Below are positions 1 through 64,000 of a DNA stretch of 64,000 bases, piece after piece; positions within the stretch are counted from its first letter, which is position 1, and each line of letters opens with the position of its first letter. Under the pieces are notes generated by a model. That model did no database searches. It worked only from the letters and a program-made list of their open reading frames with translations, and was not told the DNA's origin. Position numbers and translations under genes: made by a program. Source of the stretch: a virus; the IMG/VR virus record IMGVR_UViG_3300032116_014939, positions 1 through 64,000 of that record; one strand, written 5' to 3'.

Positions 1-64
1 GTAATTGAATTTCATTTAATTTTTCAATCAACTCTTCGTTTTGTTTTTTATTCTTCTTAGCCAT
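1..64 (-). CDS. N-terminus of an unknown gene, cut by the window edge
   Basis: Only the first 21 codons are present. The product begins MAKKNKKQNEEL and is Lys/Asn/Glu-rich, so a charged helix is likely. The start is supported by a host-type promoter about 30 bp upstream. No function can be assigned. Confidence 0.6.
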   Translation of the reverse strand, partial: MAKKNKKQNEELIEKLNEIQL

Positions 65-94
65 AATTTTTATTTTTCGTTTTTATTTCTTTTA

Positions 95-125
95 CAAATA
101 TATAAAGTATTTCTGATACTATCAA
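95..125 (-). promoter_or_regulatory. Bacteroidota-type promoter (TTG-N20-TATATTTG)
   Basis: Read on the minus strand: TTG at 123-125, 20 nt, then TATATTTG at 95-102. This fits the Bacteroidota primary-sigma consensus (-33 TTG, -7 TAnnTTTG). It drives the gene that leaves the left edge. Confidence 0.7.
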
Positions 126-128
126 ATT

Positions 129-728
129 TTATCTTACCAAACTTACAAAACCTTTTTGGTAATGTGGTGTTCCTTTGTCATCACGGTAATACATCTTCCA
201 AGTGTATATGCCCGACTCACAATAGTACCCACTGTTATTAACATTACCAGTCCAATATTGTGATTGTGATTCAATAACACAAACCAGTTGGCCCCATTGG
301 GTATAAATCTCCAATCGTGGATTGAATACATTGGTTCCCTTGAAGGAAAATATATCATTCAACCCATCGTTGTTAGGTGAAAACGAATTGGGAACATAAA
401 GTTTATGACAGGCAGTGGTGGTGATAGTTAAAGAAGCAGTATCAGTACTACACCCATTTAAATCCACACCATACACTTCAATCAAATGATTATCGGTGGT
501 ATCATCCCAAGTCAATGAAATATCATTATCGGATTCAACCTGTCCAACACTATCAACCGTCCAGTAATAAACAACATTGTCTATGTTCTCAACAGAATAG
601 TTATGTGTCTTAAACTCCGAACACATATCAAGTACATTACCATCGTGTGTTATCGTTAGTGGTAAGGTGTCACACTGTCCAAAGAAGTGTGAAGGAATAA
701 ATAATAATACAAATAAAAGTTTTTTCAT
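129..728 (-). CDS. Secreted protein with a T9SS type-B (CHU_C) C-terminal domain
   Basis: The 199-residue product starts with a signal peptide (MKKLLFVLLFIPSHFFGQ). Residues about 105-199 match the gliding-motility-associated C-terminal domain (CHU_C family): VPNSFSPNNDGLNDIF, then an IYTQWGQLV strand, W-x-G, and a terminal strand ending in VSLVR. In Bacteroidota this domain directs outer-membrane export by the type IX secretion system. Residues 20-100 look like an Ig/PKD-type beta domain (YYWTVDSVG, ISLTWDD) with several cysteines. A phage copy would be exported by the host machinery. The cargo's function is unknown. It lies just downstream of the tRNA array. Confidence 0.8.
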   Translation of the reverse strand: MKKLLFVLLFIPSHFFGQCDTLPLTITHDGNVLDMCSEFKTHNYSVENIDNVVYYWTVDSVGQVESDNDISLTWDDTTDNHLIEVYGVDLNGCSTDTASLTITTTACHKLYVPNSFSPNNDGLNDIFSFKGTNVFNPRLEIYTQWGQLVCVIESQSQYWTGNVNNSGYYCESGIYTWKMYYRDDKGTPHYQKGFVSLVR

Positions 729-776
729 ACGAAATCAATAATATACACTAGACTTTGTAAAGTCAAAAAAAGTTGA

Positions 777-847
777 GGTCGGAGTTGGAATCGAACCAAC
801 ATAAGGGCTTTTGCAGAACCCCACTTAAACCATTCAGACATCCGACC
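777..847 (-). tRNA. tRNA-Cys(GCA)
   Basis: 71 nt. A perfect 7-bp acceptor stem (GGTCGGA/TCCGACC on the plus strand), a T-arm with GGTTCGATTCC and anticodon loop CTGCAAA. Last gene of the leftward array. Confidence 0.9.
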
Positions 848-855
848 TTGTAAGC

Positions 856-942
856 GGAGAGCAGTGGACTCGAACCACGCCCAACTTAATGGGTTACTGT
901 TTAGCAAACATTCGGGGTCACCATTACCCTCCTTTACTCTCC
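856..942 (-). tRNA. tRNA-Ser(GCT)
   Basis: 87 nt class II tRNA with a long variable arm. Acceptor stem GGAGAGT/GCTCTCC, anticodon loop TTGCTAA. One mismatch is seen in the anticodon stem. Confidence 0.82.
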
Positions 943-950
943 ATGTTAGT

Positions 951-1021
951 GTGTCTAACCAGATTCGAACTGGTGCTAACAGAACCACAATCTGTCGTGC
1001 TCGCCTCTACACCATAGACAC
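951..1021 (-). tRNA. tRNA-His(GTG)
   Basis: Acceptor GTGTCTA/TAGACAC, anticodon loop ATTGTGG. A G at -1 (plus-strand C at 1022) is available, as expected for tRNA-His. Confidence 0.88.
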
Positions 1022-1125
1022 CGTGTAAAAAACACACTCTCAAGCATTCTACTCCCTGCATGACGGAATTGTATCTTACTTAGCCCACCGTCCTCAGTAT
1101 GGGTACTTGAGTTTATGTGTTTTGT
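1022..1125 (-). other. Structured spacer between tRNA genes
   Basis: About 100 bp with no ORF and no tRNA. Two nested perfect pairings enclose it: 1030-1036 with 1116-1122 (7 bp) and 1039-1044 with 1106-1111 (6 bp). This suggests a folded RNA domain within the tRNA precursor. Function unknown. Confidence 0.45.
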
Positions 1126-1207
1126 ACCCCTTGTAGGAGTCGAACCTACACGTCTTTAAGACAATGGTTTCTAAGACCACCCTGGTTACCAGTTACAGCA
1201 AAGAGGT
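1126..1207 (-). tRNA. tRNA-Leu(TAG)
   Basis: 82 nt class II tRNA. Acceptor ACCTCTT/AAGGGGT with one G-U, variable-arm stem GTCTT/AAGAC, anticodon loop CTTAGAA. Confidence 0.88.
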
Positions 1208-1215
1208 AAATAAGC

Positions 1216-1301
1216 GGAAGAGATAGGACTCGAACCTACACATCAGTTTCCCGATACCGGTTTTCAAGACCGGGGCGATACCAATTACGCTTTACTCTTC
1301 C
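1216..1301 (-). tRNA. tRNA-Ser(TGA)
   Basis: 86 nt class II tRNA. Perfect acceptor GGAAGAG/CTCTTCC, anticodon stem-loop CCGGT-CTTGAAA-ACCGG, discriminator G. Confidence 0.9.
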
Positions 1302-1526
1302 AAAGTTCCCCACCCTGAGATTATGGTGAGTAGTCATATCGGTTTTTTTGCTGTTTGAAAAACCTGCTGGGCATCCCCGATAAAAAAGTCAGTTCTTTAC
1401 GTCGGCAGTGATGAACCTATCTACTGTTTTATCCCGAATCGATTGCCTTTGGGAGGCGTTTTTTAACCCTATCCATTGTTAAATGAGTCTTGGATAAAAG
1501 ACTGGTGAGTATCTCTTACTCATTGT
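1302..1526 (-). other. Hairpin-rich spacer, candidate ncRNA
   Basis: 225 bp without an ORF. Perfect stems are visible: 1341-1347 with 1358-1364 (GGTTTTT/AAAAACC), 1445-1448 with 1454-1457 (GCCT/AGGC), 1470-1475 with 1491-1496 (TATCCA/TGGATA), and GAGTA/TACTC near 1506-1521. Strand is inferred from the flanking tRNAs. Confidence 0.45.
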
Positions 1527-1615
1527 AGTCAGGACAGGATTCGAACCTGTGCTCCCCATTACAGGGAACGTTGTACAGCCCCCGAAGCGGCTGTGACACC
1601 AATTGCCACCTGACT
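1527..1615 (-). tRNA. Class II tRNA-like gene, 8-nt anticodon loop, identity unclear
   Basis: 89 nt. The acceptor AGTCAGG/CCTGACT is perfect, the T-arm ACAGG-TTCGAAT-CCTGT is canonical, and there is a long variable arm. The anticodon stem CAGCC/GGCTG is perfect but encloses 8 nt (GCTTCGGG) instead of 7, so the anticodon cannot be read with confidence. It shares its acceptor and T-arm with the elements at 1834 and 2059. Confidence 0.55.
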
Positions 1616-1833
1616 ATATAAAAACACCCTTATCTATCCAACTTACAGGTGTTATGGCTGTCCTCATTGCTGAGTTAGGAATAAACTGTCTTGCTCCCCT
1701 TCGTGATGGGTTTTACCGACCTTAGTAGTCAACTAGAAGGTAATATATATACAAACCTTCAACTCTCCCCTATGGTTATCACACCATTTCTCATCGTATG
1801 GGACATACTATCTGATGATTAGTCAGAACGTGT
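1616..1833 (-). other. Hairpin-rich spacer, candidate ncRNA
   Basis: 218 bp without an ORF or recognisable tRNA. A perfect 6-bp stem joins 1623-1628 (AACACC) to 1648-1653 (GGTGTT), followed by a CTCA-TTGC-TGAG hairpin. Nothing else was identified. Confidence 0.4.
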
Positions 1834-1899
1834 AGTCAGAACAGGATTCGAACCTGCAATCTTCCTTGTTAGGAGCTTTGCCAATTAAGTTACCTGACT
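1834..1899 (-). pseudogene. Truncated tRNA-like element
   Basis: 66 nt. Acceptor AGTCAGG/TCTGACT and T-arm GCAGG-TTCGAAT-CCTGT are intact, but the anticodon arm collapses to TCCT-AACA-AGGA with no 7-nt loop. It may be a decayed tRNA or a tRNA-like processing element. It is related to its neighbours at 1527 and 2059 by the shared ends. Confidence 0.5.
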
Positions 1900-2058
1900 A
1901 TGGTGGTAGGATTGCTTTTTTATAGAAGAGCTCGCCTGCCTCAGAACTTCTTTGAGGATGAGAAGTCCTCTGTGTTGTGAAAGTCGGTAAAAATGCACTT
2001 TTACACCCTTTGTCCTGAACATAAACTATTCCTTTCTCAAGGGAACAACACGTTTAGT
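1900..2058 (-). other. Hairpin-rich spacer, candidate ncRNA
   Basis: 159 bp without an ORF. A strong hairpin, CAGA-ACTTCT paired with AGAAGT-TCTG around a short loop, lies near 1940-1972. No tRNA is present. Confidence 0.4.
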
Positions 2059-2148
2059 AGTCAGGGCCGGACTCGAACCGGATACCGTTCTCGACGGATT
2101 AGACAACCTTACGGATTTGGGTCCCTCCCTCATTACGCCCACCTGACT
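2059..2148 (-). tRNA. Class II tRNA-like gene with irregular anticodon arm
   Basis: 90 nt. Acceptor AGTCAGG/CCTGACT and T-arm CCGG-TTCGAGT-CCGG are intact and the variable arm is long. The anticodon arm pairs only over about 3 bp (ACC/GGT), leaving an 11-nt loop, and no U33-anticodon reading is convincing. Confidence 0.5.
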
Positions 2149-2261
2149 CCGACAAAGATATGGTAAGTTTTTCAATCTACCAAATCTTTTTTTATTCTTC
2201 TCTTCCCCATATTAACCATCCTATGAAGATTCCAATTACAATACCTGATGCCATATTTTTC

Positions 2262-2564
2262 TTATTCTGATAAATCTTTTTCTATTTCTTCATACCATTC
2301 TTCAACCGCAAATAATAATTGGATAAATTCACCATCTTCATCCGATTCATATTTTACGTGGAACCCACCTGTTGATACATCTGTTTTTTCTTTAAACGCC
2401 ATCTTTAATAATCGTCTTGCTTCTTGTCTCAATTCAGGAACCGTTGGAATACCTTCGTCAGAAGCCGCCCACTCCCAATTCAATACTTCCATTACTTTTC
2501 GGACTTGTTCAAACTTGAAGTAGTCCATTATACTATCAATTGCGTCTTGTTGTTTCTGTGTCAT
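2262..2564 (-). CDS. Hypothetical protein, 100 aa
   Basis: Acidic, mostly helical small protein (starts MTQKQQDAIDSIMDYF; ends in an E/D-rich helix). One bp separates it from the upstream 142-aa gene, so both are probably made from the promoter at 2999. No family is recognised. The pair sits inside the tRNA array. Confidence 0.75.
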   Translation of the reverse strand: MTQKQQDAIDSIMDYFKFEQVRKVMEVLNWEWAASDEGIPTVPELRQEARRLLKMAFKEKTDVSTGGFHVKYESDEDGEFIQLLFAVEEWYEEIEKDLSE

Positions 2565-2565
2565 A

Positions 2566-2994
2566 TTATTTATCTAAATCTTTATCGTTATCCATCAACT
2601 TAATAAGAGCCTCCTTTTGTTTTTCTTTCTTCACCATCTCAATCATCTTCTTGATAACCGCAATGTTCCCTTCTCTCTTATCTTTGAAGAAATCAAAATA
2701 CATCGGTGGAAACTTCCAACTCTTAATCGTATAGTCAAATCCCAAAATCTCATTTGGTGTGGTATCAGTTCTAATATCCACAAAGTATGAATAATTATCT
2801 TCAAACCATCCGAACACTTGTTGGTGTGGTGGTGCGGAACATCCGATTTCAGGTTGTGATTCTCTATCTGAATAGCAAAACGCATACCCAATACTATATC
2901 CCTCATCAATATCGTAATACCCCCAACAAGGTTCATTAAATCCAAGTTCTTTGAGTTCCAAAGCAATTTCGTATGTAACAAATTCTTTTTCCAT
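2566..2994 (-). CDS. Hypothetical phage protein, 142 aa
   Basis: Begins MEKEFVTYEIALELKELGFN and has a central segment CSAPPHQQVFGWFEDNYSY. I recall similar proteins being widespread in Bacteroidota phages and prophages, but no function is known to me. A host-type promoter with its -7 box about 5 bp upstream of the start codon supports this start and implies a very short leader. Confidence 0.78.
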   Translation of the reverse strand: MEKEFVTYEIALELKELGFNEPCWGYYDIDEGYSIGYAFCYSDRESQPEIGCSAPPHQQVFGWFEDNYSYFVDIRTDTTPNEILGFDYTIKSWKFPPMYFDFFKDKREGNIAVIKKMIEMVKKEKQKEALIKLMDNDKDLDK

Positions 2995-2998
2995 AAGA

Positions 2999-3029
2999 CA
3001 AATATAAGGTAAGTTTATTAATTAAACAA
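2999..3029 (-). promoter_or_regulatory. Bacteroidota-type promoter
   Basis: TTG at 3027-3029, exactly 20 nt, TATATTTG at 2999-3006 (minus strand). It is placed between tRNA-Gln and the two-gene unit 2994-2262. Confidence 0.72.
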
Positions 3030-3037
3030 AAAAAAGT

Positions 3038-3107
3038 TGTCCCTGATGGATTCGAACCACCATTATCTGAACCAAAATCAGATGTCCTGCCTTTAGACGA
3101 AGGGACA
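3038..3107 (-). tRNA. tRNA-Gln(TTG)
   Basis: 70 nt. Perfect acceptor TGTCCCT/AGGGACA, anticodon stem-loop TCTGA-TTTTGGT-TCAGA. Confidence 0.9.
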
Positions 3108-3168
3108 ATATGGAGCGTAGTGGGGCTGCAGTCCCCTGAGGCACCTACGCAAGTTACTCCTCTTTAGC
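3108..3168 (-). other. Spacer with a two-tier hairpin
   Basis: GCGTAG at 3115-3120 pairs perfectly with CTACGC at 3145-3150, and inside it GGGG 3122-3125 pairs with CCCC 3133-3136 around a 7-nt loop. The G+C content is high for this genome. It may be a small stable RNA or a processing signal. Confidence 0.4.
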
Positions 3169-3240
3169 GGCTCCAACGGGATTCGAACCCGTACCACACG
3201 GCGTGACAAGCCGGCATTGTAGCCATTCAACCATGGAGCC
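3169..3240 (-). tRNA. tRNA-Asp(GTC)
   Basis: 72 nt. Perfect acceptor GGCTCCA/TGGAGCC, anticodon loop TTGTCAC. Confidence 0.9.
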
Positions 3241-3398
3241 AAAAGTGGGTGGAATCAGAGGCCTTCTGTCCACCGAGACCTCGTCGTTGACTTTCGTCAG
3301 AGCGTACCGAGACACTTTTTAAAACCCCATCTTCATCGGATTAACGGACCGACTGCCATATCGGAGGTGGGGGTTGTCCTGTTAATTCAGAACCTCGT
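3241..3398 (-). other. Hairpin-rich spacer, candidate ncRNA
   Basis: 158 bp without an ORF. GGTGGA 3248-3253 pairs with TCCACC 3269-3274, and CAGA/TCTG extends it. A TGAC-TTTC-GTCA hairpin follows, and CCCCA near 3333 can pair with TGGGG near 3370. Confidence 0.42.
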
Positions 3399-3470
3399 GG
3401 TACCAGGTGGATTCGAACCACCGACACAAGGATTTTCAGTCCTTTGCTCTACCAACTGAGCTATGGTACC
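3399..3470 (-). tRNA. tRNA-Phe(GAA)
   Basis: 72 nt. Acceptor GGTACCA/TGGTACC, anticodon stem-loop AAGGA-CTGAAAA-TCCTT. Confidence 0.92.
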
Positions 3471-3478
3471 ATTATAGT

Positions 3479-3552
<74 letters not shown>

Positions 3553-3560
3553 AATTAAGT

Positions 3561-3634
3561 TCTCACGGTTGGAATCGAACCAACGACCTTTTGTGTATCA
3601 GACAAATGCTCTAAGCCAACTGAGCTACGTGAGA
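3561..3634 (-). tRNA. tRNA-Ile(GAT)
   Basis: 74 nt. Perfect acceptor TCTCACG/CGTGAGA, anticodon stem-loop TTTGT-CTGATAC-ACAAA. Confidence 0.92.
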
Positions 3635-3642
3635 ATATTAGA

Positions 3643-3715
3643 GCCTCCAGTCGGAATCGAACCAACGACCTACTGATTACAAATCAGTCGCTCTGACCTG
3701 CTGAGCTATGGAGGC
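3643..3715 (-). tRNA. tRNA-Thr(TGT)
   Basis: 73 nt. Perfect acceptor GCCTCCA/TGGAGGC, anticodon stem-loop ACTGA-TTTGTAA-TCAGT. Confidence 0.92.
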
Positions 3716-3721
3716 TTGTTG

Positions 3722-3793
3722 CACGACAGTAGGGACTCGAACCCCAAACAACGGTTTTGGAGACCGTGATGATACCATTTCACCACTGACGTG
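3722..3793 (-). tRNA. tRNA-Trp(CCA)
   Basis: 72 nt. Acceptor CACGTCA/TGTCGTG with one mismatch, anticodon stem-loop ACGGT-CTCCAAA-ACCGT. Confidence 0.88.
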
Positions 3794-3800
3794 TTTAAGT

Positions 3801-3874
3801 GACCCCGGTGGGACTCGAACCCACGACTCCCTCATTAAAAGTGAGGTGCTCTAAACCTGCTGAGCTACGAAGTC
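3801..3874 (-). tRNA. tRNA-Lys(TTT)
   Basis: 74 nt. Acceptor GACTTCG/CGGGGTC with two G-U pairs, anticodon stem-loop CCTCA-CTTTTAA-TGAGG. Confidence 0.9.
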
Positions 3875-3885
3875 ATTATTTTTGC

Positions 3886-3956
3886 GGTGATGGGGAATTT
3901 CGAAATCCCGACCCTCTGATTAACAGTCAGATGCTCCACCTCTGAGCTACATCACC
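3886..3956 (-). tRNA. tRNA-Asn(GTT)
   Basis: 71 nt. Perfect acceptor GGTGATG/CATCACC, anticodon stem-loop TCTGA-CTGTTAA-TCAGA. Promoter-proximal tRNA of the array. No clear promoter is seen between it and the terminator at 3981. Confidence 0.92.
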
Positions 3957-3980
3957 ATTTTCCCAATATGTCAAAGAACC

Positions 3981-4017
3981 AAAAAAAAACCCTGAACTTT
4001 TTTGTAGTCCAGGGTTT
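3981..4017 (-). terminator. Rho-independent terminator of the 37-aa unit
   Basis: On the minus strand an 8-bp stem AAACCCTG/CAGGGTTT is followed by a run of T. It ends the short unit that starts at the promoter 4183-4213 and would separate it from the tRNA array. Confidence 0.75.
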
Positions 4018-4039
4018 CCTTATATATTTGATGATACGA

Positions 4040-4153
4040 TTACATCTTATTAAGAACCCTGAACTTACGGCAATCCTGCCCCTTAATCGTAAACCACGAT
4101 TGGCCCACGTTTGTCGGGAGATTACTTACGTTATGTGTTGAGTTCTGTTTCAT
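4040..4153 (-). CDS. Small hypothetical protein, 37 aa
   Basis: An ATG ORF in its own transcription unit. The product starts MKQNSTHNVSNLPTNVGQSW and is basic at the C-terminus (CRKFRVLNKM). The promoter at 4183 and terminator at 3981 frame it exactly, with a leader of about 20 nt. No homologue is recognised. The alternative is that the transcript is a small RNA and the ORF is incidental. Confidence 0.55.
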   Translation of the reverse strand: MKQNSTHNVSNLPTNVGQSWFTIKGQDCRKFRVLNKM

Positions 4154-4182
4154 TGTTTTCTTATTAAATATCAATTGTTTTA

Positions 4183-4213
4183 CAAAAGTACTACTATTTT
4201 TGAGTTATGTCAA
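4183..4213 (-). promoter_or_regulatory. Bacteroidota-type promoter
   Basis: TTG at 4211-4213, 20 nt, TACTTTTG at 4183-4190 on the minus strand; the -33 region reads TTGACA. Drives the 37-aa unit. Confidence 0.75.
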
Positions 4214-4268
4214 GTTTTTTTTCATTTTAGTTTCAAATTTTAAATAAAATTATTACTATTTACATAAT

Positions 4269-4934
4269 ATGAACACTAGTGAATTACAACTAAAAAGATT
4301 AATGGACACTGTTGTTAAAATGTTATCTGTAATTAATGCAGATGGTATAACATTGCGTTTAACAGGTGAATATAAAAAATCATTTCATTACAAAAAAGCA
4401 CCTGTCTATACAATAGAAAACCCTAAAAACTTACCATACACCCATGAAGCTCTCTCAGGTTACATTGATGAAGAAATACATTCGTTAAGAAAATTTTTTC
4501 CTGAGGTTAACATCGCTCCACAATTTTTATATTATTTAGATTGCGATGATTTATATATCCCACAAAAAAGTTTAAATGAAATTAATAGTTGTCTTGTGGG
4601 AAAACCATTTAAATTAGATTCCCAATATGAACGTAAAAAAATAACGATTGAAGGTCGTTTTTCTAAAGACTTTTATATTGAAGTTGATGCCGAAATGATT
4701 GTCATAGACGTTAATTTATTAGTTAAATCTATGGAAATAACATTAGATGGTGAAGTTTACTATGGATTTGATGAAGATGAAATACTTGACATACTTCACG
4801 ATAAGTTTGACCACCATATTGATGAGCTAATATGGGGATGTCTAACTGAGGATATAACAAACAACAAATCTTTCGTTGATTTTAACTGGATGGGTTGGCA
4901 TGTGAATACTAACTATATGTTACCTTACTCCTGA
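4269..4934 (+). CDS. Hypothetical protein, 221 aa
   Basis: One of few rightward genes. Mixed alpha/beta, acidic, with no signal peptide or membrane segment. No catalytic motif was recognised. Its 3' end overlaps the convergent 185-aa gene by 10 bp. The sequence before the start reads TATTTACATAATATG, a degenerate form of the TATTTATA box discussed in the findings. Confidence 0.75.
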   Translation: MNTSELQLKRLMDTVVKMLSVINADGITLRLTGEYKKSFHYKKAPVYTIENPKNLPYTHEALSGYIDEEIHSLRKFFPEVNIAPQFLYYLDCDDLYIPQKSLNEINSCLVGKPFKLDSQYERKKITIEGRFSKDFYIEVDAEMIVIDVNLLVKSMEITLDGEVYYGFDEDEILDILHDKFDHHIDELIWGCLTEDITNNKSFVDFNWMGWHVNTNYMLPYS

Positions 4935-5482
4935 ATAATAAGTGTTTCTAAATCCACAACAACACCAGTCTTATAGGTAATTTCTTCTGTGAAAATTTCA
5001 TCAATAATTTCCTTCACTTCACTTTCAATTTCAAATCCAATAGATTGGTCGTTAAGAGCTTGTTTTAAATCACGTACTCCTTCATCTGTCATTACTAAAT
5101 CCACCTCACCACCCGGTAAAATATAAACATCTACTTTAAAATATTCTCCATCTTCTTGGTCTATTATTTTAGCTTTGAAATCAAAACTGTATCCACCTGA
5201 AAAGTTATATCGGTCTGTTTTGAAGGTTTTCTGTAATAGTTCTTCAGTCAATTTAACCGATTGTTCCCTACCCAAAAAGTCCCTTAATAATTCAATCAGG
5301 ATATTAAAGTCTCTTTCCCACACATCAACTTCAAAGAAATCCATAATCATATTATCAATATGTGGTTGTTCACCTTTCCTAACTTGTTTCTCAAACAATT
5401 TCTTAATCAAATTTTTAAAATTTGGTTTATCCAACTCTTCCTTCAAAAATTTATTTTGTTCCTCTGTTATTAGGTATTTCAT
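4925..5482 (-). CDS. Hypothetical protein with an ITEEQ/LKE leader, 185 aa
   Basis: Starts MKYLITEEQNKFLKEELD. This leader, with ITEEQ and an LxE site, recurs in other proteins of this window (7074, 8998) and resembles T4-type capsid-targeting peptides in position and in the (I/L)xE end. The rest (residues 20-185) has no recognised domain. A TATTTATT box lies at 5487-5494. Confidence 0.75.
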   Translation of the reverse strand: MKYLITEEQNKFLKEELDKPNFKNLIKKLFEKQVRKGEQPHIDNMIMDFFEVDVWERDFNILIELLRDFLGREQSVKLTEELLQKTFKTDRYNFSGGYSFDFKAKIIDQEDGEYFKVDVYILPGGEVDLVMTDEGVRDLKQALNDQSIGFEIESEVKEIIDEIFTEEITYKTGVVVDLETLIIQE

Positions 5483-5486
5483 ATTA

Positions 5487-5494
5487 AATAAATA
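5487..5494 (-). promoter_or_regulatory. TATTTATT box, 4 nt before the start codon
   Basis: Member of the recurrent TATTTATA/T motif. At this distance transcription would give an almost leaderless mRNA, so a promoter role is uncertain here. Confidence 0.35.
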
Positions 5495-6067
5495 TTACCC
5501 TTCCAAAAAGGATAACACCTTTTCTTTAACTCCAAGTTGTTTGATACCCTCATTGTTCAAAGGTGTTAAGACAAAGTTATCAAGTCCCCACTCGTGTTCA
5601 TATTCCATTGAGTAACGCAATCCAGTCTTCCCCATCTCCAAGTCATCAATCGCTACCCAATGTGTAACTTCGGGATGTTCTTTTAACCACTCTTGAATCT
5701 GAACACTTCTTGTTCCTTCCAAATCCCAATTTCGGTGCCAGGTAACTTTTTCACCATCAATCGTATTGGTTGTGAAATCAATTGGTCGTTTGATGATACC
5801 TTGTTTCTCGTAGTAATCACCCATCTCTTCAACTGAACACCAAACTTTCCAATCAGAAGATACAACGATTTCAGCACCAGTCTGTTCCAAGATTTCATTC
5901 AATACCTTTATTGCCTTCTTGTCAAAGTTATCAAAGCGAGCATCAATAGGCATTGTCAATACTGATTGACTTAACTTTCGTCTAGCCTTTTTTTGTTTCT
6001 TAAATCGTGACCCCCAATTATCTGATAGACAGATAACTCCATCGTGGTCTAAAAAGATTACTTTCAT
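5495..6067 (-). CDS. HAD-family phosphatase-like protein
   Basis: 190 aa. Motif I is FLDHDGVI near the N-terminus, with the nucleophile Asp and the +2 Asp both present. Motif II is IVVSSDWK (about residue 70), and an acidic motif is AIDDLEM (about residue 143). The layout resembles the HAD domain found in RNA-repair-type proteins, with a small insertion. Likely a Mg-dependent phosphatase acting on a nucleotide or polynucleotide 3' end; the substrate is inferred. Its ATG overlaps the stop codon of the upstream 56-aa gene (ATGA). Confidence 0.8.
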   Translation of the reverse strand: MKVIFLDHDGVICLSDNWGSRFKKQKKARRKLSQSVLTMPIDARFDNFDKKAIKVLNEILEQTGAEIVVSSDWKVWCSVEEMGDYYEKQGIIKRPIDFTTNTIDGEKVTWHRNWDLEGTRSVQIQEWLKEHPEVTHWVAIDDLEMGKTGLRYSMEYEHEWGLDNFVLTPLNNEGIKQLGVKEKVLSFLEG

Positions 6068-6234
6068 TTTTTCTTTGAGTATTTTTCCCTGTTGGAAAGT
6101 TTCCTGTCAGGGTCGTATTTGTATTTGATGTCAACAGAAATCGGGCCGTTCTTGAACTTATCCAAATCATAAGTCCAAACAGCAATGGTCTCGTCCGTTT
6201 CGTAGGTTCTTGTAAATTTAGTTTTGTCGCTCAT
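6064..6234 (-). CDS. Small hypothetical protein, 56 aa
   Basis: Starts MSDKTKFTRTYETDETIAVW and ends KYSKKK. A probable single beta-sheet domain with a basic tail. Its TGA overlaps the start of the HAD gene, so the two are translationally coupled. No family is recognised. Confidence 0.65.
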   Translation of the reverse strand: MSDKTKFTRTYETDETIAVWTYDLDKFKNGPISVDIKYKYDPDRKLSNREKYSKKK

Positions 6235-6254
6235 AAGGGAGCTAAGATACGAAA

Positions 6255-6668
6255 TTATTTTTCGTTTTCCAAATTAATTAATGGAACAAAATCTTTTGAA
6301 GGGGTAAATTCTAAGTTATCAACAACGACAGGCATATCAATACTAAAAAATTTAAGGAATTCCTCAATGTCATGACCTATTTGAACTGAAAATTCATACC
6401 ATCCTTTATTAACACGGTCTCTTCCAATTATCTTTTCTTTATTACCAAATGCACATAAGTAATAATTAACCATACCTTCACCATTAACCAATTTAACTGA
6501 TACAAAAAGGTGGTCTTTCATCTCACCAATACTTATTAGCGGAGCAACTTTATCTATATGGAATTGATAATAACCCTTTTGAGGTTTTTCACTGAAACTA
6601 ACACGGTGGTCATAACCAAAAGTTTTACCCTCAAGAAATTTATTTATCCCGTTAAGTTCTTTATTCAT
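6255..6668 (-). CDS. Hypothetical protein, 137 aa
   Basis: Predicted beta-rich, with a pattern of alternating hydrophobic residues from 30 to 110. No signal peptide. Overlaps the end of the lipoprotein gene upstream by 4 bp, so it is in the same operon. Function unknown. Confidence 0.75.
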   Translation of the reverse strand: MNKELNGINKFLEGKTFGYDHRVSFSEKPQKGYYQFHIDKVAPLISIGEMKDHLFVSVKLVNGEGMVNYYLCAFGNKEKIIGRDRVNKGWYEFSVQIGHDIEEFLKFFSIDMPVVVDNLEFTPSKDFVPLINLENEK

Positions 6669-7093
6669 CGTCTAACACCAGGTTTAGAATTACCTCTCTG
6701 TGGTTCATTATTTCTTTTATAATGAGTTACATTTGGTTTAGGAGTATTGATAGTCGGTGAAGGATTGTTGTGTTGTGGTGGAGGTGGTGGTAACGGTAGT
6801 GTCGTCTGTTGATAGTTATAGTTTGGATAATAATTGTTGTTTCTATTATAGTAGTTATAGTCAGGATAGTTGTTGTAATACGTTACAGGTAATACAACTC
6901 TATTACCATAGTAATCCTCACTTGATACTGGTCTTGCTTTAGGTTCGTGATGAGTTACCCAAAACTCTTCAGTTCTGTTCCAATACATCTCATCATCTTC
7001 AGGTCTTGTTCTGTCGTCAGTTAGATTTTCAAAACTAGCACAAGATGTGAATAGTAAGATAAAAAATAATATGTTAAGATTTTTCAATTCCAT
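6665..7093 (-). CDS. Putative lipoprotein, Tyr/Asn/Pro-rich
   Basis: 142 aa from the ATG at 7093 (a GTG start at 7099 would add two residues). An N-terminal hydrophobic helix ends in the lipobox LFTSC, so lipidation at Cys about 18 is likely. The mature part is low complexity: an N/Y-rich stretch (about 75-100) followed by a proline run and a basic tail. It probably sits in the host outer membrane as a surface or lysis-related lipoprotein. Overlaps the 347-aa gene by about 20 bp. Confidence 0.72.
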   Translation of the reverse strand: MELKNLNILFFILLFTSCASFENLTDDRTRPEDDEMYWNRTEEFWVTHHEPKARPVSSEDYYGNRVVLPVTYYNNYPDYNYYNRNNNYYPNYNYQQTTLPLPPPPPQHNNPSPTINTPKPNVTHYKRNNEPQRGNSKPGVRR

Positions 7094-8117
7094 AGACACG
7101 TCCTAAATTTCTTTTTAATTTTTTACCAGCTTTGTTAATTCTTGGTTCATACATTTTAAACAAATCGTAGATACTATTTGTTTTCTCTATGTCCCTTGGT
7201 ACTGTTTTATTAGTTTGTTTAGCAATTTGTCTATACTGTTTCATATAGAACTTATGTAAATTACTTAAATGAAACACAAGAGTGTCCTCACCACTTCTTT
7301 GTTTGATAACATCTACCAACCCATCAAAGAAGTTGTCAGCATTAAACTTTTCCATTTTATCAGCAATAAGCCAATATGGTGATTTTGTAAACTCTTCAGG
7401 TGTCATTTTAAATGATTTTGAATACGCTTCTTGTGACATAGCATTCAATTCATATGGTTCTGAATAATAAACTAAATCTAAAAAATCACTGTAATATTTG
7501 AAAATCTTTTTAGGAACATTCGGATTAATTCCACCAGCAAATGTTTTAGTTAAATCAACTTCACCCTTACCTGTTGACTCCCATCTTTTGTAAAACTCAT
7601 ATAGATGTAACATTTCGTGAGTAATACTATCTCTTAAGTCATCAATCAAATCATCAATATCTTCAGGTTCAAATGTAGGTGTTATTAAAACTTCAACTTC
7701 CATTTTACCTATGATAGTTTTATTAATTTCTTTCAGTATTTTTTCAGGTATTTCAAGTGACGGAAGTTTCATATAAGATTCACCTTCAGATTCTTTTTTA
7801 ATCTGATACATCGCCCCACCTGTTCTAAACTTAGCATCACTATTCGGTTTTTTTACATAACCAAATTTAATCTCAATATCCATTCCTTCAACAGGAAACT
7901 CAATAAATGAATCAGGGTCTGACTTAACAACCTGTTTCATAGTACTATAATCTAAATTAATTGACTCAGAATCATTTTTTTTATTGAATGTCATGTCTTC
8001 AACAATTGGTGTAACTTCATTAAGGACAATATTAATAAAAGGAATTGTTGCACGACTAACACCCAAATCTTCATTCAGTAATCTCTTATATTGTTCTTCG
8101 GTAATAACAACTTTCAT
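7074..8117 (-). CDS. HEMLH zinc-metallopeptidase-like protein with LxE leader
   Basis: 347 aa. The leader is MKVVITEEQYKRLLNED (ITEEQ motif, LNE end). At about residue 168 is SITHEMLHLYEF, an HExxH zinc-binding motif with the catalytic Glu, followed about 60 residues later by EPYELNAMSQEAY, where a Glu could be the third ligand as in gluzincin-like phage peptidases. I infer a metal-dependent protease delivered with the virion or active in the head. It is the third gene of the operon 9315-7074 and overlaps its neighbour by 1 bp. The family is not named with certainty. Confidence 0.7.
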   Translation of the reverse strand: MKVVITEEQYKRLLNEDLGVSRATIPFINIVLNEVTPIVEDMTFNKKNDSESINLDYSTMKQVVKSDPDSFIEFPVEGMDIEIKFGYVKKPNSDAKFRTGGAMYQIKKESEGESYMKLPSLEIPEKILKEINKTIIGKMEVEVLITPTFEPEDIDDLIDDLRDSITHEMLHLYEFYKRWESTGKGEVDLTKTFAGGINPNVPKKIFKYYSDFLDLVYYSEPYELNAMSQEAYSKSFKMTPEEFTKSPYWLIADKMEKFNADNFFDGLVDVIKQRSGEDTLVFHLSNLHKFYMKQYRQIAKQTNKTVPRDIEKTNSIYDLFKMYEPRINKAGKKLKRNLGRVYGIEKS

Positions 8118-8998
8118 TATAACAATGTATTAACTAAATTTTTAAATTCTTCTTTATTTTGTTCTATCCAATTTAAAATATCAGGTCTAATCTTTCCACC
8201 ATAAGGGCCAAAAATCTTGGCAACTTCCTCATCTCTTTGACTTACCTCCAAATATTCTTTACGTTCTTCATCACTTACAATTGGTTTAATAATATCAAAA
8301 GAACTTCCTTTTTTTATAAAAACATCTGATGAAACTCTTAACTCGTTAGAACCCAATTTTCTAGGTTTTCTTATATTACTAGCATCTGAAAACAATTCAA
8401 CCGCATTTTCTTTTGTTAAATAATACGTCTTTAACCTATCGTCAGATTCAAATGTAATAGATGTTATATCAACAAGTATTTTTCTTAAAATTTCTTTTTT
8501 ATATTCAGTCAAACTATCGTCATTAACCAAAAATAAATTGGTTCCTGTTATGTCATATTTTGATAAGGTATTTTTGATATTCGCAACCGCCTCACTACCT
8601 AAACTAGTTAAAGCAGTTGTAAAACCCCCTATTGATGGACTTTCAGTGTTGTCGTTTAAAAATTTTTGTTCAACCTCACCCTGATTTATTTTATAATCCC
8701 ATATACCACTTTTACTTTCATTAAGTGTTCCATTAAATAAACCCGCCATCAATCCTTCAATAGCGTGTCCTCTAATCTCTTTATACTTAACAATACGATT
8801 AATATAATCTTCAAATCTTAATCGGTTAACAACATTTAAACTATTCAAATCAACATCTTGACCCCAATTATAATTTAACCCGTAAGCGTCTAAAATTTCT
8901 TGGATAACATAAACCGCTTCCTGTTTAACAATAGGGATAGGATTGTATAGGTAAAATTTATTTTTACCTTCTTCATTTATAAGTTTTTTCTTTTTCAT
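8117..8998 (-). CDS. Hypothetical protein with LINEE leader, possible nuclease fold
   Basis: 293 aa. Starts MKKKKLINEEGKNKF, a short basic leader with INE. At about residues 75-115 the order is E (HAIEGLMAGLFNG), D (GIWDYKI) and EQK (GEVEQKFL), which resembles a PD-(D/E)xK metal site. This is a weak call from spacing only. The C-terminal half is charged and helical. It sits between the 105-aa ITEEQ protein and the HEMLH protein, both with leaders. Confidence 0.65.
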   Translation of the reverse strand: MKKKKLINEEGKNKFYLYNPIPIVKQEAVYVIQEILDAYGLNYNWGQDVDLNSLNVVNRLRFEDYINRIVKYKEIRGHAIEGLMAGLFNGTLNESKSGIWDYKINQGEVEQKFLNDNTESPSIGGFTTALTSLGSEAVANIKNTLSKYDITGTNLFLVNDDSLTEYKKEILRKILVDITSITFESDDRLKTYYLTKENAVELFSDASNIRKPRKLGSNELRVSSDVFIKKGSSFDIIKPIVSDEERKEYLEVSQRDEEVAKIFGPYGGKIRPDILNWIEQNKEEFKNLVNTLL

Positions 8999-9315
8999 TA
9001 CTTACCAATCACAATATCATTGTAGTTTAAAGTTTCCATACCTTTCATATCATCAACCACTTCATCATACATGTAAGCCTTAACTACCGATACTATTGAT
9101 TGTTCAGCTTGAGCAATTTTAGATTCCATCCAATCATCTAACTGTTCATCCTCTTCTAAAATCTCCCACATTTGTAATGCTAAAGTACCAATGGTGAAAA
9201 GTTGTTGCTTAGCCATATAATTACCATCTTTATCTTCATTAATAGTTTCAGTATTTTCAGATAAAGCTTTTTTTAATTTTTCAAGTTGTTCTTCTGTGAT
9301 TATAATTTTTGACAT
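8998..9315 (-). CDS. Hypothetical protein with ITEEQ leader, 105 aa
   Basis: I start it at MSKIIITEEQLEKL (ATG 9315) rather than the upstream TTG, because the ITEEQ leader and the TATTTATA box at 9331 both fit. After the leader (LSE, INE) comes a helical acidic domain. First gene of a three-gene operon with 1-bp overlaps. Confidence 0.75.
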   Translation of the reverse strand: MSKIIITEEQLEKLKKALSENTETINEDKDGNYMAKQQLFTIGTLALQMWEILEEDEQLDDWMESKIAQAEQSIVSVVKAYMYDEVVDDMKGMETLNYNDIVIGK

Positions 9316-9330
9316 AACTATAGTTTTATA

Positions 9331-9338
9331 TATAAATA
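9331..9338 (-). promoter_or_regulatory. TATTTATA box, 15 nt before the start codon
   Basis: Putative late-type promoter element for the operon 9315-7074. Confidence 0.5.
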
Positions 9339-9351
9339 CAAATAAAACTAA

Positions 9352-9378
9352 AAAAGGGAACACTAATGTTCCCTTTTG
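9352..9378 (-). terminator. Rho-independent terminator
   Basis: The stem AAAAGGGAACA/TGTTCCCTTTT is followed on the minus strand by a T run. It ends the 86-aa gene at 9421. Confidence 0.75.
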
Positions 9379-9420
9379 AGCCCAACCCGGAAGTTAGTCC
9401 ACCACTTTGTTTAACAAAGA

Positions 9421-9681
9421 TTATTTAGCTTCTGAAAGTTTTGCTAAAACTTGTTCACTATATTGTACCAACTCCATTTCAGTCGTGATTAAAGATTCAA
9501 CCAAAATCTTGTGTGGGATATGTACTAATGTGTCTGTAACGTTAAAGTATCTAAATGCAACTCCGTTATCAATAGCATCATTTACAAGTTTTAAAAACAA
9601 CTTTGTCTGAATTGCATCAACAAAAGACATTGTTAATACTTTACCGAATTTTTCGTGTTGGATGTTTAATGTTACTTTCAT
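9421..9681 (-). CDS. Hypothetical protein, 86 aa
   Basis: Starts MKVTLNIQHEKFGKVLTMSF. Alpha/beta, no signal peptide. A single-gene unit with its own host-type promoter (9686) and terminator (9352), so it is probably expressed independently and early. Function unknown. Confidence 0.75.
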   Translation of the reverse strand: MKVTLNIQHEKFGKVLTMSFVDAIQTKLFLKLVNDAIDNGVAFRYFNVTDTLVHIPHKILVESLITTEMELVQYSEQVLAKLSEAK

Positions 9682-9685
9682 AACA

Positions 9686-9716
9686 CAAATATAGACAAAC
9701 TATTCTTCACTTCCAA
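9686..9716 (-). promoter_or_regulatory. Bacteroidota-type promoter
   Basis: TTG at 9714-9716, 20 nt, TATATTTG at 9686-9693 (minus strand). Overlaps the 3' end of rmlB. Confidence 0.72.
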
Positions 9717-10668
9717 ACTTTTTGAAATAAAAATCAATAGTTCTATCTAACCCTTCGTCAAAATTAACTTTAGGTTCCCATCCAATTTGTTCTTTTGCTT
9801 TAGTATAATCAATGGAGTATCTAAAGTCATGTCCTTTTCTATCTTCAACAAATGTTATTAAGTCCTGTGAGTTTTGTTCCCATTGTTTAAGATTATCAAT
9901 TTTATCACAAACCATCTTAACCAATCTGAGGTTATTTAATTCATTACCACCACCAATACAATAAGTTTCACCTACCTTACCTTTATGGAATACCAAATCA
10001 ATTGCATCCACATGGTCTTGGACATATAACCAATCCCTAACATTCTGTCCGTTACCATACACAGGTATTGGTTCACCATTAAGGATACTTTTAATGATTG
10101 TCGGAATTAATTTTTCTTCATGCTGGTTTGGCCCAAAATTATTTGAGCAGTTTGATATAACAATTGGTAATCCGTAAGTGTGATAATACGCTCTAACAAA
10201 ATGGTCAGAAGAAGCTTTAGACGCTGAGTAAGGACTTCTTGGGTCGTAAGCAGTTTTTTCATCAAAAGAACCCACAGCCCCTAAATGTCCAAAAACCTCA
10301 TCCGTTGATATATGGTAAAATAATTTAATACCATACTTAACAGAAGCATCCAACAAATTCAATGTTCCAATAATATTTGTTTGAACAAACTCCATCGGAT
10401 TTAGTATTGAGTTATCAACATGTGATTCAGCTGCAAAATGTATAACTGAGTCAAAATTATAATTTTCAAATAACTTAAATAATCTTTCTCTCTCAGTAAT
10501 ACTGAACTTAATTATTTTTGCGTTTTGACTATTTTCAATATTACCCTCATCAGCCGCATATGTTTCACTATCAAGGATAACTAAATTATAGTCAGGATAT
10601 TTCTTTTTAAAGGTATTATAAAAATTAGAACCAATAAAACCTAATCCACCAGTTATTAATATATTCAT
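9700..10668 (-). CDS. rmlB: dTDP-glucose 4,6-dehydratase
   Basis: 322 aa, slightly shorter than the usual 340-360. An extended short-chain dehydrogenase: NAD-binding TGGLGFIGSN at residue 6, HFAAESHVDNS, the catalytic Asp-Glu in ISTDEVFG (about 127), YSASK (Tyr/Lys pair, about 155) and NVRDWLYVQDH. It converts dTDP-glucose to dTDP-4-keto-6-deoxyglucose, the entry point to rhamnose and amino-deoxy sugars. No rmlA/C/D genes are seen nearby, so the host must supply partners. It likely feeds the glycan cluster at 31-42 kb. Confidence 0.92.
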   Translation of the reverse strand: MNILITGGLGFIGSNFYNTFKKKYPDYNLVILDSETYAADEGNIENSQNAKIIKFSITERERLFKLFENYNFDSVIHFAAESHVDNSILNPMEFVQTNIIGTLNLLDASVKYGIKLFYHISTDEVFGHLGAVGSFDEKTAYDPRSPYSASKASSDHFVRAYYHTYGLPIVISNCSNNFGPNQHEEKLIPTIIKSILNGEPIPVYGNGQNVRDWLYVQDHVDAIDLVFHKGKVGETYCIGGGNELNNLRLVKMVCDKIDNLKQWEQNSQDLITFVEDRKGHDFRYSIDYTKAKEQIGWEPKVNFDEGLDRTIDFYFKKFGSEE

Positions 10669-10928
10669 TTCTCTATTTCAATTTTAAATTCAGTCTTGTT
10701 CTTACTGAAGTTTTCTTTAATAATAGAATTCCAACTCAATTCTGTTATGAATTTTTTGAACTCTTCATCTTTAATTTTCTTAATATAAGAAAGTAATTCC
10801 TGTTCGGTACAATTTGGATTAACATCCATAAACTGTTTAATAATTGGAAACTTGTCCAAGTCAATTTCCTCAAATTCCCTAACACCTTCGTATTGGTGTT
10901 TTTCAATAACACCCATTTTAATTTTCAT
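10665..10928 (-). CDS. Hypothetical protein, 87 aa
   Basis: Started at ATG 10928 (MKIKMGVIEKHQYEG) rather than the TTG six bases upstream. Helical and charged. Overlaps rmlB by 4 bp, so it is translated with it. Function unknown. Confidence 0.7.
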   Translation of the reverse strand: MKIKMGVIEKHQYEGVREFEEIDLDKFPIIKQFMDVNPNCTEQELLSYIKKIKDEEFKKFITELSWNSIIKENFSKNKTEFKIEIEK

Positions 10929-10946
10929 ATTCAATATAAAAATTAT

Positions 10947-10970
10947 AATCCCCCATGTTTCAGGGGGATT
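10947..10970 (-). terminator. Terminator after the Kazal gene
   Basis: An 8-bp G+C-rich stem AATCCCCC/GGGGGATT with a T-rich tail on both strands. On the minus strand it closes the Kazal/T9SS gene. Confidence 0.7.
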
Positions 10971-10973
10971 TTA

Positions 10974-11444
10974 TTATTTAATAATTCTTGTTGTGTAAAA
11001 CTTACCACTATCGTCAGTAAGAGTAATAACATAAGTTCCATTACTTAATGTTTCAGAATCAAACTGAATGTTTTTAGTGAAATATTTTTCTTGATAAACA
11101 CATCTTCCATCAATAGACATAATTCTTAGTGTTCCACTATTTGATGGTGTGTTAATATTAACAATACCTGACACAGGGTTTGGCCAAACTTTAACATTGT
11201 TAGTTAATTCAGTTACATCAACGGTGCAAGGTCCTTCTGTGAAATTTACTATGCCGTGGTAATAGATAGCTTCGCATGAATTTCCATAAGTGATTCCATC
11301 ACATCCGCAAACAGGAGCCCAAATTGCCGGACACATGACATTTAAGTCAATGAGTGTGGAGTCAACACATGTCAATACTTGTGAAGAAGCACTCAATCCA
11401 ATGAATGCGAAAAGGGTTAAAAGAAATAATTTAATTTTTTTCAT
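10974..11444 (-). CDS. Secreted Kazal-type protease inhibitor with T9SS type-A sorting domain
   Basis: 156 aa. A signal peptide (MKKIKLFLLTLFAFIGLSAS) is followed by a Kazal domain at about 25-75: CPAIWAPVCGCDGITYGN, then SCEA and GPC, the classical Kazal cysteine and Tyr pattern. Residues about 85-156 are a Por-secretion tail: VWPNPVSGIVNI, MSIDGRCVY, LSNGTYVITL and a basic RIIK end. Kazal domains block serine proteases by a canonical loop, and the tail directs T9SS export and surface anchoring. A host-exported, phage-encoded inhibitor is the direct reading; the target protease is unknown. Confidence 0.88.
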   Translation of the reverse strand: MKKIKLFLLTLFAFIGLSASSQVLTCVDSTLIDLNVMCPAIWAPVCGCDGITYGNSCEAIYYHGIVNFTEGPCTVDVTELTNNVKVWPNPVSGIVNINTPSNSGTLRIMSIDGRCVYQEKYFTKNIQFDSETLSNGTYVITLTDDSGKFYTTRIIK

Positions 11445-11455
11445 AGTTTGTTTTT

Positions 11456-11728
11456 TTATTTTTTATTATTTGAACACAATTTTGTTGGTTTGTATGGAAT
11501 GACTGGAGCATCTATATATCCTTGCCCGATAGTGTCATCTTGGAACTCACCTTCCAACATAAAAGGTATCAATTCTTTCATCGCTGAGTCATAGTATGGA
11601 TACGTAGTATCACACTTTTCTTTAACACAACAATCTTGTTTAGGAGTTTCATTTGTCTTATTGTCCTTACAGCTATTAATGAATAGTGTAATAAATAAGA
11701 ATACCAATAATAGTTTAATTTTATTCAT
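11456..11728 (-). CDS. Small lipoprotein, 90 aa
   Basis: MNKIKLLLVFLFITLF followed by lipobox INSC, lipidation at Cys about 20. The mature part has three more cysteines (CCVKEKC). It is 11 bp upstream of the Kazal gene and probably co-transcribed with it, so both may act at the envelope. Confidence 0.75.
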   Translation of the reverse strand: MNKIKLLLVFLFITLFINSCKDNKTNETPKQDCCVKEKCDTTYPYYDSAMKELIPFMLEGEFQDDTIGQGYIDAPVIPYKPTKLCSNNKK

Positions 11729-11787
11729 ATCATGTAATTTTAACTAATAATAGAATAATAGAATGATATAATCAACATATTAATCAG

Positions 11788-11811
11788 AAACCCCCTGTTT
11801 AGAGGGGGTTT
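11788..11811 (-). terminator. Terminator after the endolysin gene
   Basis: A stem of about 8 bp, AAACCCCC/GGGGGTTT, with a short loop. The T run on the minus strand is weak. Confidence 0.55.
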
Positions 11812-11814
11812 AGA

Positions 11815-12651
11815 TTATTTAAGTAGGTTATAATACTCGTTGAAGTGCTTTATTCTATCTGGTAGACCTATCGTACCACCATTAACTCTTTTGGTAACTG
11901 CCGTGACAGTCGCAACATCAGCACCCTTATCACAAATAGACCAAAGTTTGTTTGAATCAAAGAAAAACGCCGCAGAAGCCAAAGGATATTTAGTAGCAAC
12001 TAAATCAGGATTAGACACAGTATCTTCACCAATGAACTTAGCAAAGTTTGTATAGTTATTCTTACCAGTCAATTGGATATATCCTCTTCCACGAAACTTG
12101 AAACCTTCACCTGTTGACTCATCACCATTACCCATTCTTCCACCATAAACACGTGAAGCAATCTTTTCAGGTTGACGAGCGTATGACTCGTTTAAGTTAC
12201 CAGGGAAATACTTACCAAAGATTTTCTTAAGTCCGTCAGCAGAATAGTTAAGGTTTTCAGAAACAGCTTTAAACCCTCCTGACTCGTGACCACACTGAGC
12301 CAAGAAATGAGCCAATCTTAATGGGTTAGTGATATTGAATTTTTTAGCAGTTTCAGGGATTTGAGCAATCACTGCGTCAGGAATATGTCCTTTAAGATTT
12401 TGTAATTTAAATTCAGAACTTGTTGGGATAACAACATCTTCTTTAATCACTTGAGCTGTTTGAGTTGTTGTTCCAAACATTTTAGACCAAGTTCCTTCAC
12501 CAACAATACCATCAGCAGTTAATCCGTTAGCCGCCTGCCATTCTTTAACTTTAGCCGCAGTTCCGTTACCGAAAATACCATCGGCAGTTAATCCTAGTTT
12601 TGCTTGGAGTTGTTTAACGTCTTCTCCCTTAGACCCAACTTTTAGTAACAT
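11815..12651 (-). CDS. Endolysin: peptidoglycan-binding plus GH19 domain
   Basis: 278 aa from ATG 12651. Residues about 3-58 are a PG_binding_1 repeat (GSKGEDVKQLQAKLG, then TADGIFGNGT and TADGIVGEGT). Residues about 85-278 are a GH19 chitinase/lysozyme-like domain with the conserved AHFLAQCGHESGGF (catalytic Glu), the segment FKFRGRGYIQLTGKNNY and a C-terminal VTKRVNGGTIGLPDR. It would cut the beta-1,4 glycan backbone of host peptidoglycan at lysis. No signal peptide, so export would need a holin; the 61-aa membrane protein just upstream is a candidate. A TATTTATA box lies 16 nt before the start. Confidence 0.9.
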   Translation of the reverse strand: MLLKVGSKGEDVKQLQAKLGLTADGIFGNGTAAKVKEWQAANGLTADGIVGEGTWSKMFGTTTQTAQVIKEDVVIPTSSEFKLQNLKGHIPDAVIAQIPETAKKFNITNPLRLAHFLAQCGHESGGFKAVSENLNYSADGLKKIFGKYFPGNLNESYARQPEKIASRVYGGRMGNGDESTGEGFKFRGRGYIQLTGKNNYTNFAKFIGEDTVSNPDLVATKYPLASAAFFFDSNKLWSICDKGADVATVTAVTKRVNGGTIGLPDRIKHFNEYYNLLK

Positions 12652-12667
12652 AATCAATAATTTTTAT

Positions 12668-12675
12668 TATAAATA
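12668..12675 (-). promoter_or_regulatory. TATTTATA box, 16 nt before the endolysin start
   Basis: Putative late-type promoter element. Confidence 0.52.
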
Positions 12676-12692
12676 TGTTTAAAGTAAGGAAA

Positions 12693-12878
12693 TTAAGCCG
12701 CCATAATCCAAGTTAAGAGCGAAGCAAATATGAAAAAGAATAAAATTCCCACCCAGATAATACCAGAATTAGAATTTTTTTTATTATTTTTTTTATTATA
12801 AAATTTTCTAACTTCCTCTCCTAACTCATAATTGTTAGGATATTTTTTAACCAATTCTTCAATATCTTGTGGTATCAT
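12693..12878 (-). CDS. Small membrane protein, holin candidate
   Basis: 61 aa. A charged N-terminal part with a Lys/Asn run, then one transmembrane helix near the C-terminus (IIWVGILFFFIFASLLTWIM). Position next to the endolysin and its own TATTTATA box suggest a lysis role, but the topology alone does not prove a holin. Confidence 0.65.
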   Translation of the reverse strand: MIPQDIEELVKKYPNNYELGEEVRKFYNKKNNKKNSNSGIIWVGILFFFIFASLLTWIMAA

Positions 12879-12880
12879 AA

Positions 12881-13105
12881 TTATTTTTTTGTATAAATAT
12901 AAAAGTGTTCACCAATATCTACCGTATATCTTTCCATGAACTTACCCTGACAAGCCTCCTTAAGTTTTGGAGTTAAAGCAAAATGTTCATCCTCATCCAA
13001 TGTAGGTTGAAGTCTAATCTCATACTCCATCTTATATGGAAGTTCCTTTTGTGTCACCACCGCCCATGATGGTAATACCTCTTTAAGATTTTCTAATATT
13101 GTCAT
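12881..13105 (-). CDS. Hypothetical protein, 74 aa
   Basis: Starts MTILENLKEVLPSWAVVTQK. A small alpha/beta protein with a box at 13120. It precedes the small membrane protein by 2 bp. No function recognised. Confidence 0.7.
   Translation of the reverse strand: MTILENLKEVLPSWAVVTQKELPYKMEYEIRLQPTLDEDEHFALTPKLKEACQGKFMERYTVDIGEHFYIYTKK
12892..12899 (-). promoter_or_regulatory. TATTTATA box, 13 nt before the start codon
   Basis: Element before the small membrane protein, inside the 3' end of the 74-aa gene. Confidence 0.45.
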
Positions 13106-13119
13106 AGTTTATAAGTGTC

Positions 13120-13127
13120 TATAAATA
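13120..13127 (-). promoter_or_regulatory. TATTTATA box, 14 nt before the start codon
   Basis: Element before the 74-aa gene. It directly abuts the ncRNA terminator at 13127-13150. Confidence 0.48.
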
Positions 13128-13150
13128 AAAAAACCCGTCAATTGACAGGT
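13127..13150 (-). terminator. Strong rho-independent terminator of the 1-kb ncRNA
   Basis: A 7-bp stem ACCTGTC/GACGGGT with AATT loop, then seven T on the minus strand. No ORF ends here, so it closes a non-coding transcript. Confidence 0.8.
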
Positions 13151-13979
13151 CAGATTAAAAAAGCCTGAGATTACAGCTTATGTTGAGAATCTTTTGAAGT
13201 ATTATTGTTTCACTTCGTATCCACTTCCTTTTGAGAAGTACTTCTCAGTCACGGTCTTTTAGGTGTACCACTCCTTGAGGTCTAAGTTACTCTCTTCTTA
13301 CTCAACTCTTTCCGAGGTTGCCACCCCAGTTCGTCCTTGCGGGATTAAAGGTTTTTCGTAAAACTACAGTCAGACTTGGGGTCTTTCTGTGCAATGAACG
13401 GCTCATTACTATGTAGTGACCTTTCACCTAAACCTGATGGACACTTTTCCTTAGTTATTTTGTAATAATGTTAGGTTTGTGTAGTAGATGTGTCAGAGTA
13501 GTGGTCCAACATAAGCTCTGTCTCCTTTTGAGCGACAGAATACTAAACTACTCCGTGAAGTGTCCCCACCTCCATATTTCAAGATTACTTCATAAAGAGA
13601 CCTTGGTAGGTCTTCCTTAGGGATAGTAGCGACACCACTCGTTCTCCATCTTACCTTTCGGTTTTAAGTCCTCTATCATATTGGGACCCGCAATAGTGTA
13701 ACTGGATGGTCACATTTCTTACAGAGTTCCTATGGGTTATTCTTATTGTTCTTCCGAACTCAACTTGAGAATCTACTTTCCCAAGTCACCCTCCCATTTT
13801 CCCTACGAAGTTATCCTCGGTACTAAAGGTTTGGTGATATCCCACTTGTGTACTTGAGTTCTCTACCCCTCACGGGGTTTCGAACCGCAGTCTCCTCAAC
13901 ACAGGGGAGACCACTTTATCCTACTTTCGTAGTTTATTTAAGGACCATACACGGCCCATTATCGTTTATCAGATTAAAT

Positions 13980-14013
13980 GTCTCATAATCAACCCGAAGG
14001 TCTCATAATCAAC
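13980..14013 (-). repeat. 14-bp direct repeat near the ncRNA 5' end
   Basis: GTCTCATAATCAAC occurs at 13980-13993 and again at 14000-14013, a 20-bp period. It lies within the 5' part of the ncRNA. Confidence 0.7.
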
Positions 14014-14072
14014 TACTGAATGGATAATCTTTTTGTTTCAAAGAACGTATCGGACATTTCCGATTTGTTTTA

Positions 14073-14103
14073 CAAACTTACGACTTTTTTTTCAATCTGT
14101 CAA
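14073..14103 (-). promoter_or_regulatory. Bacteroidota-type promoter P1 of the ncRNA
   Basis: TTG at 14101-14103, 20 nt, TAAGTTTG at 14073-14080 (minus strand). A start about 6 nt downstream places the perfect 6-bp hairpin 14049-14064 at the RNA 5' end. Confidence 0.75.
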
Positions 14104-14174
14104 GTAATTTGTGAACTTTTTTTTTGATTTAACTACCGAGTATCTTTCATTCCCTATAAGTGTTAAATCTTTTA

Positions 14175-14205
14175 CAAACTTACAGCAAATATTCCGTAGT
14201 GTCAA
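14175..14205 (-). promoter_or_regulatory. Bacteroidota-type promoter P2 of the ncRNA
   Basis: TTG at 14203-14205, 20 nt, TAAGTTTG at 14175-14182. Same -7 box as P1, 102 bp upstream, giving a tandem arrangement. Confidence 0.75.
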
Positions 14206-14223
14206 ATAAATATATCGAAAAAA

Positions 14224-14634
14224 TCAAAAATTTAACACGTCAGTTAAAACTTCCTTAATACCTGATGACATATTAAGTTCTTTAATCTCTTCTAAAGTCA
14301 TATAATCACATTCTGTGTGCTCAAAACCGTCCATAGCATTCTCTAAATCAGGAATGATTTTGGTGTCAGTCTTTAAAAGGAATACATGTAGAATAGTTTT
14401 TATCCCACCTAATTTATTATAACGATTAATTTTACCCAAAGGTTTAATATCTTCCTCAACTGGAACACCCATCTCCTCATAGAACTCTCTATACGCTGCA
14501 TCCTTTGGGTCTTCACCTTCTTCTATTCCACCCATAGGTATTGCCCACTTTGATGGTTCATTAATCTCAGCAGTTCTCTTACAAACTAAACATTTATCAT
14601 TTACTTTCACAATTATTCCAGCACTTTGTTTCAT
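14224..14634 (-). CDS. Nudix hydrolase
   Basis: 136 aa. The Nudix box is at about 35-57: GGIEEGEDPKDAAYREFYEE then MGV, matching Gx5Ex7REUxEExGU. Hydrolyses a nucleoside diphosphate linked to X; the substrate cannot be read. Start ATG 14634, divergent from the DUF192 gene with 20 bp between them. Phage Nudix enzymes often act on nucleotide pools or caps, but that is only family knowledge. Confidence 0.9.
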   Translation of the reverse strand: MKQSAGIIVKVNDKCLVCKRTAEINEPSKWAIPMGGIEEGEDPKDAAYREFYEEMGVPVEEDIKPLGKINRYNKLGGIKTILHVFLLKTDTKIIPDLENAMDGFEHTECDYMTLEEIKELNMSSGIKEVLTDVLNF

Positions 14635-14654
14635 AGAAATATTTATTAATAAGT

Positions 14655-15002
14655 ATGTTGTTAAAAATAAATAAAAATAGTTTTAATGTCAAAGTATTAA
14701 TTGAAAGTTCTGAAACCAGTGAAGGTATGATGAACAAAACTTTTGACAATTTTGACGGTATGTTGTTCATCATGGGTGATGGTTCACATAGTTTTTGGAT
14801 GATGAATTGTATTATCCCTTTAGATATAATCTTTATTGATAAGAACTTTAAAATAACTAAAATACATCATTACTGTGAGCCATGTGAGGTTCAACCTTGT
14901 GAAAGGTTTGTAGGTAAAGGAATGTATGTCTTAGAACTTGAGGGTGGTTCTTGTGAAGAGTTAGGTATCAGAGAAGGACAAGTTTGTGAATTCTTTAAAT
15001 AA
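14655..15002 (+). CDS. DUF192 family protein
   Basis: 115 aa. Matches the DUF192 fold: FDGMLFIMGDGSHSFWMMNC, then IPLDIIFIDKNF and a C-terminal YVLELEGGSCEELGI. Bacterial members are usually secreted; this copy has no signal peptide. Function unknown. Convergent with the DHH gene, 1 bp apart. A TATTTATT box at 14640-14647 precedes it by 7 nt. Confidence 0.85.
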   Translation: MLLKINKNSFNVKVLIESSETSEGMMNKTFDNFDGMLFIMGDGSHSFWMMNCIIPLDIIFIDKNFKITKIHHYCEPCEVQPCERFVGKGMYVLELEGGSCEELGIREGQVCEFFK

Positions 15003-15003
15003 A

Positions 15004-16407
15004 TTACTTACTTTCTTCAATCTTCTGTTGTAAAACATTAACAAATCTATTCTGTAACATCTTCAAAAACTTGATATAAGGTGAGTCTTCTTTTTCAGAC
15101 TCGTACTTGTACTTACCTTGTGGTGGTCTCTTACTTCTTCCAATATAATTTAATCCTGATATATTTGTAATACACTTGTGTCCACCTGAATTGGCTTGGA
15201 TAACTTCCCATACAGGAACTGAAACACTATCTAACACACTCCATTCTTCTTCAGTCAGTTCAGTTGATTTCTTTTCCATCAAAGATTTAATATCCATAAG
15301 TTCCTCAACACCATCTTTTTTATCCAAGTATTTGTCTCCGTATATTGCAGCAAAATCTTTAAAGGTAAATCCAACTGACTCTTCTTTTGCAGCAGTTTCA
15401 GAAACCCATTTAATTGTTGATAGTGGAACTTGTTTTTCTTTTAATTGTGATTCCCAATGTCCCAATACTTCTTGAGCAATTTCTCCCAAGTTAACACCTT
15501 TAAGTTCTCTTTCTTTTTTGAAAGGGTTACATGACGCTTGTAATAAACCAAGTGGCCAAGCAATAACAAGGAAGTCTGCTTCAGGGTTGTTTCTAAATGG
15601 GGTGTATCTATCATATGAGCCAGGTTTCATCATACTTCCACCACCATATTGAACAATAATATTATCTTTAACCTGAACATTCTTATGTCCTTTCATTGTC
15701 TGAACATAATCTTCTTTATTCTTTTCTAATGAAGATATGTCAGCATACCTATTTGTCTTCATTAATTCCTTAATCTTATTGAAGATTGAGAGGAGTGAAG
15801 GTTTACAATCTAACACTAATGTCTCTAAAAACCCTGGTTTACTTTTGAATGCTAATAATAATTTGTTTGTAACCAAACCTAATAACATTCTATTTTCTTT
15901 AGCACTCTTTTCTTTTGATGTCCCATAAACATAATTCATCACCATTTCAGGTGTGATGTTTTTGGAAGCGTAATCAGCACTATCAACCATAGATATTGTC
16001 GCAACATCTTCAGGTGTAAAAATTTCAGAAGCCGGAACAATCTGTGATAGAGTTTCAACATTTGAACGAGCTCCTCTGAACTGAGTTGACTTAGTTTCGT
16101 CAGCTCCGGCTTGTCTATCGTGGTGGTCGGTATGAACCACAAACATTGGTTTTCCGTGAGCAAAGTCTACAAGGACTGGCATAATTTCACCTTCAGCATC
16201 TGCTTTCTTAACCGCAAATTCCTTATCTCCGTATTGGATTACTTCAACATCAACAACTTTGATTCCGTTGTCTTCTAAATACTTTTTCATCGCTAATGCA
16301 GTTGCAACACCGTCTAAATCTTGGTGGAAGTATATCTTCGCTTTTTTGTATCTATCAGAAAGTTCTCTTATGTTTCTGATACCACCTTCGGAAATTATCT
16401 TTTTCAT
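15004..16407 (-). CDS. DHH-family phosphoesterase with ISE leader
   Basis: 467 aa from ATG 16407. The leader MKKIISEGG precedes the DHH domain: IYFHQDLDGVATALAMKKYL (metal-binding Asp residues, about 25-45), then VVHTDHHDRQ (DHH signature, about 107) and MVDSADY. DHH enzymes hydrolyse phosphodiester bonds in short oligonucleotides or cyclic dinucleotides (NrnA, RecJ, GdpP types). The C-terminal 250 residues have no clear DHHA1 motif. A TATTTATT box is 4 nt upstream. Confidence 0.82.
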   Translation of the reverse strand: MKKIISEGGIRNIRELSDRYKKAKIYFHQDLDGVATALAMKKYLEDNGIKVVDVEVIQYGDKEFAVKKADAEGEIMPVLVDFAHGKPMFVVHTDHHDRQAGADETKSTQFRGARSNVETLSQIVPASEIFTPEDVATISMVDSADYASKNITPEMVMNYVYGTSKEKSAKENRMLLGLVTNKLLLAFKSKPGFLETLVLDCKPSLLSIFNKIKELMKTNRYADISSLEKNKEDYVQTMKGHKNVQVKDNIIVQYGGGSMMKPGSYDRYTPFRNNPEADFLVIAWPLGLLQASCNPFKKERELKGVNLGEIAQEVLGHWESQLKEKQVPLSTIKWVSETAAKEESVGFTFKDFAAIYGDKYLDKKDGVEELMDIKSLMEKKSTELTEEEWSVLDSVSVPVWEVIQANSGGHKCITNISGLNYIGRSKRPPQGKYKYESEKEDSPYIKFLKMLQNRFVNVLQQKIEESK

Positions 16408-16411
16408 TAAT

Positions 16412-16419
16412 AATAAATA
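16412..16419 (-). promoter_or_regulatory. TATTTATT box, 4 nt before the start codon
   Basis: Before the DHH gene. Too close for a normal leader, so the role is uncertain. Confidence 0.35.
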
Positions 16420-16426
16420 TTGTAAC

Positions 16427-16454
16427 AAAAAAAAAGTTCATCATTACGATGAAC
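16427..16454 (-). terminator. Rho-independent terminator
   Basis: The stem GTTCATC/GATGAAC is followed by nine T on the minus strand. Ends the Dps-like gene. Confidence 0.8.
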
Positions 16455-16482
16455 CTTTTAAAGTAAAAAAGTAATATACCTC

Positions 16483-16854
16483 TTATTTTAAAGTTAACAA
16501 GTATTTCAACTTGTTAATTTCCGCTAACATTTCGTCTCTAATGTTTAATAAATCCGAGTCCATCTTTGGGTCATAGTCTTCAGACAATCCAACCAAATAT
16601 TCACAAACTGAATTGATATATTCAGTTAACTCAAGTTCTTCAATATCACTACCACCTAAAGTATATCCACCTGAAAAACTAGGTCTTCCGTGTTTACCCA
16701 TACAAACTTCAACAAACTTATCAATCAAATCATCAAGTGATTCGTATATTCCACCATAAGCAGAATGTCTAGCAAATGATTTTGTTTGCCAGTGTAATAC
16801 TCTGAATTGAGTTTGTGTTTCTAATAAAAATTTAACAACTTCCGAATTTTTCAT
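16483..16854 (-). CDS. Dps/ferritin-like phage protein (DUF5856 type)
   Basis: 123 aa. RVLHWQTKSFARHSAYGGIY followed by ESLDDLIDKFVEV matches the first two helices of Dps-like four-helix proteins (HW, H, D/E positions). I recall this form as DUF5856. It lacks the full set of ferroxidase ligands that would prove iron binding. The N-terminus MKNSEVVKFLLETQ carries LLE, like the other leaders. TATTTATA box 13 nt upstream; own terminator. Confidence 0.72.
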   Translation of the reverse strand: MKNSEVVKFLLETQTQFRVLHWQTKSFARHSAYGGIYESLDDLIDKFVEVCMGKHGRPSFSGGYTLGGSDIEELELTEYINSVCEYLVGLSEDYDPKMDSDLLNIRDEMLAEINKLKYLLTLK

Positions 16855-16867
16855 TACAATATTTTAT

Positions 16868-16875
16868 TATAAATA
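16868..16875 (-). promoter_or_regulatory. TATTTATA box, 13 nt before the Dps-like start
   Basis: Putative late-type element. With the terminator at 16427 it defines a single-gene unit. Confidence 0.52.
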
Positions 16876-16898
16876 TATCAATAAATGAAAAATGGTGG

Positions 16899-17756
16899 TT
16901 ATTGACCCCCATTTTCAAATTCTAATTTCTGTTGACTCTTTTGGTCAACAAAACTTTGTATTCGTTGTTTAGCAATTTCACAATAGTTTTCACTCAATTC
17001 AATACCAACCCATCTTCTGTCATGAACAACTGCCGCCACACAACTGGTTCCTGAGCCATTGAAAGGGTCTAAAACAATATCATTTCTATATGATAATATC
17101 TTAATTGCCTTTTCGGGAATATCCATCGAGAACGTTGCCTTTGTTAATGAACGAGTGTCAGCAAAGTATTTCCATTGTCCAAACACCAATTCCATAAACT
17201 CTTTCTTATCTTGTTCAGAATAAGCAACTTTGTTCTTCCCTTCTTCGGTTAGATAAGGTTCACCCTTCCATTGTGGTTCACCTTTAACTTTCTTGATGTG
17301 ATTTTTCTTATAAGCAAGTATCACACATTCTTTTGGGTTGTAGATGTAAGGAGCTGATGGACTCATCCAAGAACCCCAAGCGGTTGTCTTACTTCTATGT
17401 GGTGAGTTCTCTTCAAGGTCAACAATACCATAAAACTTAAACCCAACTTTTTTCATCACCTGATAAAGTTCTGAAGCGAAGAATACTCTACCACCTCTGT
17501 CCTGTACGTTAACTTCATAGGGTATGTTAATCGCAATCCTACCGTCATCTTTTAATAAACGATAAGCCTCAGTTAACCATTTCTTCGACCACTTCCAATA
17601 TTCATCCATAACAATTTCATCGTTATGTGTATCGTATTGGATACCTACATTATATGGTGGTGATGTTACAATCAAGTCAACCCAACCTTCAGGCATTTCA
17701 CTCATCACCTCAATGGTATCACCATTCAGGACTCTGTTAATATAATTCTCAATCAT
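16899..17756 (-). CDS. DNA methyltransferase, beta class (TSPPY)
   Basis: 285 aa. Catalytic motif IV is VTSPPYNVGIQYD near residue 30, the target-recognition region is in the middle, and the AdoMet motif DPFNGSGTSCVAA is near the C-terminus. This order (IV before I) is the beta class, and SPPY is most common in N4-cytosine enzymes. It probably protects phage DNA from host restriction; no cognate nuclease is adjacent. Overlaps the DUF3310 gene by 8 bp. Confidence 0.9.
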   Translation of the reverse strand: MIENYINRVLNGDTIEVMSEMPEGWVDLIVTSPPYNVGIQYDTHNDEIVMDEYWKWSKKWLTEAYRLLKDDGRIAINIPYEVNVQDRGGRVFFASELYQVMKKVGFKFYGIVDLEENSPHRSKTTAWGSWMSPSAPYIYNPKECVILAYKKNHIKKVKGEPQWKGEPYLTEEGKNKVAYSEQDKKEFMELVFGQWKYFADTRSLTKATFSMDIPEKAIKILSYRNDIVLDPFNGSGTSCVAAVVHDRRWVGIELSENYCEIAKQRIQSFVDQKSQQKLEFENGGQ

Positions 17757-17976
17757 TCTGTAATTTTTCTATCTTTTTTTCAATATACCATATGGCTTTC
17801 TTCAAGTCCTGAACCACGTTATCTTTTTTACCTGCACGTGATAGGTATTTAACCGCGTTACCCAAATAAAAATCTTTATCTAAATCCCAAGCGTCGATTA
17901 CTTTGATTGCTTCATATGGATTATCTTTACCACCATAGTGTGATGGGTGATTAACCATTTCTTTTTGTTCTGACAT
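17749..17976 (-). CDS. DUF3310 family protein
   Basis: 75 aa if started at ATG 17976 (MSEQKEMVNHPSHY); upstream ATGs at 17991 and 18018 are possible. The family signature is complete: NHPSHYGG, then LGNAVKYLSRAGKKDN and DLKKAIWYIEKKI. Common in phages, sometimes noted as nucleotide-kinase-associated. Function not proven. Confidence 0.85.
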   Translation of the reverse strand: MSEQKEMVNHPSHYGGKDNPYEAIKVIDAWDLDKDFYLGNAVKYLSRAGKKDNVVQDLKKAIWYIEKKIEKLQND

Positions 17977-18151
17977 AATATTCTTTTCCATATTTACTTT
18001 CTTCAAGTGTACCCTCACTTACAAGTTTTTCAATTCGTTTTCTTGTTTCATCGATTCCAACTCGTAGGATATAATCAGAAATATAATTAATATGAACTGG
18101 TTTTTCAAGTTTTCTTAACAGAACTTCACTAGGGTCTACATTGTTTCTCAT
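17951..18151 (-). CDS. Small winged-helix-like protein, 66 aa
   Basis: ATG 18151 (MRNNVDPSEVLLRKLEKP). The helix-turn-helix-wing order is suggested by ISDYILRVGIDETRKRIEKL followed by a YGKEYYV strand pair. Possibly a regulator of its own operon. It overlaps both neighbouring genes by about 20 bp. Confidence 0.65.
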   Translation of the reverse strand: MRNNVDPSEVLLRKLEKPVHINYISDYILRVGIDETRKRIEKLVSEGTLEESKYGKEYYVRTKRNG

Positions 18152-18287
18152 ACTCTTTAAATTTTTTGGCAACATCGTTATTTGTGAAAATGATGGAATC
18201 GGCTTTGAGGTAGTGATTAATAATAGTTAAATCTTTTTCTAAACTTTTGATTTGTTCTTCCCCTATTATTTTTTTGTTGAATCCCAT
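18129..18287 (-). CDS. Small hypothetical protein, 52 aa
   Basis: Starts MGFNKKIIGEEQIKSLEKDL. Helical and charged. First gene after the promoter at 18292, overlapping the winged-helix gene by 23 bp. No family recognised. Confidence 0.6.
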   Translation of the reverse strand: MGFNKKIIGEEQIKSLEKDLTIINHYLKADSIIFTNNDVAKKFKEYEKQCRP

Positions 18288-18291
18288 ATTA

Positions 18292-18322
18292 CAAAAATAC
18301 TAATCTTTTTTTAGATTTACAA
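18292..18322 (-). promoter_or_regulatory. Bacteroidota-type promoter
   Basis: TTG at 18320-18322, 20 nt, TATTTTTG at 18292-18299. Drives the operon 18287-16899. It overlaps the end of the 253-aa gene. Confidence 0.7.
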
Positions 18323-19061
18323 TTGTTTTTTTCTGAATTATGTAACTTAATACCTTTCTTTTAAAGATTGGTAGAAGTGTGTTTTCAAATGGTAGGTCGT
18401 TGGATGACATTAATTCAAAGATGGGTAAACTTATATCTTGAGTTAATTCATTTAATATTGTTCTGATTACCTTTTTACTTTCACCATCAAATATCAACTG
18501 AACCGAAAACTTACTGTCGTGTTTAACCGTATCAATACCGCCAGTTGTATATTTCCAAATCTTTTTGTTGTTTCCGTTAAGTGTAAAGAAGTAACCTCTT
18601 TCTAAATCCTGTTTCTTATTTTCGTTGGTGTGTTTGATTGAAACCGAGTCGTAGGTTAGTGTCCAAAGAGCTTTGATAACATTAAAGTATTCAAAAAACT
18701 TCGGTCCAGCATATTTTAATATCTTATTTAATTCTTCCAACTCATCGTCATTTAATGCTGGGATGGGTGTGAATTTAAGTTCATTAATTAATATTTCATC
18801 ATCAATAACTTCAAACTTCTTGTTAACAACGATGTATTTAAACTCCGAAGACATCACTTGTAGATTAGCCAAGTGTAATGACATTTCACTAAATAAGGGA
18901 TATAACTCAAACTTCTCAATCTTATCGTCACAGAACTTTAAAAAGTCCATCAACATATAATATTTGTGTTCGTAGTCAATTGGTTCTGTTAATAACCAGT
19001 CTGTCGTTAATCTGAAATGATTATTTTTTTTCGTTCTTCTTTTTTTTGGTTTGGTTTCCAT
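18300..19061 (-). CDS. Hypothetical phage protein, 253 aa
   Basis: Basic N-terminus (PKKRRTKKNNHF), then a largely helical protein without signal or membrane segments. Spaced 1 bp from the upstream 433-aa gene. No catalytic motif recognised. Confidence 0.78.
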   Translation of the reverse strand: METKPKKRRTKKNNHFRLTTDWLLTEPIDYEHKYYMLMDFLKFCDDKIEKFELYPLFSEMSLHLANLQVMSSEFKYIVVNKKFEVIDDEILINELKFTPIPALNDDELEELNKILKYAGPKFFEYFNVIKALWTLTYDSVSIKHTNENKKQDLERGYFFTLNGNNKKIWKYTTGGIDTVKHDSKFSVQLIFDGESKKVIRTILNELTQDISLPIFELMSSNDLPFENTLLPIFKRKVLSYIIQKKTIVNLKKD

Positions 19062-19062
19062 T

Positions 19063-20364
19063 TTACCCTTCTATTTGTAAAATGTAATATGTTTCATCAT
19101 TAAATTCAATAGTATCGTAATCACCATCGTAAGTGTTCAATGTGTGACCGATACCATCAGAACGAAGTAATCCTTCTTTGAACCCTTGTGTGTCTATATA
19201 ATTTTCAATCTCCAAACCATAATTTTCTATTACGCTCATAGGGTCATCAACCAAATCATTAACTAAATCTTCAACCTTTTCCTCAATTAAATTTTCAGGA
19301 ATAGTTTTATCACTATCTTTTAATTCATCCAACTCTTCGTTTAATTCATCATATTGTTCTTGTGATAAATTTTCCGAATCTTTCAAAAACAATTCAATTT
19401 CTTCAATTCTTTCTTGAACTGCTGGGTCTTCATATTCAAACTCATCTTCATCAAAATAGTCTTCTAAATTTTCTCTTACATTATCTTCTTCACTCTCTCT
19501 AAAATAGTCTTTAAGTTCTTCAACATCAATATAATCTTCAACAAAACTTTGATTAAAACCTTTCATTCCAATATCATCAATTAATTCATCAATTCTTTCA
19601 TATGCGGACATGTGGGTGTCGTAATTATCACCAACCGCCCATCTTTCTTTTGATTCTTCTAAGTCGTTGGTTAACACATAGAAAACTCTCATACTATAAT
19701 ATTTGTAGGCGTAAACCAAGTTATATACGTCAATTCTTTTTTCAAGGTATTCAATTTCTTCTTCAACCGCTTCTAAATCCATCAGATTTTCATTATCTTC
19801 CGTTTCTCTTTCAATTTCTTCCATTCTTTCTTTTTCAGCGTAAAGTTGTTGTAACCTAGCATCATCACCAGGTTCTTTAGCCTCATAATCACCAGAAGAT
19901 GAAGTCAAAAATTCAAATAAAACATTTGCCAAAATCGCAATCTCACTAGTTGCAGTTTCTAAATTCCACTCGTCCTCTTGTCGTAAATCGTTTTGTTTGG
20001 CTAATTCAATCTGTCTTTGTTTTTTGATTTGAATTTTTTCATACGGTGTTCCATATGTTGAAATATACTTATATTTAACACCCTCAAGAGAATTAATATT
20101 GGTATATGATAAATCTAAACTACCATTAACTGTGATATTTGTGATGTTATTAGCATCCGTATTTCTCAGACTTAAATCACCATCAATAACAATTCGTTTA
20201 CCTCTGAATTGTTTCATATTTTGAACCAATTTACCGTTATAATTAGTGAACTTTAAAAAATTAATATATTGCTCAGGTGTTATAACAACACTCTCTTGTC
20301 CTTCTTCCTCAACCAACATCTGAACAACCTTTTGTATTTGTGATATATCTATACTAACTCTCAT
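19063..20364 (-). CDS. Acidic protein with LVEE leader and a beta-helix repeat, 433 aa
   Basis: The leader MRVSIDISQIQKVVQMLVEE ends in LVE. Residues about 45-95 hold two or three short repeats (IVIDGDLSLRNTDANNI, ITVNGSLDLSYTNINSL), like the leucine-rich or right-handed-helix repeats of large phages. The remaining 330 residues are very acidic and predicted coiled coil. A TATTTATT box lies 15 nt upstream. I infer a virion or scaffold-associated protein; no enzyme motif is seen. Confidence 0.72.
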   Translation of the reverse strand: MRVSIDISQIQKVVQMLVEEEGQESVVITPEQYINFLKFTNYNGKLVQNMKQFRGKRIVIDGDLSLRNTDANNITNITVNGSLDLSYTNINSLEGVKYKYISTYGTPYEKIQIKKQRQIELAKQNDLRQEDEWNLETATSEIAILANVLFEFLTSSSGDYEAKEPGDDARLQQLYAEKERMEEIERETEDNENLMDLEAVEEEIEYLEKRIDVYNLVYAYKYYSMRVFYVLTNDLEESKERWAVGDNYDTHMSAYERIDELIDDIGMKGFNQSFVEDYIDVEELKDYFRESEEDNVRENLEDYFDEDEFEYEDPAVQERIEEIELFLKDSENLSQEQYDELNEELDELKDSDKTIPENLIEEKVEDLVNDLVDDPMSVIENYGLEIENYIDTQGFKEGLLRSDGIGHTLNTYDGDYDTIEFNDETYYILQIEG

Positions 20365-20379
20365 GATAAAAATTATATT

Positions 20380-20387
20380 AATAAATA
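20380..20387 (-). promoter_or_regulatory. TATTTATT box, 15 nt before the start codon
   Basis: Before the 433-aa gene; divergent from the plus-strand box at 20431. Confidence 0.45.
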
Positions 20388-20430
20388 TTAAAATAACTAT
20401 ATTATTTACTATTAAATCACATGTGGTAAA

Positions 20431-20438
20431 TATTTATA
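20431..20438 (+). promoter_or_regulatory. TATTTATA box, 16 nt before the start codon
   Basis: Before the MGCGCKK gene on the plus strand. It shows that the motif is orientation-specific relative to the gene. Confidence 0.52.
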
Positions 20439-20454
20439 ATAAAATACCAACAAC

Positions 20455-20580
20455 ATGGGATGTGGATGTAAAAAACAAAACGCTTCACCTGAACAGGTGA
20501 AAAAGTTAAGAACTGAGAGTATTAAAAACGCAGTTCAGAGTACTATTGATAAGTACTACAACAAAAACAAGAAAAAGTAA
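20455..20580 (+). CDS. Cys-rich micropeptide MGCGCKK, 41 aa
   Basis: MGCGCKKQNASPEQVKKL, then a helical, Lys-rich tail ending NKNKKK. The N-terminal CGC could bind a metal or be modified. Followed by a second CGC peptide and then a terminator, so the two form a unit. Confidence 0.65.
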   Translation: MGCGCKKQNASPEQVKKLRTESIKNAVQSTIDKYYNKNKKK

Positions 20581-20604
20581 TAAACCTCTAATAAATTAAA
20601 AACA

Positions 20605-20646
20605 ATGAAAAACAACGGCGGTGGTGGTTGCGGATGTGGAAAATAA
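20605..20646 (+). CDS. Possible 13-residue micropeptide MKNNGGGGCGCGK
   Basis: A complete ATG-to-TAA frame of 14 codons between the 41-aa gene and the terminator. Gly-rich with the same CGC motif. The shared motif argues that it is translated; the length argues for caution. Confidence 0.4.
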   Translation: MKNNGGGGCGCGK

Positions 20647-20670
20647 TCTTTCCCGCAACATAAGAAAACT

Positions 20671-20696
20671 AAAAGGGGAATTTTTCCCCTTTTTTT
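20671..20696 (+). terminator. Rho-independent terminator
   Basis: AAAAGGGG/CCCCTTTT stem with a seven-base loop and a T run on the plus strand. Closes the micropeptide unit 25 bp after the second peptide. Confidence 0.82.
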
Positions 20697-20697
20697 A

Positions 20698-20705
20698 TAT
20701 TTATA
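20698..20705 (+). promoter_or_regulatory. TATTTATA box, 3 nt before the start codon
   Basis: Directly after the terminator and before the 370-aa gene, so this gene needs a new start site here. A leaderless mRNA would follow. Confidence 0.42.
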
Positions 20706-20708
20706 ATT

Positions 20709-21821
20709 ATGGAATTTAAAATTTTCAAAAAATTAAACGAAGAAGAGGAAAAACCAGCACTAACATCTTTCCAAAATAAGTTAGTAAAACTTATTACTCT
20801 ATTCCAAAACGGAGATGTTACTGAAGAGGATATTGAAAATGCCATGGGTAGTTTTGATAAATTTTTTGAGTTAATAGTTAAATATGATTTATCACATTAT
20901 ATTGACCCTTTTAATTCTGATTGGGCTGATTATCAAAATAAAATAATTTATCAAATTATACAGAAAGACCCAAATTACATCTATAAGATGATGGAAATGG
21001 AATTTTCAGATATAACTGAAATTGATGGGAAATATTATGTTGATTTAGAAGATTCAGGTGAACTAGCACAATTCTTCAGTAGTGGTAGAAACGATATTAG
21101 TGAAGATAGAATTGCCGAAATATTAAATGGAGATTATGATGGTTATTTTTATGGTGATTTAACAAATGATGTATTCAAAGATGTTTATGAAGACCTAGAA
21201 CCAGAATACCAACAACAAATAAAAAATTATCTTAAAGAAGAATTACTTAAACTTGGTGAGTTATCTGTTGAATATAAAACACCTGAATTCATAGAAGATT
21301 TAGCTAAAGAACAAGGTGATGAGTCAACACTTAAATTAGATGATAATATTGTAACACAAATTATTAATGACAACAATTGTTTGGAATATTGTTTGAATAA
21401 TCTTAGTTTAGACCTGAACCATGATTTATACTCATTATACTCAAGTTGTTATTCGTCGGTTTATGCTAACGAATTGTATGAATCACTTATAGGACAATTA
21501 GTCGGTGAGGTTATTGATAATAAAAAATCAGAAGAGTATAAATACAAAAAATACAACAACTCTAAAATTGGATACACAGATAGATATGGTGTAAGATATG
21601 AAGTTACAAACACCGCATATCATAATATTCAACTTTGGTTGGAAAGTAACGTAAATAACCAATATGAAAATTTAAATTATTTCAGAGGTTATCTCGACTT
21701 ACTTAAAAACTTATTTGATAATGGTGACTTAACTTGGTTGAGTTCTGGTAGAGTTCCTGACTACCCCGATTTAGGTGACGTTAAAAAATGTCTTAATATT
21801 GAGTTTAATAGTTATTTATAA
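20709..21821 (+). CDS. Hypothetical acidic protein with KLNEE leader, 370 aa
   Basis: Starts MEFKIFKKLNEEEEKPALTS. The short amphipathic start plus LNE fits the leader class. The rest is acidic and helical with many Tyr/Asp residues; no domain recognised. Likely made late with other leader proteins. Confidence 0.75.
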   Translation: MEFKIFKKLNEEEEKPALTSFQNKLVKLITLFQNGDVTEEDIENAMGSFDKFFELIVKYDLSHYIDPFNSDWADYQNKIIYQIIQKDPNYIYKMMEMEFSDITEIDGKYYVDLEDSGELAQFFSSGRNDISEDRIAEILNGDYDGYFYGDLTNDVFKDVYEDLEPEYQQQIKNYLKEELLKLGELSVEYKTPEFIEDLAKEQGDESTLKLDDNIVTQIINDNNCLEYCLNNLSLDLNHDLYSLYSSCYSSVYANELYESLIGQLVGEVIDNKKSEEYKYKKYNNSKIGYTDRYGVRYEVTNTAYHNIQLWLESNVNNQYENLNYFRGYLDLLKNLFDNGDLTWLSSGRVPDYPDLGDVKKCLNIEFNSYL

Positions 21822-21891
21822 TAACAAATTTATTCAAGATTTGTTAATAATTCCTTAACACACTTTCAACATTCCATACCTATATATTGGT

Positions 21892-21987
21892 ATGATTAGT
21901 TTAATTTTTATTTCGATATTTTTATTTTTTAACGTTTCTTTAGTCATCCGAGACAGAAAAGAATATTTTAAATACAATAGAAAATAA
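21892..21987 (+). CDS. Possible small membrane peptide, 31 aa
   Basis: MISLIFISIFLFFNVSLVIR forms one transmembrane helix, then a basic tail. It fills most of the gap between two plus-strand genes. Confidence 0.45.
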   Translation: MISLIFISIFLFFNVSLVIRDRKEYFKYNRK

Positions 21988-22028
21988 TTTACACTTTAAC
22001 CTTTAAAATTTTAGTTTTAAAATTGAGT

Positions 22029-22655
22029 ATGGAAAAAGAGAGTTGTATTTTAAATCAGGAATTTGTTAATAAGTTTGCAGATTTCTTATGTCAAGAAATA
22101 AGTGAAAATAATACTTACAAAACTAAACTATCCGTCGTTGATTGTAATAGTTTATTCATAATCAAAGGTTATACCAAGAACCCAAACGTACTTGTCCTTA
22201 ACAACTTAACTGATAAGTTCATAGAACAAGAACAAGATAATTATTCAGACCTAACAGGACTTAACCTTAAGACATTAGACATCATAGATTACGACACTAA
22301 AGACGTGAACTTTGAGGACACTAATTTTGTATATAAGTTCCCTGAAAAGTTTGAAGTAAATAAACTATCCTCAATCACAATCCAATCAACTTTCCCTCAC
22401 GGATATTCTAAAAATTACTTGGGTAATCTATACTCATACTTAACATTAATATCTCAGAAGACACAACCATACTTTAAATTCAAAAACCTATCTTTAGAAT
22501 TTAAAACAGACAATGGTAATCTAACATTCACCAAACTGAATTCAGATAGTTACTATAGTCCTCAGTTACTACTTGAGATACTCAACGATAACTTTGAAGG
22601 GACTATCCCTGAAGATTTACATCTACCATCCAACCTGTTCTTAAACGTTCTTTAA
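22029..22655 (+). CDS. Hypothetical protein, 208 aa
   Basis: ATG 22029 (MEKESCILNQEFVNKF) preferred to the TTG at 22023. Soluble alpha/beta protein. Convergent with and overlapping the 175-aa gene by 4 bp. No family recognised. Confidence 0.75.
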   Translation: MEKESCILNQEFVNKFADFLCQEISENNTYKTKLSVVDCNSLFIIKGYTKNPNVLVLNNLTDKFIEQEQDNYSDLTGLNLKTLDIIDYDTKDVNFEDTNFVYKFPEKFEVNKLSSITIQSTFPHGYSKNYLGNLYSYLTLISQKTQPYFKFKNLSLEFKTDNGNLTFTKLNSDSYYSPQLLLEILNDNFEGTIPEDLHLPSNLFLNVL

Positions 22656-23179
22656 ACACGTTTAGAATAACCTACGATTTGGTAGAAGTCCCTCTCACCA
22701 TCAATATATTGTTTAACCATAACCAACAGATTTCTAAACATGAACGCTCCTGGTGTTTGTTTTTCACACTTGGAGAACAACTCAACAAACGAAATTAAAA
22801 CTTCAATAGAATAATAACCACATCCTTGTAACTCAAGATACTTTGGTGTTAGTTTATTAACATACTGTAACTGGTAGGTATCTCTTGATGTCTCACAATT
22901 AAATGGTTCGGTTTCATCATAGATTTTTATCAGGTCATCAATAAACCCTTTAATAACATTCGGAGCACATTGTTTCTTAGCAATCAAATCAACAATCCAA
23001 TGTGTATGTGATGGTGTCCGTAATCTCTTACCTTCTTCCTTATGTTTTACGATAAAATCCAAATCAGGACGAGCTCCTCTTCCACCTTGATAGATAGCAA
23101 TCTTTGATGTGGGGTCAACTTGCCAAAATGTCAAAGGGGTATGAACTACCCCTTTCTTTTTAAATGTTAGTTCCTTCAT
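22652..23179 (-). CDS. Hypothetical protein, 175 aa
   Basis: MKELTFKKKGVVHTPLTFWQ, with GGRGARPDLDF and a helical C-terminal half. It has its own host-type promoter inside the end of the glutaredoxin gene. No enzyme motif recognised. Confidence 0.75.
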   Translation of the reverse strand: MKELTFKKKGVVHTPLTFWQVDPTSKIAIYQGGRGARPDLDFIVKHKEEGKRLRTPSHTHWIVDLIAKKQCAPNVIKGFIDDLIKIYDETEPFNCETSRDTYQLQYVNKLTPKYLELQGCGYYSIEVLISFVELFSKCEKQTPGAFMFRNLLVMVKQYIDGERDFYQIVGYSKRV

Positions 23180-23183
23180 GGAA

Positions 23184-23214
23184 CAAAACTACAAAATATT
23201 TTTGATAATTCCAA
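23184..23214 (-). promoter_or_regulatory. Bacteroidota-type promoter
   Basis: TTG at 23212-23214, 20 nt, TAGTTTTG at 23184-23191 (minus strand). Upstream of the 175-aa gene. Confidence 0.68.
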
Positions 23215-23461
23215 CAGCTTCGTTTATGTCTTGGAAATCTCTGTCGGGAGCAAATAACTTCGCTTCTTCTGTTTCAGTATCAACAATCATAAATGCCGGA
23301 ACAAAATCATTACCAGTCACTTCAACAAAAAGGTTATACTCCTCTTCGTGTTTTTCGATGTCTCTTTCCTTAAATTTAATCTTGTTTTCTTTGAGTTGTT
23401 TTTTAAACTCCGTACACCAATGACATCCTTTCATAGTATACGCAACCAATAAATTAGCCAT
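23189..23461 (-). CDS. Glutaredoxin-like protein
   Basis: 90 aa. YTMKGCHWCTEF gives the redox CxxC at about residues 13-16; FVPAFMIVD contains the cis-Pro loop. Accepts electrons from glutathione or thioredoxin, probably for ribonucleotide reduction, though no reductase gene is in the window. Overlaps the thioredoxin gene by 1 bp. Confidence 0.85.
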   Translation of the reverse strand: MANLLVAYTMKGCHWCTEFKKQLKENKIKFKERDIEKHEEEYNLFVEVTGNDFVPAFMIVDTETEEAKLFAPDRDFQDINEAVGIIKNIL

Positions 23462-23766
23462 TAGTTCTCAATGTGTTCAAGGATTAGTGATGATACGGTA
23501 TCTGCCGGTTTTAAACCAACCATTGTATGTGTGTCAACACCTTCTTTATAGAATTTTAAAACTGGTACATTTCTAACGCCCAAACTTTTTGAGAAATTAA
23601 TATCACTCTCAACGTCAAACTCATAAATTGGTACCTCAGTTGTAATTTTCTTTAATTCTTCTGTTAATTGTTTACAAGGGCCACACCATGTGGCATACAT
23701 CTTTAATATAAAATCTTCCCCGTTATTAATTTTTTCTTGTATCTGAATACTTGTTAATTGTTCCAT
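23461..23766 (-). CDS. Thioredoxin
   Basis: 101 aa with the classical YATWCGPCKQL active site (about 25-35) and the NVPVLKFYK cis-Pro segment. A soluble disulfide reductase. Paired with the glutaredoxin-like gene, which suggests a joint role in nucleotide reduction or in keeping phage proteins reduced. Confidence 0.92.
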   Translation of the reverse strand: MEQLTSIQIQEKINNGEDFILKMYATWCGPCKQLTEELKKITTEVPIYEFDVESDINFSKSLGVRNVPVLKFYKEGVDTHTMVGLKPADTVSSLILEHIEN

Positions 23767-23770
23767 AACT

Positions 23771-24112
23771 TTAAATATTTTTACTTTCTTTTTTTTGTTT
23801 CAAAAGTTGTGCAATGAAGAACTTAACCTCATTCAACTTTTCAGCATTATAATATATTTTTATTTTATATTCAACCCCATCAGTTTTAGATAAATAAATA
23901 AAACTACCATTAGGTAGTTTACATATCAAATCAGATATAATTTCACCATCTGAATATTGGGTGGAATTGATAAATACTTTTTGAATATTATCCCTTTCAA
24001 TAAAATCTTTTGGTATAAACTTATGTCCGTCAGATAGTTCTAAGATTGAAAGTAATCCTTCCTTTTCTAAAAACTTTTCTTCAAATAGAAATATCTTTTT
24101 TTCGTTTACCAT
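23771..24112 (-). CDS. Hypothetical protein, 113 aa
   Basis: Charged, with a Lys-rich tail (LLKQKKESKN). Overlaps the PcfJ-like gene by 7 bp and belongs to the operon 26546-22652. Function unknown. Confidence 0.72.
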   Translation of the reverse strand: MVNEKKIFLFEEKFLEKEGLLSILELSDGHKFIPKDFIERDNIQKVFINSTQYSDGEIISDLICKLPNGSFIYLSKTDGVEYKIKIYYNAEKLNEVKFFIAQLLKQKKESKNI

Positions 24113-25800
24113 TCAAAGTCAATGTAAGGTAAGTCGTCCCCAATGTCAATTGAATTTGTTAAATGTTCCCAGTTAAGTTGTCCGTCTTTATCAAAAACAA
24201 AGTTATATTCTTTTCTTCCACCACCAGTAACAAACTCAGCAATAGGATTACCCCACACTCCGGTAGTGATTGTTTTTAATGTAACATCTAAATAAAAAAT
24301 TGCATCATCCCAAGTATCATCTAACACATTATTAAACCTTCCAAGTGTCTGAACTCGTTTAAAATTAATTGGTTGGTTAACATTCATACCAAACTTACCG
24401 ATTGACGGTCTATATTCAATTGACGCTCTCTCCCCGTCTTCCTTACGAAGTGATATAATTAATGATGAAGGTCTATCTTGATAAGTTCTAACACAATTAG
24501 ACTGATGTACTGACTCATTAACATATTCTTCACTACTTTGTAAAACAACAGGGGTAAATACCATACCATCTTTTGTTATAATTGGTCTTGAAACTCGTTC
24601 AACAAATTCATTGGAGTATTGTCTTGAATATTTTCCTCTGGTGTAAAAGTCAACTTTATCTGACCAAGTACTATGTTCAGCGTTAAATTCTTTCAAAGTT
24701 TTAGACATCCATTTAATCGGCTCGTTTCTTGATAGAACATCAAAAAATCTTACGTGGTCGTAAAAACTATGAGTAGATGCTAAATGGTCTGTTTTAGATA
24801 TTAAGTAAATCTGATAACAATTACTCATATCCCTTTTACTGAAATTTTCAAAGTAATGTCTTACAGGTTGAAATGGTGATTCGTCAATTTTAGTATTAAA
24901 AATAATACACAATTCTTCTTCAGGTCTTTGTAAAATAAAATCTCTCCCAAAGATATCCATCAACATTTTAATACTTTTGAAACAAGGGTTTTGGACTTTG
25001 TGTAACACTTTTTTGATTTTCTCTGAACTTACATTGTGTAATTTCATGTAAGTATCAACCATCTTAAACCCGTTTTTCTGATAATCTTTTTTAGTTGGTT
25101 TTGGATATACCTTGTAATACCCTCTCCAATTGTCAGGTTTCTTAACACCTTGTTTGTCCAACAAACATCCAAATAAAGACATCGGTAACTCAGTGTAGTT
25201 TAAAACTTTTTCAGCTCCGATTTTAGATAAAAATAGATTAATACCTTCAATAATTTCCAAATTATATTTTTGGGTATCATCTAACCCATTCATAAATGAA
25301 TGATAAGCATCCGTAGTTAACGATATCGGGAATGAGTTTCGTCTAAGAACACTACCCTTACCCTTACCTCTTTTTTTATGGTATTCAGTGTTTTTACCAA
25401 CCGTAAAAATATTGGTTTTCTTATTAAATGTAATGTAGTTTAATTTGGTACTTTTACGAAAAAATACTTCTCCAGCCTTTCTATGTTTCCCACAATAGAA
25501 TACTTTTAAGCAAATCTTATCCTCATTCTCCTCAACAACAAAAGTACTTCTTTGTACAGTTACCTCACAAAGAGGATTACCATAGTTTTTTTCAAACTCT
25601 TCTTTACTACCATTTACAGATTTATCAAACGTATAAAACAAATGTTTACCATCAAAATGGTCTCTAGGATTTGACTTACGTAATGTAAATAATGGCTCGT
25701 CATCCTCATTAAAATCGGAATTATTCTCCCCCACCGAATTGTAGGGGAGATAGTGACCGACATAATATTTTTCGTTGATGAGTGTGAATAGGTTGTCCAT
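24106..25800 (-). CDS. PcfJ-like protein, 564 aa
   Basis: ATG 25800 (MDNLFTLINEKYY) overlaps the stop of the DUF932 gene. The C-terminal third has VHQSNCVRTYQDRPSSLIIS followed by an acidic strand SIEYRPS, close to the PcfJ pattern (HCV...Y, I..R, .IE). The N-terminal 350 residues are unknown. PcfJ-type genes are common on phages and plasmids. Its role is unknown; the call is moderate. Confidence 0.6.
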   Translation of the reverse strand: MDNLFTLINEKYYVGHYLPYNSVGENNSDFNEDDEPLFTLRKSNPRDHFDGKHLFYTFDKSVNGSKEEFEKNYGNPLCEVTVQRSTFVVEENEDKICLKVFYCGKHRKAGEVFFRKSTKLNYITFNKKTNIFTVGKNTEYHKKRGKGKGSVLRRNSFPISLTTDAYHSFMNGLDDTQKYNLEIIEGINLFLSKIGAEKVLNYTELPMSLFGCLLDKQGVKKPDNWRGYYKVYPKPTKKDYQKNGFKMVDTYMKLHNVSSEKIKKVLHKVQNPCFKSIKMLMDIFGRDFILQRPEEELCIIFNTKIDESPFQPVRHYFENFSKRDMSNCYQIYLISKTDHLASTHSFYDHVRFFDVLSRNEPIKWMSKTLKEFNAEHSTWSDKVDFYTRGKYSRQYSNEFVERVSRPIITKDGMVFTPVVLQSSEEYVNESVHQSNCVRTYQDRPSSLIISLRKEDGERASIEYRPSIGKFGMNVNQPINFKRVQTLGRFNNVLDDTWDDAIFYLDVTLKTITTGVWGNPIAEFVTGGGRKEYNFVFDKDGQLNWEHLTNSIDIGDDLPYIDFEW

Positions 25801-26546
25801 TAGCAAAATGTTTCAGCTAGTTCCCAAAGTTTTGTGTTAATCATGTTATCCATATTCAAGGATTGGATACCCTTTACTGAACGAGTGTTACGTCCTTGTT
25901 GTTTGATGAACCCTCCACGGATTAACTTCTCTTGTACCACGTTGAAGGTAGTCCAAAGGTTGTCATCACTATCACCATCACGAAGTGGGTCAATGATTGT
26001 TTCTAAAGTTAGAGTTGAAATATCCTCGGTGTTCTTCCAACGGATACCAACTGCCTTAGATACGAAGTCAATCTTTCTTTCAGTATCCATAGTCACTTCC
26101 ATCATACGGGTTACTGACTTTTGGATTTTTGGAGTATTCAATACAAACTGCTCAGTAATCAATTCAACATCACTCATACTCAAGTTCAAGTGAGTTTGTT
26201 TCATGTCCCCAAAGGTTGATACAGGAACAGTCAAACCGTTACTACATACAAGTCGGAATAAACCTGCCCCTACTTGGAGAGTTGAAGTTCCGTTGTGTGA
26301 GTTGGTGATTACCGCCTCTAATAACGAGTCACCTACTTGTGGAAGTTCTGCGTTACGAAGACGAACTTGGTGTTTACCAAATGAGCTCTTACCCACTTGT
26401 TTTGCTCCGCTCACTTGCCATCCGTTTTGGATGAACTTGTCAACTACATCAATGGTAGGAACCATAGTGTAACGGTCAGACAATTTTGAAAGTTTTTCAG
26501 TTTGGAATAACGCTGGTACTGTTGTTTTTAAATCTTGTAGGTTCAT
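25800..26546 (-). CDS. DUF932-like phage/plasmid protein
   Basis: 248 aa. The middle has GAGLFRLVCSNGLTVP, with FGKHQVRLRN before it and later helices, the usual DUF932 layout. Such genes sit next to ssDNA-binding or anti-restriction genes on mobile elements, but no activity is established. First gene of the operon that runs to the glutaredoxin gene. Confidence 0.78.
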   Translation of the reverse strand: MNLQDLKTTVPALFQTEKLSKLSDRYTMVPTIDVVDKFIQNGWQVSGAKQVGKSSFGKHQVRLRNAELPQVGDSLLEAVITNSHNGTSTLQVGAGLFRLVCSNGLTVPVSTFGDMKQTHLNLSMSDVELITEQFVLNTPKIQKSVTRMMEVTMDTERKIDFVSKAVGIRWKNTEDISTLTLETIIDPLRDGDSDDNLWTTFNVVQEKLIRGGFIKQQGRNTRSVKGIQSLNMDNMINTKLWELAETFC

Positions 26547-26568
26547 AGTGTTTATTGTTTTATTTCTA

Positions 26569-26598
26569 CAAATATAGTAAACTTTTTTAGATGTGCAG
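26569..26598 (-). promoter_or_regulatory. Bacteroidota-type promoter, imperfect -33
   Basis: TATATTTG at 26569-26576 with CTG (not TTG) at 26596-26598, 19 nt apart. Upstream of DUF932. Confidence 0.5.
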
Positions 26599-26600
26599 CA

Positions 26601-26608
26601 TATTTATT
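26601..26608 (+). promoter_or_regulatory. TATTTATT box, 16 nt before the start codon
   Basis: Before the 204-aa leader protein on the plus strand. Confidence 0.48.
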
Positions 26609-26624
26609 TAGAAAATAACAAACT

Positions 26625-27239
26625 ATGAAAAAACTATTAGATATTTCTTCTGAAGAAAGAAACAGAATACTTGAAATGCACCAAGAAGCTACAAGAAAAA
26701 ATTATTTGACTGAAGCACCATTAGAAACACCACTTGGTAGTGCTAGAATTGCTAATCCACAATTACCTATAAATTCAGCACCAATGTTTTATATTACAAG
26801 TTTATTTGCGCCTAACGAACTTATTAAGTCAACATTGTATTTGTATAACCCTAATACTCCAACACTAAGACAAAGTTCAGGAGAAGCTAAAATTTTAAGT
26901 AGAGCAGTAACTGTGACCGAGTATGGTAAAAAATTAGGGATTGACCAAAGTAAAGTTAAAGTAACAATACCAACTGGTAGTATATATTATGGAGTCCAAC
27001 CAGGTACTAAACTTGGCGAAGTTGTTACACAAAAAATAGGTGATTATATAGTAGCACCTGTCACAGTATCATTCCCAGCACCTCAAACACCATTTAAAAG
27101 TACACCAGAAACCGCTAAACAACCGGTTATGACAGTTACTTTTGAAACTAATGATAAAAATAAACCTACTCAATCTATAAATGTTTATTTTGCAGATAAA
27201 GCAGGTGTTGCGGTAGGAGCAGAAACAACACCTCGATAA
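26625..27239 (+). CDS. Leader protein ISSEERNRILEMHQ, 204 aa
   Basis: The first 30 residues are an amphipathic leader (MKKLLDISSEERNRILEM, ending NYLTE). The rest is a beta-rich, Thr/Pro-rich domain with no cysteine, suggestive of a structural protein. The leader type is familiar to me from large Bacteroidota phages. I infer head targeting with cleavage after LTE. Confidence 0.72.
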   Translation: MKKLLDISSEERNRILEMHQEATRKNYLTEAPLETPLGSARIANPQLPINSAPMFYITSLFAPNELIKSTLYLYNPNTPTLRQSSGEAKILSRAVTVTEYGKKLGIDQSKVKVTIPTGSIYYGVQPGTKLGEVVTQKIGDYIVAPVTVSFPAPQTPFKSTPETAKQPVMTVTFETNDKNKPTQSINVYFADKAGVAVGAETTPR

Positions 27240-27257
27240 ATTTTAAAAAAATATAAC

Positions 27258-27290
27258 AAAAAAAAGGTCTTTTTAAAAGACCTTTTTTTT
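27258..27290. terminator. Bidirectional terminator
   Basis: An 11-bp stem AAAGGTCTTTT/AAAAGACCTTT with T runs on both strands, between the convergent 204-aa and 144-aa genes. Confidence 0.8.
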
Positions 27291-27302
27291 GTTTATTAAT
27301 TT

Positions 27303-27737
27303 TTAATTAACAATTTTAAATTTTGTAAAGTTCCAAGCCATTGTTTTACCTGTAACCTCATTAAAGTATGTGTAAACAACGGTGTTTTTATTATTATCAA
27401 TTATCAACTTTACATTTGTGTTATCTTTAGTTCCTCCGTAAGTATCAATAATAACTACTTCAAAGACCCCATCATTCTCACTAAAAGATTTAATCTTCTT
27501 AGTACCTTTAGTTTCACGAATAACAAAATCAACAGTTTTATTAGTAGTGTCAATAACATAAGAAGTTTTAACTTCAAATGGGTCATTATCCCACAATGGA
27601 TTATCAATTACTTCAGTATAATCTACATTACCGTAGTGTGTAAACTCTTTAACTTCGGTTACATTAACCGTGATGGTTTGAGAAAATACAAGAAGACTTA
27701 CGACTGAAAACAAAAAACTCAAAATTAACTTTTTCAT
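27303..27737 (-). CDS. Secreted hypothetical protein, 144 aa
   Basis: Signal peptide MKKLILSFLFSVVSLLVFSQ, then a beta-rich domain with no cysteines. Its layout is like the 128-aa protein at 42166 (signal ending in FSQ). Single-gene unit with promoter and terminator. Probably periplasmic or surface-exposed in the host. Confidence 0.75.
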   Translation of the reverse strand: MKKLILSFLFSVVSLLVFSQTITVNVTEVKEFTHYGNVDYTEVIDNPLWDNDPFEVKTSYVIDTTNKTVDFVIRETKGTKKIKSFSENDGVFEVVIIDTYGGTKDNTNVKLIIDNNKNTVVYTYFNEVTGKTMAWNFTKFKIVN

Positions 27738-27776
27738 TGTGTTTAAGTATTAAAGGGTTAGTGACTAATTCTTTTA

Positions 27777-27806
27777 CAAATATATATGTTTTTTTTAATT
27801 CCACAA
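27777..27806 (-). promoter_or_regulatory. Bacteroidota-type promoter
   Basis: TTG at 27804-27806, 19 nt, TATATTTG at 27777-27784. Upstream of the secreted 144-aa protein. Confidence 0.68.
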
Positions 27807-27826
27807 ACTTTTTTTTGATTTTTTTT

Positions 27827-28117
27827 TCAATTAAGAAAAATAATCCCATAGTTTGTTTTGATGACAGGTGTTTTAATCTCTATTGGATTAACCTTTTTGT
27901 TTGTTTCATCATACATACCAACAACAATATCAATAAGCTGTTGCTGAGTAAGGATAAGTTCCAAACCATTCTCAAGATTTTCGTAAACTTTTTCTTTAAC
28001 CCTTTCGTAAAAAGTATTTTTCTTAAGTTTCCCAATTAAGTCAATCAAGTCGTTGGGGTTCTTTTCGAAGAACCCTATCAACTGATTTAAGTAAATTTCC
28101 GCATCTACATTTTTCAT
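27827..28117 (-). CDS. Hypothetical protein, 96 aa
   Basis: Helical protein starting MKNVDAEIYLNQLIGFFEKN. A TATCTTTG box lies at 28137-28144 without a good -33 match. No function recognised. Confidence 0.72.
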   Translation of the reverse strand: MKNVDAEIYLNQLIGFFEKNPNDLIDLIGKLKKNTFYERVKEKVYENLENGLELILTQQQLIDIVVGMYDETNKKVNPIEIKTPVIKTNYGIIFLN

Positions 28118-28155
28118 AGGCAGTAAGATTAGGAAACAAAGATATAACTAATTTA

Positions 28156-29508
28156 TTAAACTACATAATAATAACCATCACCTTCCTCATGTAAAACATC
28201 TTTAAGTTCTTCAGGAAGTTTAACGTTACTTCCACTTACATTCAAGAAACCTAACATAGGTAAATCTTTAATACACGCTGGGATAGTCGTTAACTGAGGG
28301 TTGTTTGGTAAAGCAAGTAATAGTAAACTTGTCAAATTACAAATACTATCAGGAACAGATTTAACCATACCACCTAATAAAAGTGTTTGTAACTTATCAA
28401 ATCTTCCAATACTTTCAGGAACTTCAAGAGCAATTGTTTCTTTAATGTTCTTTGAAGTTTGGATGATTAATTGCTCCAAGTCATCTGGTAGGTTGTCAAA
28501 CAATTCTTTAAATCCATATAATCCAACAAACTTACCAGCCGAAGATTCAGGATAAACAATATCAACTCTCTTACCATTCTCTTTAGCCAATCCTTTAGCA
28601 AATTCAGGTTTGAAGAAATCTTTAAGTTCAGCCAACTTACCTTGTAACATTTCAACAATATTCACACTTCTATCGTGTCTATCCATGAATTGATTAGACT
28701 GGAAGTGCCACTGGTATCTTTCAACAGGAAGACCTGATTTCTTACCCACGTCAGAACTGTCATTAGGTAAAATAACATATAATGGCCCTTGTTTAATATA
28801 AGTGTTAAAATAATTCAAACCAGGTGATGAAGTACACCATCTTGTTTCACCCATATCAGGTTCGTGATAACCACCAAAGAAACAAGCCGCATTTTTACCA
28901 AGTTCAGTTTGGTCTTCAATTTTAACCACAGTCCAGTTCGGCCCTTTAAATGCAACAGTCGAACCAGGGTATTGGTAAGTTGATTTAGCCTGTTCTTTTT
29001 CTTGTTTAGTTCCTTTTGTTTTTTCTAACTTAAAGTCCTTAACTGCATCAAATAATGTATCAACTGTCAATTTATTAATATCTCTTTTGTCAGCGTCTAA
29101 TTGACCTTTGAATCTTTCAAACTTCTTTAAGTCGTCAGTAACCTTGTATAAATCCTCAAGATATAAATCACGATATCTTTTAACTAATTGTTTATATTCA
29201 GGTGAACCAACTTCAACATCCGCTCTTTCATCACTAAATGATGGTTTTAAGAAATTCTTTAATATCCAGTTAGTATACTTACCAACCTTAACAATTTCCA
29301 TTTGTTCAGGTGTTAAACTATTAATATTTTGAAGTAAACTTTGCGGAGCTCTTGTTGTAGGGTCAGCAAAGATAATAGTTCTCAATGTTTCAAAAGGGAT
29401 TTTACCTGGTTCAGGTTTTTTTCCACCTTTATCAACTAATTTATCATATAGAAGGTTAAATCTTGAATCTTCTAAAATAATGTTTGTTAAGATATTAGTA
29501 AATTTCAT
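28156..29508 (-). CDS. Leucine-rich-repeat protein with ILE leader, 450 aa
   Basis: The leader MKFTNILTNIILEDS has an ILE site. Residues about 205-270 carry the block GETRWCTSSPGLNYFN, GPLYVILP and HFQSNQFMDRHD, a motif I associate with LRR proteins of large phages. Residues about 330-440 are leucine-rich repeats (LEVPESIGRFDKLQTLLLGG and LTTIPACIKDLPMLGFLNVS). LRRs bind proteins; a virion-delivered or host-interaction role is inferred. TATTTATA box 14 nt upstream. Confidence 0.78.
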   Translation of the reverse strand: MKFTNILTNIILEDSRFNLLYDKLVDKGGKKPEPGKIPFETLRTIIFADPTTRAPQSLLQNINSLTPEQMEIVKVGKYTNWILKNFLKPSFSDERADVEVGSPEYKQLVKRYRDLYLEDLYKVTDDLKKFERFKGQLDADKRDINKLTVDTLFDAVKDFKLEKTKGTKQEKEQAKSTYQYPGSTVAFKGPNWTVVKIEDQTELGKNAACFFGGYHEPDMGETRWCTSSPGLNYFNTYIKQGPLYVILPNDSSDVGKKSGLPVERYQWHFQSNQFMDRHDRSVNIVEMLQGKLAELKDFFKPEFAKGLAKENGKRVDIVYPESSAGKFVGLYGFKELFDNLPDDLEQLIIQTSKNIKETIALEVPESIGRFDKLQTLLLGGMVKSVPDSICNLTSLLLLALPNNPQLTTIPACIKDLPMLGFLNVSGSNVKLPEELKDVLHEEGDGYYYVV

Positions 29509-29522
29509 TTCTAAAGTTTTTA

Positions 29523-29530
29523 TATAAATA
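29523..29530 (-). promoter_or_regulatory. TATTTATA box, 14 nt before the start codon
   Basis: Before the LRR leader protein. Confidence 0.52.
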
Positions 29531-29532
29531 TA

Positions 29533-30372
29533 TCAATAATTCATAATTAATAGTTCTTCACCCATATTTTGGGACTTTCCTTTCTTCGCAGCCGCCGCTT
29601 TAGCGAATTCTTTCTTTTCCCATTTATATTCCTCCTTTGGGAACCACTCATTCAATAACTGAAAATCGTAGTAAGATAAACTAAACTTACCCTGAATTCC
29701 TTTCAAACAATCTGCTAATCTTTCATGGTCTTCCCTATCAAAATCGTGGTTTGAGTAATAGTTCTCAGTCTTCCAATATGGTGGGTCAACATAAAAATAT
29801 GTTGTCGGACTATCAAACTCTTTAATCACGTCTTCAAAATCACCCAATCTAAACTCTGATATTTTATTGAAATGTTCTACCCACTCAGGTTTAGATAATT
29901 TATCTCTAAAGGTAAGATATTTTGACTTATACTTACCCTTCAAATCAATAAAACTTGAGGTCTCAGGTTTTGAACCACTGAAAACCTGTGTCAGAACATA
30001 GGCATATTTTGCTGCAACACCATAATCAGGATAGTTAATTGTTAAACCATGAGAGAAAATTTCCTTTTGAAACTCATTAAATTGTTCTTTGTAAACTGGT
30101 GGTGTCACTTCCACTCCTTGTTGTTGACACGGAATGTTATTAATCGCAGATAACAAAGTCTCAGGGTTCTGAAGACACATAAACAAATTATAGTTCAACG
30201 GATTGAAGTCGTTATAAACAACTCTTTTCAAATTAGGATATAATTTCAAATCCATATTGAAGAAACACCAAAACATACCACCAAACGTTTCAACATACGT
30301 TTCCATATCTGTTGGGTAGAATGGGACAATCCACTTACCTATCTTACTCTTACCACCAATATAACTTAACAT
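29533..30372 (-). CDS. D12-class adenine-N6 DNA methyltransferase
   Basis: 279 aa. The AdoMet motif is YIGGKSKIGKWI and ETFGGMFW at the N-terminus, and the catalytic motif IV FYVDPPYWKTE is near residue 195, the alpha order of Dam-type enzymes. Likely methylates adenine (GATC-like sites are typical of the class) to protect the phage DNA. Confidence 0.92.
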   Translation of the reverse strand: MLSYIGGKSKIGKWIVPFYPTDMETYVETFGGMFWCFFNMDLKLYPNLKRVVYNDFNPLNYNLFMCLQNPETLLSAINNIPCQQQGVEVTPPVYKEQFNEFQKEIFSHGLTINYPDYGVAAKYAYVLTQVFSGSKPETSSFIDLKGKYKSKYLTFRDKLSKPEWVEHFNKISEFRLGDFEDVIKEFDSPTTYFYVDPPYWKTENYYSNHDFDREDHERLADCLKGIQGKFSLSYYDFQLLNEWFPKEEYKWEKKEFAKAAAAKKGKSQNMGEELLIMNY

Positions 30373-30395
30373 ACTTTTTTTTCTAAAATATAGTT

Positions 30396-30533
30396 TTAAT
30401 CTTGGTATATATCAACCTTATTAACTCTCTTACGGGAATAAACCTTACCTGATGGTACAACTTTTGTAATCATATTTCGTCTCACAATTTGAGCGACGTG
30501 ACGAAGATTAAGTGGTAGTGTTTCCTGTTTCAT
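30396..30533 (-). CDS. Small basic protein, 45 aa
   Basis: MKQETLPLNLRHVAQIVRRN, then MITKVVPSGKVYSRKRVNKV. Basic, with a possible helix-turn-helix followed by a strand pair, so DNA or RNA binding is plausible. A TATCTTTG box lies at 30538-30545, but no TTG at the right distance. Confidence 0.55.
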   Translation of the reverse strand: MKQETLPLNLRHVAQIVRRNMITKVVPSGKVYSRKRVNKVDIYQD

Positions 30534-30639
30534 AAGACAAAGATATATCAAAAAAAGTTTAAATTTTATTTTTTTATTCGGGATATTCTATTTATATTTG
30601 TATTCAAGTTAAACGAATGGGGTCAACTTAATAACCCAA

Positions 30640-30712
30640 CCAAATCATTAAGTCGGAATTGAACCACGGTGTGTTCAAAGGCAAAAGCCTCAACCGTTAG
30701 GTGAAAAAGATA
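30640..30712 (-). pseudogene. Degenerate tRNA-like sequence
   Basis: Minus strand: a D-arm-like CCTAACGGTTGAGG, a stem-loop with CTTTTGC, and GGTTCAATTCC as a T-loop. The acceptor stem does not pair and the T-stem has two mismatches. It looks like a decayed tRNA or a hairpin region; no anticodon is assigned. Confidence 0.3.
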
Positions 30713-30750
30713 GAAACCCTCATTACATCGGATGTTTTGGGGGTTTTTAT

Positions 30751-31137
30751 TTATACGTAAATTTGGAAATCGTTTTTACCAGTGGTGTAAAATCTTTTCT
30801 TACGGATGGTAGTGACAATATTGATTTGGAAATTATAACAATCTTGTTCTTCTAAATTAGTAACAACATTGAGGAATGGATAATCTTTTTGTGAAACTAC
30901 TATTGATGAATCTTGTCCTAACTCTCCCTCTTTAATACCATTTAATATTTCAGGTAATCCAAGATTTAATATGTTTAAGATTTCATCATTAGTAATTACT
31001 TCATCTTTACCATGTCTAAACCTTTGTGTATTACCATGTGCCGAGTTTTCAATAGACACTTTTACTTTAATGTCCCCAAAAAGCTTTCCAATCCTTTCTT
31101 CCTTTATTATGTTTTTAATACAATTTAAAAGTCTCAT
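30751..31137 (-). CDS. Hypothetical protein with IIKEE leader, 128 aa
   Basis: The leader is MRLLNCIKNIIKEER (IKE). The following domain has HGNTQRFRHGKDEVITNDEI and a strand pair LNVVTNLEE/NFQINIVTTIRKK, a layout seen in small phage proteins with a mobile toxin-like (DUF4258-like) fold. That comparison is weak. Confidence 0.68.
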   Translation of the reverse strand: MRLLNCIKNIIKEERIGKLFGDIKVKVSIENSAHGNTQRFRHGKDEVITNDEILNILNLGLPEILNGIKEGELGQDSSIVVSQKDYPFLNVVTNLEEQDCYNFQINIVTTIRKKRFYTTGKNDFQIYV

Positions 31138-31140
31138 AAT

Positions 31141-31148
31141 TATAAATA
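31141..31148. promoter_or_regulatory. Shared box, TATTTATA on minus and TATAAATA on plus
   Basis: The only 11 bp between two divergent start codons. Read leftward it is the TATTTATA box, 3 nt from the ATG at 31137; read rightward TATAAATA abuts the ATG at 31149. Confidence 0.42.
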
Positions 31149-31319
31149 ATGGAAAACATGGAAAATTTAAAAAATTCAGAAGAAAAAACTTGTACTAAAT
31201 GTCAAAAAACAAGACAAAAAATGACACCATATATTATTATGTCTGTAGTTGTTTTAGGTTTAATAATTTATGCTGTAGTCGACATCACAAAAAACATTAT
31301 TGAATTACTTGCTAAGTAA
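31149..31319 (+). CDS. Small membrane protein with CxxC, 56 aa
   Basis: MENMENLKNSEEKTCTKCQK, then one transmembrane helix (YIIMSVVVLGLIIYAVV). The CxxC pair lies on the N-terminal side. Its 3' end overlaps the end of the convergent heptosyltransferase-like gene by 15 bp. Confidence 0.6.
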   Translation: MENMENLKNSEEKTCTKCQKTRQKMTPYIIMSVVVLGLIIYAVVDITKNIIELLAK

Positions 31320-33437
31320 TTCAATAATTTTTTCTTTTACCATATCCGATGTTATCTTTTTAGAACATTCAAACATCTTGTCATTTCCTTTATTTATAGG
31401 ACACCAATTCCAATCACCTGGGTCTAATCTAAATTTATTAGCACATCCTCTACAAGTATTTTCAGGTGCGCTTACTTTATAAACGTTTTCATAAGGTTCG
31501 TTAAACTCTTCCGTAAATCCTGATATCAATACCGTTGGGATATCCAAAGCCCATGTAACCCATGAAATACCACTTGATATTCCAATAAAGAATTCACAGG
31601 TGGATAGTTCTTCTATCAGTTTATAGATTGAGCCAGGAGGGTTTTGTTTAGCACCTTTAGGATAATAATTACCCATATACCCATCTTCCTCTTTTGAATA
31701 GATAATCACCTCATAACCAAGAGATATTAGATAATCAGTAATCTCTTGCCACCCATTTGGGTTGTTCCAGTATTTTGATTGGGCAGTTGAGTGAATACCA
31801 AGTCCAACTCGTTTTTTCTTTATCTTATTAGGATTTTTAATTAAAGGTTTTACCTCTTTATATTCTAATCCTAAAATATCTGTTGCAGTTTTTTGTAGTG
31901 GGCCTAATTTGAAATCACTTGGGTGTCTATCCGTTCTAACATTATCACCATCATAGAACCAACCTATCTCATACATTGCATATAGATTATGAACGGTACT
32001 TCCAGGTGAAACAAATTGTATCTCAGGATATTGTTTTACAAATAAATCATTAAAGAATGTTGAACAAATAACCTTACAATTGTGTTTCTTTCTGAATTCC
32101 TCAGCGTAAGGTACCCAAGCAAATGTATCACCCAAAGATTTTGAATCTAATGCAATATATACTCGTTTGTTTTCAGCGTTGTATTTCTTTTCACTGATTA
32201 AATTACCTTCAGAATAAATTTTTAAAGTATATTCATCAAAATACTTCTTACTTAATCTGACCCACATATTACAACCAATCTCCTCACGATATTCACAGTT
32301 ACCATCCTGATTCCAAAACTCAACCAAATATCGTTTATCACTATTACCTTTAATCTCTACCAACGCTCCGTTGATGTAATGATTAATTACTTCAATTTTT
32401 TCAACCATCTCTTTTGGTTTTATTTCAGTATTTTCAAATACTTTATCAAATCTTTGTTTTGTCTCAAGACTATTCAAATTTTTTCTACTGTTAATAAGGT
32501 CTTCGTAAATTCTAACCATCCTTCTGGTAATAACACTCCAATCGTATTTTTGTCTATCTAATTCAGTGTTATTTAAATATAAATCATAGTTGTCAATTAC
32601 TTGTTTAATACCACTAACTATTTGATTTACATCTCTTTCAACTACAACCATTCCTTCTATTGTTTGTGAACCCAAATAAGTACCAACAACTGGCATATTA
32701 CAAGACACAGCTTCTAATAATGTTAGGTTTGGGTGACCAGCTTCTAACATAGAAGGATGTAAGAATATTGAATGACTTTTATATAATTCTAATATCTGTT
32801 CTTCATTCGGATTTGAGAACATTAAAGTTAATTTATCGTAATTTAATAAGTCGTTATGATGTTCAAAAAATATTCTATTGTTTTCAGGGCCGGCAACAGT
32901 AATAGGTAAATCTAATTTGATTGCCGCTTCAATAGCATATCTAAATCCTTTTCTATCGTAGGTTGAATCACCTCCAATACCATTGTTCGCTAAACATAAT
33001 AATTTATGTTCAGTTCTTTTTGGGTTATCATTCTTAAAGAACTCTGTATTAACCCCGTGTGATAAATAAAACAATTTATCTGTTTCATCAAAGTAATCAA
33101 CTAAAAACTCAGCATGAGTAAAAGATACCACAGACCTTTTAATTGCCTCTAAATTTTGTTGGTAGTTAGATGAGTCCTTACCATAATAAACAACGTGGTG
33201 GTCATGTAACGAGAAGATATAAGGGATACCTCTGTTTGCAGCCTCAATAGCTAAGTTAGCCATATGAATATGAATAATATCACTACTATTAATATCCACT
33301 TCATTAAGATATTTTATATCACATTGGTGTCCTAATTCTTTAATGTTATTGTAATATTCCCATATTACTTTTTCAACTGCACCCCATCCATTCGGTGGTA
33401 TTGTAATTATTCCTGGTGTTACTTGTGTTATTCTCAT
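31305..33437 (-). CDS. Fusion: GT4 glycosyltransferase plus autotransporter-heptosyltransferase-like domain
   Basis: 710 aa. Residues about 1-300 are a GT-B/GT4 transferase (PPNGWGAVEKVIWEYY; ITVAGPENN; HPSMLEAGHPNLTLLEAVSC). Residues about 340-410 are a beta linker. Residues about 420-710 match TIGR04414-type heptosyltransferases: DSKSLGDTFAWVPYAEEF, VGLGIHSTAQSKYWNN, FFIGISSGISWVTWALDIPT, and the iron-site cysteines CRGC...CP...FECSKKI. Known members glycosylate autotransporters; here the acceptor may be a phage or host surface protein. Confidence 0.85.
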   Translation of the reverse strand: MRITQVTPGIITIPPNGWGAVEKVIWEYYNNIKELGHQCDIKYLNEVDINSSDIIHIHMANLAIEAANRGIPYIFSLHDHHVVYYGKDSSNYQQNLEAIKRSVVSFTHAEFLVDYFDETDKLFYLSHGVNTEFFKNDNPKRTEHKLLCLANNGIGGDSTYDRKGFRYAIEAAIKLDLPITVAGPENNRIFFEHHNDLLNYDKLTLMFSNPNEEQILELYKSHSIFLHPSMLEAGHPNLTLLEAVSCNMPVVGTYLGSQTIEGMVVVERDVNQIVSGIKQVIDNYDLYLNNTELDRQKYDWSVITRRMVRIYEDLINSRKNLNSLETKQRFDKVFENTEIKPKEMVEKIEVINHYINGALVEIKGNSDKRYLVEFWNQDGNCEYREEIGCNMWVRLSKKYFDEYTLKIYSEGNLISEKKYNAENKRVYIALDSKSLGDTFAWVPYAEEFRKKHNCKVICSTFFNDLFVKQYPEIQFVSPGSTVHNLYAMYEIGWFYDGDNVRTDRHPSDFKLGPLQKTATDILGLEYKEVKPLIKNPNKIKKKRVGLGIHSTAQSKYWNNPNGWQEITDYLISLGYEVIIYSKEEDGYMGNYYPKGAKQNPPGSIYKLIEELSTCEFFIGISSGISWVTWALDIPTVLISGFTEEFNEPYENVYKVSAPENTCRGCANKFRLDPGDWNWCPINKGNDKMFECSKKITSDMVKEKIIELLSK

Positions 33438-33455
33438 ATTACTATAATAATATTT

Positions 33456-34481
33456 TTAGTTATTAACATAAACAGGTATATTAAAATTTAAAGACAAATC
33501 TTCATATTCTTTTAATGTATTGTTATATATTTGATTATCATCAATAAAAATTCTAATTTCAACGTCGTCAGTATATAATTGATTATCATACGGGTCAATA
33601 ATATCAAATTTATACCAACCATTACTAAAAGTTTCAAAATATTTAAGAATAGTCCTACCTTTATTAAAATTTTGTAAAATTGCAATTTTAATTACAAATT
33701 TATTTTCAGACAATAATTCAACAAAAAAATCAGATATATTTTTTTTAATTTTTATTTCAAAATTTGTTAATTTTTCAGTTAAATTAAAATCAACTATTTC
33801 AGTTTCAAAATTTTTTAAGTATTCACCATAATGTATATCACCAAATGACTGACTCGAATCTCCCCATGAATTAAAAATTTCATCAGAATGATTAGTATGT
33901 CGTTTACTAATTTTTTTGTGGGTAAATAAATCTTTATTTATATAAATTTTTTTATCTACTATTTTGTATTTTCTATTAAAAATAGAATATGATATGTGTT
34001 TTAAATTTTCCGATTTTGACAAATAATAAATGTATTTGTCATAATTATAACCCCACCAAACAGCCTTTTTAAAATGAGATAACCTTATTGCAAAATCATC
34101 ATCTTCAAATTCAGCCCCAATAAATTTCTCATCTAGCATTCCAACCCTTCTAATTAATTCTTTCGAAAATCCAAAAAATCCAAAACTAACAACTGACACA
34201 AAACAATACCCATTTGAAAGTTTATCTATCATAAATTCAATATCTTTAGATGTGAAATTTGTTTTAGGATTACAAAAAATCATAAATTCACTGTCAGTAT
34301 CATCTATCGCATCATTAATCATTTGAGAAAATGAAACATACTTAGATAGATTCCTGTCTTTTCTATACCATCTTTCAATTTGAAATTTATCCGAAAGTTT
34401 TGTTAATTCACATTCTTGTCTTTCAATATCTGTATCATACTGTGACAAAAAACAAAAAGCAAAATTATTAATTACTATCAT
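33456..34481 (-). CDS. GT-A (GT2-like) glycosyltransferase, 341 aa
   Basis: A degenerate GT-A domain: IFCNPKTNF in place of the DxD and VGMLDEKFIGAEFEDDDFAI, the acceptor-side motif of galactosyl-type GT2 enzymes. Residues 220-341 form an accessory beta domain. Part of the leftward glycan operon. Sugar unknown. Confidence 0.7.
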   Translation of the reverse strand: MIVINNFAFCFLSQYDTDIERQECELTKLSDKFQIERWYRKDRNLSKYVSFSQMINDAIDDTDSEFMIFCNPKTNFTSKDIEFMIDKLSNGYCFVSVVSFGFFGFSKELIRRVGMLDEKFIGAEFEDDDFAIRLSHFKKAVWWGYNYDKYIYYLSKSENLKHISYSIFNRKYKIVDKKIYINKDLFTHKKISKRHTNHSDEIFNSWGDSSQSFGDIHYGEYLKNFETEIVDFNLTEKLTNFEIKIKKNISDFFVELLSENKFVIKIAILQNFNKGRTILKYFETFSNGWYKFDIIDPYDNQLYTDDVEIRIFIDDNQIYNNTLKEYEDLSLNFNIPVYVNN

Positions 34482-34493
34482 AATATTTTTAAT

Positions 34494-35213
34494 TTATTTT
34501 AAAAATATTTTATTTTCTTTATCAATAAATGACTCACCATCAGCCTGAGTCGTTATTCTCTTCTTTAGAACACCCATAGTTAATCTCTGTTCCGCACATA
34601 TAATATTAAAAAATGTGTCAGCACAGTCCCATCTATGCGTTCTCAACTGATTCATAATTGTTTTACGTGATTTTTTTGAGAACATAATACATTGTAAACC
34701 AATTATTTTATTTGTTATAAACAATAAATCCTGATTAGGTATTTCTCTAACAACATCTGATTGATGCCATCCGTAATCTAAAGTCTTAGTATCACCAAAT
34801 GAAAAATAAGAAATATCTTCCTGATTAACAATACTACAAACCTGATTAACTTTATCTATAAATTCTTCAATTGGAACTTCAATAATACAGTCCCCTTCAC
34901 ATACAATTAAAAAATCCAAATCGTTATCAAATTCTGATAATATCCCAATTTTAAACGCCTCAAAACATCCATAGTGAGCCGGAGTTAAAGCGTTTCCATA
35001 TTCAGGGTCATTAACGTCTTCATATTTACCCATCCTAACATTATGTGGTCTAACACTGGTATGAACAGGTGGTAATGAAATATATAATTCATTTTGATGT
35101 AACACATATTCAATTCCATAAGGAATTACCTGTTGTACAGATTTTCTCGATTCTTTTTCTCTGTGTTCATTTTGTGTTGTCTGTAAATGAACTAATTTAA
35201 TTTTATAATTCAT
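34494..35213 (-). CDS. Putative glycosyltransferase, GT25-like
   Basis: 239 aa. ALTPAHYGCFEAFKIGI and FLIVCEGDCIIE resemble the GT25 sequence in which a conserved Gly-Cys block precedes an acidic ExD sugar-nucleotide site. Similarity is partial; a GT-A fold is the reasonable inference. Confidence 0.6.
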   Translation of the reverse strand: MNYKIKLVHLQTTQNEHREKESRKSVQQVIPYGIEYVLHQNELYISLPPVHTSVRPHNVRMGKYEDVNDPEYGNALTPAHYGCFEAFKIGILSEFDNDLDFLIVCEGDCIIEVPIEEFIDKVNQVCSIVNQEDISYFSFGDTKTLDYGWHQSDVVREIPNQDLLFITNKIIGLQCIMFSKKSRKTIMNQLRTHRWDCADTFFNIICAEQRLTMGVLKKRITTQADGESFIDKENKIFLK

Positions 35214-35214
35214 A

Positions 35215-35787
35215 TCAATTTTTTATAAACGAACCCCATAAAACTTGTTTAAAATCATCATACATGTATGTACTTAAATTAAGTTCAGGTAAATATCTTT
35301 CAATATTTTTATAATGCGACTCTGAGTTTGTTGGCCAATTTATTCTTTGTTTAATAACATTATATTCTTCATCACTATGTGAATAATCGTGAAGCATTAT
35401 AACATCATTCTTTTTCAAGTACTTTGAATATAATCGAAACTCAAGTTCCTTGTCCCCACCATCACATAAAAAAAGAGTTCTCCCTGAATTATTAATTAAA
35501 TCACGAATATCTCTCATAATATCAATATCAAAACAATCTCCAATTCTTAATTCAGTGTCTTTAAGATTATTAACTTCACAATAATCAGGATTAATATCGT
35601 AAGAAATTATTTTACAATTGTCTGATTTATTTTCAGACAACCATAAAGTGAACGCACCTGTAAATGTTCCAATTTCAATTATTAATTCGAAATTTTTTAA
35701 TATTTTAGGAAAAACATCAACAACAAATTGACTTTGTGCCGACCTATGATAAGTGGTCTTTGGCACCCATAAAAAATTGTAATCCAT
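35215..35787 (-). CDS. Class I SAM-dependent methyltransferase
   Basis: 190 aa. AdoMet motif LIIEIGTFTGAFTLWLSE (about 35-52), acidic motif II ISYDINPD, and LFLCDGGDKELEF then VIMLHDYSH, as in PF13578-type enzymes. Within a sugar cluster it probably O-methylates a glycan residue. Abuts its neighbours by 0-1 bp. Confidence 0.8.
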   Translation of the reverse strand: MDYNFLWVPKTTYHRSAQSQFVVDVFPKILKNFELIIEIGTFTGAFTLWLSENKSDNCKIISYDINPDYCEVNNLKDTELRIGDCFDIDIMRDIRDLINNSGRTLFLCDGGDKELEFRLYSKYLKKNDVIMLHDYSHSDEEYNVIKQRINWPTNSESHYKNIERYLPELNLSTYMYDDFKQVLWGSFIKN

Positions 35788-36554
35788 TATCTTAAAGAAT
35801 TGTTTAAATTATATGATGAATTTTCATCTCCAATATGATAACAAATTCTTTCTGAATGTAAAAAAGATTTGAATCTTTTTGAGAATCTTATTGCAAATTC
35901 TAATTCAAAAGAATCCATATTATTATTAAAAGTGTCAATTTGATTTAATTTATTTACATCATGAATTGCCGGTCTAAAACCAAAGTATGGCCAATTAATA
36001 TATTTAATCCACAATCCCTTAACCGCATGTAAATCTTCTTCAACAGTATCATCAAACAAAGGTTCGTTTAAATAATGTTTATCAGAATAATACCATTCCC
36101 AAAAATTACCAATCACTCTCGGTTGAAATAACTCTTTTGGGAATATCTTTTTTTTCCAAGAGAATCCTACCATACCAACATCTTCATTATTTTTTAATAA
36201 TTCAACTCCTTCATAAAGGTTAAATGGATTTTCAAAAAACCAATCATCTTCCAAATGAAAAACATAATCAATATTAAAAAATTTAATATCTTCTTTCCAT
36301 TTTTTCATTATTTCCAAATGTCTTCGATTAGTATTAAATGAATTAGTATTAAATCTTTTAGACACTATTAAAGTTTCAGGAAATAATCTATTCAGTAAAG
36401 AAAACATTATATCTCTATCTTCTAAAGAAGAAGAATCATCGTAGTGGATTATAATATCAATTAAATTTAAATCTTCACATTCTTTGGTAAAAGAAATTAT
36501 TGTTTTTTCAAATAAATCAATTCGTTTACAAGTTGTTATAGTTAATCCAATCAT
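35787..36554 (-). CDS. GT-A glycosyltransferase, 255 aa
   Basis: MIGLTITTCKRIDLFEKTII at the N-terminus, IIHYDDSS, and the DxD-type site VFHLEDDWFF near residue 98. A family 2-like fold. Overlaps the next gene by 4 bp. Confidence 0.82.
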   Translation of the reverse strand: MIGLTITTCKRIDLFEKTIISFTKECEDLNLIDIIIHYDDSSSLEDRDIMFSLLNRLFPETLIVSKRFNTNSFNTNRRHLEIMKKWKEDIKFFNIDYVFHLEDDWFFENPFNLYEGVELLKNNEDVGMVGFSWKKKIFPKELFQPRVIGNFWEWYYSDKHYLNEPLFDDTVEEDLHAVKGLWIKYINWPYFGFRPAIHDVNKLNQIDTFNNNMDSFELEFAIRFSKRFKSFLHSERICYHIGDENSSYNLNNSLR

Positions 36555-38287
36555 GAAAAAATAATGTAATCAAGAATATTTTTATTTATAAAATCATATA
36601 AAAATTCATCATCTTGAGTATCGTACACTGATATTTTTTCAACTTTATTTTCAAAAATATTAAATGACCAATGTCCATAATTTTCTAACCCGTGGTATAT
36701 AGTTTCTAAACTACCATCAATATAGTTAACAACTATTTTTCTTTCCGACCTAAAATGATTGTAATTGTAGGATAATAACATTATAGAATTTTGTCCTGAC
36801 ATATTATAAAGTTTTGTAGAACATCCTTTGAATTTTGAAGATACATTACTAACAGTTGTTTCCGTATTCCATAAGGTATTTTGGAAATCAGTGTTCATAT
36901 CAACTTCTCCGTCTTTTCGAATTATTAAACCATAATCTTTTCTATTTATGTTATCATAAAGATATTTTTCAACATTTATAAAGTCAGTACCATACCCATT
37001 ATTTTGTAAATAATTTTTATAATCTTCCTCACAATTAATCCTATTAATTATCTGTTGGAAGTATTCTATTTCACAATAAAAATAATGGAACGAAACATCT
37101 CTACCTTCATTAAAATAAAACATTCCCTTTTTGTTTTGAGTAGAACAAATCACTGGTACAGTTGTCATATATTCATAACCTTCTTCACTATATAAATCAT
37201 CAACTTCAATTCTTTGGAAATGTGTAAACCCAAATGACTTACACAAATCTAATGAGTTAAACAAATTAACCATAACAGGTAATCCATGTTTTTGTATTGT
37301 GTTTGTAACTTCATGAGTTGTTAATGAACCAAGGTTTTTCCAAAAAATAACTGGTTCGGAATTAGTGTATTCACCTTCAAAAAGAATATTATTTGAGTTA
37401 TATAAATGATAATCAACAATTTTTAATATATGTTCAGGAACAATAGTATTAGACACAAGAAGTATTGTATGGTTATACTTTTTTAAGTTATTAACACATA
37501 ACTCCAACTTATTTAAAACATTTTCATTATGAATAAAACAATCAACTATTGTTATTGTTTTAAACTCATCTTTAATATTTTGTTTTTTGAGTTCATTAGA
37601 AACTATTATGTTTTTTTTGTTTTTTTCCTCTTCTGAAACATTTGAAAACATACCATCATTTGATATTCGATAAATTCCCCCACATTTATGAATACACTTA
37701 ATTAAACCGTGTTTACTAATTTCATAATTGAGTGGCCAATCAACATAAGGTAAATTTGTAAAATAATCCTTTATTAAATTTGGAATGTTTCTAAACACCC
37801 TTGCAAAAGATGCGTGATTGATAGTTAATAAATCATTTGTTGTTACATCGTCAAGAAATGAACTAATAAACAATTCAGGCACTGTAGGTATCTTGGTACC
37901 ATCAGGATACAAGTATCTTGTTCCTGTACAGACCATACTATAATTTGGGCTGTTTTCTAAAAACTCAACTTCTTCATTTAAGATTGTATAATTATCAAAA
38001 TAATCATCACCATCAATATATGCAATGTATTTTGTTTTACAGTAATTTAATAAAGTTCTAATATTTTCAAGAGCACCTAAATTAACATCACCATTTAAAA
38101 TAACTAAATCAGGATACTTTTCTTTTAATTCAACTAAAACATCTTTAGTATTGTCTGTTGAACAATCATCTCTAACTACTACCTGAAAACCATAGGTGAT
38201 TTTTTGTTTATAAATTGAATCAACACACTCCTTGAGGTATTTCTCAAAATTATATGACGATACAATGACCGAAAGTAATTTTTCCAT
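36551..38287 (-). CDS. GT2 glycosyltransferase with a second C-terminal domain, 578 aa
   Basis: Residues 1-220 are a textbook GT2 domain: LLSVIVSSYNFEKYLKECVD, VVRDDCSTDNT and IAYIDGDDYF (DxD). Residues about 235-400 start a second fold (FKTITIVDCFIHNENVLNKL) that resembles another GT-A domain without a clear DxD, followed by a beta domain to 578. Possibly a bifunctional transferase. Confidence 0.85.
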   Translation of the reverse strand: MEKLLSVIVSSYNFEKYLKECVDSIYKQKITYGFQVVVRDDCSTDNTKDVLVELKEKYPDLVILNGDVNLGALENIRTLLNYCKTKYIAYIDGDDYFDNYTILNEEVEFLENSPNYSMVCTGTRYLYPDGTKIPTVPELFISSFLDDVTTNDLLTINHASFARVFRNIPNLIKDYFTNLPYVDWPLNYEISKHGLIKCIHKCGGIYRISNDGMFSNVSEEEKNKKNIIVSNELKKQNIKDEFKTITIVDCFIHNENVLNKLELCVNNLKKYNHTILLVSNTIVPEHILKIVDYHLYNSNNILFEGEYTNSEPVIFWKNLGSLTTHEVTNTIQKHGLPVMVNLFNSLDLCKSFGFTHFQRIEVDDLYSEEGYEYMTTVPVICSTQNKKGMFYFNEGRDVSFHYFYCEIEYFQQIINRINCEEDYKNYLQNNGYGTDFINVEKYLYDNINRKDYGLIIRKDGEVDMNTDFQNTLWNTETTVSNVSSKFKGCSTKLYNMSGQNSIMLLSYNYNHFRSERKIVVNYIDGSLETIYHGLENYGHWSFNIFENKVEKISVYDTQDDEFLYDFINKNILDYIIFS

Positions 38288-38874
38288 TATTTAATTTTAT
38301 TTACAGGAACCCCAACATAAGTTCCAGGTTTATCTATATCTTTAACAACACTTCCATTCATCCCAATTATAACATCATCACAAATTGTTATCTTTTCTCT
38401 TATTGATGAGTTATTACCCATATAACAATTATCACCAATTAAAACACTACCTGAAACAACAGAACCAGCCATAGCACTAAAACAATCACCTATTACAACA
38501 TCGTGTCCGATATTAACATTTCTATTTAAAATAGCATGATTACCAATCTTAACATTAGTAGTTATAACACAATTAGCTCCAATAAATGAACCTTCACCAA
38601 TTACAATATTTCTATTCAGTAAAATTGATGATGGGTGGATAAATGAAAAATATTTAGTATCTTCAGGTAATGATTTTTGAATTCTTGACCTAACCTGACT
38701 ATCAGCAATTGCAATCATAATTGAATATTCTTTTGAATTAAATTGTGATAATGGTAATGTTTTATCCTCCCCTTTGAAATACTCATCTTCAACAAATCTA
38801 GTTACATCATAATTTGTATGTGCAATTACTTCCCTTAAATGACCTCCATTACCAATAAACGCTTTCTTAATCAT
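38287..38874 (-). CDS. Left-handed beta-helix acyltransferase, PglD/NeuD-like
   Basis: 195 aa. The N-terminal domain MIKKAFIGNGGHLREVIA binds the sugar nucleotide in the family. Hexapeptide repeats run from about 85 to 175 (NIVIGEGSFIGANCVI, VKIGNHAILNRNVNIGHDVV) and the C-terminus has YVGVPVNKIK. Transfers an acetyl-type group to an amino sugar nucleotide. Confidence 0.9.
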   Translation of the reverse strand: MIKKAFIGNGGHLREVIAHTNYDVTRFVEDEYFKGEDKTLPLSQFNSKEYSIMIAIADSQVRSRIQKSLPEDTKYFSFIHPSSILLNRNIVIGEGSFIGANCVITTNVKIGNHAILNRNVNIGHDVVIGDCFSAMAGSVVSGSVLIGDNCYMGNNSSIREKITICDDVIIGMNGSVVKDIDKPGTYVGVPVNKIK

Positions 38875-39494
38875 ATTTTTTTTAAATAAAATGCATCACC
38901 CCAAACACCGTCAACATTCCATGTCTCTTGTCTTTGAAATCCAAATGGCAATAAAAACTCATCAAGTTGTTCAATAGACGGACAACCATCATACATTTCA
39001 ATCAAATTAAACTCTGTAAATATATAATCAATATTCTTTAAAGTATTAATTGAACCTTTAAGAGCATTTAACTCATATCCTTGTGTATCTAAAACTAAAA
39101 CATTACAAGAAGTTATATTATAAAAATCTAATGTACTTAAAGTAATGTTAATAGTGTTTTCATCACTAAATTTAATATGTGGGTAAAAACTTTGATGTTC
39201 CTTAGGTTTCAATAATGAAGAACTTTGTTGTCCATTACCTTCATCAAGATACATTTTGTGTATACCATTTCTTTCACCTATCGCAACATTATAATAAAAT
39301 GTGTTAGGTTTACCATTTAAATTTTTAGATAGTTCTTTATACACATGTGGTATAGGTTCAAACCAATATGTAGATATCATACCAAATGTTCTTAAATATT
39401 CATCATACTCTTGACCAACATGGGCACCAACATGAATTACACCAGTAACATTAAAGTTGTACTTATGTTTATATTCGTTGAAACCTACAATCAT
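38871..39494 (-). CDS. FkbM-family methyltransferase
   Basis: 207 aa. GVIHVGAHVGQEYDEYL (AdoMet motif), WFEPIPHVYKEL, LSTLDFY and VLVLDTQGYELNALKG, the standard FkbM set. Probably O-methylates a sugar. Overlaps neighbours by 4 bp. Confidence 0.92.
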   Translation of the reverse strand: MIVGFNEYKHKYNFNVTGVIHVGAHVGQEYDEYLRTFGMISTYWFEPIPHVYKELSKNLNGKPNTFYYNVAIGERNGIHKMYLDEGNGQQSSSLLKPKEHQSFYPHIKFSDENTINITLSTLDFYNITSCNVLVLDTQGYELNALKGSINTLKNIDYIFTEFNLIEMYDGCPSIEQLDEFLLPFGFQRQETWNVDGVWGDAFYLKKI

Positions 39495-42091
39495 TTATAG
39501 ATATCAAATTTTGATAGGTCAGGGTATGGTAATTCCAAATCCTCGTTGTGTTTAGGTGTACCATCCATATTATAGAACTGATTCATAAGTAATAAACCTC
39601 TTGAAGCAATTTCAGGCATCATGTAAAAATTCCATCCTAACATGTCAAAATTATCATCATGATATGAAACTTCATTTCTACCTGAGTATCTCGCCCGTTT
39701 AAACCATTTATAAGCCTCAAAGTCATCAGTTAGGATTGCTCCACCCTTACCTAGTTTCAAGTGTTTATACGGTCCAGTAAAAGATAAACACATATGAGTT
39801 CCTGGTATATACATGTCATTGGTGAATCTTAGTGCTGAATCCCAAACATTTGTTGGTGATAGTTGGTAAGCTCCTTTAATCGTAGAACCATAGACTGGTT
39901 CAAATTCAACTTTACCACCAGCATGGATAATCTCACAAGGAACTGATGGATATGTTCTACTTGGTATTTTAATTGTTTTACCAGTAATTTTTTCATAATA
40001 CAATGCTAAGAACAAAGCGTTACTTTGATTATCAATCGTAACTGCGTAAGGTGCTCCTGTATATTCTGCTAATCGTTCTTCAAAACTCTTTGTAACATCA
40101 TAAACGGATTTAGATAGTGTACCAGGTGTTCTTAATTTAACATTTTTAGGTTTAGCAAAAATAACTCCGTGTTTAGCATTTTTATTTGACTTAGTTTTTT
40201 TACCTAATTCATAAACAATAATATCATATTCAAAATTATTTCTATCTAATTTTTCAAGTATAATATTAATTTCACCGTTAGTATTTTCATGAAACTCAAT
40301 CATAAATCTATCCACCAATCCAATTTGTTCATCAGTAATTGATTCAAAAATTGGGTACTCACCACCCTCAATATCACATTTAAATAATGATATCCTACCA
40401 TAGTTATTATCTTTGTAGATATCATCAATAGTAATAGTATCACAACTAATTAAATTATTAAGTTGTCCATATTCTCCCACATTACCGTCAAAAACATTTG
40501 ACCCAATAGTTGAATTTTCTTTTGAAAATCTGAAATCAATCTTGGTATGTTCCTTATAAACAGGATTCATATAGATAGTTGATTTATTCAAATCACCATC
40601 TAAATGATATTCAATACTTTCTCTTAAGTATGGATTTGCTTCAACTAAAATAACTTTTTTAGCGTTTACCGAATACATATACTTAGCAAATAACCCAACA
40701 TTAGCACCAATATCTATTACCGTATCAAGATTTTCTAACTTTAAATCATCAAAACATCTATCAACAAAAAACTCATAATAGTTAATGTAGTTACAGTCCA
40801 AAGGTTTAAATTTAAACTCAGGTATTCTTGGGTAAAAATTAGGATTAACAATCAACTCTTGACCAAAAACTAACTCATTTGTTTGAGAATCATAAAACTC
40901 AACTAAGAATCCTCTAAAATTACGATTATCTTTGAATTTCTTAATGTGTATTGGAATAGGTATTGTCCAATAAAATATTGGGTACTCCAATGGTAAATTA
41001 AACCAATACATTGGAGCCTTTGAAGTCATATCTCTAATACTAACATTAAAATCAAACTTTTGGTTACCGGTATAGTTAATAGTAATTTGATTATTATCAC
41101 CATTGAAACCAAAACTGAAAAGAGAGTCAATACCCCCCACATTTAACACATCCATCATATTATTTACATCTTTATCTATATCTCCAGTTAAAAATGTAAC
41201 TTGAGGTAGTTTATCATATTTTCCACAATACACATCCAAATTATACATCATCATAGGAATACCATATTCAATGGCTTCCTTAATTGCAATTGGATTTAAT
41301 TCTTTATTATTTCTATCACCTTTTGATGGGAACATGAACAAATCGGACGCTTCTAAAAATTCATTTACATTATCCTTTTCACCCCAAACAATACAGTTTT
41401 CAGGTTTATTGTTCATCAATGGTTCCCAATAACTTCTAAAGTTATCTGCTTGATTTCCAATAAAATGAAATTTAATTTTGTTGTTTTCTAACTTACGAGC
41501 AATTTCAAAAATGTATTTTTGATTTTTTCTTTCAGTGAATAACCCGACATTAACAACGTGTTTCCACCCTTTATCGAACCCAAGTTTTTCTTGGAATAAT
41601 TCCTTTCTCTTTTCTCGGTTTTCAATAGGATACTCAATTACCTCATAAGGTATGTCAAACATTGAATACTGAATAGCATTAAACACACTAACAAAAATAA
41701 ACTTGTCAGGAAACCAAACCTTAGATGTTGGTTTGAAACTTGAGTCGTGTGTTGTTTCAAATATTTTGTATGAACGGTTTTGTCTATAAATTTGTCTTGT
41801 AATGTTGTTATCCATGAAAAATTCAGGGAACTCCTCCATCGATATAATATCAGGTTGGAAATCGTTAATAACATTAATCAAAACATTCTTATCATCCCAT
41901 AAAGTGATAAGATTATCTTCACCAATCATATTTTTAATTCTGTTCTTCTGAACAACAAAATCCCATGAATAACATCCGTATTCAATACATTTTATAATAT
42001 AATCATCTTTAAGAAGTTGAATCTTATTTGTAGTAACCTGTGGAAGTCCCCCTGTAGATAGATGTGGGACTATAAATAATATTTTCTTCAT
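39491..42091 (-). CDS. Triple fusion: GT4, FkbM methyltransferase and DegT-like aminotransferase
   Basis: 866 aa from ATG 42091 (MKKILFIVPHLSTGGLPQVT). Residues about 1-300: GT4 transferase (KHVVNVGLFTERKNQ, FHFIGNQADN, KELNPIAIKEAIEYGIPMMM). About 430-650: FkbM domain (DTVIDIGANVGLFAKYMY, ILVEANPYLR, FKCDIEGGEYPIF). About 660-866: DegT/DnrJ/EryC1-type PLP domain (LAEYTGAPYAVTIDNQSNAL, SFTGPYKHLKLGKGGAILTD), whose Lys is a candidate PLP anchor; it is shorter than a full DegT enzyme, so activity is uncertain. First gene of the glycan operon. Confidence 0.85.
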   Translation of the reverse strand: MKKILFIVPHLSTGGLPQVTTNKIQLLKDDYIIKCIEYGCYSWDFVVQKNRIKNMIGEDNLITLWDDKNVLINVINDFQPDIISMEEFPEFFMDNNITRQIYRQNRSYKIFETTHDSSFKPTSKVWFPDKFIFVSVFNAIQYSMFDIPYEVIEYPIENREKRKELFQEKLGFDKGWKHVVNVGLFTERKNQKYIFEIARKLENNKIKFHFIGNQADNFRSYWEPLMNNKPENCIVWGEKDNVNEFLEASDLFMFPSKGDRNNKELNPIAIKEAIEYGIPMMMYNLDVYCGKYDKLPQVTFLTGDIDKDVNNMMDVLNVGGIDSLFSFGFNGDNNQITINYTGNQKFDFNVSIRDMTSKAPMYWFNLPLEYPIFYWTIPIPIHIKKFKDNRNFRGFLVEFYDSQTNELVFGQELIVNPNFYPRIPEFKFKPLDCNYINYYEFFVDRCFDDLKLENLDTVIDIGANVGLFAKYMYSVNAKKVILVEANPYLRESIEYHLDGDLNKSTIYMNPVYKEHTKIDFRFSKENSTIGSNVFDGNVGEYGQLNNLISCDTITIDDIYKDNNYGRISLFKCDIEGGEYPIFESITDEQIGLVDRFMIEFHENTNGEINIILEKLDRNNFEYDIIVYELGKKTKSNKNAKHGVIFAKPKNVKLRTPGTLSKSVYDVTKSFEERLAEYTGAPYAVTIDNQSNALFLALYYEKITGKTIKIPSRTYPSVPCEIIHAGGKVEFEPVYGSTIKGAYQLSPTNVWDSALRFTNDMYIPGTHMCLSFTGPYKHLKLGKGGAILTDDFEAYKWFKRARYSGRNEVSYHDDNFDMLGWNFYMMPEIASRGLLLMNQFYNMDGTPKHNEDLELPYPDLSKFDIYK

Positions 42092-42165
42092 ACCTAAAAA
42101 AAATAACAATATTTATTTCATAAATCCATAGAATACACTATCTTTACAAAAAAATATATAACACA

Positions 42166-42552
42166 ATGAAAAAATTTATCTTATCAATCTTTTTGGTTCT
42201 TTCAACACTATTATCATTCTCTCAAGAAGTAGGTTTTGCTAAAGCCGTAGAACTCTATACAGGCTACAGAGACACAAATAACGAAATCGTATGGAATGGT
42301 TCACCAACATCCGTAGACATCCTGATTAAACTTGAGGATGATAAAGTAACCATCTTTAGTCAACAAACACAAATATATCGTGTTGTTACTAAAATACGTG
42401 ATGAAGAATCAATTATTACTTATAGAATGCTCGATTCAAATGGTATCAATTGTAACTTCCATATGGGACCATCTGAGACTCAAGGTTATATATTTATTGC
42501 AATTGAATACAGTGATTACGCTTGGATGTATCTAACAGAGATAGACGAATAA
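42166..42552 (+). CDS. Secreted hypothetical protein, 128 aa
   Basis: Signal peptide MKKFILSIFLVLSTLLSFSQ and a beta-rich domain. Same architecture as the 144-aa protein at 27303. Faces the DnaJ gene across 2 bp. Role unknown, envelope likely. Confidence 0.75.
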   Translation: MKKFILSIFLVLSTLLSFSQEVGFAKAVELYTGYRDTNNEIVWNGSPTSVDILIKLEDDKVTIFSQQTQIYRVVTKIRDEESIITYRMLDSNGINCNFHMGPSETQGYIFIAIEYSDYAWMYLTEIDE

Positions 42553-42554
42553 GT

Positions 42555-43475
42555 CTACCCCCTCTTATGTTTAACATACATCTTAACATAAAAATCCCCA
42601 AGACCTTCATTTCTAAAACCCTTACCTTTAATACGTAAGGGTTTTTGTGTATCTATAGTTTCAGGTAATTTAATATTCAAATTTCCCGATGGGTGTGGTA
42701 TATCTAAATTATCTTTATTAAAGTCATCTAAAGACATTTGATAGTTGTAAACTAAATCATTATTAAGTTTTTCAAAACCATTTTGTTCAACCACTTGAAC
42801 TTTCAAAATTGCATCCCCAAACATACCATCGTGCCAGTCACCATAACCTGAAGCTTTAATCATTTGACCATCGCTAATTCCATGTGGGATATTTAAATTA
42901 ATGGTTTGCATTTCATTATTCTTACCTTCACCCGCACATGAATAACAAACATTTTTAAGATTAAATCCCTTACCATTACAACTATTACAAGTAACTTGAA
43001 AAATGTTTGAGAAGAATGAATTACCAACTCTTTGAGTTATTCTACCAGACCCATTACAAGTGTTACAAGTAGTTCTTTCACCACCTTGTCCCCCACAACT
43101 ATTACACATATTTTTACGTTGGAATCTTATGTCTATGTTTTTACTCAAGAATGAATCAAGAGTTCCTATCTGAACATCAATAACTTTATCAGGTGCCTTT
43201 CTAACTCTTTGCCCTGTCATGTTTGAAAAGAAGTCCCCAAACGATGAAAATGGGTCACCTCCCATATCACCAAAAGGATTACTTCTTCTCATATCATAAT
43301 CTTTTCTTTTTTGTTCATCACCTAAGGTATCATAGGCTTCAGATATTTTTTTAAATATTTCTTCATCTCCACCTTTATCAGGGTGTGATTCAACGGCTTT
43401 TTTTCTATAAGCCTTTTTAATTTCATCCTGTGATGCCGTTTCTGTAACACCTAAAATATCGTAAAAATTTTCCAA
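42555..43475 (-). CDS. DnaJ-type (Hsp40) co-chaperone
   Basis: 306 aa. J-domain at 1-62 with the HPD triad (SHPDKGG), a G/F-rich linker (about 65-90), four zinc motifs (CNSCGGQG, CNTCNGSG, CNSCNGKG, CYSCAGEG) and a C-terminal peptide-binding domain. It would stimulate host DnaK ATPase. The start must be the TTG at 43475, since the J-domain begins immediately there and no ATG is available. Slightly shorter than host DnaJ (about 370-380). Confidence 0.93.
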   Translation of the reverse strand: MENFYDILGVTETASQDEIKKAYRKKAVESHPDKGGDEEIFKKISEAYDTLGDEQKRKDYDMRRSNPFGDMGGDPFSSFGDFFSNMTGQRVRKAPDKVIDVQIGTLDSFLSKNIDIRFQRKNMCNSCGGQGGERTTCNTCNGSGRITQRVGNSFFSNIFQVTCNSCNGKGFNLKNVCYSCAGEGKNNEMQTINLNIPHGISDGQMIKASGYGDWHDGMFGDAILKVQVVEQNGFEKLNNDLVYNYQMSLDDFNKDNLDIPHPSGNLNIKLPETIDTQKPLRIKGKGFRNEGLGDFYVKMYVKHKRG

Positions 43476-43513
43476 CTGTTTTTATTTTTGAAAAGTTTAT
43501 TAATTTATATTCT

Positions 43514-44146
43514 ATGAACGATAAATTTCATATATACATCTTTAAGAATAATAAAAAAAAGAAAAAACTCAAATCCTTTGTGAGAGAAAAACTTGCAAAA
43601 GATTATTACGAAAATTTAATTAAAAAGTCAAATGAAATAATTTTTGATAAGAAATTTGAATCAGGTAAAGAATGTCGTTTTCACATTGCACTTATCACCA
43701 ATAAATTTATTGATGGTAACATTCATTATTTAGATGAATTTGGTAGGAATATCACAATATCCCCTAAAATTGATGATACAAATTATATCCAAATTATTAA
43801 AACGTATAAAGTTGAAGAATCAATATATGATGTAAAAAATGATACCCGTATTTCAATTGACGACTTTTTTAAACAATACATTAAAAAAGATAAAATATAT
43901 ATGGTCTCTCAACTTAAGAATAAATTTATACTTCAAAATGATGATGATTATAAATTATTCTCTTTAAAAAATTCTGAAGATTGTGATAGATTATTGGAAA
44001 TATTCACAACACTTAGAGATAAAGGTAATATGATAATAGTTAAAGATATCTCAACTGTTCAAAGAAAATATCTCTATAATTTACTTATTGAAAGGGGGTT
44101 TAATAAGAAATTTTTATATACAAGTTACACTACTTATCCAAGATAA
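43514..44146 (+). CDS. Hypothetical protein, 210 aa
   Basis: Lys-rich (FKNNKKKKKLKSFVREKL). Soluble. Divergent from dnaJ. Its end overlaps the 71-aa gene by 17 bp. No motif recognised. Confidence 0.72.
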   Translation: MNDKFHIYIFKNNKKKKKLKSFVREKLAKDYYENLIKKSNEIIFDKKFESGKECRFHIALITNKFIDGNIHYLDEFGRNITISPKIDDTNYIQIIKTYKVEESIYDVKNDTRISIDDFFKQYIKKDKIYMVSQLKNKFILQNDDDYKLFSLKNSEDCDRLLEIFTTLRDKGNMIIVKDISTVQRKYLYNLLIERGFNKKFLYTSYTTYPR

Positions 44147-44345
44147 AAATAAAATCAGTTCCTGAGATGTCAATTTTAAACGTCTCACTATCATAGTTAC
44201 CATCAACATTTGCAACTACATGATAATACTCTTGTTCTTTTAATTCAAATATAACACTCGCCTTACCATTAAAAAGGTTTTGTGATGCATCCGCAATTAT
44301 TGCTAATTTACTTAAAAGTTCAGTACCTTCTTTATCCTTTGCCAT
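44130..44345 (-). CDS. Hypothetical protein, 71 aa
   Basis: Small beta-rich protein (MAKDKEGTELLSKLAIIADA). Overlaps the coiled-coil gene upstream by 34 bp in another frame. Function unknown. Confidence 0.65.
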   Translation of the reverse strand: MAKDKEGTELLSKLAIIADASQNLFNGKASVIFELKEQEYYHVVANVDGNYDSETFKIDISGTDFIFILDK

Positions 44346-44503
44346 AATGTTATTTTTTTTGGTTTTTCAAACAAATCGTCTTTTTTTAACTCTTTGAAGA
44401 AGTTTGCCGTGTTTTCTTTTTCTCTTTTTAAATCTTCATTGAGTTTATTCCTCAATGAGTTCAGAGATTCCAGCTGTTTCTGTATTTCCTTGTTTTGGTC
44501 CAT
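44312..44503 (-). CDS. Small coiled-coil protein, 63 aa
   Basis: ATG 44503 (MDQNKEIQKQLESLNSLRNK). Coiled coil over the first 40 residues, basic amphipathic C-terminus (ITLWQRIKKVLNF) that could touch a membrane. Overlaps both neighbours, a compact operon. Confidence 0.65.
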   Translation of the reverse strand: MDQNKEIQKQLESLNSLRNKLNEDLKREKENTANFFKELKKDDLFEKPKKITLWQRIKKVLNF

Positions 44504-44882
44504 TGTCAACTAAAACATTTTGTGTTAATTCAAATTTTAATTTCTTAAGATTTTCTAAATTTTCTTTATCAAATATATTTTTAAGTTCAGAAACTCTATC
44601 TTCAAATAGTTTTTCCTTAGCCTCTCTTTCTAAATTGTATCTAACAATACCTAATATATTATTCTGAATTAAGTTAAGATTATTCTCATCAAAATCAGAA
44701 ACAAATGATAAATATAATTTATCTTCTAAAGTTCCATTATTCAAAAATTTATCTTCAACTATATATTTTTTAGGTATTTTCCATGTTTTAGAAAATAACA
44801 CATCGAAAACAATATAGTTTTCAAGTTTTCTAACTTGGTGTAGGTAGTCAAATATTGGACTAATTTCTTTGTAAAAACTCAT
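44445..44882 (-). CDS. Hypothetical protein, 145 aa
   Basis: Starts MSFYKEISPIFDYLHQVRKL. Helical with an acidic C-terminus. No motif recognised. Overlaps the next gene by 59 bp. Confidence 0.68.
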   Translation of the reverse strand: MSFYKEISPIFDYLHQVRKLENYIVFDVLFSKTWKIPKKYIVEDKFLNNGTLEDKLYLSFVSDFDENNLNLIQNNILGIVRYNLEREAKEKLFEDRVSELKNIFDKENLENLKKLKFELTQNVLVDNGPKQGNTETAGISELIEE

Positions 44883-45070
44883 ACTGAAAGTATTATATAT
44901 GTAATAAAATAAGTTAATGTAAAATGGAATAAAAAAGCTTCCCCATTACCTAACACCATTTTTTTAGGTGGTGTTTGTAATAGGGAAGTTATAAACACTG
45001 TTGAAATTTTCAAAACATTTAAAATGCTAAATACAAAAATAAATAAAAATAAATTTTCTAAATTAATCAT
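44879..45070 (-). CDS. Small membrane protein, 63 aa
   Basis: ATG 45070 (MINLENLFLFIFVFSILNVL). Two hydrophobic helices with a short KKMVLGNGE turn. It overlaps the Hc1-like gene by 8 bp in another frame. Confidence 0.6.
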   Translation of the reverse strand: MINLENLFLFIFVFSILNVLKISTVFITSLLQTPPKKMVLGNGEAFLFHFTLTYFITYIILSV

Positions 45071-45239
45071 TTTGTTTTCTTCCTTGTAAAATTTCACCTC
45101 TGAACTGTTGAAGTAACGCTTTCAATTCTTGAGCAGTTTTTCTTGCTCTAGTACCAGCACTTTTGTTGCCATTATAGAACTTACCAGCATCAACAGAAAG
45201 AGATTCAGTCAATTCTTTGATTTTGTCTACTGTTTCCAT
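45063..45239 (-). CDS. Histone H1-like protein (Hc1 family), 58 aa
   Basis: The segment GKFYNGNKSAGTRARKTAQE followed by LKALLQQFRGEIL matches the short Bacteroidota Hc1-like proteins (FYxxGNKxAGTRARKxxQELK). Family members are basic and bind DNA non-specifically. A phage copy may condense phage DNA or displace host nucleoid proteins; that is inference. Confidence 0.8.
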   Translation of the reverse strand: METVDKIKELTESLSVDAGKFYNGNKSAGTRARKTAQELKALLQQFRGEILQGRKQND

Positions 45240-45292
45240 TTTCTTAAATATAAAATTTGTTTATTACACTATCAAGAGTAAGGATTATTTAT

Positions 45293-45766
45293 CTATTGTA
45301 AACTTAATTTTAAAGATTTATCTAATGATTTGTAAATTGATGTTAGTAAATCTAAATCTGACTTTGTTGGTGATTTATCAAGATTAAAAACCTCATCAAA
45401 AAACTTATTCAAAGACATTTTAACTTCTTTAATCTTTTGTCTATAAAAAGTTTCTTCTAAAAAACTTTTCATAAAATCTTTATGGTCACCCTTTTCACCA
45501 AAAAAGATACCCTCTTTATTAAAATTTTCAATTGTTTTACCCCAACACCATTCAAAGTGTTTGATATTATCCTCATCTGTTATGTTTATATTAGTTTCTT
45601 GACCTTCTGGGTCACCTAAATAGGTTTTATATACCAAGGAAACCAAAGATTTAACAAAGTCTTCAAACAACTCTAATTTTTGATGACAGATATCATTACT
45701 ATCAATCCAAAATTGTAGCTCTTCGTCAGTAACTGGCTTAGATATATAAGAAAAAAAATTCTCCAT
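45293..45766 (-). CDS. Hypothetical protein, 157 aa
   Basis: Helical soluble protein starting MENFFSYISKPVTDEELQFW. No motif recognised. About 50 bp separate it from its neighbours on each side. Confidence 0.7.
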   Translation of the reverse strand: MENFFSYISKPVTDEELQFWIDSNDICHQKLELFEDFVKSLVSLVYKTYLGDPEGQETNINITDEDNIKHFEWCWGKTIENFNKEGIFFGEKGDHKDFMKSFLEETFYRQKIKEVKMSLNKFFDEVFNLDKSPTKSDLDLLTSIYKSLDKSLKLSLQ

Positions 45767-45810
45767 AGTTATATGGAGAATTATAATTTAAAATATTTTA
45801 AAGTAACTAA

Positions 45811-47307
45811 TTATTTTTTATACTGATAACCAATTAACTTTTTCATGTTTTCCATTTCTTCATTCAACAATTTACTTGTTTCACTTTCTTTTGATTCTCC
45901 AAGATTATTCAATATTTTTTCAGCCTTATTAACTGAAGAAGTTTTTGAACCTTTTTTCTTAATAGAACCCTTTTGAGTCGTTTCACCAGCAACATCAACA
46001 GGTTGTGATTGTCTCTTATATGACGCTTCTAATTGTTCAGCACCATATAAATTTTCTTCATAGTTCTTATAAAATTTATCACCTGTCTCTGTTGGTACAA
46101 CATTACCAAGTGGGTTACCGTCGGCATCAACTTGAGCGTTTCCAGTTTTAGAACTACCTTTTAGATTCATTTCAATCCACTCATCATTTGGTTTGATTTC
46201 ATCGAATACAAGATTTGTCTGTCCAGGATAAGCAAAAGCATCTACATATTCATCAACATATTCTGATGGAATATACGCCTTTTTACTCATTTTAGAAATT
46301 TCACCATTACCTTTTGGAAACATTACAGGATTAGATTCAAACTTACCTTTAGAACCATCCTTAACGTACTCTGCCATTTTTTTGAATGAATCTTTATTTG
46401 CTTTAGAGTTTTCATTTTTTTCTTTTTTAGAAACTCTGTCATATTGAACCATTCCAGCAGATTTACCCGTCTTCTTAAGATTATCCTTAGTTTTTTCTTC
46501 AAGAACTAATTCTTCAATCATTTCAATTAATTCAGATTCCTTTAAATCAAGAAAATCACCATCACCCATTTTAATTCTATAATTAATTGAATCTTTATCG
46601 TCACCCGAAACAAAATCAACTTCTTGGTCAACTTCTTCAGGATAATTTCTCATGTACTTTTTCTTCAACGATTGTACTCTTGGGTTTTCATCATCAGATA
46701 GATTAATATCTTCAAAGTCATCGTGTCCCATACCTAAACCCATACCACCTAAATCTTCAGTCACTTCATATTCTTTACCATCAACTTCAAAAGATTTTTT
46801 ACCTTCTTTTTTCGCCTTTGCTAAAGCCCCAGTAAAAGCATTTCCTTCTTCCACTTCTTCTTCCATTTTTTGTAATTTTAAAAAATCCGCTTTAGTGAGT
46901 TTACCTTTAGGTTCTGCAACATCTAATTTTTTTTGACCACCATGTAGTCTTTCAGTTGTTTCACTTCTTGCATCTTTAGAATCTAACGCTAATGCTAAAT
47001 CAGTGTCTTGGTCTTCTTTAATTCTTTTTTTCATGTTTGATATTTGTTTTTCACCAAAGGCGACTTCGCCACCTTTTTTATTTCTTTTAAAATGAAACGG
47101 CCCATGTGACGAATGTTTACCTCTTCTCATAAACGTATAATCTTCTTCGTCATCATCAAAAACATAGTCATTACCAACTTCTAAATCGTACTTATCAACA
47201 TCTTCATTTGATTCAATTTTTTTGTTGATAGTGTCAGTAATTTCGTTAGCCCTTTCAGTTAAACTTTCATTAACTAAACTTTTTATTATTTCATCAAATT
47301 TTGACAT
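45811..47307 (-). CDS. Large acidic leader protein, possible head-core or scaffold, 498 aa
   Basis: The leader MSKFDEIIKSLVNESL ends in VNE. The body is highly charged and low complexity, with Gly/Lys/Asp-rich stretches, a repeat-like segment GNAFTGALAKAKKEGKKSFE and a C-terminus KLLNEEMENMKKLIGYQYKK. No enzyme motif. Composition fits an internal head or scaffolding protein that is cut by a prohead protease; that is inference. TATTTATA box 12 nt upstream. Confidence 0.68.
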   Translation of the reverse strand: MSKFDEIIKSLVNESLTERANEITDTINKKIESNEDVDKYDLEVGNDYVFDDDEEDYTFMRRGKHSSHGPFHFKRNKKGGEVAFGEKQISNMKKRIKEDQDTDLALALDSKDARSETTERLHGGQKKLDVAEPKGKLTKADFLKLQKMEEEVEEGNAFTGALAKAKKEGKKSFEVDGKEYEVTEDLGGMGLGMGHDDFEDINLSDDENPRVQSLKKKYMRNYPEEVDQEVDFVSGDDKDSINYRIKMGDGDFLDLKESELIEMIEELVLEEKTKDNLKKTGKSAGMVQYDRVSKKEKNENSKANKDSFKKMAEYVKDGSKGKFESNPVMFPKGNGEISKMSKKAYIPSEYVDEYVDAFAYPGQTNLVFDEIKPNDEWIEMNLKGSSKTGNAQVDADGNPLGNVVPTETGDKFYKNYEENLYGAEQLEASYKRQSQPVDVAGETTQKGSIKKKGSKTSSVNKAEKILNNLGESKESETSKLLNEEMENMKKLIGYQYKK

Positions 47308-47319
47308 TTATGTTTTATA

Positions 47320-47327
47320 TATAAATA
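47320..47327 (-). promoter_or_regulatory. TATTTATA box, 12 nt before the start codon
   Basis: Before the 498-aa protein, just past the end of the 176-aa gene. Confidence 0.5.
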
Positions 47328-47328
47328 C

Positions 47329-47859
47329 TTAATTAATTGAGTTTTTTAAAATATCTTCTTTAATTATTTTACTTAAAATATTTTTGTCAATTTGGTATTC
47401 CTTTGATAATTTTTCAAGTAAACTTTCAAAAATATCTAATTCAGTTAATTTTAAAGCGTTAATATCTCCTTGATTACAATATGGGTATTTTAAACATTTC
47501 TTTTTTACTTTAACAAACTTACCACCTTTATATAAAGGTTTTGAAGCTCCTCTCCAATCTTTCTTACTTTGGGATTTAGCTAAAAATGATGGCCCTGAAT
47601 ATTGTCCCGCAGAAGACGCCCCTGTCGCCTCAGTCGCTTCAACTTTTTTAATGTCATCAGAATTTTCTTCTTCCATTTTACTACCAAATAACGGTGCCGA
47701 AAAACTACCAGCACTACCAGCACCAGTCGCTTCAGTATTCTCTTCTTTTTTCTCACTCAGTTCTTCTGAGAATTTGTTAAAATCACGAATTGAATCTGAA
47801 TCTTTTGTTGTATAATTTGACTTAATCGCCTTCATTAAATTTTGTTTCAAGTTTTCCAT
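47329..47859 (-). CDS. Protein with duplicated EATGxxSAG motif, 176 aa
   Basis: Two copies of a short motif are present: EATGAGSAGSFSAPLFG (about residue 42) and EATGASSAGQYSGPSFL (about residue 79). The C-terminal half is basic then helical (KKKCLKYPYCNQGD, LESLLEKLSKEY). I have the impression that similar Gly/Ser motifs recur in structural proteins of large phages. Function unknown. Confidence 0.68.
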   Translation of the reverse strand: MENLKQNLMKAIKSNYTTKDSDSIRDFNKFSEELSEKKEENTEATGAGSAGSFSAPLFGSKMEEENSDDIKKVEATEATGASSAGQYSGPSFLAKSQSKKDWRGASKPLYKGGKFVKVKKKCLKYPYCNQGDINALKLTELDIFESLLEKLSKEYQIDKNILSKIIKEDILKNSIN

Positions 47860-47864
47860 CTCTA

Positions 47865-48107
47865 TTATTTTTTAATTTTTGATTCCCAAACACTTCTATT
47901 CATCCAAAGATATTCATAGAAATCTTTCATGGATTTTGCGATTAAATCTCTAACATTTTTTTCTAACTTACCTCTTTCAATTTCTTTGGAAATTAACTCT
48001 AACATTTTGTTTTCAAATTGTTTAACAGTTTGTGAATCTAAAAAACTTTTGATTTCAGATTTAACAATTTTTTCTATTTCGTTTTTTTCAGATTGATTGA
48101 AAGCCAT
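47865..48107 (-). CDS. Conserved small helical protein, 80 aa
   Basis: ATG 48107 (MAFNQSEKNEIEKIVKSEIK) chosen over a TTG 12 bp upstream. All-helical, charged, ends ESKIKK. Its place between membrane and structural genes suggests a virion role. No function recognised. Confidence 0.7.
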   Translation of the reverse strand: MAFNQSEKNEIEKIVKSEIKSFLDSQTVKQFENKMLELISKEIERGKLEKNVRDLIAKSMKDFYEYLWMNRSVWESKIKK

Positions 48108-48108
48108 T

Positions 48109-48531
48109 TTAAAATGCAAGTATTAATAATAATAGTGTTAATCCTCCACCTGTGAAGGTTCCGACTTTCCACCATTTAGTTTTATCGTTATTGGTTTTAA
48201 TCTCATCTTTTAAATCATCAGTCATATTAACATACAAACCAATTTGTTTATCTTTCTCCCCAATGATTATTTGATTGTTTTTATCTTTCTCTTCTAAAAT
48301 CTCAATCTTCTTATCTTTATCCCCTTCTCTCTTTTCTAATAAGGAAATTTTAGAATATAATTGTTGGTTTTCTTCAACACAACCATCTAACTTAATTAAA
48401 TCTTTGGCAATCTTTCTTGCAACTTCAGAACTGATAACAACCTTTGTAGTATCTTTACTTACCGTATTTGTCTGTGAAAAAATGTTGAAGCTCATCATTA
48501 CCGAGATTATCAACAGAAGCAACTTTTTCAT
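48109..48531 (-). CDS. Secreted or membrane coiled-coil protein, 140 aa
   Basis: A signal peptide or N-terminal anchor (MKKLLLLIISVMMSFNIFSQ), a long coiled coil at about 50-105, and a C-terminal transmembrane helix (VGTFTGGGLTLLLLILAF). This end-to-end topology resembles a unimolecular spanin, but it lacks a lipobox. It overlaps the upstream membrane gene by 77 bp. Confidence 0.6.
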   Translation of the reverse strand: MKKLLLLIISVMMSFNIFSQTNTVSKDTTKVVISSEVARKIAKDLIKLDGCVEENQQLYSKISLLEKREGDKDKKIEILEEKDKNNQIIIGEKDKQIGLYVNMTDDLKDEIKTNNDKTKWWKVGTFTGGGLTLLLLILAF

Positions 48532-48799
48532 TTGTTTTCTTTTTAATTACGTTTATGTTGTTATCAACTAATTGAATTTCTTGAGTTATTTCAGATATAT
48601 TAACATCAAGTTCTACCAATTTATTATCCAATTCTTTGTTTAGAATTGAAACTGAATCAATTTTTGTTTGAATACTATCAATTGAGTTTTGATACTTTTC
48701 AACATCAGTTTTAATTTGGTTTGTCGTAATAATATTATAGACAAACAAACCAATAATAATTAAAAATAAAATTCCAATTATATTATTCTTATTGCTCAT
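48455..48799 (-). CDS. Membrane-anchored coiled-coil protein, 114 aa
   Basis: N-terminal helix NIIGILFLIIIGLFVYNIIT then a coiled coil to about residue 90. The type II topology resembles an inner-membrane spanin, and the gene embedded at its 3' end would be the partner. Alternatively a virion membrane-contact protein. Confidence 0.6.
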   Translation of the reverse strand: MSNKNNIIGILFLIIIGLFVYNIITTNQIKTDVEKYQNSIDSIQTKIDSVSILNKELDNKLVELDVNISEITQEIQLVDNNINVIKKKTNEKVASVDNLGNDELQHFFTDKYGK

Positions 48800-49400
48800 T
48801 TGTCTCAGGTTTTGTTTTCTTTCTACTAGCGATTATTTTAGCCCATTTAGACTTAAACTTTTCATAATAGGTTTGTAACTTATTAATTGCTTCAGTAAAG
48901 TTTTCATCAACTTTCACCATATCACCACTAATATATAATCCGTTATTCTCACCAATAGTGAAATAGAATTCAATATCAAAATCAACAATTTTACCACTCC
49001 AATCAACATTATTTTGATAAACGTTTAATTGATTAAAATTAACCAAATCTGAAACTTCGGCAACAAACTCATCCATTGTTTCTTGGAAAGCTTTCTTATC
49101 ATCCGTTGTTAATTCAACATCTTTTCTATCTTTTCCGTGTATAGTTAAAATACCTCCTGAAATTCTGTAACCTTGTTCGATTTCATTTTTCTTTTCTTCA
49201 TCGTCTTGAATTTCATCTTCAACAGCCGCAGGTACATTATACTTTGTTGCAATTGTATCAACTTCAGGTTTTTCAGATTGTTCAAACAAATAAGTTTTCT
49301 TTATCTCTTGGATATGTTCCTTAACAACAGAATTATTGTTGTTAACCAAATCTCTCATTTTTTTAATTTGGTCTTTAATGTCTTGGTTATCTCTCATCAT
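48789..49400 (-). CDS. Hypothetical phage protein, 203 aa
   Basis: N-terminal helix, then a conserved-looking domain GYRISGGILTIHGKDRKDVE with TMDEFVAEVSDLVNF, ending in a basic helix (KWAKIIASRKKTK). Probably virion or assembly related; a match to a named family is not available from the sequence alone. Confidence 0.68.
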   Translation of the reverse strand: MMRDNQDIKDQIKKMRDLVNNNNSVVKEHIQEIKKTYLFEQSEKPEVDTIATKYNVPAAVEDEIQDDEEKKNEIEQGYRISGGILTIHGKDRKDVELTTDDKKAFQETMDEFVAEVSDLVNFNQLNVYQNNVDWSGKIVDFDIEFYFTIGENNGLYISGDMVKVDENFTEAINKLQTYYEKFKSKWAKIIASRKKTKPETNEQ

Positions 49401-49989
49401 TTTCTATTAAGTTTTTAAATTTTTCATAATCAAATGCCGGACTTATATCGGTATATCTACTATTATAATTACTTCTACATACAATACCGTTGAATAATTT
49501 AACACCATCAACTTTTGTATTATGTCCAATAAACTTATTGTCTATTGAAAATTTTACAAGTAATTTTTTTGAGAGCTCTACAAGTGAATTTAATTGTTCT
49601 TCACTATATGGTTCCCAATATAACTTATCCTTCCATTTTTTTTGAAAAATAGATTTACTATAAATATCCCCAATCCAATTAGAATACGATAAACCTAATG
49701 GTGTTTTTTGTAACCATCCAAGATTTTCTAAACAAATTACGATTGAATTTCGATTTACCTCTTGGTCATCAAAATAGTTAGTATAACTATCATCTGAAAT
49801 TAAGTTTAAAATATTCCCTTCTTTTGTTATAAAGTAGTTCGGTATCTTATCATAAGAACCATTCTTACGATATTTTAATGAATTAAGAAAATTTTCAGCG
49901 GGACGAAAACTATGACAAAGAACTATTTGTCTTTTTTTCTTATTTTTTTCAAACTTAGGAAACTTTCCATATTTTTTAATATTAAGCAT
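49387..49989 (-). CDS. N-acetylmuramoyl-L-alanine amidase-like (amidase_2)
   Basis: 200 aa. IVLCHSFR (first zinc His), IPNYFITKEGNILNLI, SIVICLENLGWL, EQLNSLVELSKKLL, FIGHNTKVDG (second His) and DISPAFDYEKF follow the amidase_2/PGRP order. It would cut the amide between MurNAc and L-Ala. A second cell-wall enzyme beside the GH19 endolysin, possibly virion-associated. Confidence 0.8.
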   Translation of the reverse strand: MLNIKKYGKFPKFEKNKKKRQIVLCHSFRPAENFLNSLKYRKNGSYDKIPNYFITKEGNILNLISDDSYTNYFDDQEVNRNSIVICLENLGWLQKTPLGLSYSNWIGDIYSKSIFQKKWKDKLYWEPYSEEQLNSLVELSKKLLVKFSIDNKFIGHNTKVDGVKLFNGIVCRSNYNSRYTDISPAFDYEKFKNLIENDER

Positions 49990-50920
49990 CCCTCTTTGTA
50001 TAGTTTAAAACCTTGTAAACTTCACCCTGTTCGGAAAGTTCATTATTTTTTTTTTCAACCTCTTCAGGTTGTATATCAATTTCTTTATCAAGTAATCCCA
50101 TGTAGACAGTATTATCATACTGACTTTCTTCAGTAATAGGTTTAATTTCTTCGATAGGTTCTTCTACAACATCTTTAGTTATTATTTGATTATTATTAAT
50201 ATTTTCATTAACAATTTCAGTATAAGCATTTAAAACTTCTTCAATTTTACGTAAATCTTCTTCTGATGGTTGGTATGGGTTACTTTTAGGTTTTTGTTCA
50301 ACAGGATAGTTATTTTTTATTATTTCCTCTAACTTATCCAATTCTTCACTAGTAGGTGTCCATTTTTCTTTCTCTTTCTCTTTAATTTGTTCTTCAAATA
50401 TCTTTTGAACATCTTCCTCGGTCAATTCAGTTTTAATATCCTCAACCACTTCTTTATTCTTTTCAGTAAATTTAACCAACATGTGAGCAAATGTAAGAGA
50501 GATGATTGGTAGTAATCCACCAGTTAAAAAAGCTAAAACTGTCTTATGACTATTCAAATCAGTTTTTTCAATTCCCATATTCTCAAACAAACCTCCAACC
50601 ATTGAAATCCAATCTTGGAATGTTTGTGATGTTTCATCAATATATGTAAATGAAAAGAATATGTTCCCCAACATTTGAATAAATGTTACGATGATAAACG
50701 GGAAATAAACAAACCTACCCATGTTAACTGACACCGCTGCCAAGGCCGATAATGCCGCAATTTCAATACCCACCGAAAGGTATATAGCCCAAGTAAAAGG
50801 ATTAGATAAACCATAAAAACTCGTAACGTGTGATATAGACACAAACGCTACGAGTAATATTGGAATAACAAAAGCTAAAGAAATTATGTTTGTTAAATTT
50901 CTACTAAACCAATTTTTCAT
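49982..50920 (-). CDS. Four-helix membrane protein with acidic tail, 312 aa
   Basis: Residues about 10-165 hold four hydrophobic helices (e.g. SLAFVIPILLVAFVSISHV, TVLAFLTGGLLPIISLTFAH). The remainder is a charged, coiled-coil cytoplasmic tail. Its stop overlaps the amidase start by 8 bp. Role unknown; entry, lysis or superinfection control are options. Confidence 0.7.
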   Translation of the reverse strand: MKNWFSRNLTNIISLAFVIPILLVAFVSISHVTSFYGLSNPFTWAIYLSVGIEIAALSALAAVSVNMGRFVYFPFIIVTFIQMLGNIFFSFTYIDETSQTFQDWISMVGGLFENMGIEKTDLNSHKTVLAFLTGGLLPIISLTFAHMLVKFTEKNKEVVEDIKTELTEEDVQKIFEEQIKEKEKEKWTPTSEELDKLEEIIKNNYPVEQKPKSNPYQPSEEDLRKIEEVLNAYTEIVNENINNNQIITKDVVEEPIEEIKPITEESQYDNTVYMGLLDKEIDIQPEEVEKKNNELSEQGEVYKVLNYTKRDA

Positions 50921-51195
50921 TGACCCAACTCATTCTTGTAATGGTTTATGGGCATATGATTCTTATCCGACAATTCTTCAATTTCCAAAGTTTTCCAACT
51001 TGGAGTTTCTTTGATAATGTTAACTAGTTTATCTTGAGATACTACGATAGTACTTAAAGAGTCAACTTTCTTTGTTAACAACTCAACTTGTTTTTCGGTT
51101 GTCTTAACTTGTGTTGATGTTCCACATCCTTTAAAAAAGGATAGTAATACGATTACTAAAATCGCGGGAATAAAGTATTTCTGTAATTTTTCCAT
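50917..51195 (-). CDS. Small membrane/coiled-coil protein, 92 aa
   Basis: N-terminal helix YFIPAILVIVLLSFFKGCGT; the Cys after LSFFKG could be a weak lipobox. A coiled coil follows (VKTTEKQVELLTKKVDSLST). Could be an o-spanin-type or accessory membrane protein. Overlaps the next gene by 4 bp. Confidence 0.6.
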   Translation of the reverse strand: MEKLQKYFIPAILVIVLLSFFKGCGTSTQVKTTEKQVELLTKKVDSLSTIVVSQDKLVNIIKETPSWKTLEIEELSDKNHMPINHYKNELGQ

Positions 51196-51243
51196 AATGT
51201 TTTTATATAATTTAAAATTAAATTTATAACAATAAATAGTTGA

Positions 51244-52044
51244 TTACATATAATCGAACAAGGTAACACTCTCATTACGTAACTTACGAAGAGCTTTTTC
51301 TTTGATTTGTCTAACTCTTTCTTTAGTTAAACTGAAATCTGAACCGATATCTTCAAGTGTTCTTGGGGTACCTGAAATACCATAGTAATCTTCAATAATC
51401 TGTCTTTCTCGTTCATCTAAAATATTCATGATGTTGAATAACCCGTCTTTAAGTTGTTGGTCATTATTGAATACTTCATCAGGCATATCACTATCCTTAT
51501 TCACAATCAAATCAATCAATGTATCACCATCCTCATTAATCTGAGTTTGTAGGTTAATCGTTGATGGTAGGTTAGCAAATCGGTCATCAATTCTTTCACC
51601 TGTCTTATCTGTACGTTTTTTCTCTTTGTATAAGTCTTGGATGACATTTACAGGAATACGAATTGTTCTTGAGTGTTCGTTCAAAGATTGTAGGATAGAT
51701 TGTCTAATCCACCATACCGCATATGATATAAAACGAAGGTTCTTTGTCCAATCAAAACTTTGAATTGCTTTCATAAGTCCGATATTACCTTCAGCAACTA
51801 AGTCACTGAAATCAACACCCTGCCCTTGATATTGTTTAGCGACTGTAATAACAAATCGTAGGTTACCTTCTAACAATTCTTTACATATACCCGCCTTTTC
51901 ACTATCCGATGTTTCAGGACTTTGCATCTTCGCAGATAATTCCCTTTCTCTCTCAGGAGTCATTACCTTAATACGTCTAAGTTCTTTAAGGTAGATTTGT
52001 ACTTCGTCTTGATTAATTGGTATAACTTGGTTTTTTTCCATCAT
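51244..52044 (-). CDS. RpoD-like sigma-70 factor
   Basis: 266 aa, close to the short primary sigma factors of Bacteroidota. Region 1.2: DEVQIYLKELRRIKVMTPER. Region 2: LRFVITVAKQYQGQGVDFSD, LVAEGNIGLMKAIQSFDW, RFISYAVWWIRQSI. Region 3 is present. Region 4: LDERERQIIEDYYG, TLEDIGSDFSLTKERVRQIK. All core-binding and -10/-35 recognition regions are present, so it could act as a full initiation factor rather than a truncated gp55-type one. It is a candidate reader of the TATTTATA boxes. Overlaps the 191-aa-frame gene upstream by 4 bp. Confidence 0.93.
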   Translation of the reverse strand: MMEKNQVIPINQDEVQIYLKELRRIKVMTPERERELSAKMQSPETSDSEKAGICKELLEGNLRFVITVAKQYQGQGVDFSDLVAEGNIGLMKAIQSFDWTKNLRFISYAVWWIRQSILQSLNEHSRTIRIPVNVIQDLYKEKKRTDKTGERIDDRFANLPSTINLQTQINEDGDTLIDLIVNKDSDMPDEVFNNDQQLKDGLFNIMNILDERERQIIEDYYGISGTPRTLEDIGSDFSLTKERVRQIKEKALRKLRNESVTLFDYM

Positions 52045-52589
52045 ATTATTTGTTTTGAGTAAATTTCTAATTGTTTTAATTGGTTTGCCGACAAACTATC
52101 TATACCTTTCTCTTTAATCTTATCCAATAAATCATTAAGCGTCATGACTGGTTCTTCTTGAATAACTTCTTCATAAAAGAGCTTAAAGAAATCATCAAAA
52201 GAACGAGACTTGTGAATATGAATACCTCCGAAAAATTCTGGAATTCCCGTACTATCACTTGTGTATTTATTATATTTTAATTCTTCTTTTTCTGTCAAAA
52301 TGTCAGTGTTTCCAAACAAATGTTTTTCTATCTCTTCGTTCATAGAATATATCATGTCAGGGTCAATAGGAAAAACAAAATACATTGCCGTTAATTTAAC
52401 AATATTTTTTTTCATATAGTCGTCTATATGTTCCCAATCCAACTTCGTGCCAAATGTTATTATGACACCACTATCCCCATGTTGGAATTTTATCTCACCA
52501 TTTGATATCTGTGATACTGTTTCAGTTAAAAGGTTTAAAGCCTGTGGGTTTTCTTTATATTCCCCGAATGCGAATAATATGTAATCCAT
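52041..52589 (-). CDS. Hypothetical protein, 182 aa
   Basis: ATG 52589 (MDYILFAFGEYKENPQAL); an in-frame start at 52616 is possible. The C-terminal segment LNDLLDKIKEKGIDSLSANQ then LKQLEIYSK resembles a short helical motif found at the ends of many Bacteroidota proteins. Co-transcribed with the sigma gene from the promoter at 52603. Confidence 0.72.
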   Translation of the reverse strand: MDYILFAFGEYKENPQALNLLTETVSQISNGEIKFQHGDSGVIITFGTKLDWEHIDDYMKKNIVKLTAMYFVFPIDPDMIYSMNEEIEKHLFGNTDILTEKEELKYNKYTSDSTGIPEFFGGIHIHKSRSFDDFFKLFYEEVIQEEPVMTLNDLLDKIKEKGIDSLSANQLKQLEIYSKQII

Positions 52590-52602
52590 AATCATAGTTC
52601 TA

Positions 52603-52632
52603 CAAAGATAATACAATTTTTTAATTTACCAA
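52603..52632 (-). promoter_or_regulatory. Bacteroidota-type promoter of the sigma operon
   Basis: TTG at 52630-52632, 19 nt, TATCTTTG at 52603-52610 (minus strand). The phage sigma gene is thus under a host-type promoter, as expected for early or middle synthesis. Confidence 0.66.
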
Positions 52633-52634
52633 AC

Positions 52635-54962
52635 TTATTGTGAAACTTTGGAAATGTTGTCAGTTTTTGTAATCTTGATAATGTTATCAGACCAATTCGA
52701 AATCATAGGGTTGTGAGTAATAACAAGTATGTTTTCAAAGTATTCTTTAATCTTAATAAAGAACTCATAAACCATTTCTAAGTTGTCGTTAGAAATCTTA
52801 CCAAATACCTCATCAAATACTGTAATGTTTGGTTTAGGTAAAGAACATACTTTAGCCATCACCGCTCTCAATGCCAGTGACGCAATTGTCTTTTCATATC
52901 CTGAACCTGAAGTCATTAACTTTTCAATTTGAGTATTATTGTCTATCATCCAAAATTCAACCTCATTCTTTTCACTAATACGAATTTCCAATCTGAAGTA
53001 ACAAGAGTCCTGCAATAATCGTTGAAGTTCAGAGTTAATCAAAGGCATCATACTCTTCATAATTCTTTTTGAAATACCGTTCTTACCAAACAACTCTAAA
53101 TAAACTTTATACTTAACTTCTTTTTGTTGTTCTTCGGAAATCTTAATGATTAAGTTGTTGTTAGAATTAATCTTTTCAAGGTTATTAGTTATCTTAAATC
53201 TTGTATTAGAAACCTCTTGTTGGACAAGTTGTTCCTCTCGTTTTAATTCTTCTAATCTTAGATTTGCCTTAATAATTTGACTTTCAATCTGTTCGTTAGA
53301 TTTAATAACATCTTGTAGCTCATCATACCTTTTTAACTTGTCTAACAAACTTTCTTTCTTTAATTCAAAGTTTTCAATAGTCGCTTGGTATTTTTCGTAT
53401 ACAAGTTTGTTTCTTTCATACTCATCAAAGTCCTTTTTAAGTTTAACAAATCCTTGTTCTTTGTCCGATAATTCTTGCATTAACCCCTCAATTTGGGTTT
53501 TTTTCCCGATAAGTCCGTCAAGTTCAGCAATTCTTGATTGGGTAATTGCGGCGTTCATAAGTTCAATACCACAGTGTTCACACTTGATACCACCACTTAC
53601 CGAACTCTTTAACTTTTGAATGGATGATATGTTGGTATCTAACTCAACCTTTTGCTTATAGGTTTTCTGATACTCTTCCTTAACCTTATCATGTTCATTC
53701 TCATAATAAAACTCCGAAGGTTCAACAATCTTAACACCATCTCTTAACTGAACGTTTTGTTTGATTTGATGTTCAAAGTTTTCAACTTCTTTCTTTGTAT
53801 TGTCAGGATTAAGTAATGAAATTTCTCTATCAACAACAACCTTTGATTTCAAAAGATTATCACGATATTCTTGTCCTTTAACAATCCTACCCTTAACATC
53901 TTCAATCTTAACTTCACTTTCTATAATGTTCTTTTCAAACTCTTGGTTTTTAACCAATAGTTCTTCGTTCTCATTCTTCAATGTTTCAGTATTGTAAATG
54001 TTTGAAATCATTGACTTGGAAAACTCTGAATAGATTTCTTTACCAGTCTCTTCTTTTCTTTTAAGAAAATCTAATCCTAAAAATCTTGATAGGACTTGTC
54101 CACGAGCCGTTGGTTTTGCCTCCAACAAGTCCTCAAGGTTAGTACCAGTAGTTAATATCGTCATCAAGAAGTCCTCATAACTTCCAATGGATGTCTTAAT
54201 GAACTTTTCAGTTTCACGTCGTTGTTCACCTGTAAATTTAACCAATGAACCATCGGGAAACTTCTTAAAAAAATCTAATTCTGTTTTAACATTCCATTCA
54301 CCTGACTTAGATTTCTTACGTTCAAGTTCACGAACAATAATATAATCTTCACCATCAATCACAATTTCACCTCGAACAGATACTTTATCTTTGTCAGAAT
54401 ATCTGTTGAATATTTCTTCAGCTTTGTTTGTTTTTGTTGTTGTATTGAAAAACAAGAACATTAACAAATCCACAGACAACACAGTTTTACCTCCAAAGTT
54501 AGGTGGGTCTGATTCAATCACAGTAATCCCACCCAACTTTTCGAAGTTTATATGTTGGTTTTCACCATAAGATAGAAAGTTAGAAAACTCAATCTTCTTG
54601 ATATACCACTTTTTAAATGAAGCAATCTCATCTTGTTCGGCAATCATCTTATTGTTTACCGCCGAGTCAATCTTCAGTATATCTTCGTAAAGGTTTTCTT
54701 GAGATTTAGATTGAAGGATGGACTTAATCAAATCGTGTTGATAGTTCTCGTCCATAATGTTGATAGTTACATCAACATTGTCTTGTACCTCTTCTGTTTT
54801 CTTTAACTTGGTAATAACATTTACGCTTGTAGTTGAATACTTTTTTTGAAAGTATGCTTTCACACTTTTTAACTTTTCTTGTGTAAAATTCTCTGGTGTG
54901 TCTTCCCATACTACTTGTACGTAAGGATTCTCAAGTTTTGAAAAATCTAAATCTTTTATCAT
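52635..54962 (-). CDS. SbcC/Rad50-like ATPase, T4 gp46-type recombination endonuclease subunit
   Basis: 775 aa from ATG 54962; an in-frame ATG at 55016 would add 18 residues. After an N-terminal extension of about 110 residues comes the ATPase N-half: IEFSNFLSYGENQHINFEKL, then the P-loop ESDPPNFGGKT, where the usual first Gly is Pro. A long coiled coil with a zinc-hook CEHCG (about residue 480) follows, then the signature SGSGYEKTIASLALR, Walker B NITVFDEVFG and H-loop VITHNP. It works with the gp47-like nuclease in end resection and DNA repair or replication. Confidence 0.88.
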   Translation of the reverse strand: MIKDLDFSKLENPYVQVVWEDTPENFTQEKLKSVKAYFQKKYSTTSVNVITKLKKTEEVQDNVDVTINIMDENYQHDLIKSILQSKSQENLYEDILKIDSAVNNKMIAEQDEIASFKKWYIKKIEFSNFLSYGENQHINFEKLGGITVIESDPPNFGGKTVLSVDLLMFLFFNTTTKTNKAEEIFNRYSDKDKVSVRGEIVIDGEDYIIVRELERKKSKSGEWNVKTELDFFKKFPDGSLVKFTGEQRRETEKFIKTSIGSYEDFLMTILTTGTNLEDLLEAKPTARGQVLSRFLGLDFLKRKEETGKEIYSEFSKSMISNIYNTETLKNENEELLVKNQEFEKNIIESEVKIEDVKGRIVKGQEYRDNLLKSKVVVDREISLLNPDNTKKEVENFEHQIKQNVQLRDGVKIVEPSEFYYENEHDKVKEEYQKTYKQKVELDTNISSIQKLKSSVSGGIKCEHCGIELMNAAITQSRIAELDGLIGKKTQIEGLMQELSDKEQGFVKLKKDFDEYERNKLVYEKYQATIENFELKKESLLDKLKRYDELQDVIKSNEQIESQIIKANLRLEELKREEQLVQQEVSNTRFKITNNLEKINSNNNLIIKISEEQQKEVKYKVYLELFGKNGISKRIMKSMMPLINSELQRLLQDSCYFRLEIRISEKNEVEFWMIDNNTQIEKLMTSGSGYEKTIASLALRAVMAKVCSLPKPNITVFDEVFGKISNDNLEMVYEFFIKIKEYFENILVITHNPMISNWSDNIIKITKTDNISKVSQ

Positions 54963-54978
54963 TCTAACTTTTGTGAAA

Positions 54979-55161
54979 TTAATTTGCGGGCTGAACAGGT
55001 CCATTTGTTTCTTCACCTTCTGTTTTTTCAGAAGCCGCTTGTCTCATTTTTTCAAACAATTCTGACATTGTTCTTTGATAGCGTCTTTCAGCATGGATGT
55101 TTCTTAATTTCCACGCAGCAACCTTCTGCTTGTGGTTTGGTCTTAATCTTGACTTTGGCAT
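54979..55161 (-). CDS. Small basic protein, 60 aa
   Basis: MPKSRLRPNHKQKVAAWKLR, a basic N-terminal half and an acidic C-terminal tail. Lies between gp46- and gp47-type genes. No function recognised. Confidence 0.68.
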   Translation of the reverse strand: MPKSRLRPNHKQKVAAWKLRNIHAERRYQRTMSELFEKMRQAASEKTEGEETNGPVQPAN

Positions 55162-55181
55162 ATATTTATTTGGTTTTTAAA

Positions 55182-55532
55182 TTAATCTATTTTAGCTGGT
55201 CGGTTTACTTCAAACCATTCGATGAAAGCGTTGATTGCCCATACCGCACCTGACGCGAATAATCCGTCAAAGAACCATGAAATGTATGGACTTGTTCCGA
55301 AAAATTGATATGTAGGTGAGAATAAAACTGCTCCCACGAAAAATCCTACCCAAGTGGAACAACACATCATACAGGATAAAATACCTGAAATAAAATTGAA
55401 TGTGTCTGAAAAAATTAAATCGGAGTTTCCATAAGCTTTGATAAAATCTCTCATTCCTTTAAAGATGGTTCCATAAACCATAATTGTTGAAAACCCGTAG
55501 GCTAAAATCATAAATAATACTAACTGTGTCAT
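55182..55532 (-). CDS. Small membrane protein, 116 aa
   Basis: Three hydrophobic helices, with a CMMCCSTWVGFFVG segment. The layout (loop with cysteines followed by FWVG) recalls DUF1360-like membrane proteins, though the match is loose. Overlaps the next gene by 4 bp. Confidence 0.65.
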   Translation of the reverse strand: MTQLVLFMILAYGFSTIMVYGTIFKGMRDFIKAYGNSDLIFSDTFNFISGILSCMMCCSTWVGFFVGAVLFSPTYQFFGTSPYISWFFDGLFASGAVWAINAFIEWFEVNRPAKID

Positions 55533-55981
55533 ATTCTATTTGTTAAGTTTGAATTCTTCAGGTAGAAAGCATAAGAAGTTTTTGTCATATCTTCAAGCTC
55601 ATTCACCTTTCTTGTTAATTCTTTTATTGTGTTATTTTTATCACTTAATTGTCTGTTTAGTTCAAAAAGGGTTTCCTGTAGTTTACCACATTCTACTTCC
55701 TTTTTATCTTCCAATTTACCTTTAAGAATGTAAATTTCATTTTGTAGTTCTTCAATCTTTGAGTTATCCTCAACAACAACTTCCTTTTCAAATTCTCTGT
55801 CAATTACATCAGGTAAGTTCCCTTGGTTAAGTAATCCATATTTTTCAATATAGTATCCTTTACGGAAACATAATTTAACAAAACCATTAGGGTCGGTTAT
55901 TTCATTAATCTTACAGAACGAGTTAAAATCCTCAACATCCTGTTTAGATAACTCAATAGTTAACGAATTTTTCTGTTCCAT
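55529..55981 (-). CDS. Coiled-coil protein, 150 aa
   Basis: ATG 55981 (MEQKNSLTIELSKQDVEDF). The C-terminal 80 residues are a long coiled coil (NEIYILKGKLEDKKEVECGK). Overlaps the gp47-like gene by 29 bp. Function unknown. Confidence 0.7.
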   Translation of the reverse strand: MEQKNSLTIELSKQDVEDFNSFCKINEITDPNGFVKLCFRKGYYIEKYGLLNQGNLPDVIDREFEKEVVVEDNSKIEELQNEIYILKGKLEDKKEVECGKLQETLFELNRQLSDKNNTIKELTRKVNELEDMTKTSYAFYLKNSNLTNRI

Positions 55982-56732
55982 TTTCAATATCTTCGTATGA
56001 GTTTATTCTAAATGATATGAAAGGTTTTGGGTTGAATAAATCAACTGTCGTGTATTCATCCTTTTCAACATCGTAAATTCCATATCCGTGTTTGGTTACC
56101 GTTTCACCATAGTTCTGTCCAATGGTTGAACCAATCATATAAGCCTTCTTACCACCAGGTATATCAAAGATTTGTCTCTTGTGAATATCACCACATAATA
56201 CCAAGTCACATCCATCAAACTTTGATGTTTCAAACCCATCCTCAAACTTAAATCCTAAGTTGGTTGTAAGTCCCTGAACTGGCCCGTGAAATAATCCAAT
56301 CTTAACTCTATCAGTTTTTTCAATTGTAGGTGGGATGTTATGGTCCATAAGTGAATACACACACCAATCAATGTTATCATCCTGATACACACCTCTGTTC
56401 TTGTAGTAAACCACCATATCATTTTTAAGTGAATCAACCACAGGTGTTAGAGCGTCCAATCGTTCCATATTGTTTTCAAGGAAGTCGTGGTTACCAGGTA
56501 TTAAGATTGTTTTAGCAATCTTTGAACACTCGGTCAATACCCACGCGATGAACTCAACAAGTTCAGGTGTCATTTGGTTCTTACTATGAACCAAGTCACC
56601 AGTGAATACAATTCTATCAGGAGCAATATCTTTCCATTGTTTAAACGCCTCTTCTAAAATTGACTTATACAATTGGTGGTCTTTGAACAACCTAATGTGT
56701 AAATCAGAAAAATGAACTAATTTTTTTATCAT
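55953..56732 (-). CDS. SbcD/Mre11-like nuclease, T4 gp47-type
   Basis: 259 aa. Calcineurin-type metallophosphoesterase motifs in order: HFSDLHIR (I), FTGDLVHSK (II), LIPGNHDFLE (III), LFHGPVQG (IV) and LCGDIHKRQ (V). Nuclease subunit of the complex with the gp46-like ATPase. Shorter than host SbcD. Confidence 0.92.
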   Translation of the reverse strand: MIKKLVHFSDLHIRLFKDHQLYKSILEEAFKQWKDIAPDRIVFTGDLVHSKNQMTPELVEFIAWVLTECSKIAKTILIPGNHDFLENNMERLDALTPVVDSLKNDMVVYYKNRGVYQDDNIDWCVYSLMDHNIPPTIEKTDRVKIGLFHGPVQGLTTNLGFKFEDGFETSKFDGCDLVLCGDIHKRQIFDIPGGKKAYMIGSTIGQNYGETVTKHGYGIYDVEKDEYTTVDLFNPKPFISFRINSYEDIENGTEKFVNY

Positions 56733-56962
56733 AGTTCTAATTTCGGAGATTCAATATGAAATGGGTTTAACTCTTCATTTACATTACCACAAGCTAAACA
56801 AGCGTATGTTGGAAATGGTACAACGGTATCATCAGGTGAGCCAGTTAGTAACTTTGGTACACGTTTTAGGTAAGTGACTTCTTTAAACTCGTTATGACCA
56901 CATTTGTCACAAACGATGAAATCCATTTCTCGTAAATTAATTCTTGGTTTTTCTAGTTCCAT
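56729..56962 (-). CDS. Small zinc-ribbon protein, 77 aa
   Basis: Two CxxC pairs, VCDKCGHNEF and YACLACGNVN, about 35 residues apart form a zinc ribbon. Could act as a nucleic-acid-binding or transcription-related factor. Overlaps gp47-like by 4 bp. Confidence 0.72.
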   Translation of the reverse strand: MELEKPRINLREMDFIVCDKCGHNEFKEVTYLKRVPKLLTGSPDDTVVPFPTYACLACGNVNEELNPFHIESPKLEL

Positions 56963-56963
56963 A

Positions 56964-57161
56964 TTATTCTTCTATAAACATTATTGTATTATTAATCGGT
57001 ACTCTAAGTACTGGTTTAGATTTCTCATCAATTTTAATCATTACTTCGTAGTAACCTTCCCTTACTTGTACGGTTGACACATTAAGATAGTTATTACTCG
57101 TTTGATTTCCAAAATCAACAAACGCTGTTTTGTCTGTTGTGTTAAATGTTAGTTTTATCAT
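56964..57161 (-). CDS. Hypothetical protein, 65 aa
   Basis: Beta-rich small protein, MIKLTFNTTDKTAFVDFGNQ. Spaced 1 bp from the zinc-ribbon gene. No function recognised. Confidence 0.68.
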   Translation of the reverse strand: MIKLTFNTTDKTAFVDFGNQTSNNYLNVSTVQVREGYYEVMIKIDEKSKPVLRVPINNTIMFIEE

Positions 57162-57194
57162 AGTTGTTAAATATATAACTTTTTAGTGGGATTG

Positions 57195-58049
57195 TCAATT
57201 CAGATAGTCCTTTACATTCATAGTCATCACAGTATCTATCACATCTTGTGGTACTCTAAACTCTTTGAACTCTGAATCCTCTTGCAATAATACGACAATA
57301 CATCCATATAATTTCATGTTTTCGTATTTTGTTCCTTCCAACATTTTTAAGATTAACTTACCGTATAAAGGTAGTTGAACATAATAGTGCCCAAGAGCCG
57401 TATTTGGTAGGTTTTGGAATGGTTTATACATAGGTTTTGTAAAGTTATTACTTTCAAAGTTTTTAGGTTTGTTTGTCTTCCAGTCAGTTATCAATAACCC
57501 AAACCCGTCTTTCTTCTTATTTATCACTAACCAAACCTTATCGGGTTGTCCTGTATATCCTAATTCAGGATGACCCAAAACAATCTCCGTATCCAACAAA
57601 ACAACTTCACGTTCTTTCATTAGTTTTAGAAATTTGGAACCTGCAGTAATCATACTATCACCCTTTAGAATCTGTGTAACATCACAATCAAAAATTGGTT
57701 GACGAACTTCTTTATAACTTCCACTACTTTCAATCAACTTCTTCTCCAAAAAGAAGTGAACCCTACTACCCATATTGGTAGAATAATCACCAGCGGCCGC
57801 CCATTCCTCAATCAGTTGTTGTTTAATTACAGGGTCACCTTTTGATTTCTTTTCCGCAGCTTCGTCAGTTGGGAACTCAGGGTAGAACTTCTTTAACACC
57901 TTTGATACTGATGGGAAATTGTTTTTAACAACACCATCAACATCTTTCATAAAATACGTGTGGGTATCCTCAATAAAGGTTAACTCCAACTCTTTTCTTT
58001 TGTTCTCTAAAATTTCTCGTAATTCTAAAGCAATTTCTTTTAATTCCAT
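57195..58049 (-). CDS. PD-(D/E)XK exonuclease, RecB/Cas4-like
   Basis: 284 aa. GSRVHFFLE (motif with H/E, about residue 95), YTGQPDKVWL (catalytic Asp), LLITDWKTNKP (D-x-K) and HYYVQLPLYGKLIL (QhxxY) fit the RecB-type nuclease family. Likely in DNA recombination or host DNA breakdown. Confidence 0.85.
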   Translation of the reverse strand: MELKEIALELREILENKRKELELTFIEDTHTYFMKDVDGVVKNNFPSVSKVLKKFYPEFPTDEAAEKKSKGDPVIKQQLIEEWAAAGDYSTNMGSRVHFFLEKKLIESSGSYKEVRQPIFDCDVTQILKGDSMITAGSKFLKLMKEREVVLLDTEIVLGHPELGYTGQPDKVWLVINKKKDGFGLLITDWKTNKPKNFESNNFTKPMYKPFQNLPNTALGHYYVQLPLYGKLILKMLEGTKYENMKLYGCIVVLLQEDSEFKEFRVPQDVIDTVMTMNVKDYLN

Positions 58050-58050
58050 T

Positions 58051-58947
58051 TTAATAACTCATTTCATAAAAATAATCATCTATCTTACCTTTCAAATCTG
58101 CAATGTCAGAATCTTTTGGTAATTTTAGAATCTTCACTCTCCCTCTTAACTTCCCTCCATTTAGTTGGTTATAAAGTTTTTGAGCGTCTTTCCAAGCATC
58201 AGCGTCCAAACATATAATAACATCGGACTTAGCTTTGGTATATATTGTTTCAAATAATAAATCGGATAGCACCTTACCTAATAGAACAACAGGGTTAGGT
58301 GTAAAGTACCCATCTATGGCGCCTTCACAGATATAAATAGGTTTCTCCCAATCAATTAGTTTCTCATTGAATATAATTGTTTCCTTTGGGTATTCAGGGT
58401 TTTTATATTTGTTCTTTGTCTTAAACCAAGCTCTTGAAATAAAGTAATTAATCTCTCCGTCTAATCCATATGACGGCATAATAATTCGTCCACCATATTC
58501 ACCTTCAGTTGCAAAACCAATGTTAAACTTTTCAATCATCTCATCAGTAATACCACGTGTCTTAATATATTTTAAAACTTCTCTATGTGGAATATGAAGT
58601 GGGTTAGCATCCTTAATAGAAATAAACTCTTTTGGTAACTTTAACTTTTTTAATTCAACATGTTTTGATTTGTGTTCTTCAGGTTTAAATAAATCGTAAG
58701 TTTTCTTTTGATTTTTTGTCCCAAATAAATCAATTAGTTTACCTAAAACACCATGTGTCCCGTTGAACTCAGAACAAGCCCAACATTTATAAACGTGTTC
58801 ATTAATATTAATCTCAAGATTCCCCTTGTTTTTTCCATCATCACAATAAGGACAATTTACAGAAATCTGACCCTTTGAAGCATAATAATGTTTCTCTTTA
58901 CCAAATAAGTCCCTTATAATTTCAAGTAAAATTTCGTCTTCGTCCAT
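58051..58947 (-). CDS. DnaG-type primase
   Basis: 298 aa from ATG 58947 (MDEDEILLEIIRDLFGKE); a TTG in frame upstream would add 12 residues. CPYCDDGKNKG and YKCWAC form the zinc-binding domain (about 30-60). The TOPRIM domain has IYICEGAIDGYF and VIICLDADAW. It synthesises RNA primers. Shorter than host DnaG and without the helicase-binding domain, as in T4 gp61-like primases. Confidence 0.9.
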   Translation of the reverse strand: MDEDEILLEIIRDLFGKEKHYYASKGQISVNCPYCDDGKNKGNLEININEHVYKCWACSEFNGTHGVLGKLIDLFGTKNQKKTYDLFKPEEHKSKHVELKKLKLPKEFISIKDANPLHIPHREVLKYIKTRGITDEMIEKFNIGFATEGEYGGRIIMPSYGLDGEINYFISRAWFKTKNKYKNPEYPKETIIFNEKLIDWEKPIYICEGAIDGYFTPNPVVLLGKVLSDLLFETIYTKAKSDVIICLDADAWKDAQKLYNQLNGGKLRGRVKILKLPKDSDIADLKGKIDDYFYEMSY

Positions 58948-59009
58948 TTTCTTAATAATAAGATAAAAACTTATTGTTGTCAAACTTCACAAAGTTTTAA
59001 ACCCTTTTA

Positions 59010-59017
59010 TATTTATA
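59010..59017 (+). promoter_or_regulatory. TATTTATA box, 4 nt before the start codon
   Basis: Before the 74-aa gene of the surface-protein unit. Confidence 0.4.
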
Positions 59018-59021
59018 TCAT

Positions 59022-59246
59022 ATGCCAACAACAATTACACTAAGTAACGTTATTTCAGGAGCATCCCCCTTTGATGTTTATATATGTCTTTCAGGTGGTT
59101 CTCCTTGTTATTATATTACAAGTATTGATAGCGGCGATTTACCTTATGATTTTACAGTTCCTTCTCCAATAGAAAAATTTACTTACTATTGTATGAAGGT
59201 CGTTGATTCAGATGGGTGTATAATAACAGGTTGCACAAGTATATAA
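59022..59246 (+). CDS. Small beta-domain protein, 74 aa
   Basis: [20 protein letters not shown], with four to five cysteines and a [14 protein letters not shown] segment. It resembles a short repeat unit of the following large protein, which also begins with a Cys-rich beta domain. The gene ends 4 bp before the next frame. Confidence 0.68.
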
Positions 59247-59250
59247 AAAA

Positions 59251-61707
59251 TTGGCATTAAGTTGGTATTCATTTTCGGGTTGTTGTAGTGGAACTACGTT
59301 CCAAATTCAATCAACGTATTCTGCTGGAACGTTCACTTCCGGTTATTCGTATTATTTGGTAACAGATTTTTACACAGGTTGTTCACAATATATAACAACA
59401 GGTTTTGTAACAGGAACACCAATATACAATATTATATCTTTAGATGTAAAATCATATTCATCTTGTACCGCATGTACCACAGTTAATCCTTGTGTCCCCG
59501 GTCCAACACCAACACCTACATCAACACCAGCGCCAAGCCCCACTCCAACAAAAACTCCAACACCTACTCCTACGGTAACAAAAACCCCAACTAATACTCC
59601 AACACAAACTAAAACCCCAACACCAACCAAAACATCAACTAGTACTCCAACACCATCAGTAACCGCAACTATAACACCAACTCCAAGTATAACACCAACT
59701 AATACACCTACAGTAACAAAAACACCAACTAACACCCCAACACCAAGTATTACTCCAACACATACACCAACAAGAACGGTTACCCCAACACCAAGTGTTA
59801 CACCAACAATAACACCAACAGCAACTGTAACAAGTTCACCAACACCAACTTTATCAATAACGCCAACAACAACTCCAACACCAACAGTTACTAAAACACC
59901 TTTACCAACTTTTTGTGAAACACCAACACCAACATTATCAACAACTCCAACATCAACCCCAACACCATCACCTGTATATACCGCATGTCCACAATCGAGT
60001 TATTGTGTATTCACAAATTTGAGTGGTTATACAAATTATGATGGCACTTATTACAACTATGATGTGTTTAATGGTAAAAATGTATTTTATAAACCAGATA
60101 ATACAAATCCTTATTACATATACTACAACACAGGTGAAACAAGATGGTGTCTATCAACTTGTGTAAACGGTGAATGTAAACTATTTGGGCCAACAGGTAG
60201 TAATACCGTTTGCCCTGATTTAGATGTAACCTATTTTGGGTCGTCATGTCCAACACCTACCCCATCAAATACCGACGCTTGTAACACTTTTGATTTTACA
60301 GCAGTATTTGATTGTAACGTAACTTCAGGAGCAACTCCGACACCAACACCAACGTTAACACCAACTAACACACCAACAACAACACCTACACCAACTCCTT
60401 TATGTAATGGTAAATCATTATCGTTTAGTGGTGTAAACTACAATTATCCAGGTCCTTCACCAACACCAAGTGTAACACCGACAAATGCAGTTAAAGGTGT
60501 TGTTGTAAGTGGTTCGGTAATATACGATACGTTTTCATCTAAATTTACAAGTTTATATTCAAAGTTACTTTTAGATTGTAACTCATCTAACAAATACGTT
60601 GTCGGTGAAACAATACCTTTTAATACAGGTTCTACATTTAGCGCAATAATTGATTTTAAATCTGTTTGTGTAACTTACGATTCTGATATTTTAGGTTCCC
60701 CTACTAATATTCTTCAATCTATTGAAAGTGGTAATTTATTTGATTGTGAGTTTTGTTCTCCAATTCCAACCGCAACACCAACACCAACTGTAACACCAAC
60801 ACCAACTGCCACTCAATCATGTCCAAACATAATACAAACAATATCAGTGGGAACAGGTCCATTCTTTATAGTATTTGACGAAGTTAATGAATACATGTAT
60901 GTAATTAACGAAACAAGTAATAATGTTTCAGTAATCGATATTAATGATTACTCTATTGTATCAACAATTTCTGTTGGTAATCAACCTAGAGGTGGGGTAT
61001 TAAGTAATGATAGTAAATTACTATACGTTACTAATTTCGCAGATAATACAATATCAGTTATAAATCCTCTTACACTTACCGTTCTATCAACAATACCTGT
61101 TGGTAATGGCCCTTATGGTTTAACATATGATACAGTTAATGAGGTATTATATGTTGCTGAATATAACGCAGGAACTGTGAGTTCAATACCTGTTAGTACA
61201 ATTGTTAACACTTACACTACCGGTACTAGACCAATTCAACCAGGATTTAATGAAAATAATTTACAAGTATACGTTCCAAATAGTTTAAGTAATACCGTCG
61301 TATCTATTGATACAATAAAAGGTATTACCGCATCAACTATAACAATGCCTTCAGGTTCTTTACCAAGATATTGTTTATATGTTCCAACAAATAATACGGT
61401 ATACACAGTATTAAATGGTACTAACCAAGTAATAACAATTAATCCAGTAACAAATACAACAGGAACAACTATTACAGTTGGTATTGGTACAAATCCTCAA
61501 AGTATGGCATTTGATGTTAATAGTAATAGATTATATGTCACTAATTTAGTAACTGATAATGTATCAGTAATCGATATTAACACTAATGAAGTCGTTAAAA
61601 CAATCACTGTTGGTGACGGTCCAAGAGGTATTGCTTATGACGCTAAATACGATAGAATTTACGTTGAAAATAGTATATCAAATACTGTATCAGTATTATG
61701 TACATAA
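59251..61707 (+). CDS. Surface protein: Cys-rich domain, Pro/Thr linkers and YVTN beta-propeller
   Basis: 818 aa. About 1-85 is a Cys-rich beta domain. Residues 88-245 are a Pro/Thr linker ([15 protein letters not shown]-type). A second Cys-rich domain (about 245-375) and shorter linkers follow. Residues about 530-818 are YVTN-type beta-propeller repeats ([20 protein letters not shown] and similar, about seven). The first codon is TTG at 59251; the frame is open from 59227 without an ATG. The layout fits a virion adhesin or tail-fibre protein that binds host surfaces. No signal peptide. Confidence 0.8.
59500..59985 (+). repeat. Low-complexity Pro/Thr codon repeat
   Basis: About 480 bp of short ACACCAACT-type repeats encoding a Pro/Thr linker. 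Shorter tracts occur at about 60340-60395 and 60770-60815. The repeats could promote recombination and length change. Confidence 0.85.
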
Positions 61708-61710
61708 CAA

Positions 61711-61732
61711 AAAAGGTGTCGAATGACACCTT
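61711..61732 (-). terminator. Rho-independent terminator
   Basis: The stem AAGGTGTC/GACACCTT with GAAT loop; six T follow on the minus strand (strong), T-rich on plus (weak). Closes RuvC leftward and the surface-protein gene rightward. Confidence 0.75.
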
Positions 61733-61753
61733 AAATTTTAAATAAAAATCTTA

Positions 61754-62347
61754 TTATTTTTTAGCGTTTAGATAACTTAATACAACAGTATAAGCATCTG
61801 TCATATCAAAATTCTCTTTCTTTAAAGTATTGTTTCTTGTATATAACCAATTAATTTGTGGTTCTCTTTTCGCAACAAGTTCCCATATAATCATCTTCTT
61901 ATCACAATCTTTTGGGTAACCACCAAATAAAACAAACTTACCTTTTTCGTTTTTTCTAACTAATTCAGGCCAAGCCTCTTTTCTTGAATTATACGTTGAG
62001 ATATATTCAGGGACAATACCTAACACATCATATACCTCTTTACTAATCAATGTATTATATCGTAATAAAGTACCAATGGTATAAGCATTATTACTATTTA
62101 ATAAAGGTTCTTCAATTACACATCTAACAACACCAACACCTTTATATTCCTCAAGCTTCTTTCTGAATGTTGCAGACTTAAGAAGTAGTTCCTCCATCTT
62201 ATTATCGGGTTGAGGTTTCGGTTGTGGTGAAACATGTGTCAACTCTAATAAATCTCTTGAAGATAAATCAAATAACGCAACACCAATAGTTTTAGTTGAA
62301 ACGTCTAAACCCAAAATCTTAGGAGAATTTTTTATACTTTTTGCCAT
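61754..62347 (-). CDS. RuvC-like Holliday junction resolvase
   Basis: 197 aa. The RNase H-fold acidic residues are in ILGLDVSTKTIGVALFD (first Asp), CVIEEPLLN (Glu) and NFDMTDAY (last Asp), with KMIIWELV between. Resolves recombination intermediates and branched replication products. The family also includes non-canonical RuvC-like phage proteins, so substrate choice is inferred. Confidence 0.85.
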   Translation of the reverse strand: MAKSIKNSPKILGLDVSTKTIGVALFDLSSRDLLELTHVSPQPKPQPDNKMEELLLKSATFRKKLEEYKGVGVVRCVIEEPLLNSNNAYTIGTLLRYNTLISKEVYDVLGIVPEYISTYNSRKEAWPELVRKNEKGKFVLFGGYPKDCDKKMIIWELVAKREPQINWLYTRNNTLKKENFDMTDAYTVVLSYLNAKK

Positions 62348-62403
62348 ATCTAATATTAGTTATTAGATTTAATATTAAAGTAATTAACTTAATTGTAAAT
62401 AAT

Positions 62404-64000
62404 TTAGAAATCTAACTTAACAACTGCTTGTTGTATACCTTGTCTAACTTGAGGTGATTGGAATTTAGATAATACAAGTAAGTTTTTGTTAGCGTCATAT
62501 AATCCTATTTCAGACATATAAGGTGTAACACCTTGTGTCCAAGTAGGATTTGATGAATTTACAAATTGAGCGTTTGGTAAATTTATAAGATATCTCATTT
62601 CGTAAATTGTTGCCTGAATATCAGTATTAACATTTCCGTAGAAGAAATATTCATCACCAAAATATAATGTTGACGAACTACCACTAATAGTTGGTAATTC
62701 TAATTGATTACCTAAATTATATGTTGCCCCATTAGCATAAGTTGTAGGTGTAATTGTAAATGTTGTTGCCGTAAGACCTGATGGATTGATATAACCACCT
62801 GATAATGCGGTAGAATAGTTCATTCTAACCCAATTGTTTGGATTAGGTCTATTCTGAGATGTTGTTCCTGTTTGTGCTAAAATGTAAAAGTCAGTTGCAG
62901 AAAATCCTTGTGTTGTACCTGTTGTCATACATTTAAATTCGTTTCCAAATTTAACTGTTACGTTTTGTTCAGTTAGACCACATCCAGTAACAGGCCCAAT
63001 TATCTTTTGATAATAGTTACAATGCATCCCTGTCCAAGGACTATCAAAACCATATGTTACCCATACACATTGATTATCATTGTCAAGTAATCCATCAGTT
63101 GATGTATCGTTACAAAGTCCAGGTGCACTATATCCAAGTTTTGGTGCAGGTAGTGTATAGTTTCTATTTGCAACATAAGTCATTGCCGCAATAATTTCCT
63201 CATCATCAAAAACAATTACCTTATCATCAGGAAATACTTTACCAACTCTACTTGGTCTTCCATCAGGATTTGGGTGAGTATCATATAAATGAAAATACCT
63301 AATACCCGGATTATTCATATCAAGATTTTCATTTGATTGAATATAATAAGGTGTTAATAAATCATATCCATCAAACCCTGGAGGGTCAATCCAAAATGTT
63401 TCTCCACTACAACAACTTATTGGATTTTTATGCCACATTAACCAAGGTAGGTTAATTGTAAAATTCCTTGCTTGTCCTGTTGCACCAGGATTTGTTGTAT
63501 CATATGCCTCACAAGCAAATTTCTCACCATAAAAATTAATTATTGTATTGTTTGTATAGTGAACAATTGAAATTGCTTTTTGTTCTTCAGGGGTTACTAA
63601 TATTTGTTCACCGTATGAATTATAATATGTAACACCTGATGTATCTGTTTGTCCACTTGAAGACATATACCCGTAATATTCTTTGGTACTAATATAATCT
63701 TTGGAACCAAATTCACCATATTGACTATATAATGTGGAAATTAATCCCGCAGGACTTTCAGACCACGGAATATTCATATTCCAAATTTTAACTAACCCAT
63801 CTTCAGGTGTACAAACTGATTCATAATTAATAACACTATCACTCCAATAATTCATAGGTGTCGGTAAATCATAACCTGTCATACCTGATGGGTAGAAAAA
63901 TAATCTAGCTTGACCAGTATTACCTGATAAATTAGGTAATAATCTATCAACAACAAGTTGTGTTGTTCCTGAATTCCAACTCTGAACTTGGTAGGTTAAT
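62404..64000 (-). CDS. Large structural-type protein, cut at the right edge
   Basis: Frame is open to the right edge with no stop, so the ATG at 63882 is probably internal. At least 531 residues. Beta-rich and poor in Lys, with many Tyr/Asn/Gly/Ser residues (e.g. GYDLLTPYYIQSNE, SGGYINPSGLTATTF). Composition fits a virion tail, fibre or baseplate protein. No enzyme motif recognised. Confidence 0.7.
   Translation of the reverse strand, partial: LTYQVQSWNSGTTQLVVDRLLPNLSGNTGQARLFFYPSGMTGYDLPTPMNYWSDSVINYESVCTPEDGLVKIWNMNIPWSESPAGLISTLYSQYGEFGSKDYISTKEYYGYMSSSGQTDTSGVTYYNSYGEQILVTPEEQKAISIVHYTNNTIINFYGEKFACEAYDTTNPGATGQARNFTINLPWLMWHKNPISCCSGETFWIDPPGFDGYDLLTPYYIQSNENLDMNNPGIRYFHLYDTHPNPDGRPSRVGKVFPDDKVIVFDDEEIIAAMTYVANRNYTLPAPKLGYSAPGLCNDTSTDGLLDNDNQCVWVTYGFDSPWTGMHCNYYQKIIGPVTGCGLTEQNVTVKFGNEFKCMTTGTTQGFSATDFYILAQTGTTSQNRPNPNNWVRMNYSTALSGGYINPSGLTATTFTITPTTYANGATYNLGNQLELPTISGSSSTLYFGDEYFFYGNVNTDIQATIYEMRYLINLPNAQFVNSSNPTWTQGVTPYMSEIGLYDANKNLLVLSKFQSPQVRQGIQQAVVKLDF

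Follow-up and report, generated by a model that had tools for sequence, protein, structure and literature searches.

A complete GOLLD RNA gene in a large phage follows a leader with a predicted boxA of the rRNA-operon type

In the window, the 64,000-nucleotide stretch of viral DNA analysed here, the segment from 13127 to 14205 contains no open reading frame of more than 50 aa lying wholly inside it, in agreement with the initial annotation, which had noted about 1.1 kb without a gene-length ORF and had proposed a large structured RNA, either a member of a GOLLD or ROOL type or a new class. Few known structured RNAs are as large as GOLLD, 14 copies of which assemble into a hollow cage. An Infernal search returns a full match to the Rfam GOLLD model RF02032 on the minus strand at 13162–13555 (model positions 1–416; 313.2 bits, against a gathering score of 150), with E-values of 8.6e-89, for the whole window, and 1.5e-90 in two runs. 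ROOL is likewise a large phage RNA that forms cages and often lies near tRNAs, but the Rfam ROOL model gives no match in the window. The RNA belongs, with near certainty, to the already known GOLLD; the first of the proposed assignments stands, and both ROOL and a new class fall away. The phage record of 242,064 bases contains one GOLLD.

The minus strand from 14205 to 13127 is a single transcription unit, comprising a complete GOLLD RNA gene of about 900–940 nt with leader and terminator (Table 1). The unit closes with a terminator-like stem read from 13151 to 13132 and followed by a T run, which bears out the terminator annotated at 13127.

Table 1. Features of the GOLLD unit, of the phage tRNA array and of related loci
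Feature	Coordinates	Strand	Remark
Upstream promoter, Bacteroidota type, TTG-N20-TAAGTTTG	14175..14205	-	copies recur in relatives
Downstream promoter, Bacteroidota type, TTG-N20-TAAGTTTG	14073..14103	-	aligned promoter here in relatives
Leader hairpin ATCGGA-AATG-TCCGAT	14049..14064	-	position of boxB in rRNA leaders
boxA-like element GTTCTTTGAAA, predicted NusB/S10 site	14036..14046	-	after leader hairpin
GOLLD 5′ domain	13557..13975	-	nhmmer profile, at least 121 full-length loci; 20 covarying consensus pairs
Hairpin-loop strand TGTATG	13946..13951	-	covaries long-range with GTACAC 13848-13853
Partner strand GTACAC	13848..13853	-	pairs with loop TGTATG 13946-13951, 5′ domain
GOLLD 3′ domain	13162..13555	-	full RF02032 match; 23 covarying consensus pairs
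Variable linker of 3′ domain, approximate bounds	13452..13490	-	gapped in Rfam alignment and in relatives' alignment
GG, 3′ edge of variable linker	13449..13450	-	covaries with loop CC 13378-13379
Loop CC	13378..13379	-	partner of GG 13449-13450
GTCCA strand	13438..13442	-	pseudoknot with TGGAC 13504-13508
Intrinsic terminator with T run	13132..13151	-	stem and T run
Second boxA GTTCTTTGACATATTGG	3963..3979	-	23 nt before first tRNA of phage tRNA array
CAT-anticodon tRNA after GOLLD			L014, L011, L025, L041, L005, L083, L109, L079, L006, L115

Relatives were collected with a DNA pattern of the 3′ domain, which yielded 49 IMG/VR contigs, with blastn, which yielded the 635-kb huge phage LR745206.1, and with a pattern of the 5′ domain, which yielded a further large set of contigs taken from among the matches listed. 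Conservation extends upstream of the Rfam match, and most relatives align across the 5′ part into the promoters. In nhmmer profile searches of the IMG/VR relatives, matches to the 5′ and 3′ parts lie back to back in at least 121 full-length loci, and we therefore assign 13557–13975 to the GOLLD 5′ domain, which is absent from the Rfam model and is the counterpart of the cap half in the cryo-EM cage. The profile of this domain gives a strong match in a huge phage (L165, E 3e-68) and a weak match in an Acinetobacter locus (L164, E 0.0014). A 147-nt consensus query found no GOLLD on plasmids. Three loci from a genome scan, L053 and L054 of Peregrinibacteria and L055 of Plectonema, have no GOLLD match and were therefore discarded as chance pattern hits.

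Folding of the minus-strand RNA beats that of 20 out of 20 dinucleotide shuffles (z = −3.0), and covariation supports both halves, consistent with the large structured RNA that had been proposed. Specifically, the at least 121 full-length loci were reduced to 74 divergent representatives, which were aligned and jointly folded, and every column pair was tested with an APC-corrected G statistic against a null of 30 tree-simulated alignments in which each column kept its own number of changes; the test follows the principle of R-scape in our own implementation and is not the R-scape program. Fifty-two column pairs covary at E ≤ 0.05, among which 43 belong to the consensus fold, divided between the two domains as given in Table 1, while eight of the remaining nine are long-range and canonical in 99–100% of sequences. 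In the 5′ domain, the loop strand TGTATG and its partner GTACAC switch together among several compensated sequence pairs. The contact between the linker edge and the loop CC occurs as GC/GC in 39, GG/CC in 28, GA/TC in 3 and TC/GA in 3 of the 74 sequences, with one mismatch, and is a candidate for the intermolecular bridge B7, to which it was mapped by position rather than through the env-38 sequence. In the GOLLD cage, cryo-EM places B7, an L20-J13/15 kissing contact, between chains (PMC12286853).

Some structural details of the initial annotation require revision. Two GNRA hairpins had been described: the GAAA hairpin (CTAC-GAAA-GTAG, at about 13931–13920) is kept in relatives, while CCCC-GTGA-GGGG exists but sits in a short insertion confined to the window's closest relatives. 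A tRNA T-arm-like module had been placed at 13866–13911; neither ARAGORN nor Infernal calls a tRNA there, and the alignment resolves the module into a plain hairpin, the form found in relatives, plus a lineage-specific insertion, so that a tRNA or tRNA-like domain within the RNA is ruled out. The 8-bp helix drawn as closing a multibranch set (13439–13446/13558–13565) is unsupported in that form and agrees with the alignment only in part: it has no two-sided compensatory pair among the common states, its last two pairs form in 47 and 53 of the 74 sequences, and positions 13439 and 13438, at its 3′ strand, covary with 13507–13508 instead.

The window RNA shares with GOLLD as known (RF02032; env-38) the full 3′ domain match, a conserved 5′ domain, a variable linker, a phage origin, covarying stems and long-range contacts, and many of its relatives have tRNA genes nearby; the window copy differs in that its linker contains no tRNA. 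The env-38 GOLLD is a 14-mer cage by cryo-EM (PMC12286853), and by analogy with this solved structure the window RNA probably assembles into a homo-oligomeric cage as well.

The promoter pattern TTG-N20-TAAGTTTG occurs at exactly two sites in the 64 kb, against 0.09 expected, and 0 of 100 shuffles contain two; the two copies lie 102 bp apart on the minus strand, as had been reported. Transcription from the downstream copy would start near 14067. Upstream sequence was long enough for this comparison in 69 representatives. Of these, 60 carry one or more Bacteroidota-type promoters ahead of the RNA, 47 two or more and 20 three or more; on the opposite strand, 3 of the 69 carry one and none carries two. 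Elsewhere on the minus strand of the window, two phage proteins carry T9SS sorting domains. The one encoded at 129–728 has a domain of type B (CHU_C); the one at 10974–11444 pairs a domain of type A with a Kazal-type protease inhibitor domain, in the manner of a protein destined for export through the type IX secretion system of the host. A further minus-strand gene, 15004–16428, encodes a 474-aa protein with no more than a weak DHH/RecJ-like match. The promoter type together with the two sorting-domain proteins points to a Bacteroidota host for this phage, which is at least 242 kb long, in line with the initial annotation.

Just after the expected start lies the perfect 6-bp hairpin that the initial annotation had noticed, at 14064–14049. 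A stem of at least 5 bp is found at this place in 46 of 67 relatives, compared with 9% in shuffles, and in most relatives it ends 2–4 nt before the box described below. Compensated variants (TCGGA/TCCGA, TCAGGA/TCCTGA and CTTGGT/ACCAAG) indicate that the stem is kept while its sequence changes. The element that follows, GTTCTTTGAAA, matches in sequence the boxA of rRNA operons, a NusB/S10 site for antitermination. This rRNA-type boxA leader had been missed and is the new part here.

In 67 of 73 representatives the core motif GTTCTTTRA stands on the sense strand in the 130 nt that precede the 5′ domain. Chance would place it in about 0.7% of such stretches, at a background of 0.062 per kb on each strand, and the opposite strand of these stretches contains none. 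The box is missing in five representatives with upstream sequence and in one more by the strict pattern. The enrichment is not circular, because the loci were gathered by patterns in the RNA body and not in the leader. The distance from promoter to box clusters at 26–28 nt, and between box and 5′ domain lie some 31 to 103 nt that align poorly. The extended motif GTTCTTTRAA has five sites in the whole 242-kb record, which does not exceed the number for a control pattern; the motif by itself is thus unspecific, and what matters is where it lies.

The gamma-proteobacterial boxA consensus is GYTCTTTAANA, which is bound by NusB-S10 (PMC5725501), and the window leader fits the pattern GYTCTTTRAnA. 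In rRNA leaders the order of elements is promoter P2, boxB, boxA and boxC, and boxA is reported to be necessary and sufficient for rrn antitermination complexes (PMC10250234). Elsewhere boxA can promote termination, for example at suhB, and the published boxA survey left non-coding RNAs out of consideration (PMC5725501). For the host phylum, we compared nine Bacteroidota rRNA operons lying on plasmids, a small sample since several come from one genus; most of their leaders have tandem TTG-N19-TAnnTTTG promoters, a hairpin and then GTTCTTTGA. The latter is present in six of the nine, with GTTCTTTTGA in Flammeovirga, and GTTCTTT(T)GA lies about 120–165 nt before 16S in seven; the other two, from Flavobacterium limnophilum and Chryseobacterium fluminis, have a different sequence and do not show GTTCTTT. 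The window leader thus shares with the rRNA operon leader the tandem promoters, the hairpin and a GTTCTTTGA-type box ahead of a long untranslated structured RNA, and differs in driving a phage RNA, for which Nus recruitment is predicted. It would share with the lambda nut site, a boxA-boxB element used with N protein, the phage use of boxA for antitermination, but in lambda boxA precedes boxB, whereas in the window the hairpin precedes boxA, as in rrn. The long RNA of ICP1 was considered as a boxA-bearing parallel and rejected, since no boxA was seen in the leader sequence read. The papers searched, most subscription papers being outside the search, contain neither a description of this GOLLD leader of tandem Bacteroidota promoters, hairpin and boxA nor a link between GOLLD and boxA or antitermination.

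The second boxA of the window phage, upstream of its tRNA array, follows a terminator-like stem and lies downstream of a Bacteroidota-type promoter at 4183–4213. A box precedes the first tRNA of an array in 8 of 68 cases among the representatives, with none on the reverse strand, which is too few for a boxA at the head of tRNA arrays to be the rule. According to Aragorn, 29 of the 74 representatives have tRNAs within 600 nt of GOLLD, all of them encoded on the same strand as GOLLD. In ten representatives (Table 1) a CAT-anticodon tRNA starts 11–22 nt after the GOLLD 3′ end and is probably cotranscribed with it; the window unit is closed by its own terminator instead of continuing into a downstream tRNA. 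Seven contigs of related or GOLLD-bearing phages (L014, L065, L074, L081, L129, L147 and L167) encode a tmRNA no more than a few kb from GOLLD.

In DSS3_MAL1, an alphaproteobacterial phage whose host, going by the phage name, is Ruegeria pomeroyi DSS-3, the tRNAs, GOLLD and tmRNA are all on one strand, and the tmRNA starts right after GOLLD. Its GOLLD match (2070–2533 of L167) contains a tRNA-Arg at 2130–2203, which fits the description of GOLLD linkers with a tRNA inside. The array of this phage starts with the hairpin GGAACCTCGGTTCC, followed by ACG and GCTCTTTGACAAT; the last is close in sequence to the rRNA boxA of its host class, as represented by the leaders of Rhodovulum (TGCTCTTTGACATTG) and Acuticoccus (GTTCTTTGACAAGTG). 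The leader stretches read for the GOLLDs of Acinetobacter phage Herod, Streptococcus phage Javan636 and L003 contain no boxA, and on account of the Herod and Javan636 stretches the leader boxA is not universal in GOLLD.

The sequence provides good support for a GOLLD unit laid out in the manner of an rRNA operon. The best reading of this arrangement, and one that we consider likely, is that the GOLLD cage RNA is transcribed through rRNA-type antitermination. Host RNA polymerase would start at either of the two tandem promoters, and the nascent RNA would expose the short hairpin and then boxA. By analogy with rRNA leaders, boxA would recruit NusB-S10 and other Nus factors, and polymerase carrying them is expected to run fast, to resist Rho and to assist RNA folding, which would allow the long untranslated GOLLD RNA to be completed and well folded into its 5′ cap domain and 3′ ring domain. 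We infer with fair confidence that boxA aids both synthesis and folding of GOLLD by recruiting Nus factors.

The same leader could be read in other ways. The element GTTCTTTGAAA forms part of the transcript and shows high conservation among GOLLDs of Bacteroidota phages, as would be expected if it were part of the folded GOLLD and conserved for structure instead of Nus-factor recruitment; the variable and poorly alignable stretch that separates it from the 5′ domain, and the presence of the same element before a GOLLD-free tRNA array and before host 16S rRNA genes, make such a role unlikely. An incidental match, or a relic of the capture of a host rRNA or tRNA operon, in front of an ordinary GOLLD with ordinary strong promoters would accord with the GOLLDs that have no box, but is very improbable given that the box is kept in 67 of the 73 divergent representatives while the surrounding leader diverges, and that the hairpin and the spacing are kept with it.

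A boxA-bearing RNA of high abundance might also act in trans, as a decoy that titrates NusB/S10 away from host rRNA operons, so that ribosome synthesis in the host is shut down or redirected. Such a decoy would rely on the boxA shared with the host rRNA operons, and pull-downs in which ribosomes bind GOLLD are cited in PMC12286853. The boxA lies, however, at the extreme 5′ end, where promoter, hairpin and spacing are those of a functional leader, and its occurrence before the phage's own tRNA array suggests use in cis, which leaves the decoy with little probability. Antitermination in cis remains the reading that we prefer. On balance, phages of at least two host groups appear to drive cage-forming GOLLD, either by itself or jointly with tRNAs and tmRNA, from units that resemble rRNA operons in their promoters, hairpin and host-type boxA, with host antitermination and folding machinery making the giant RNA.

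The rRNA-type boxA leader offers a concrete and testable answer to how phages may complete and fold a long untranslated RNA, and suggests how such an RNA gets made in bulk. It would extend the use of boxA to a stable RNA other than rRNA and tie GOLLD to the ribosome-making machinery of the host. The most natural guess for the role of the cage is the storing or handling of tRNAs or ribosomal parts, and dependence on boxA and NusB would provide a simple handle for studying it.
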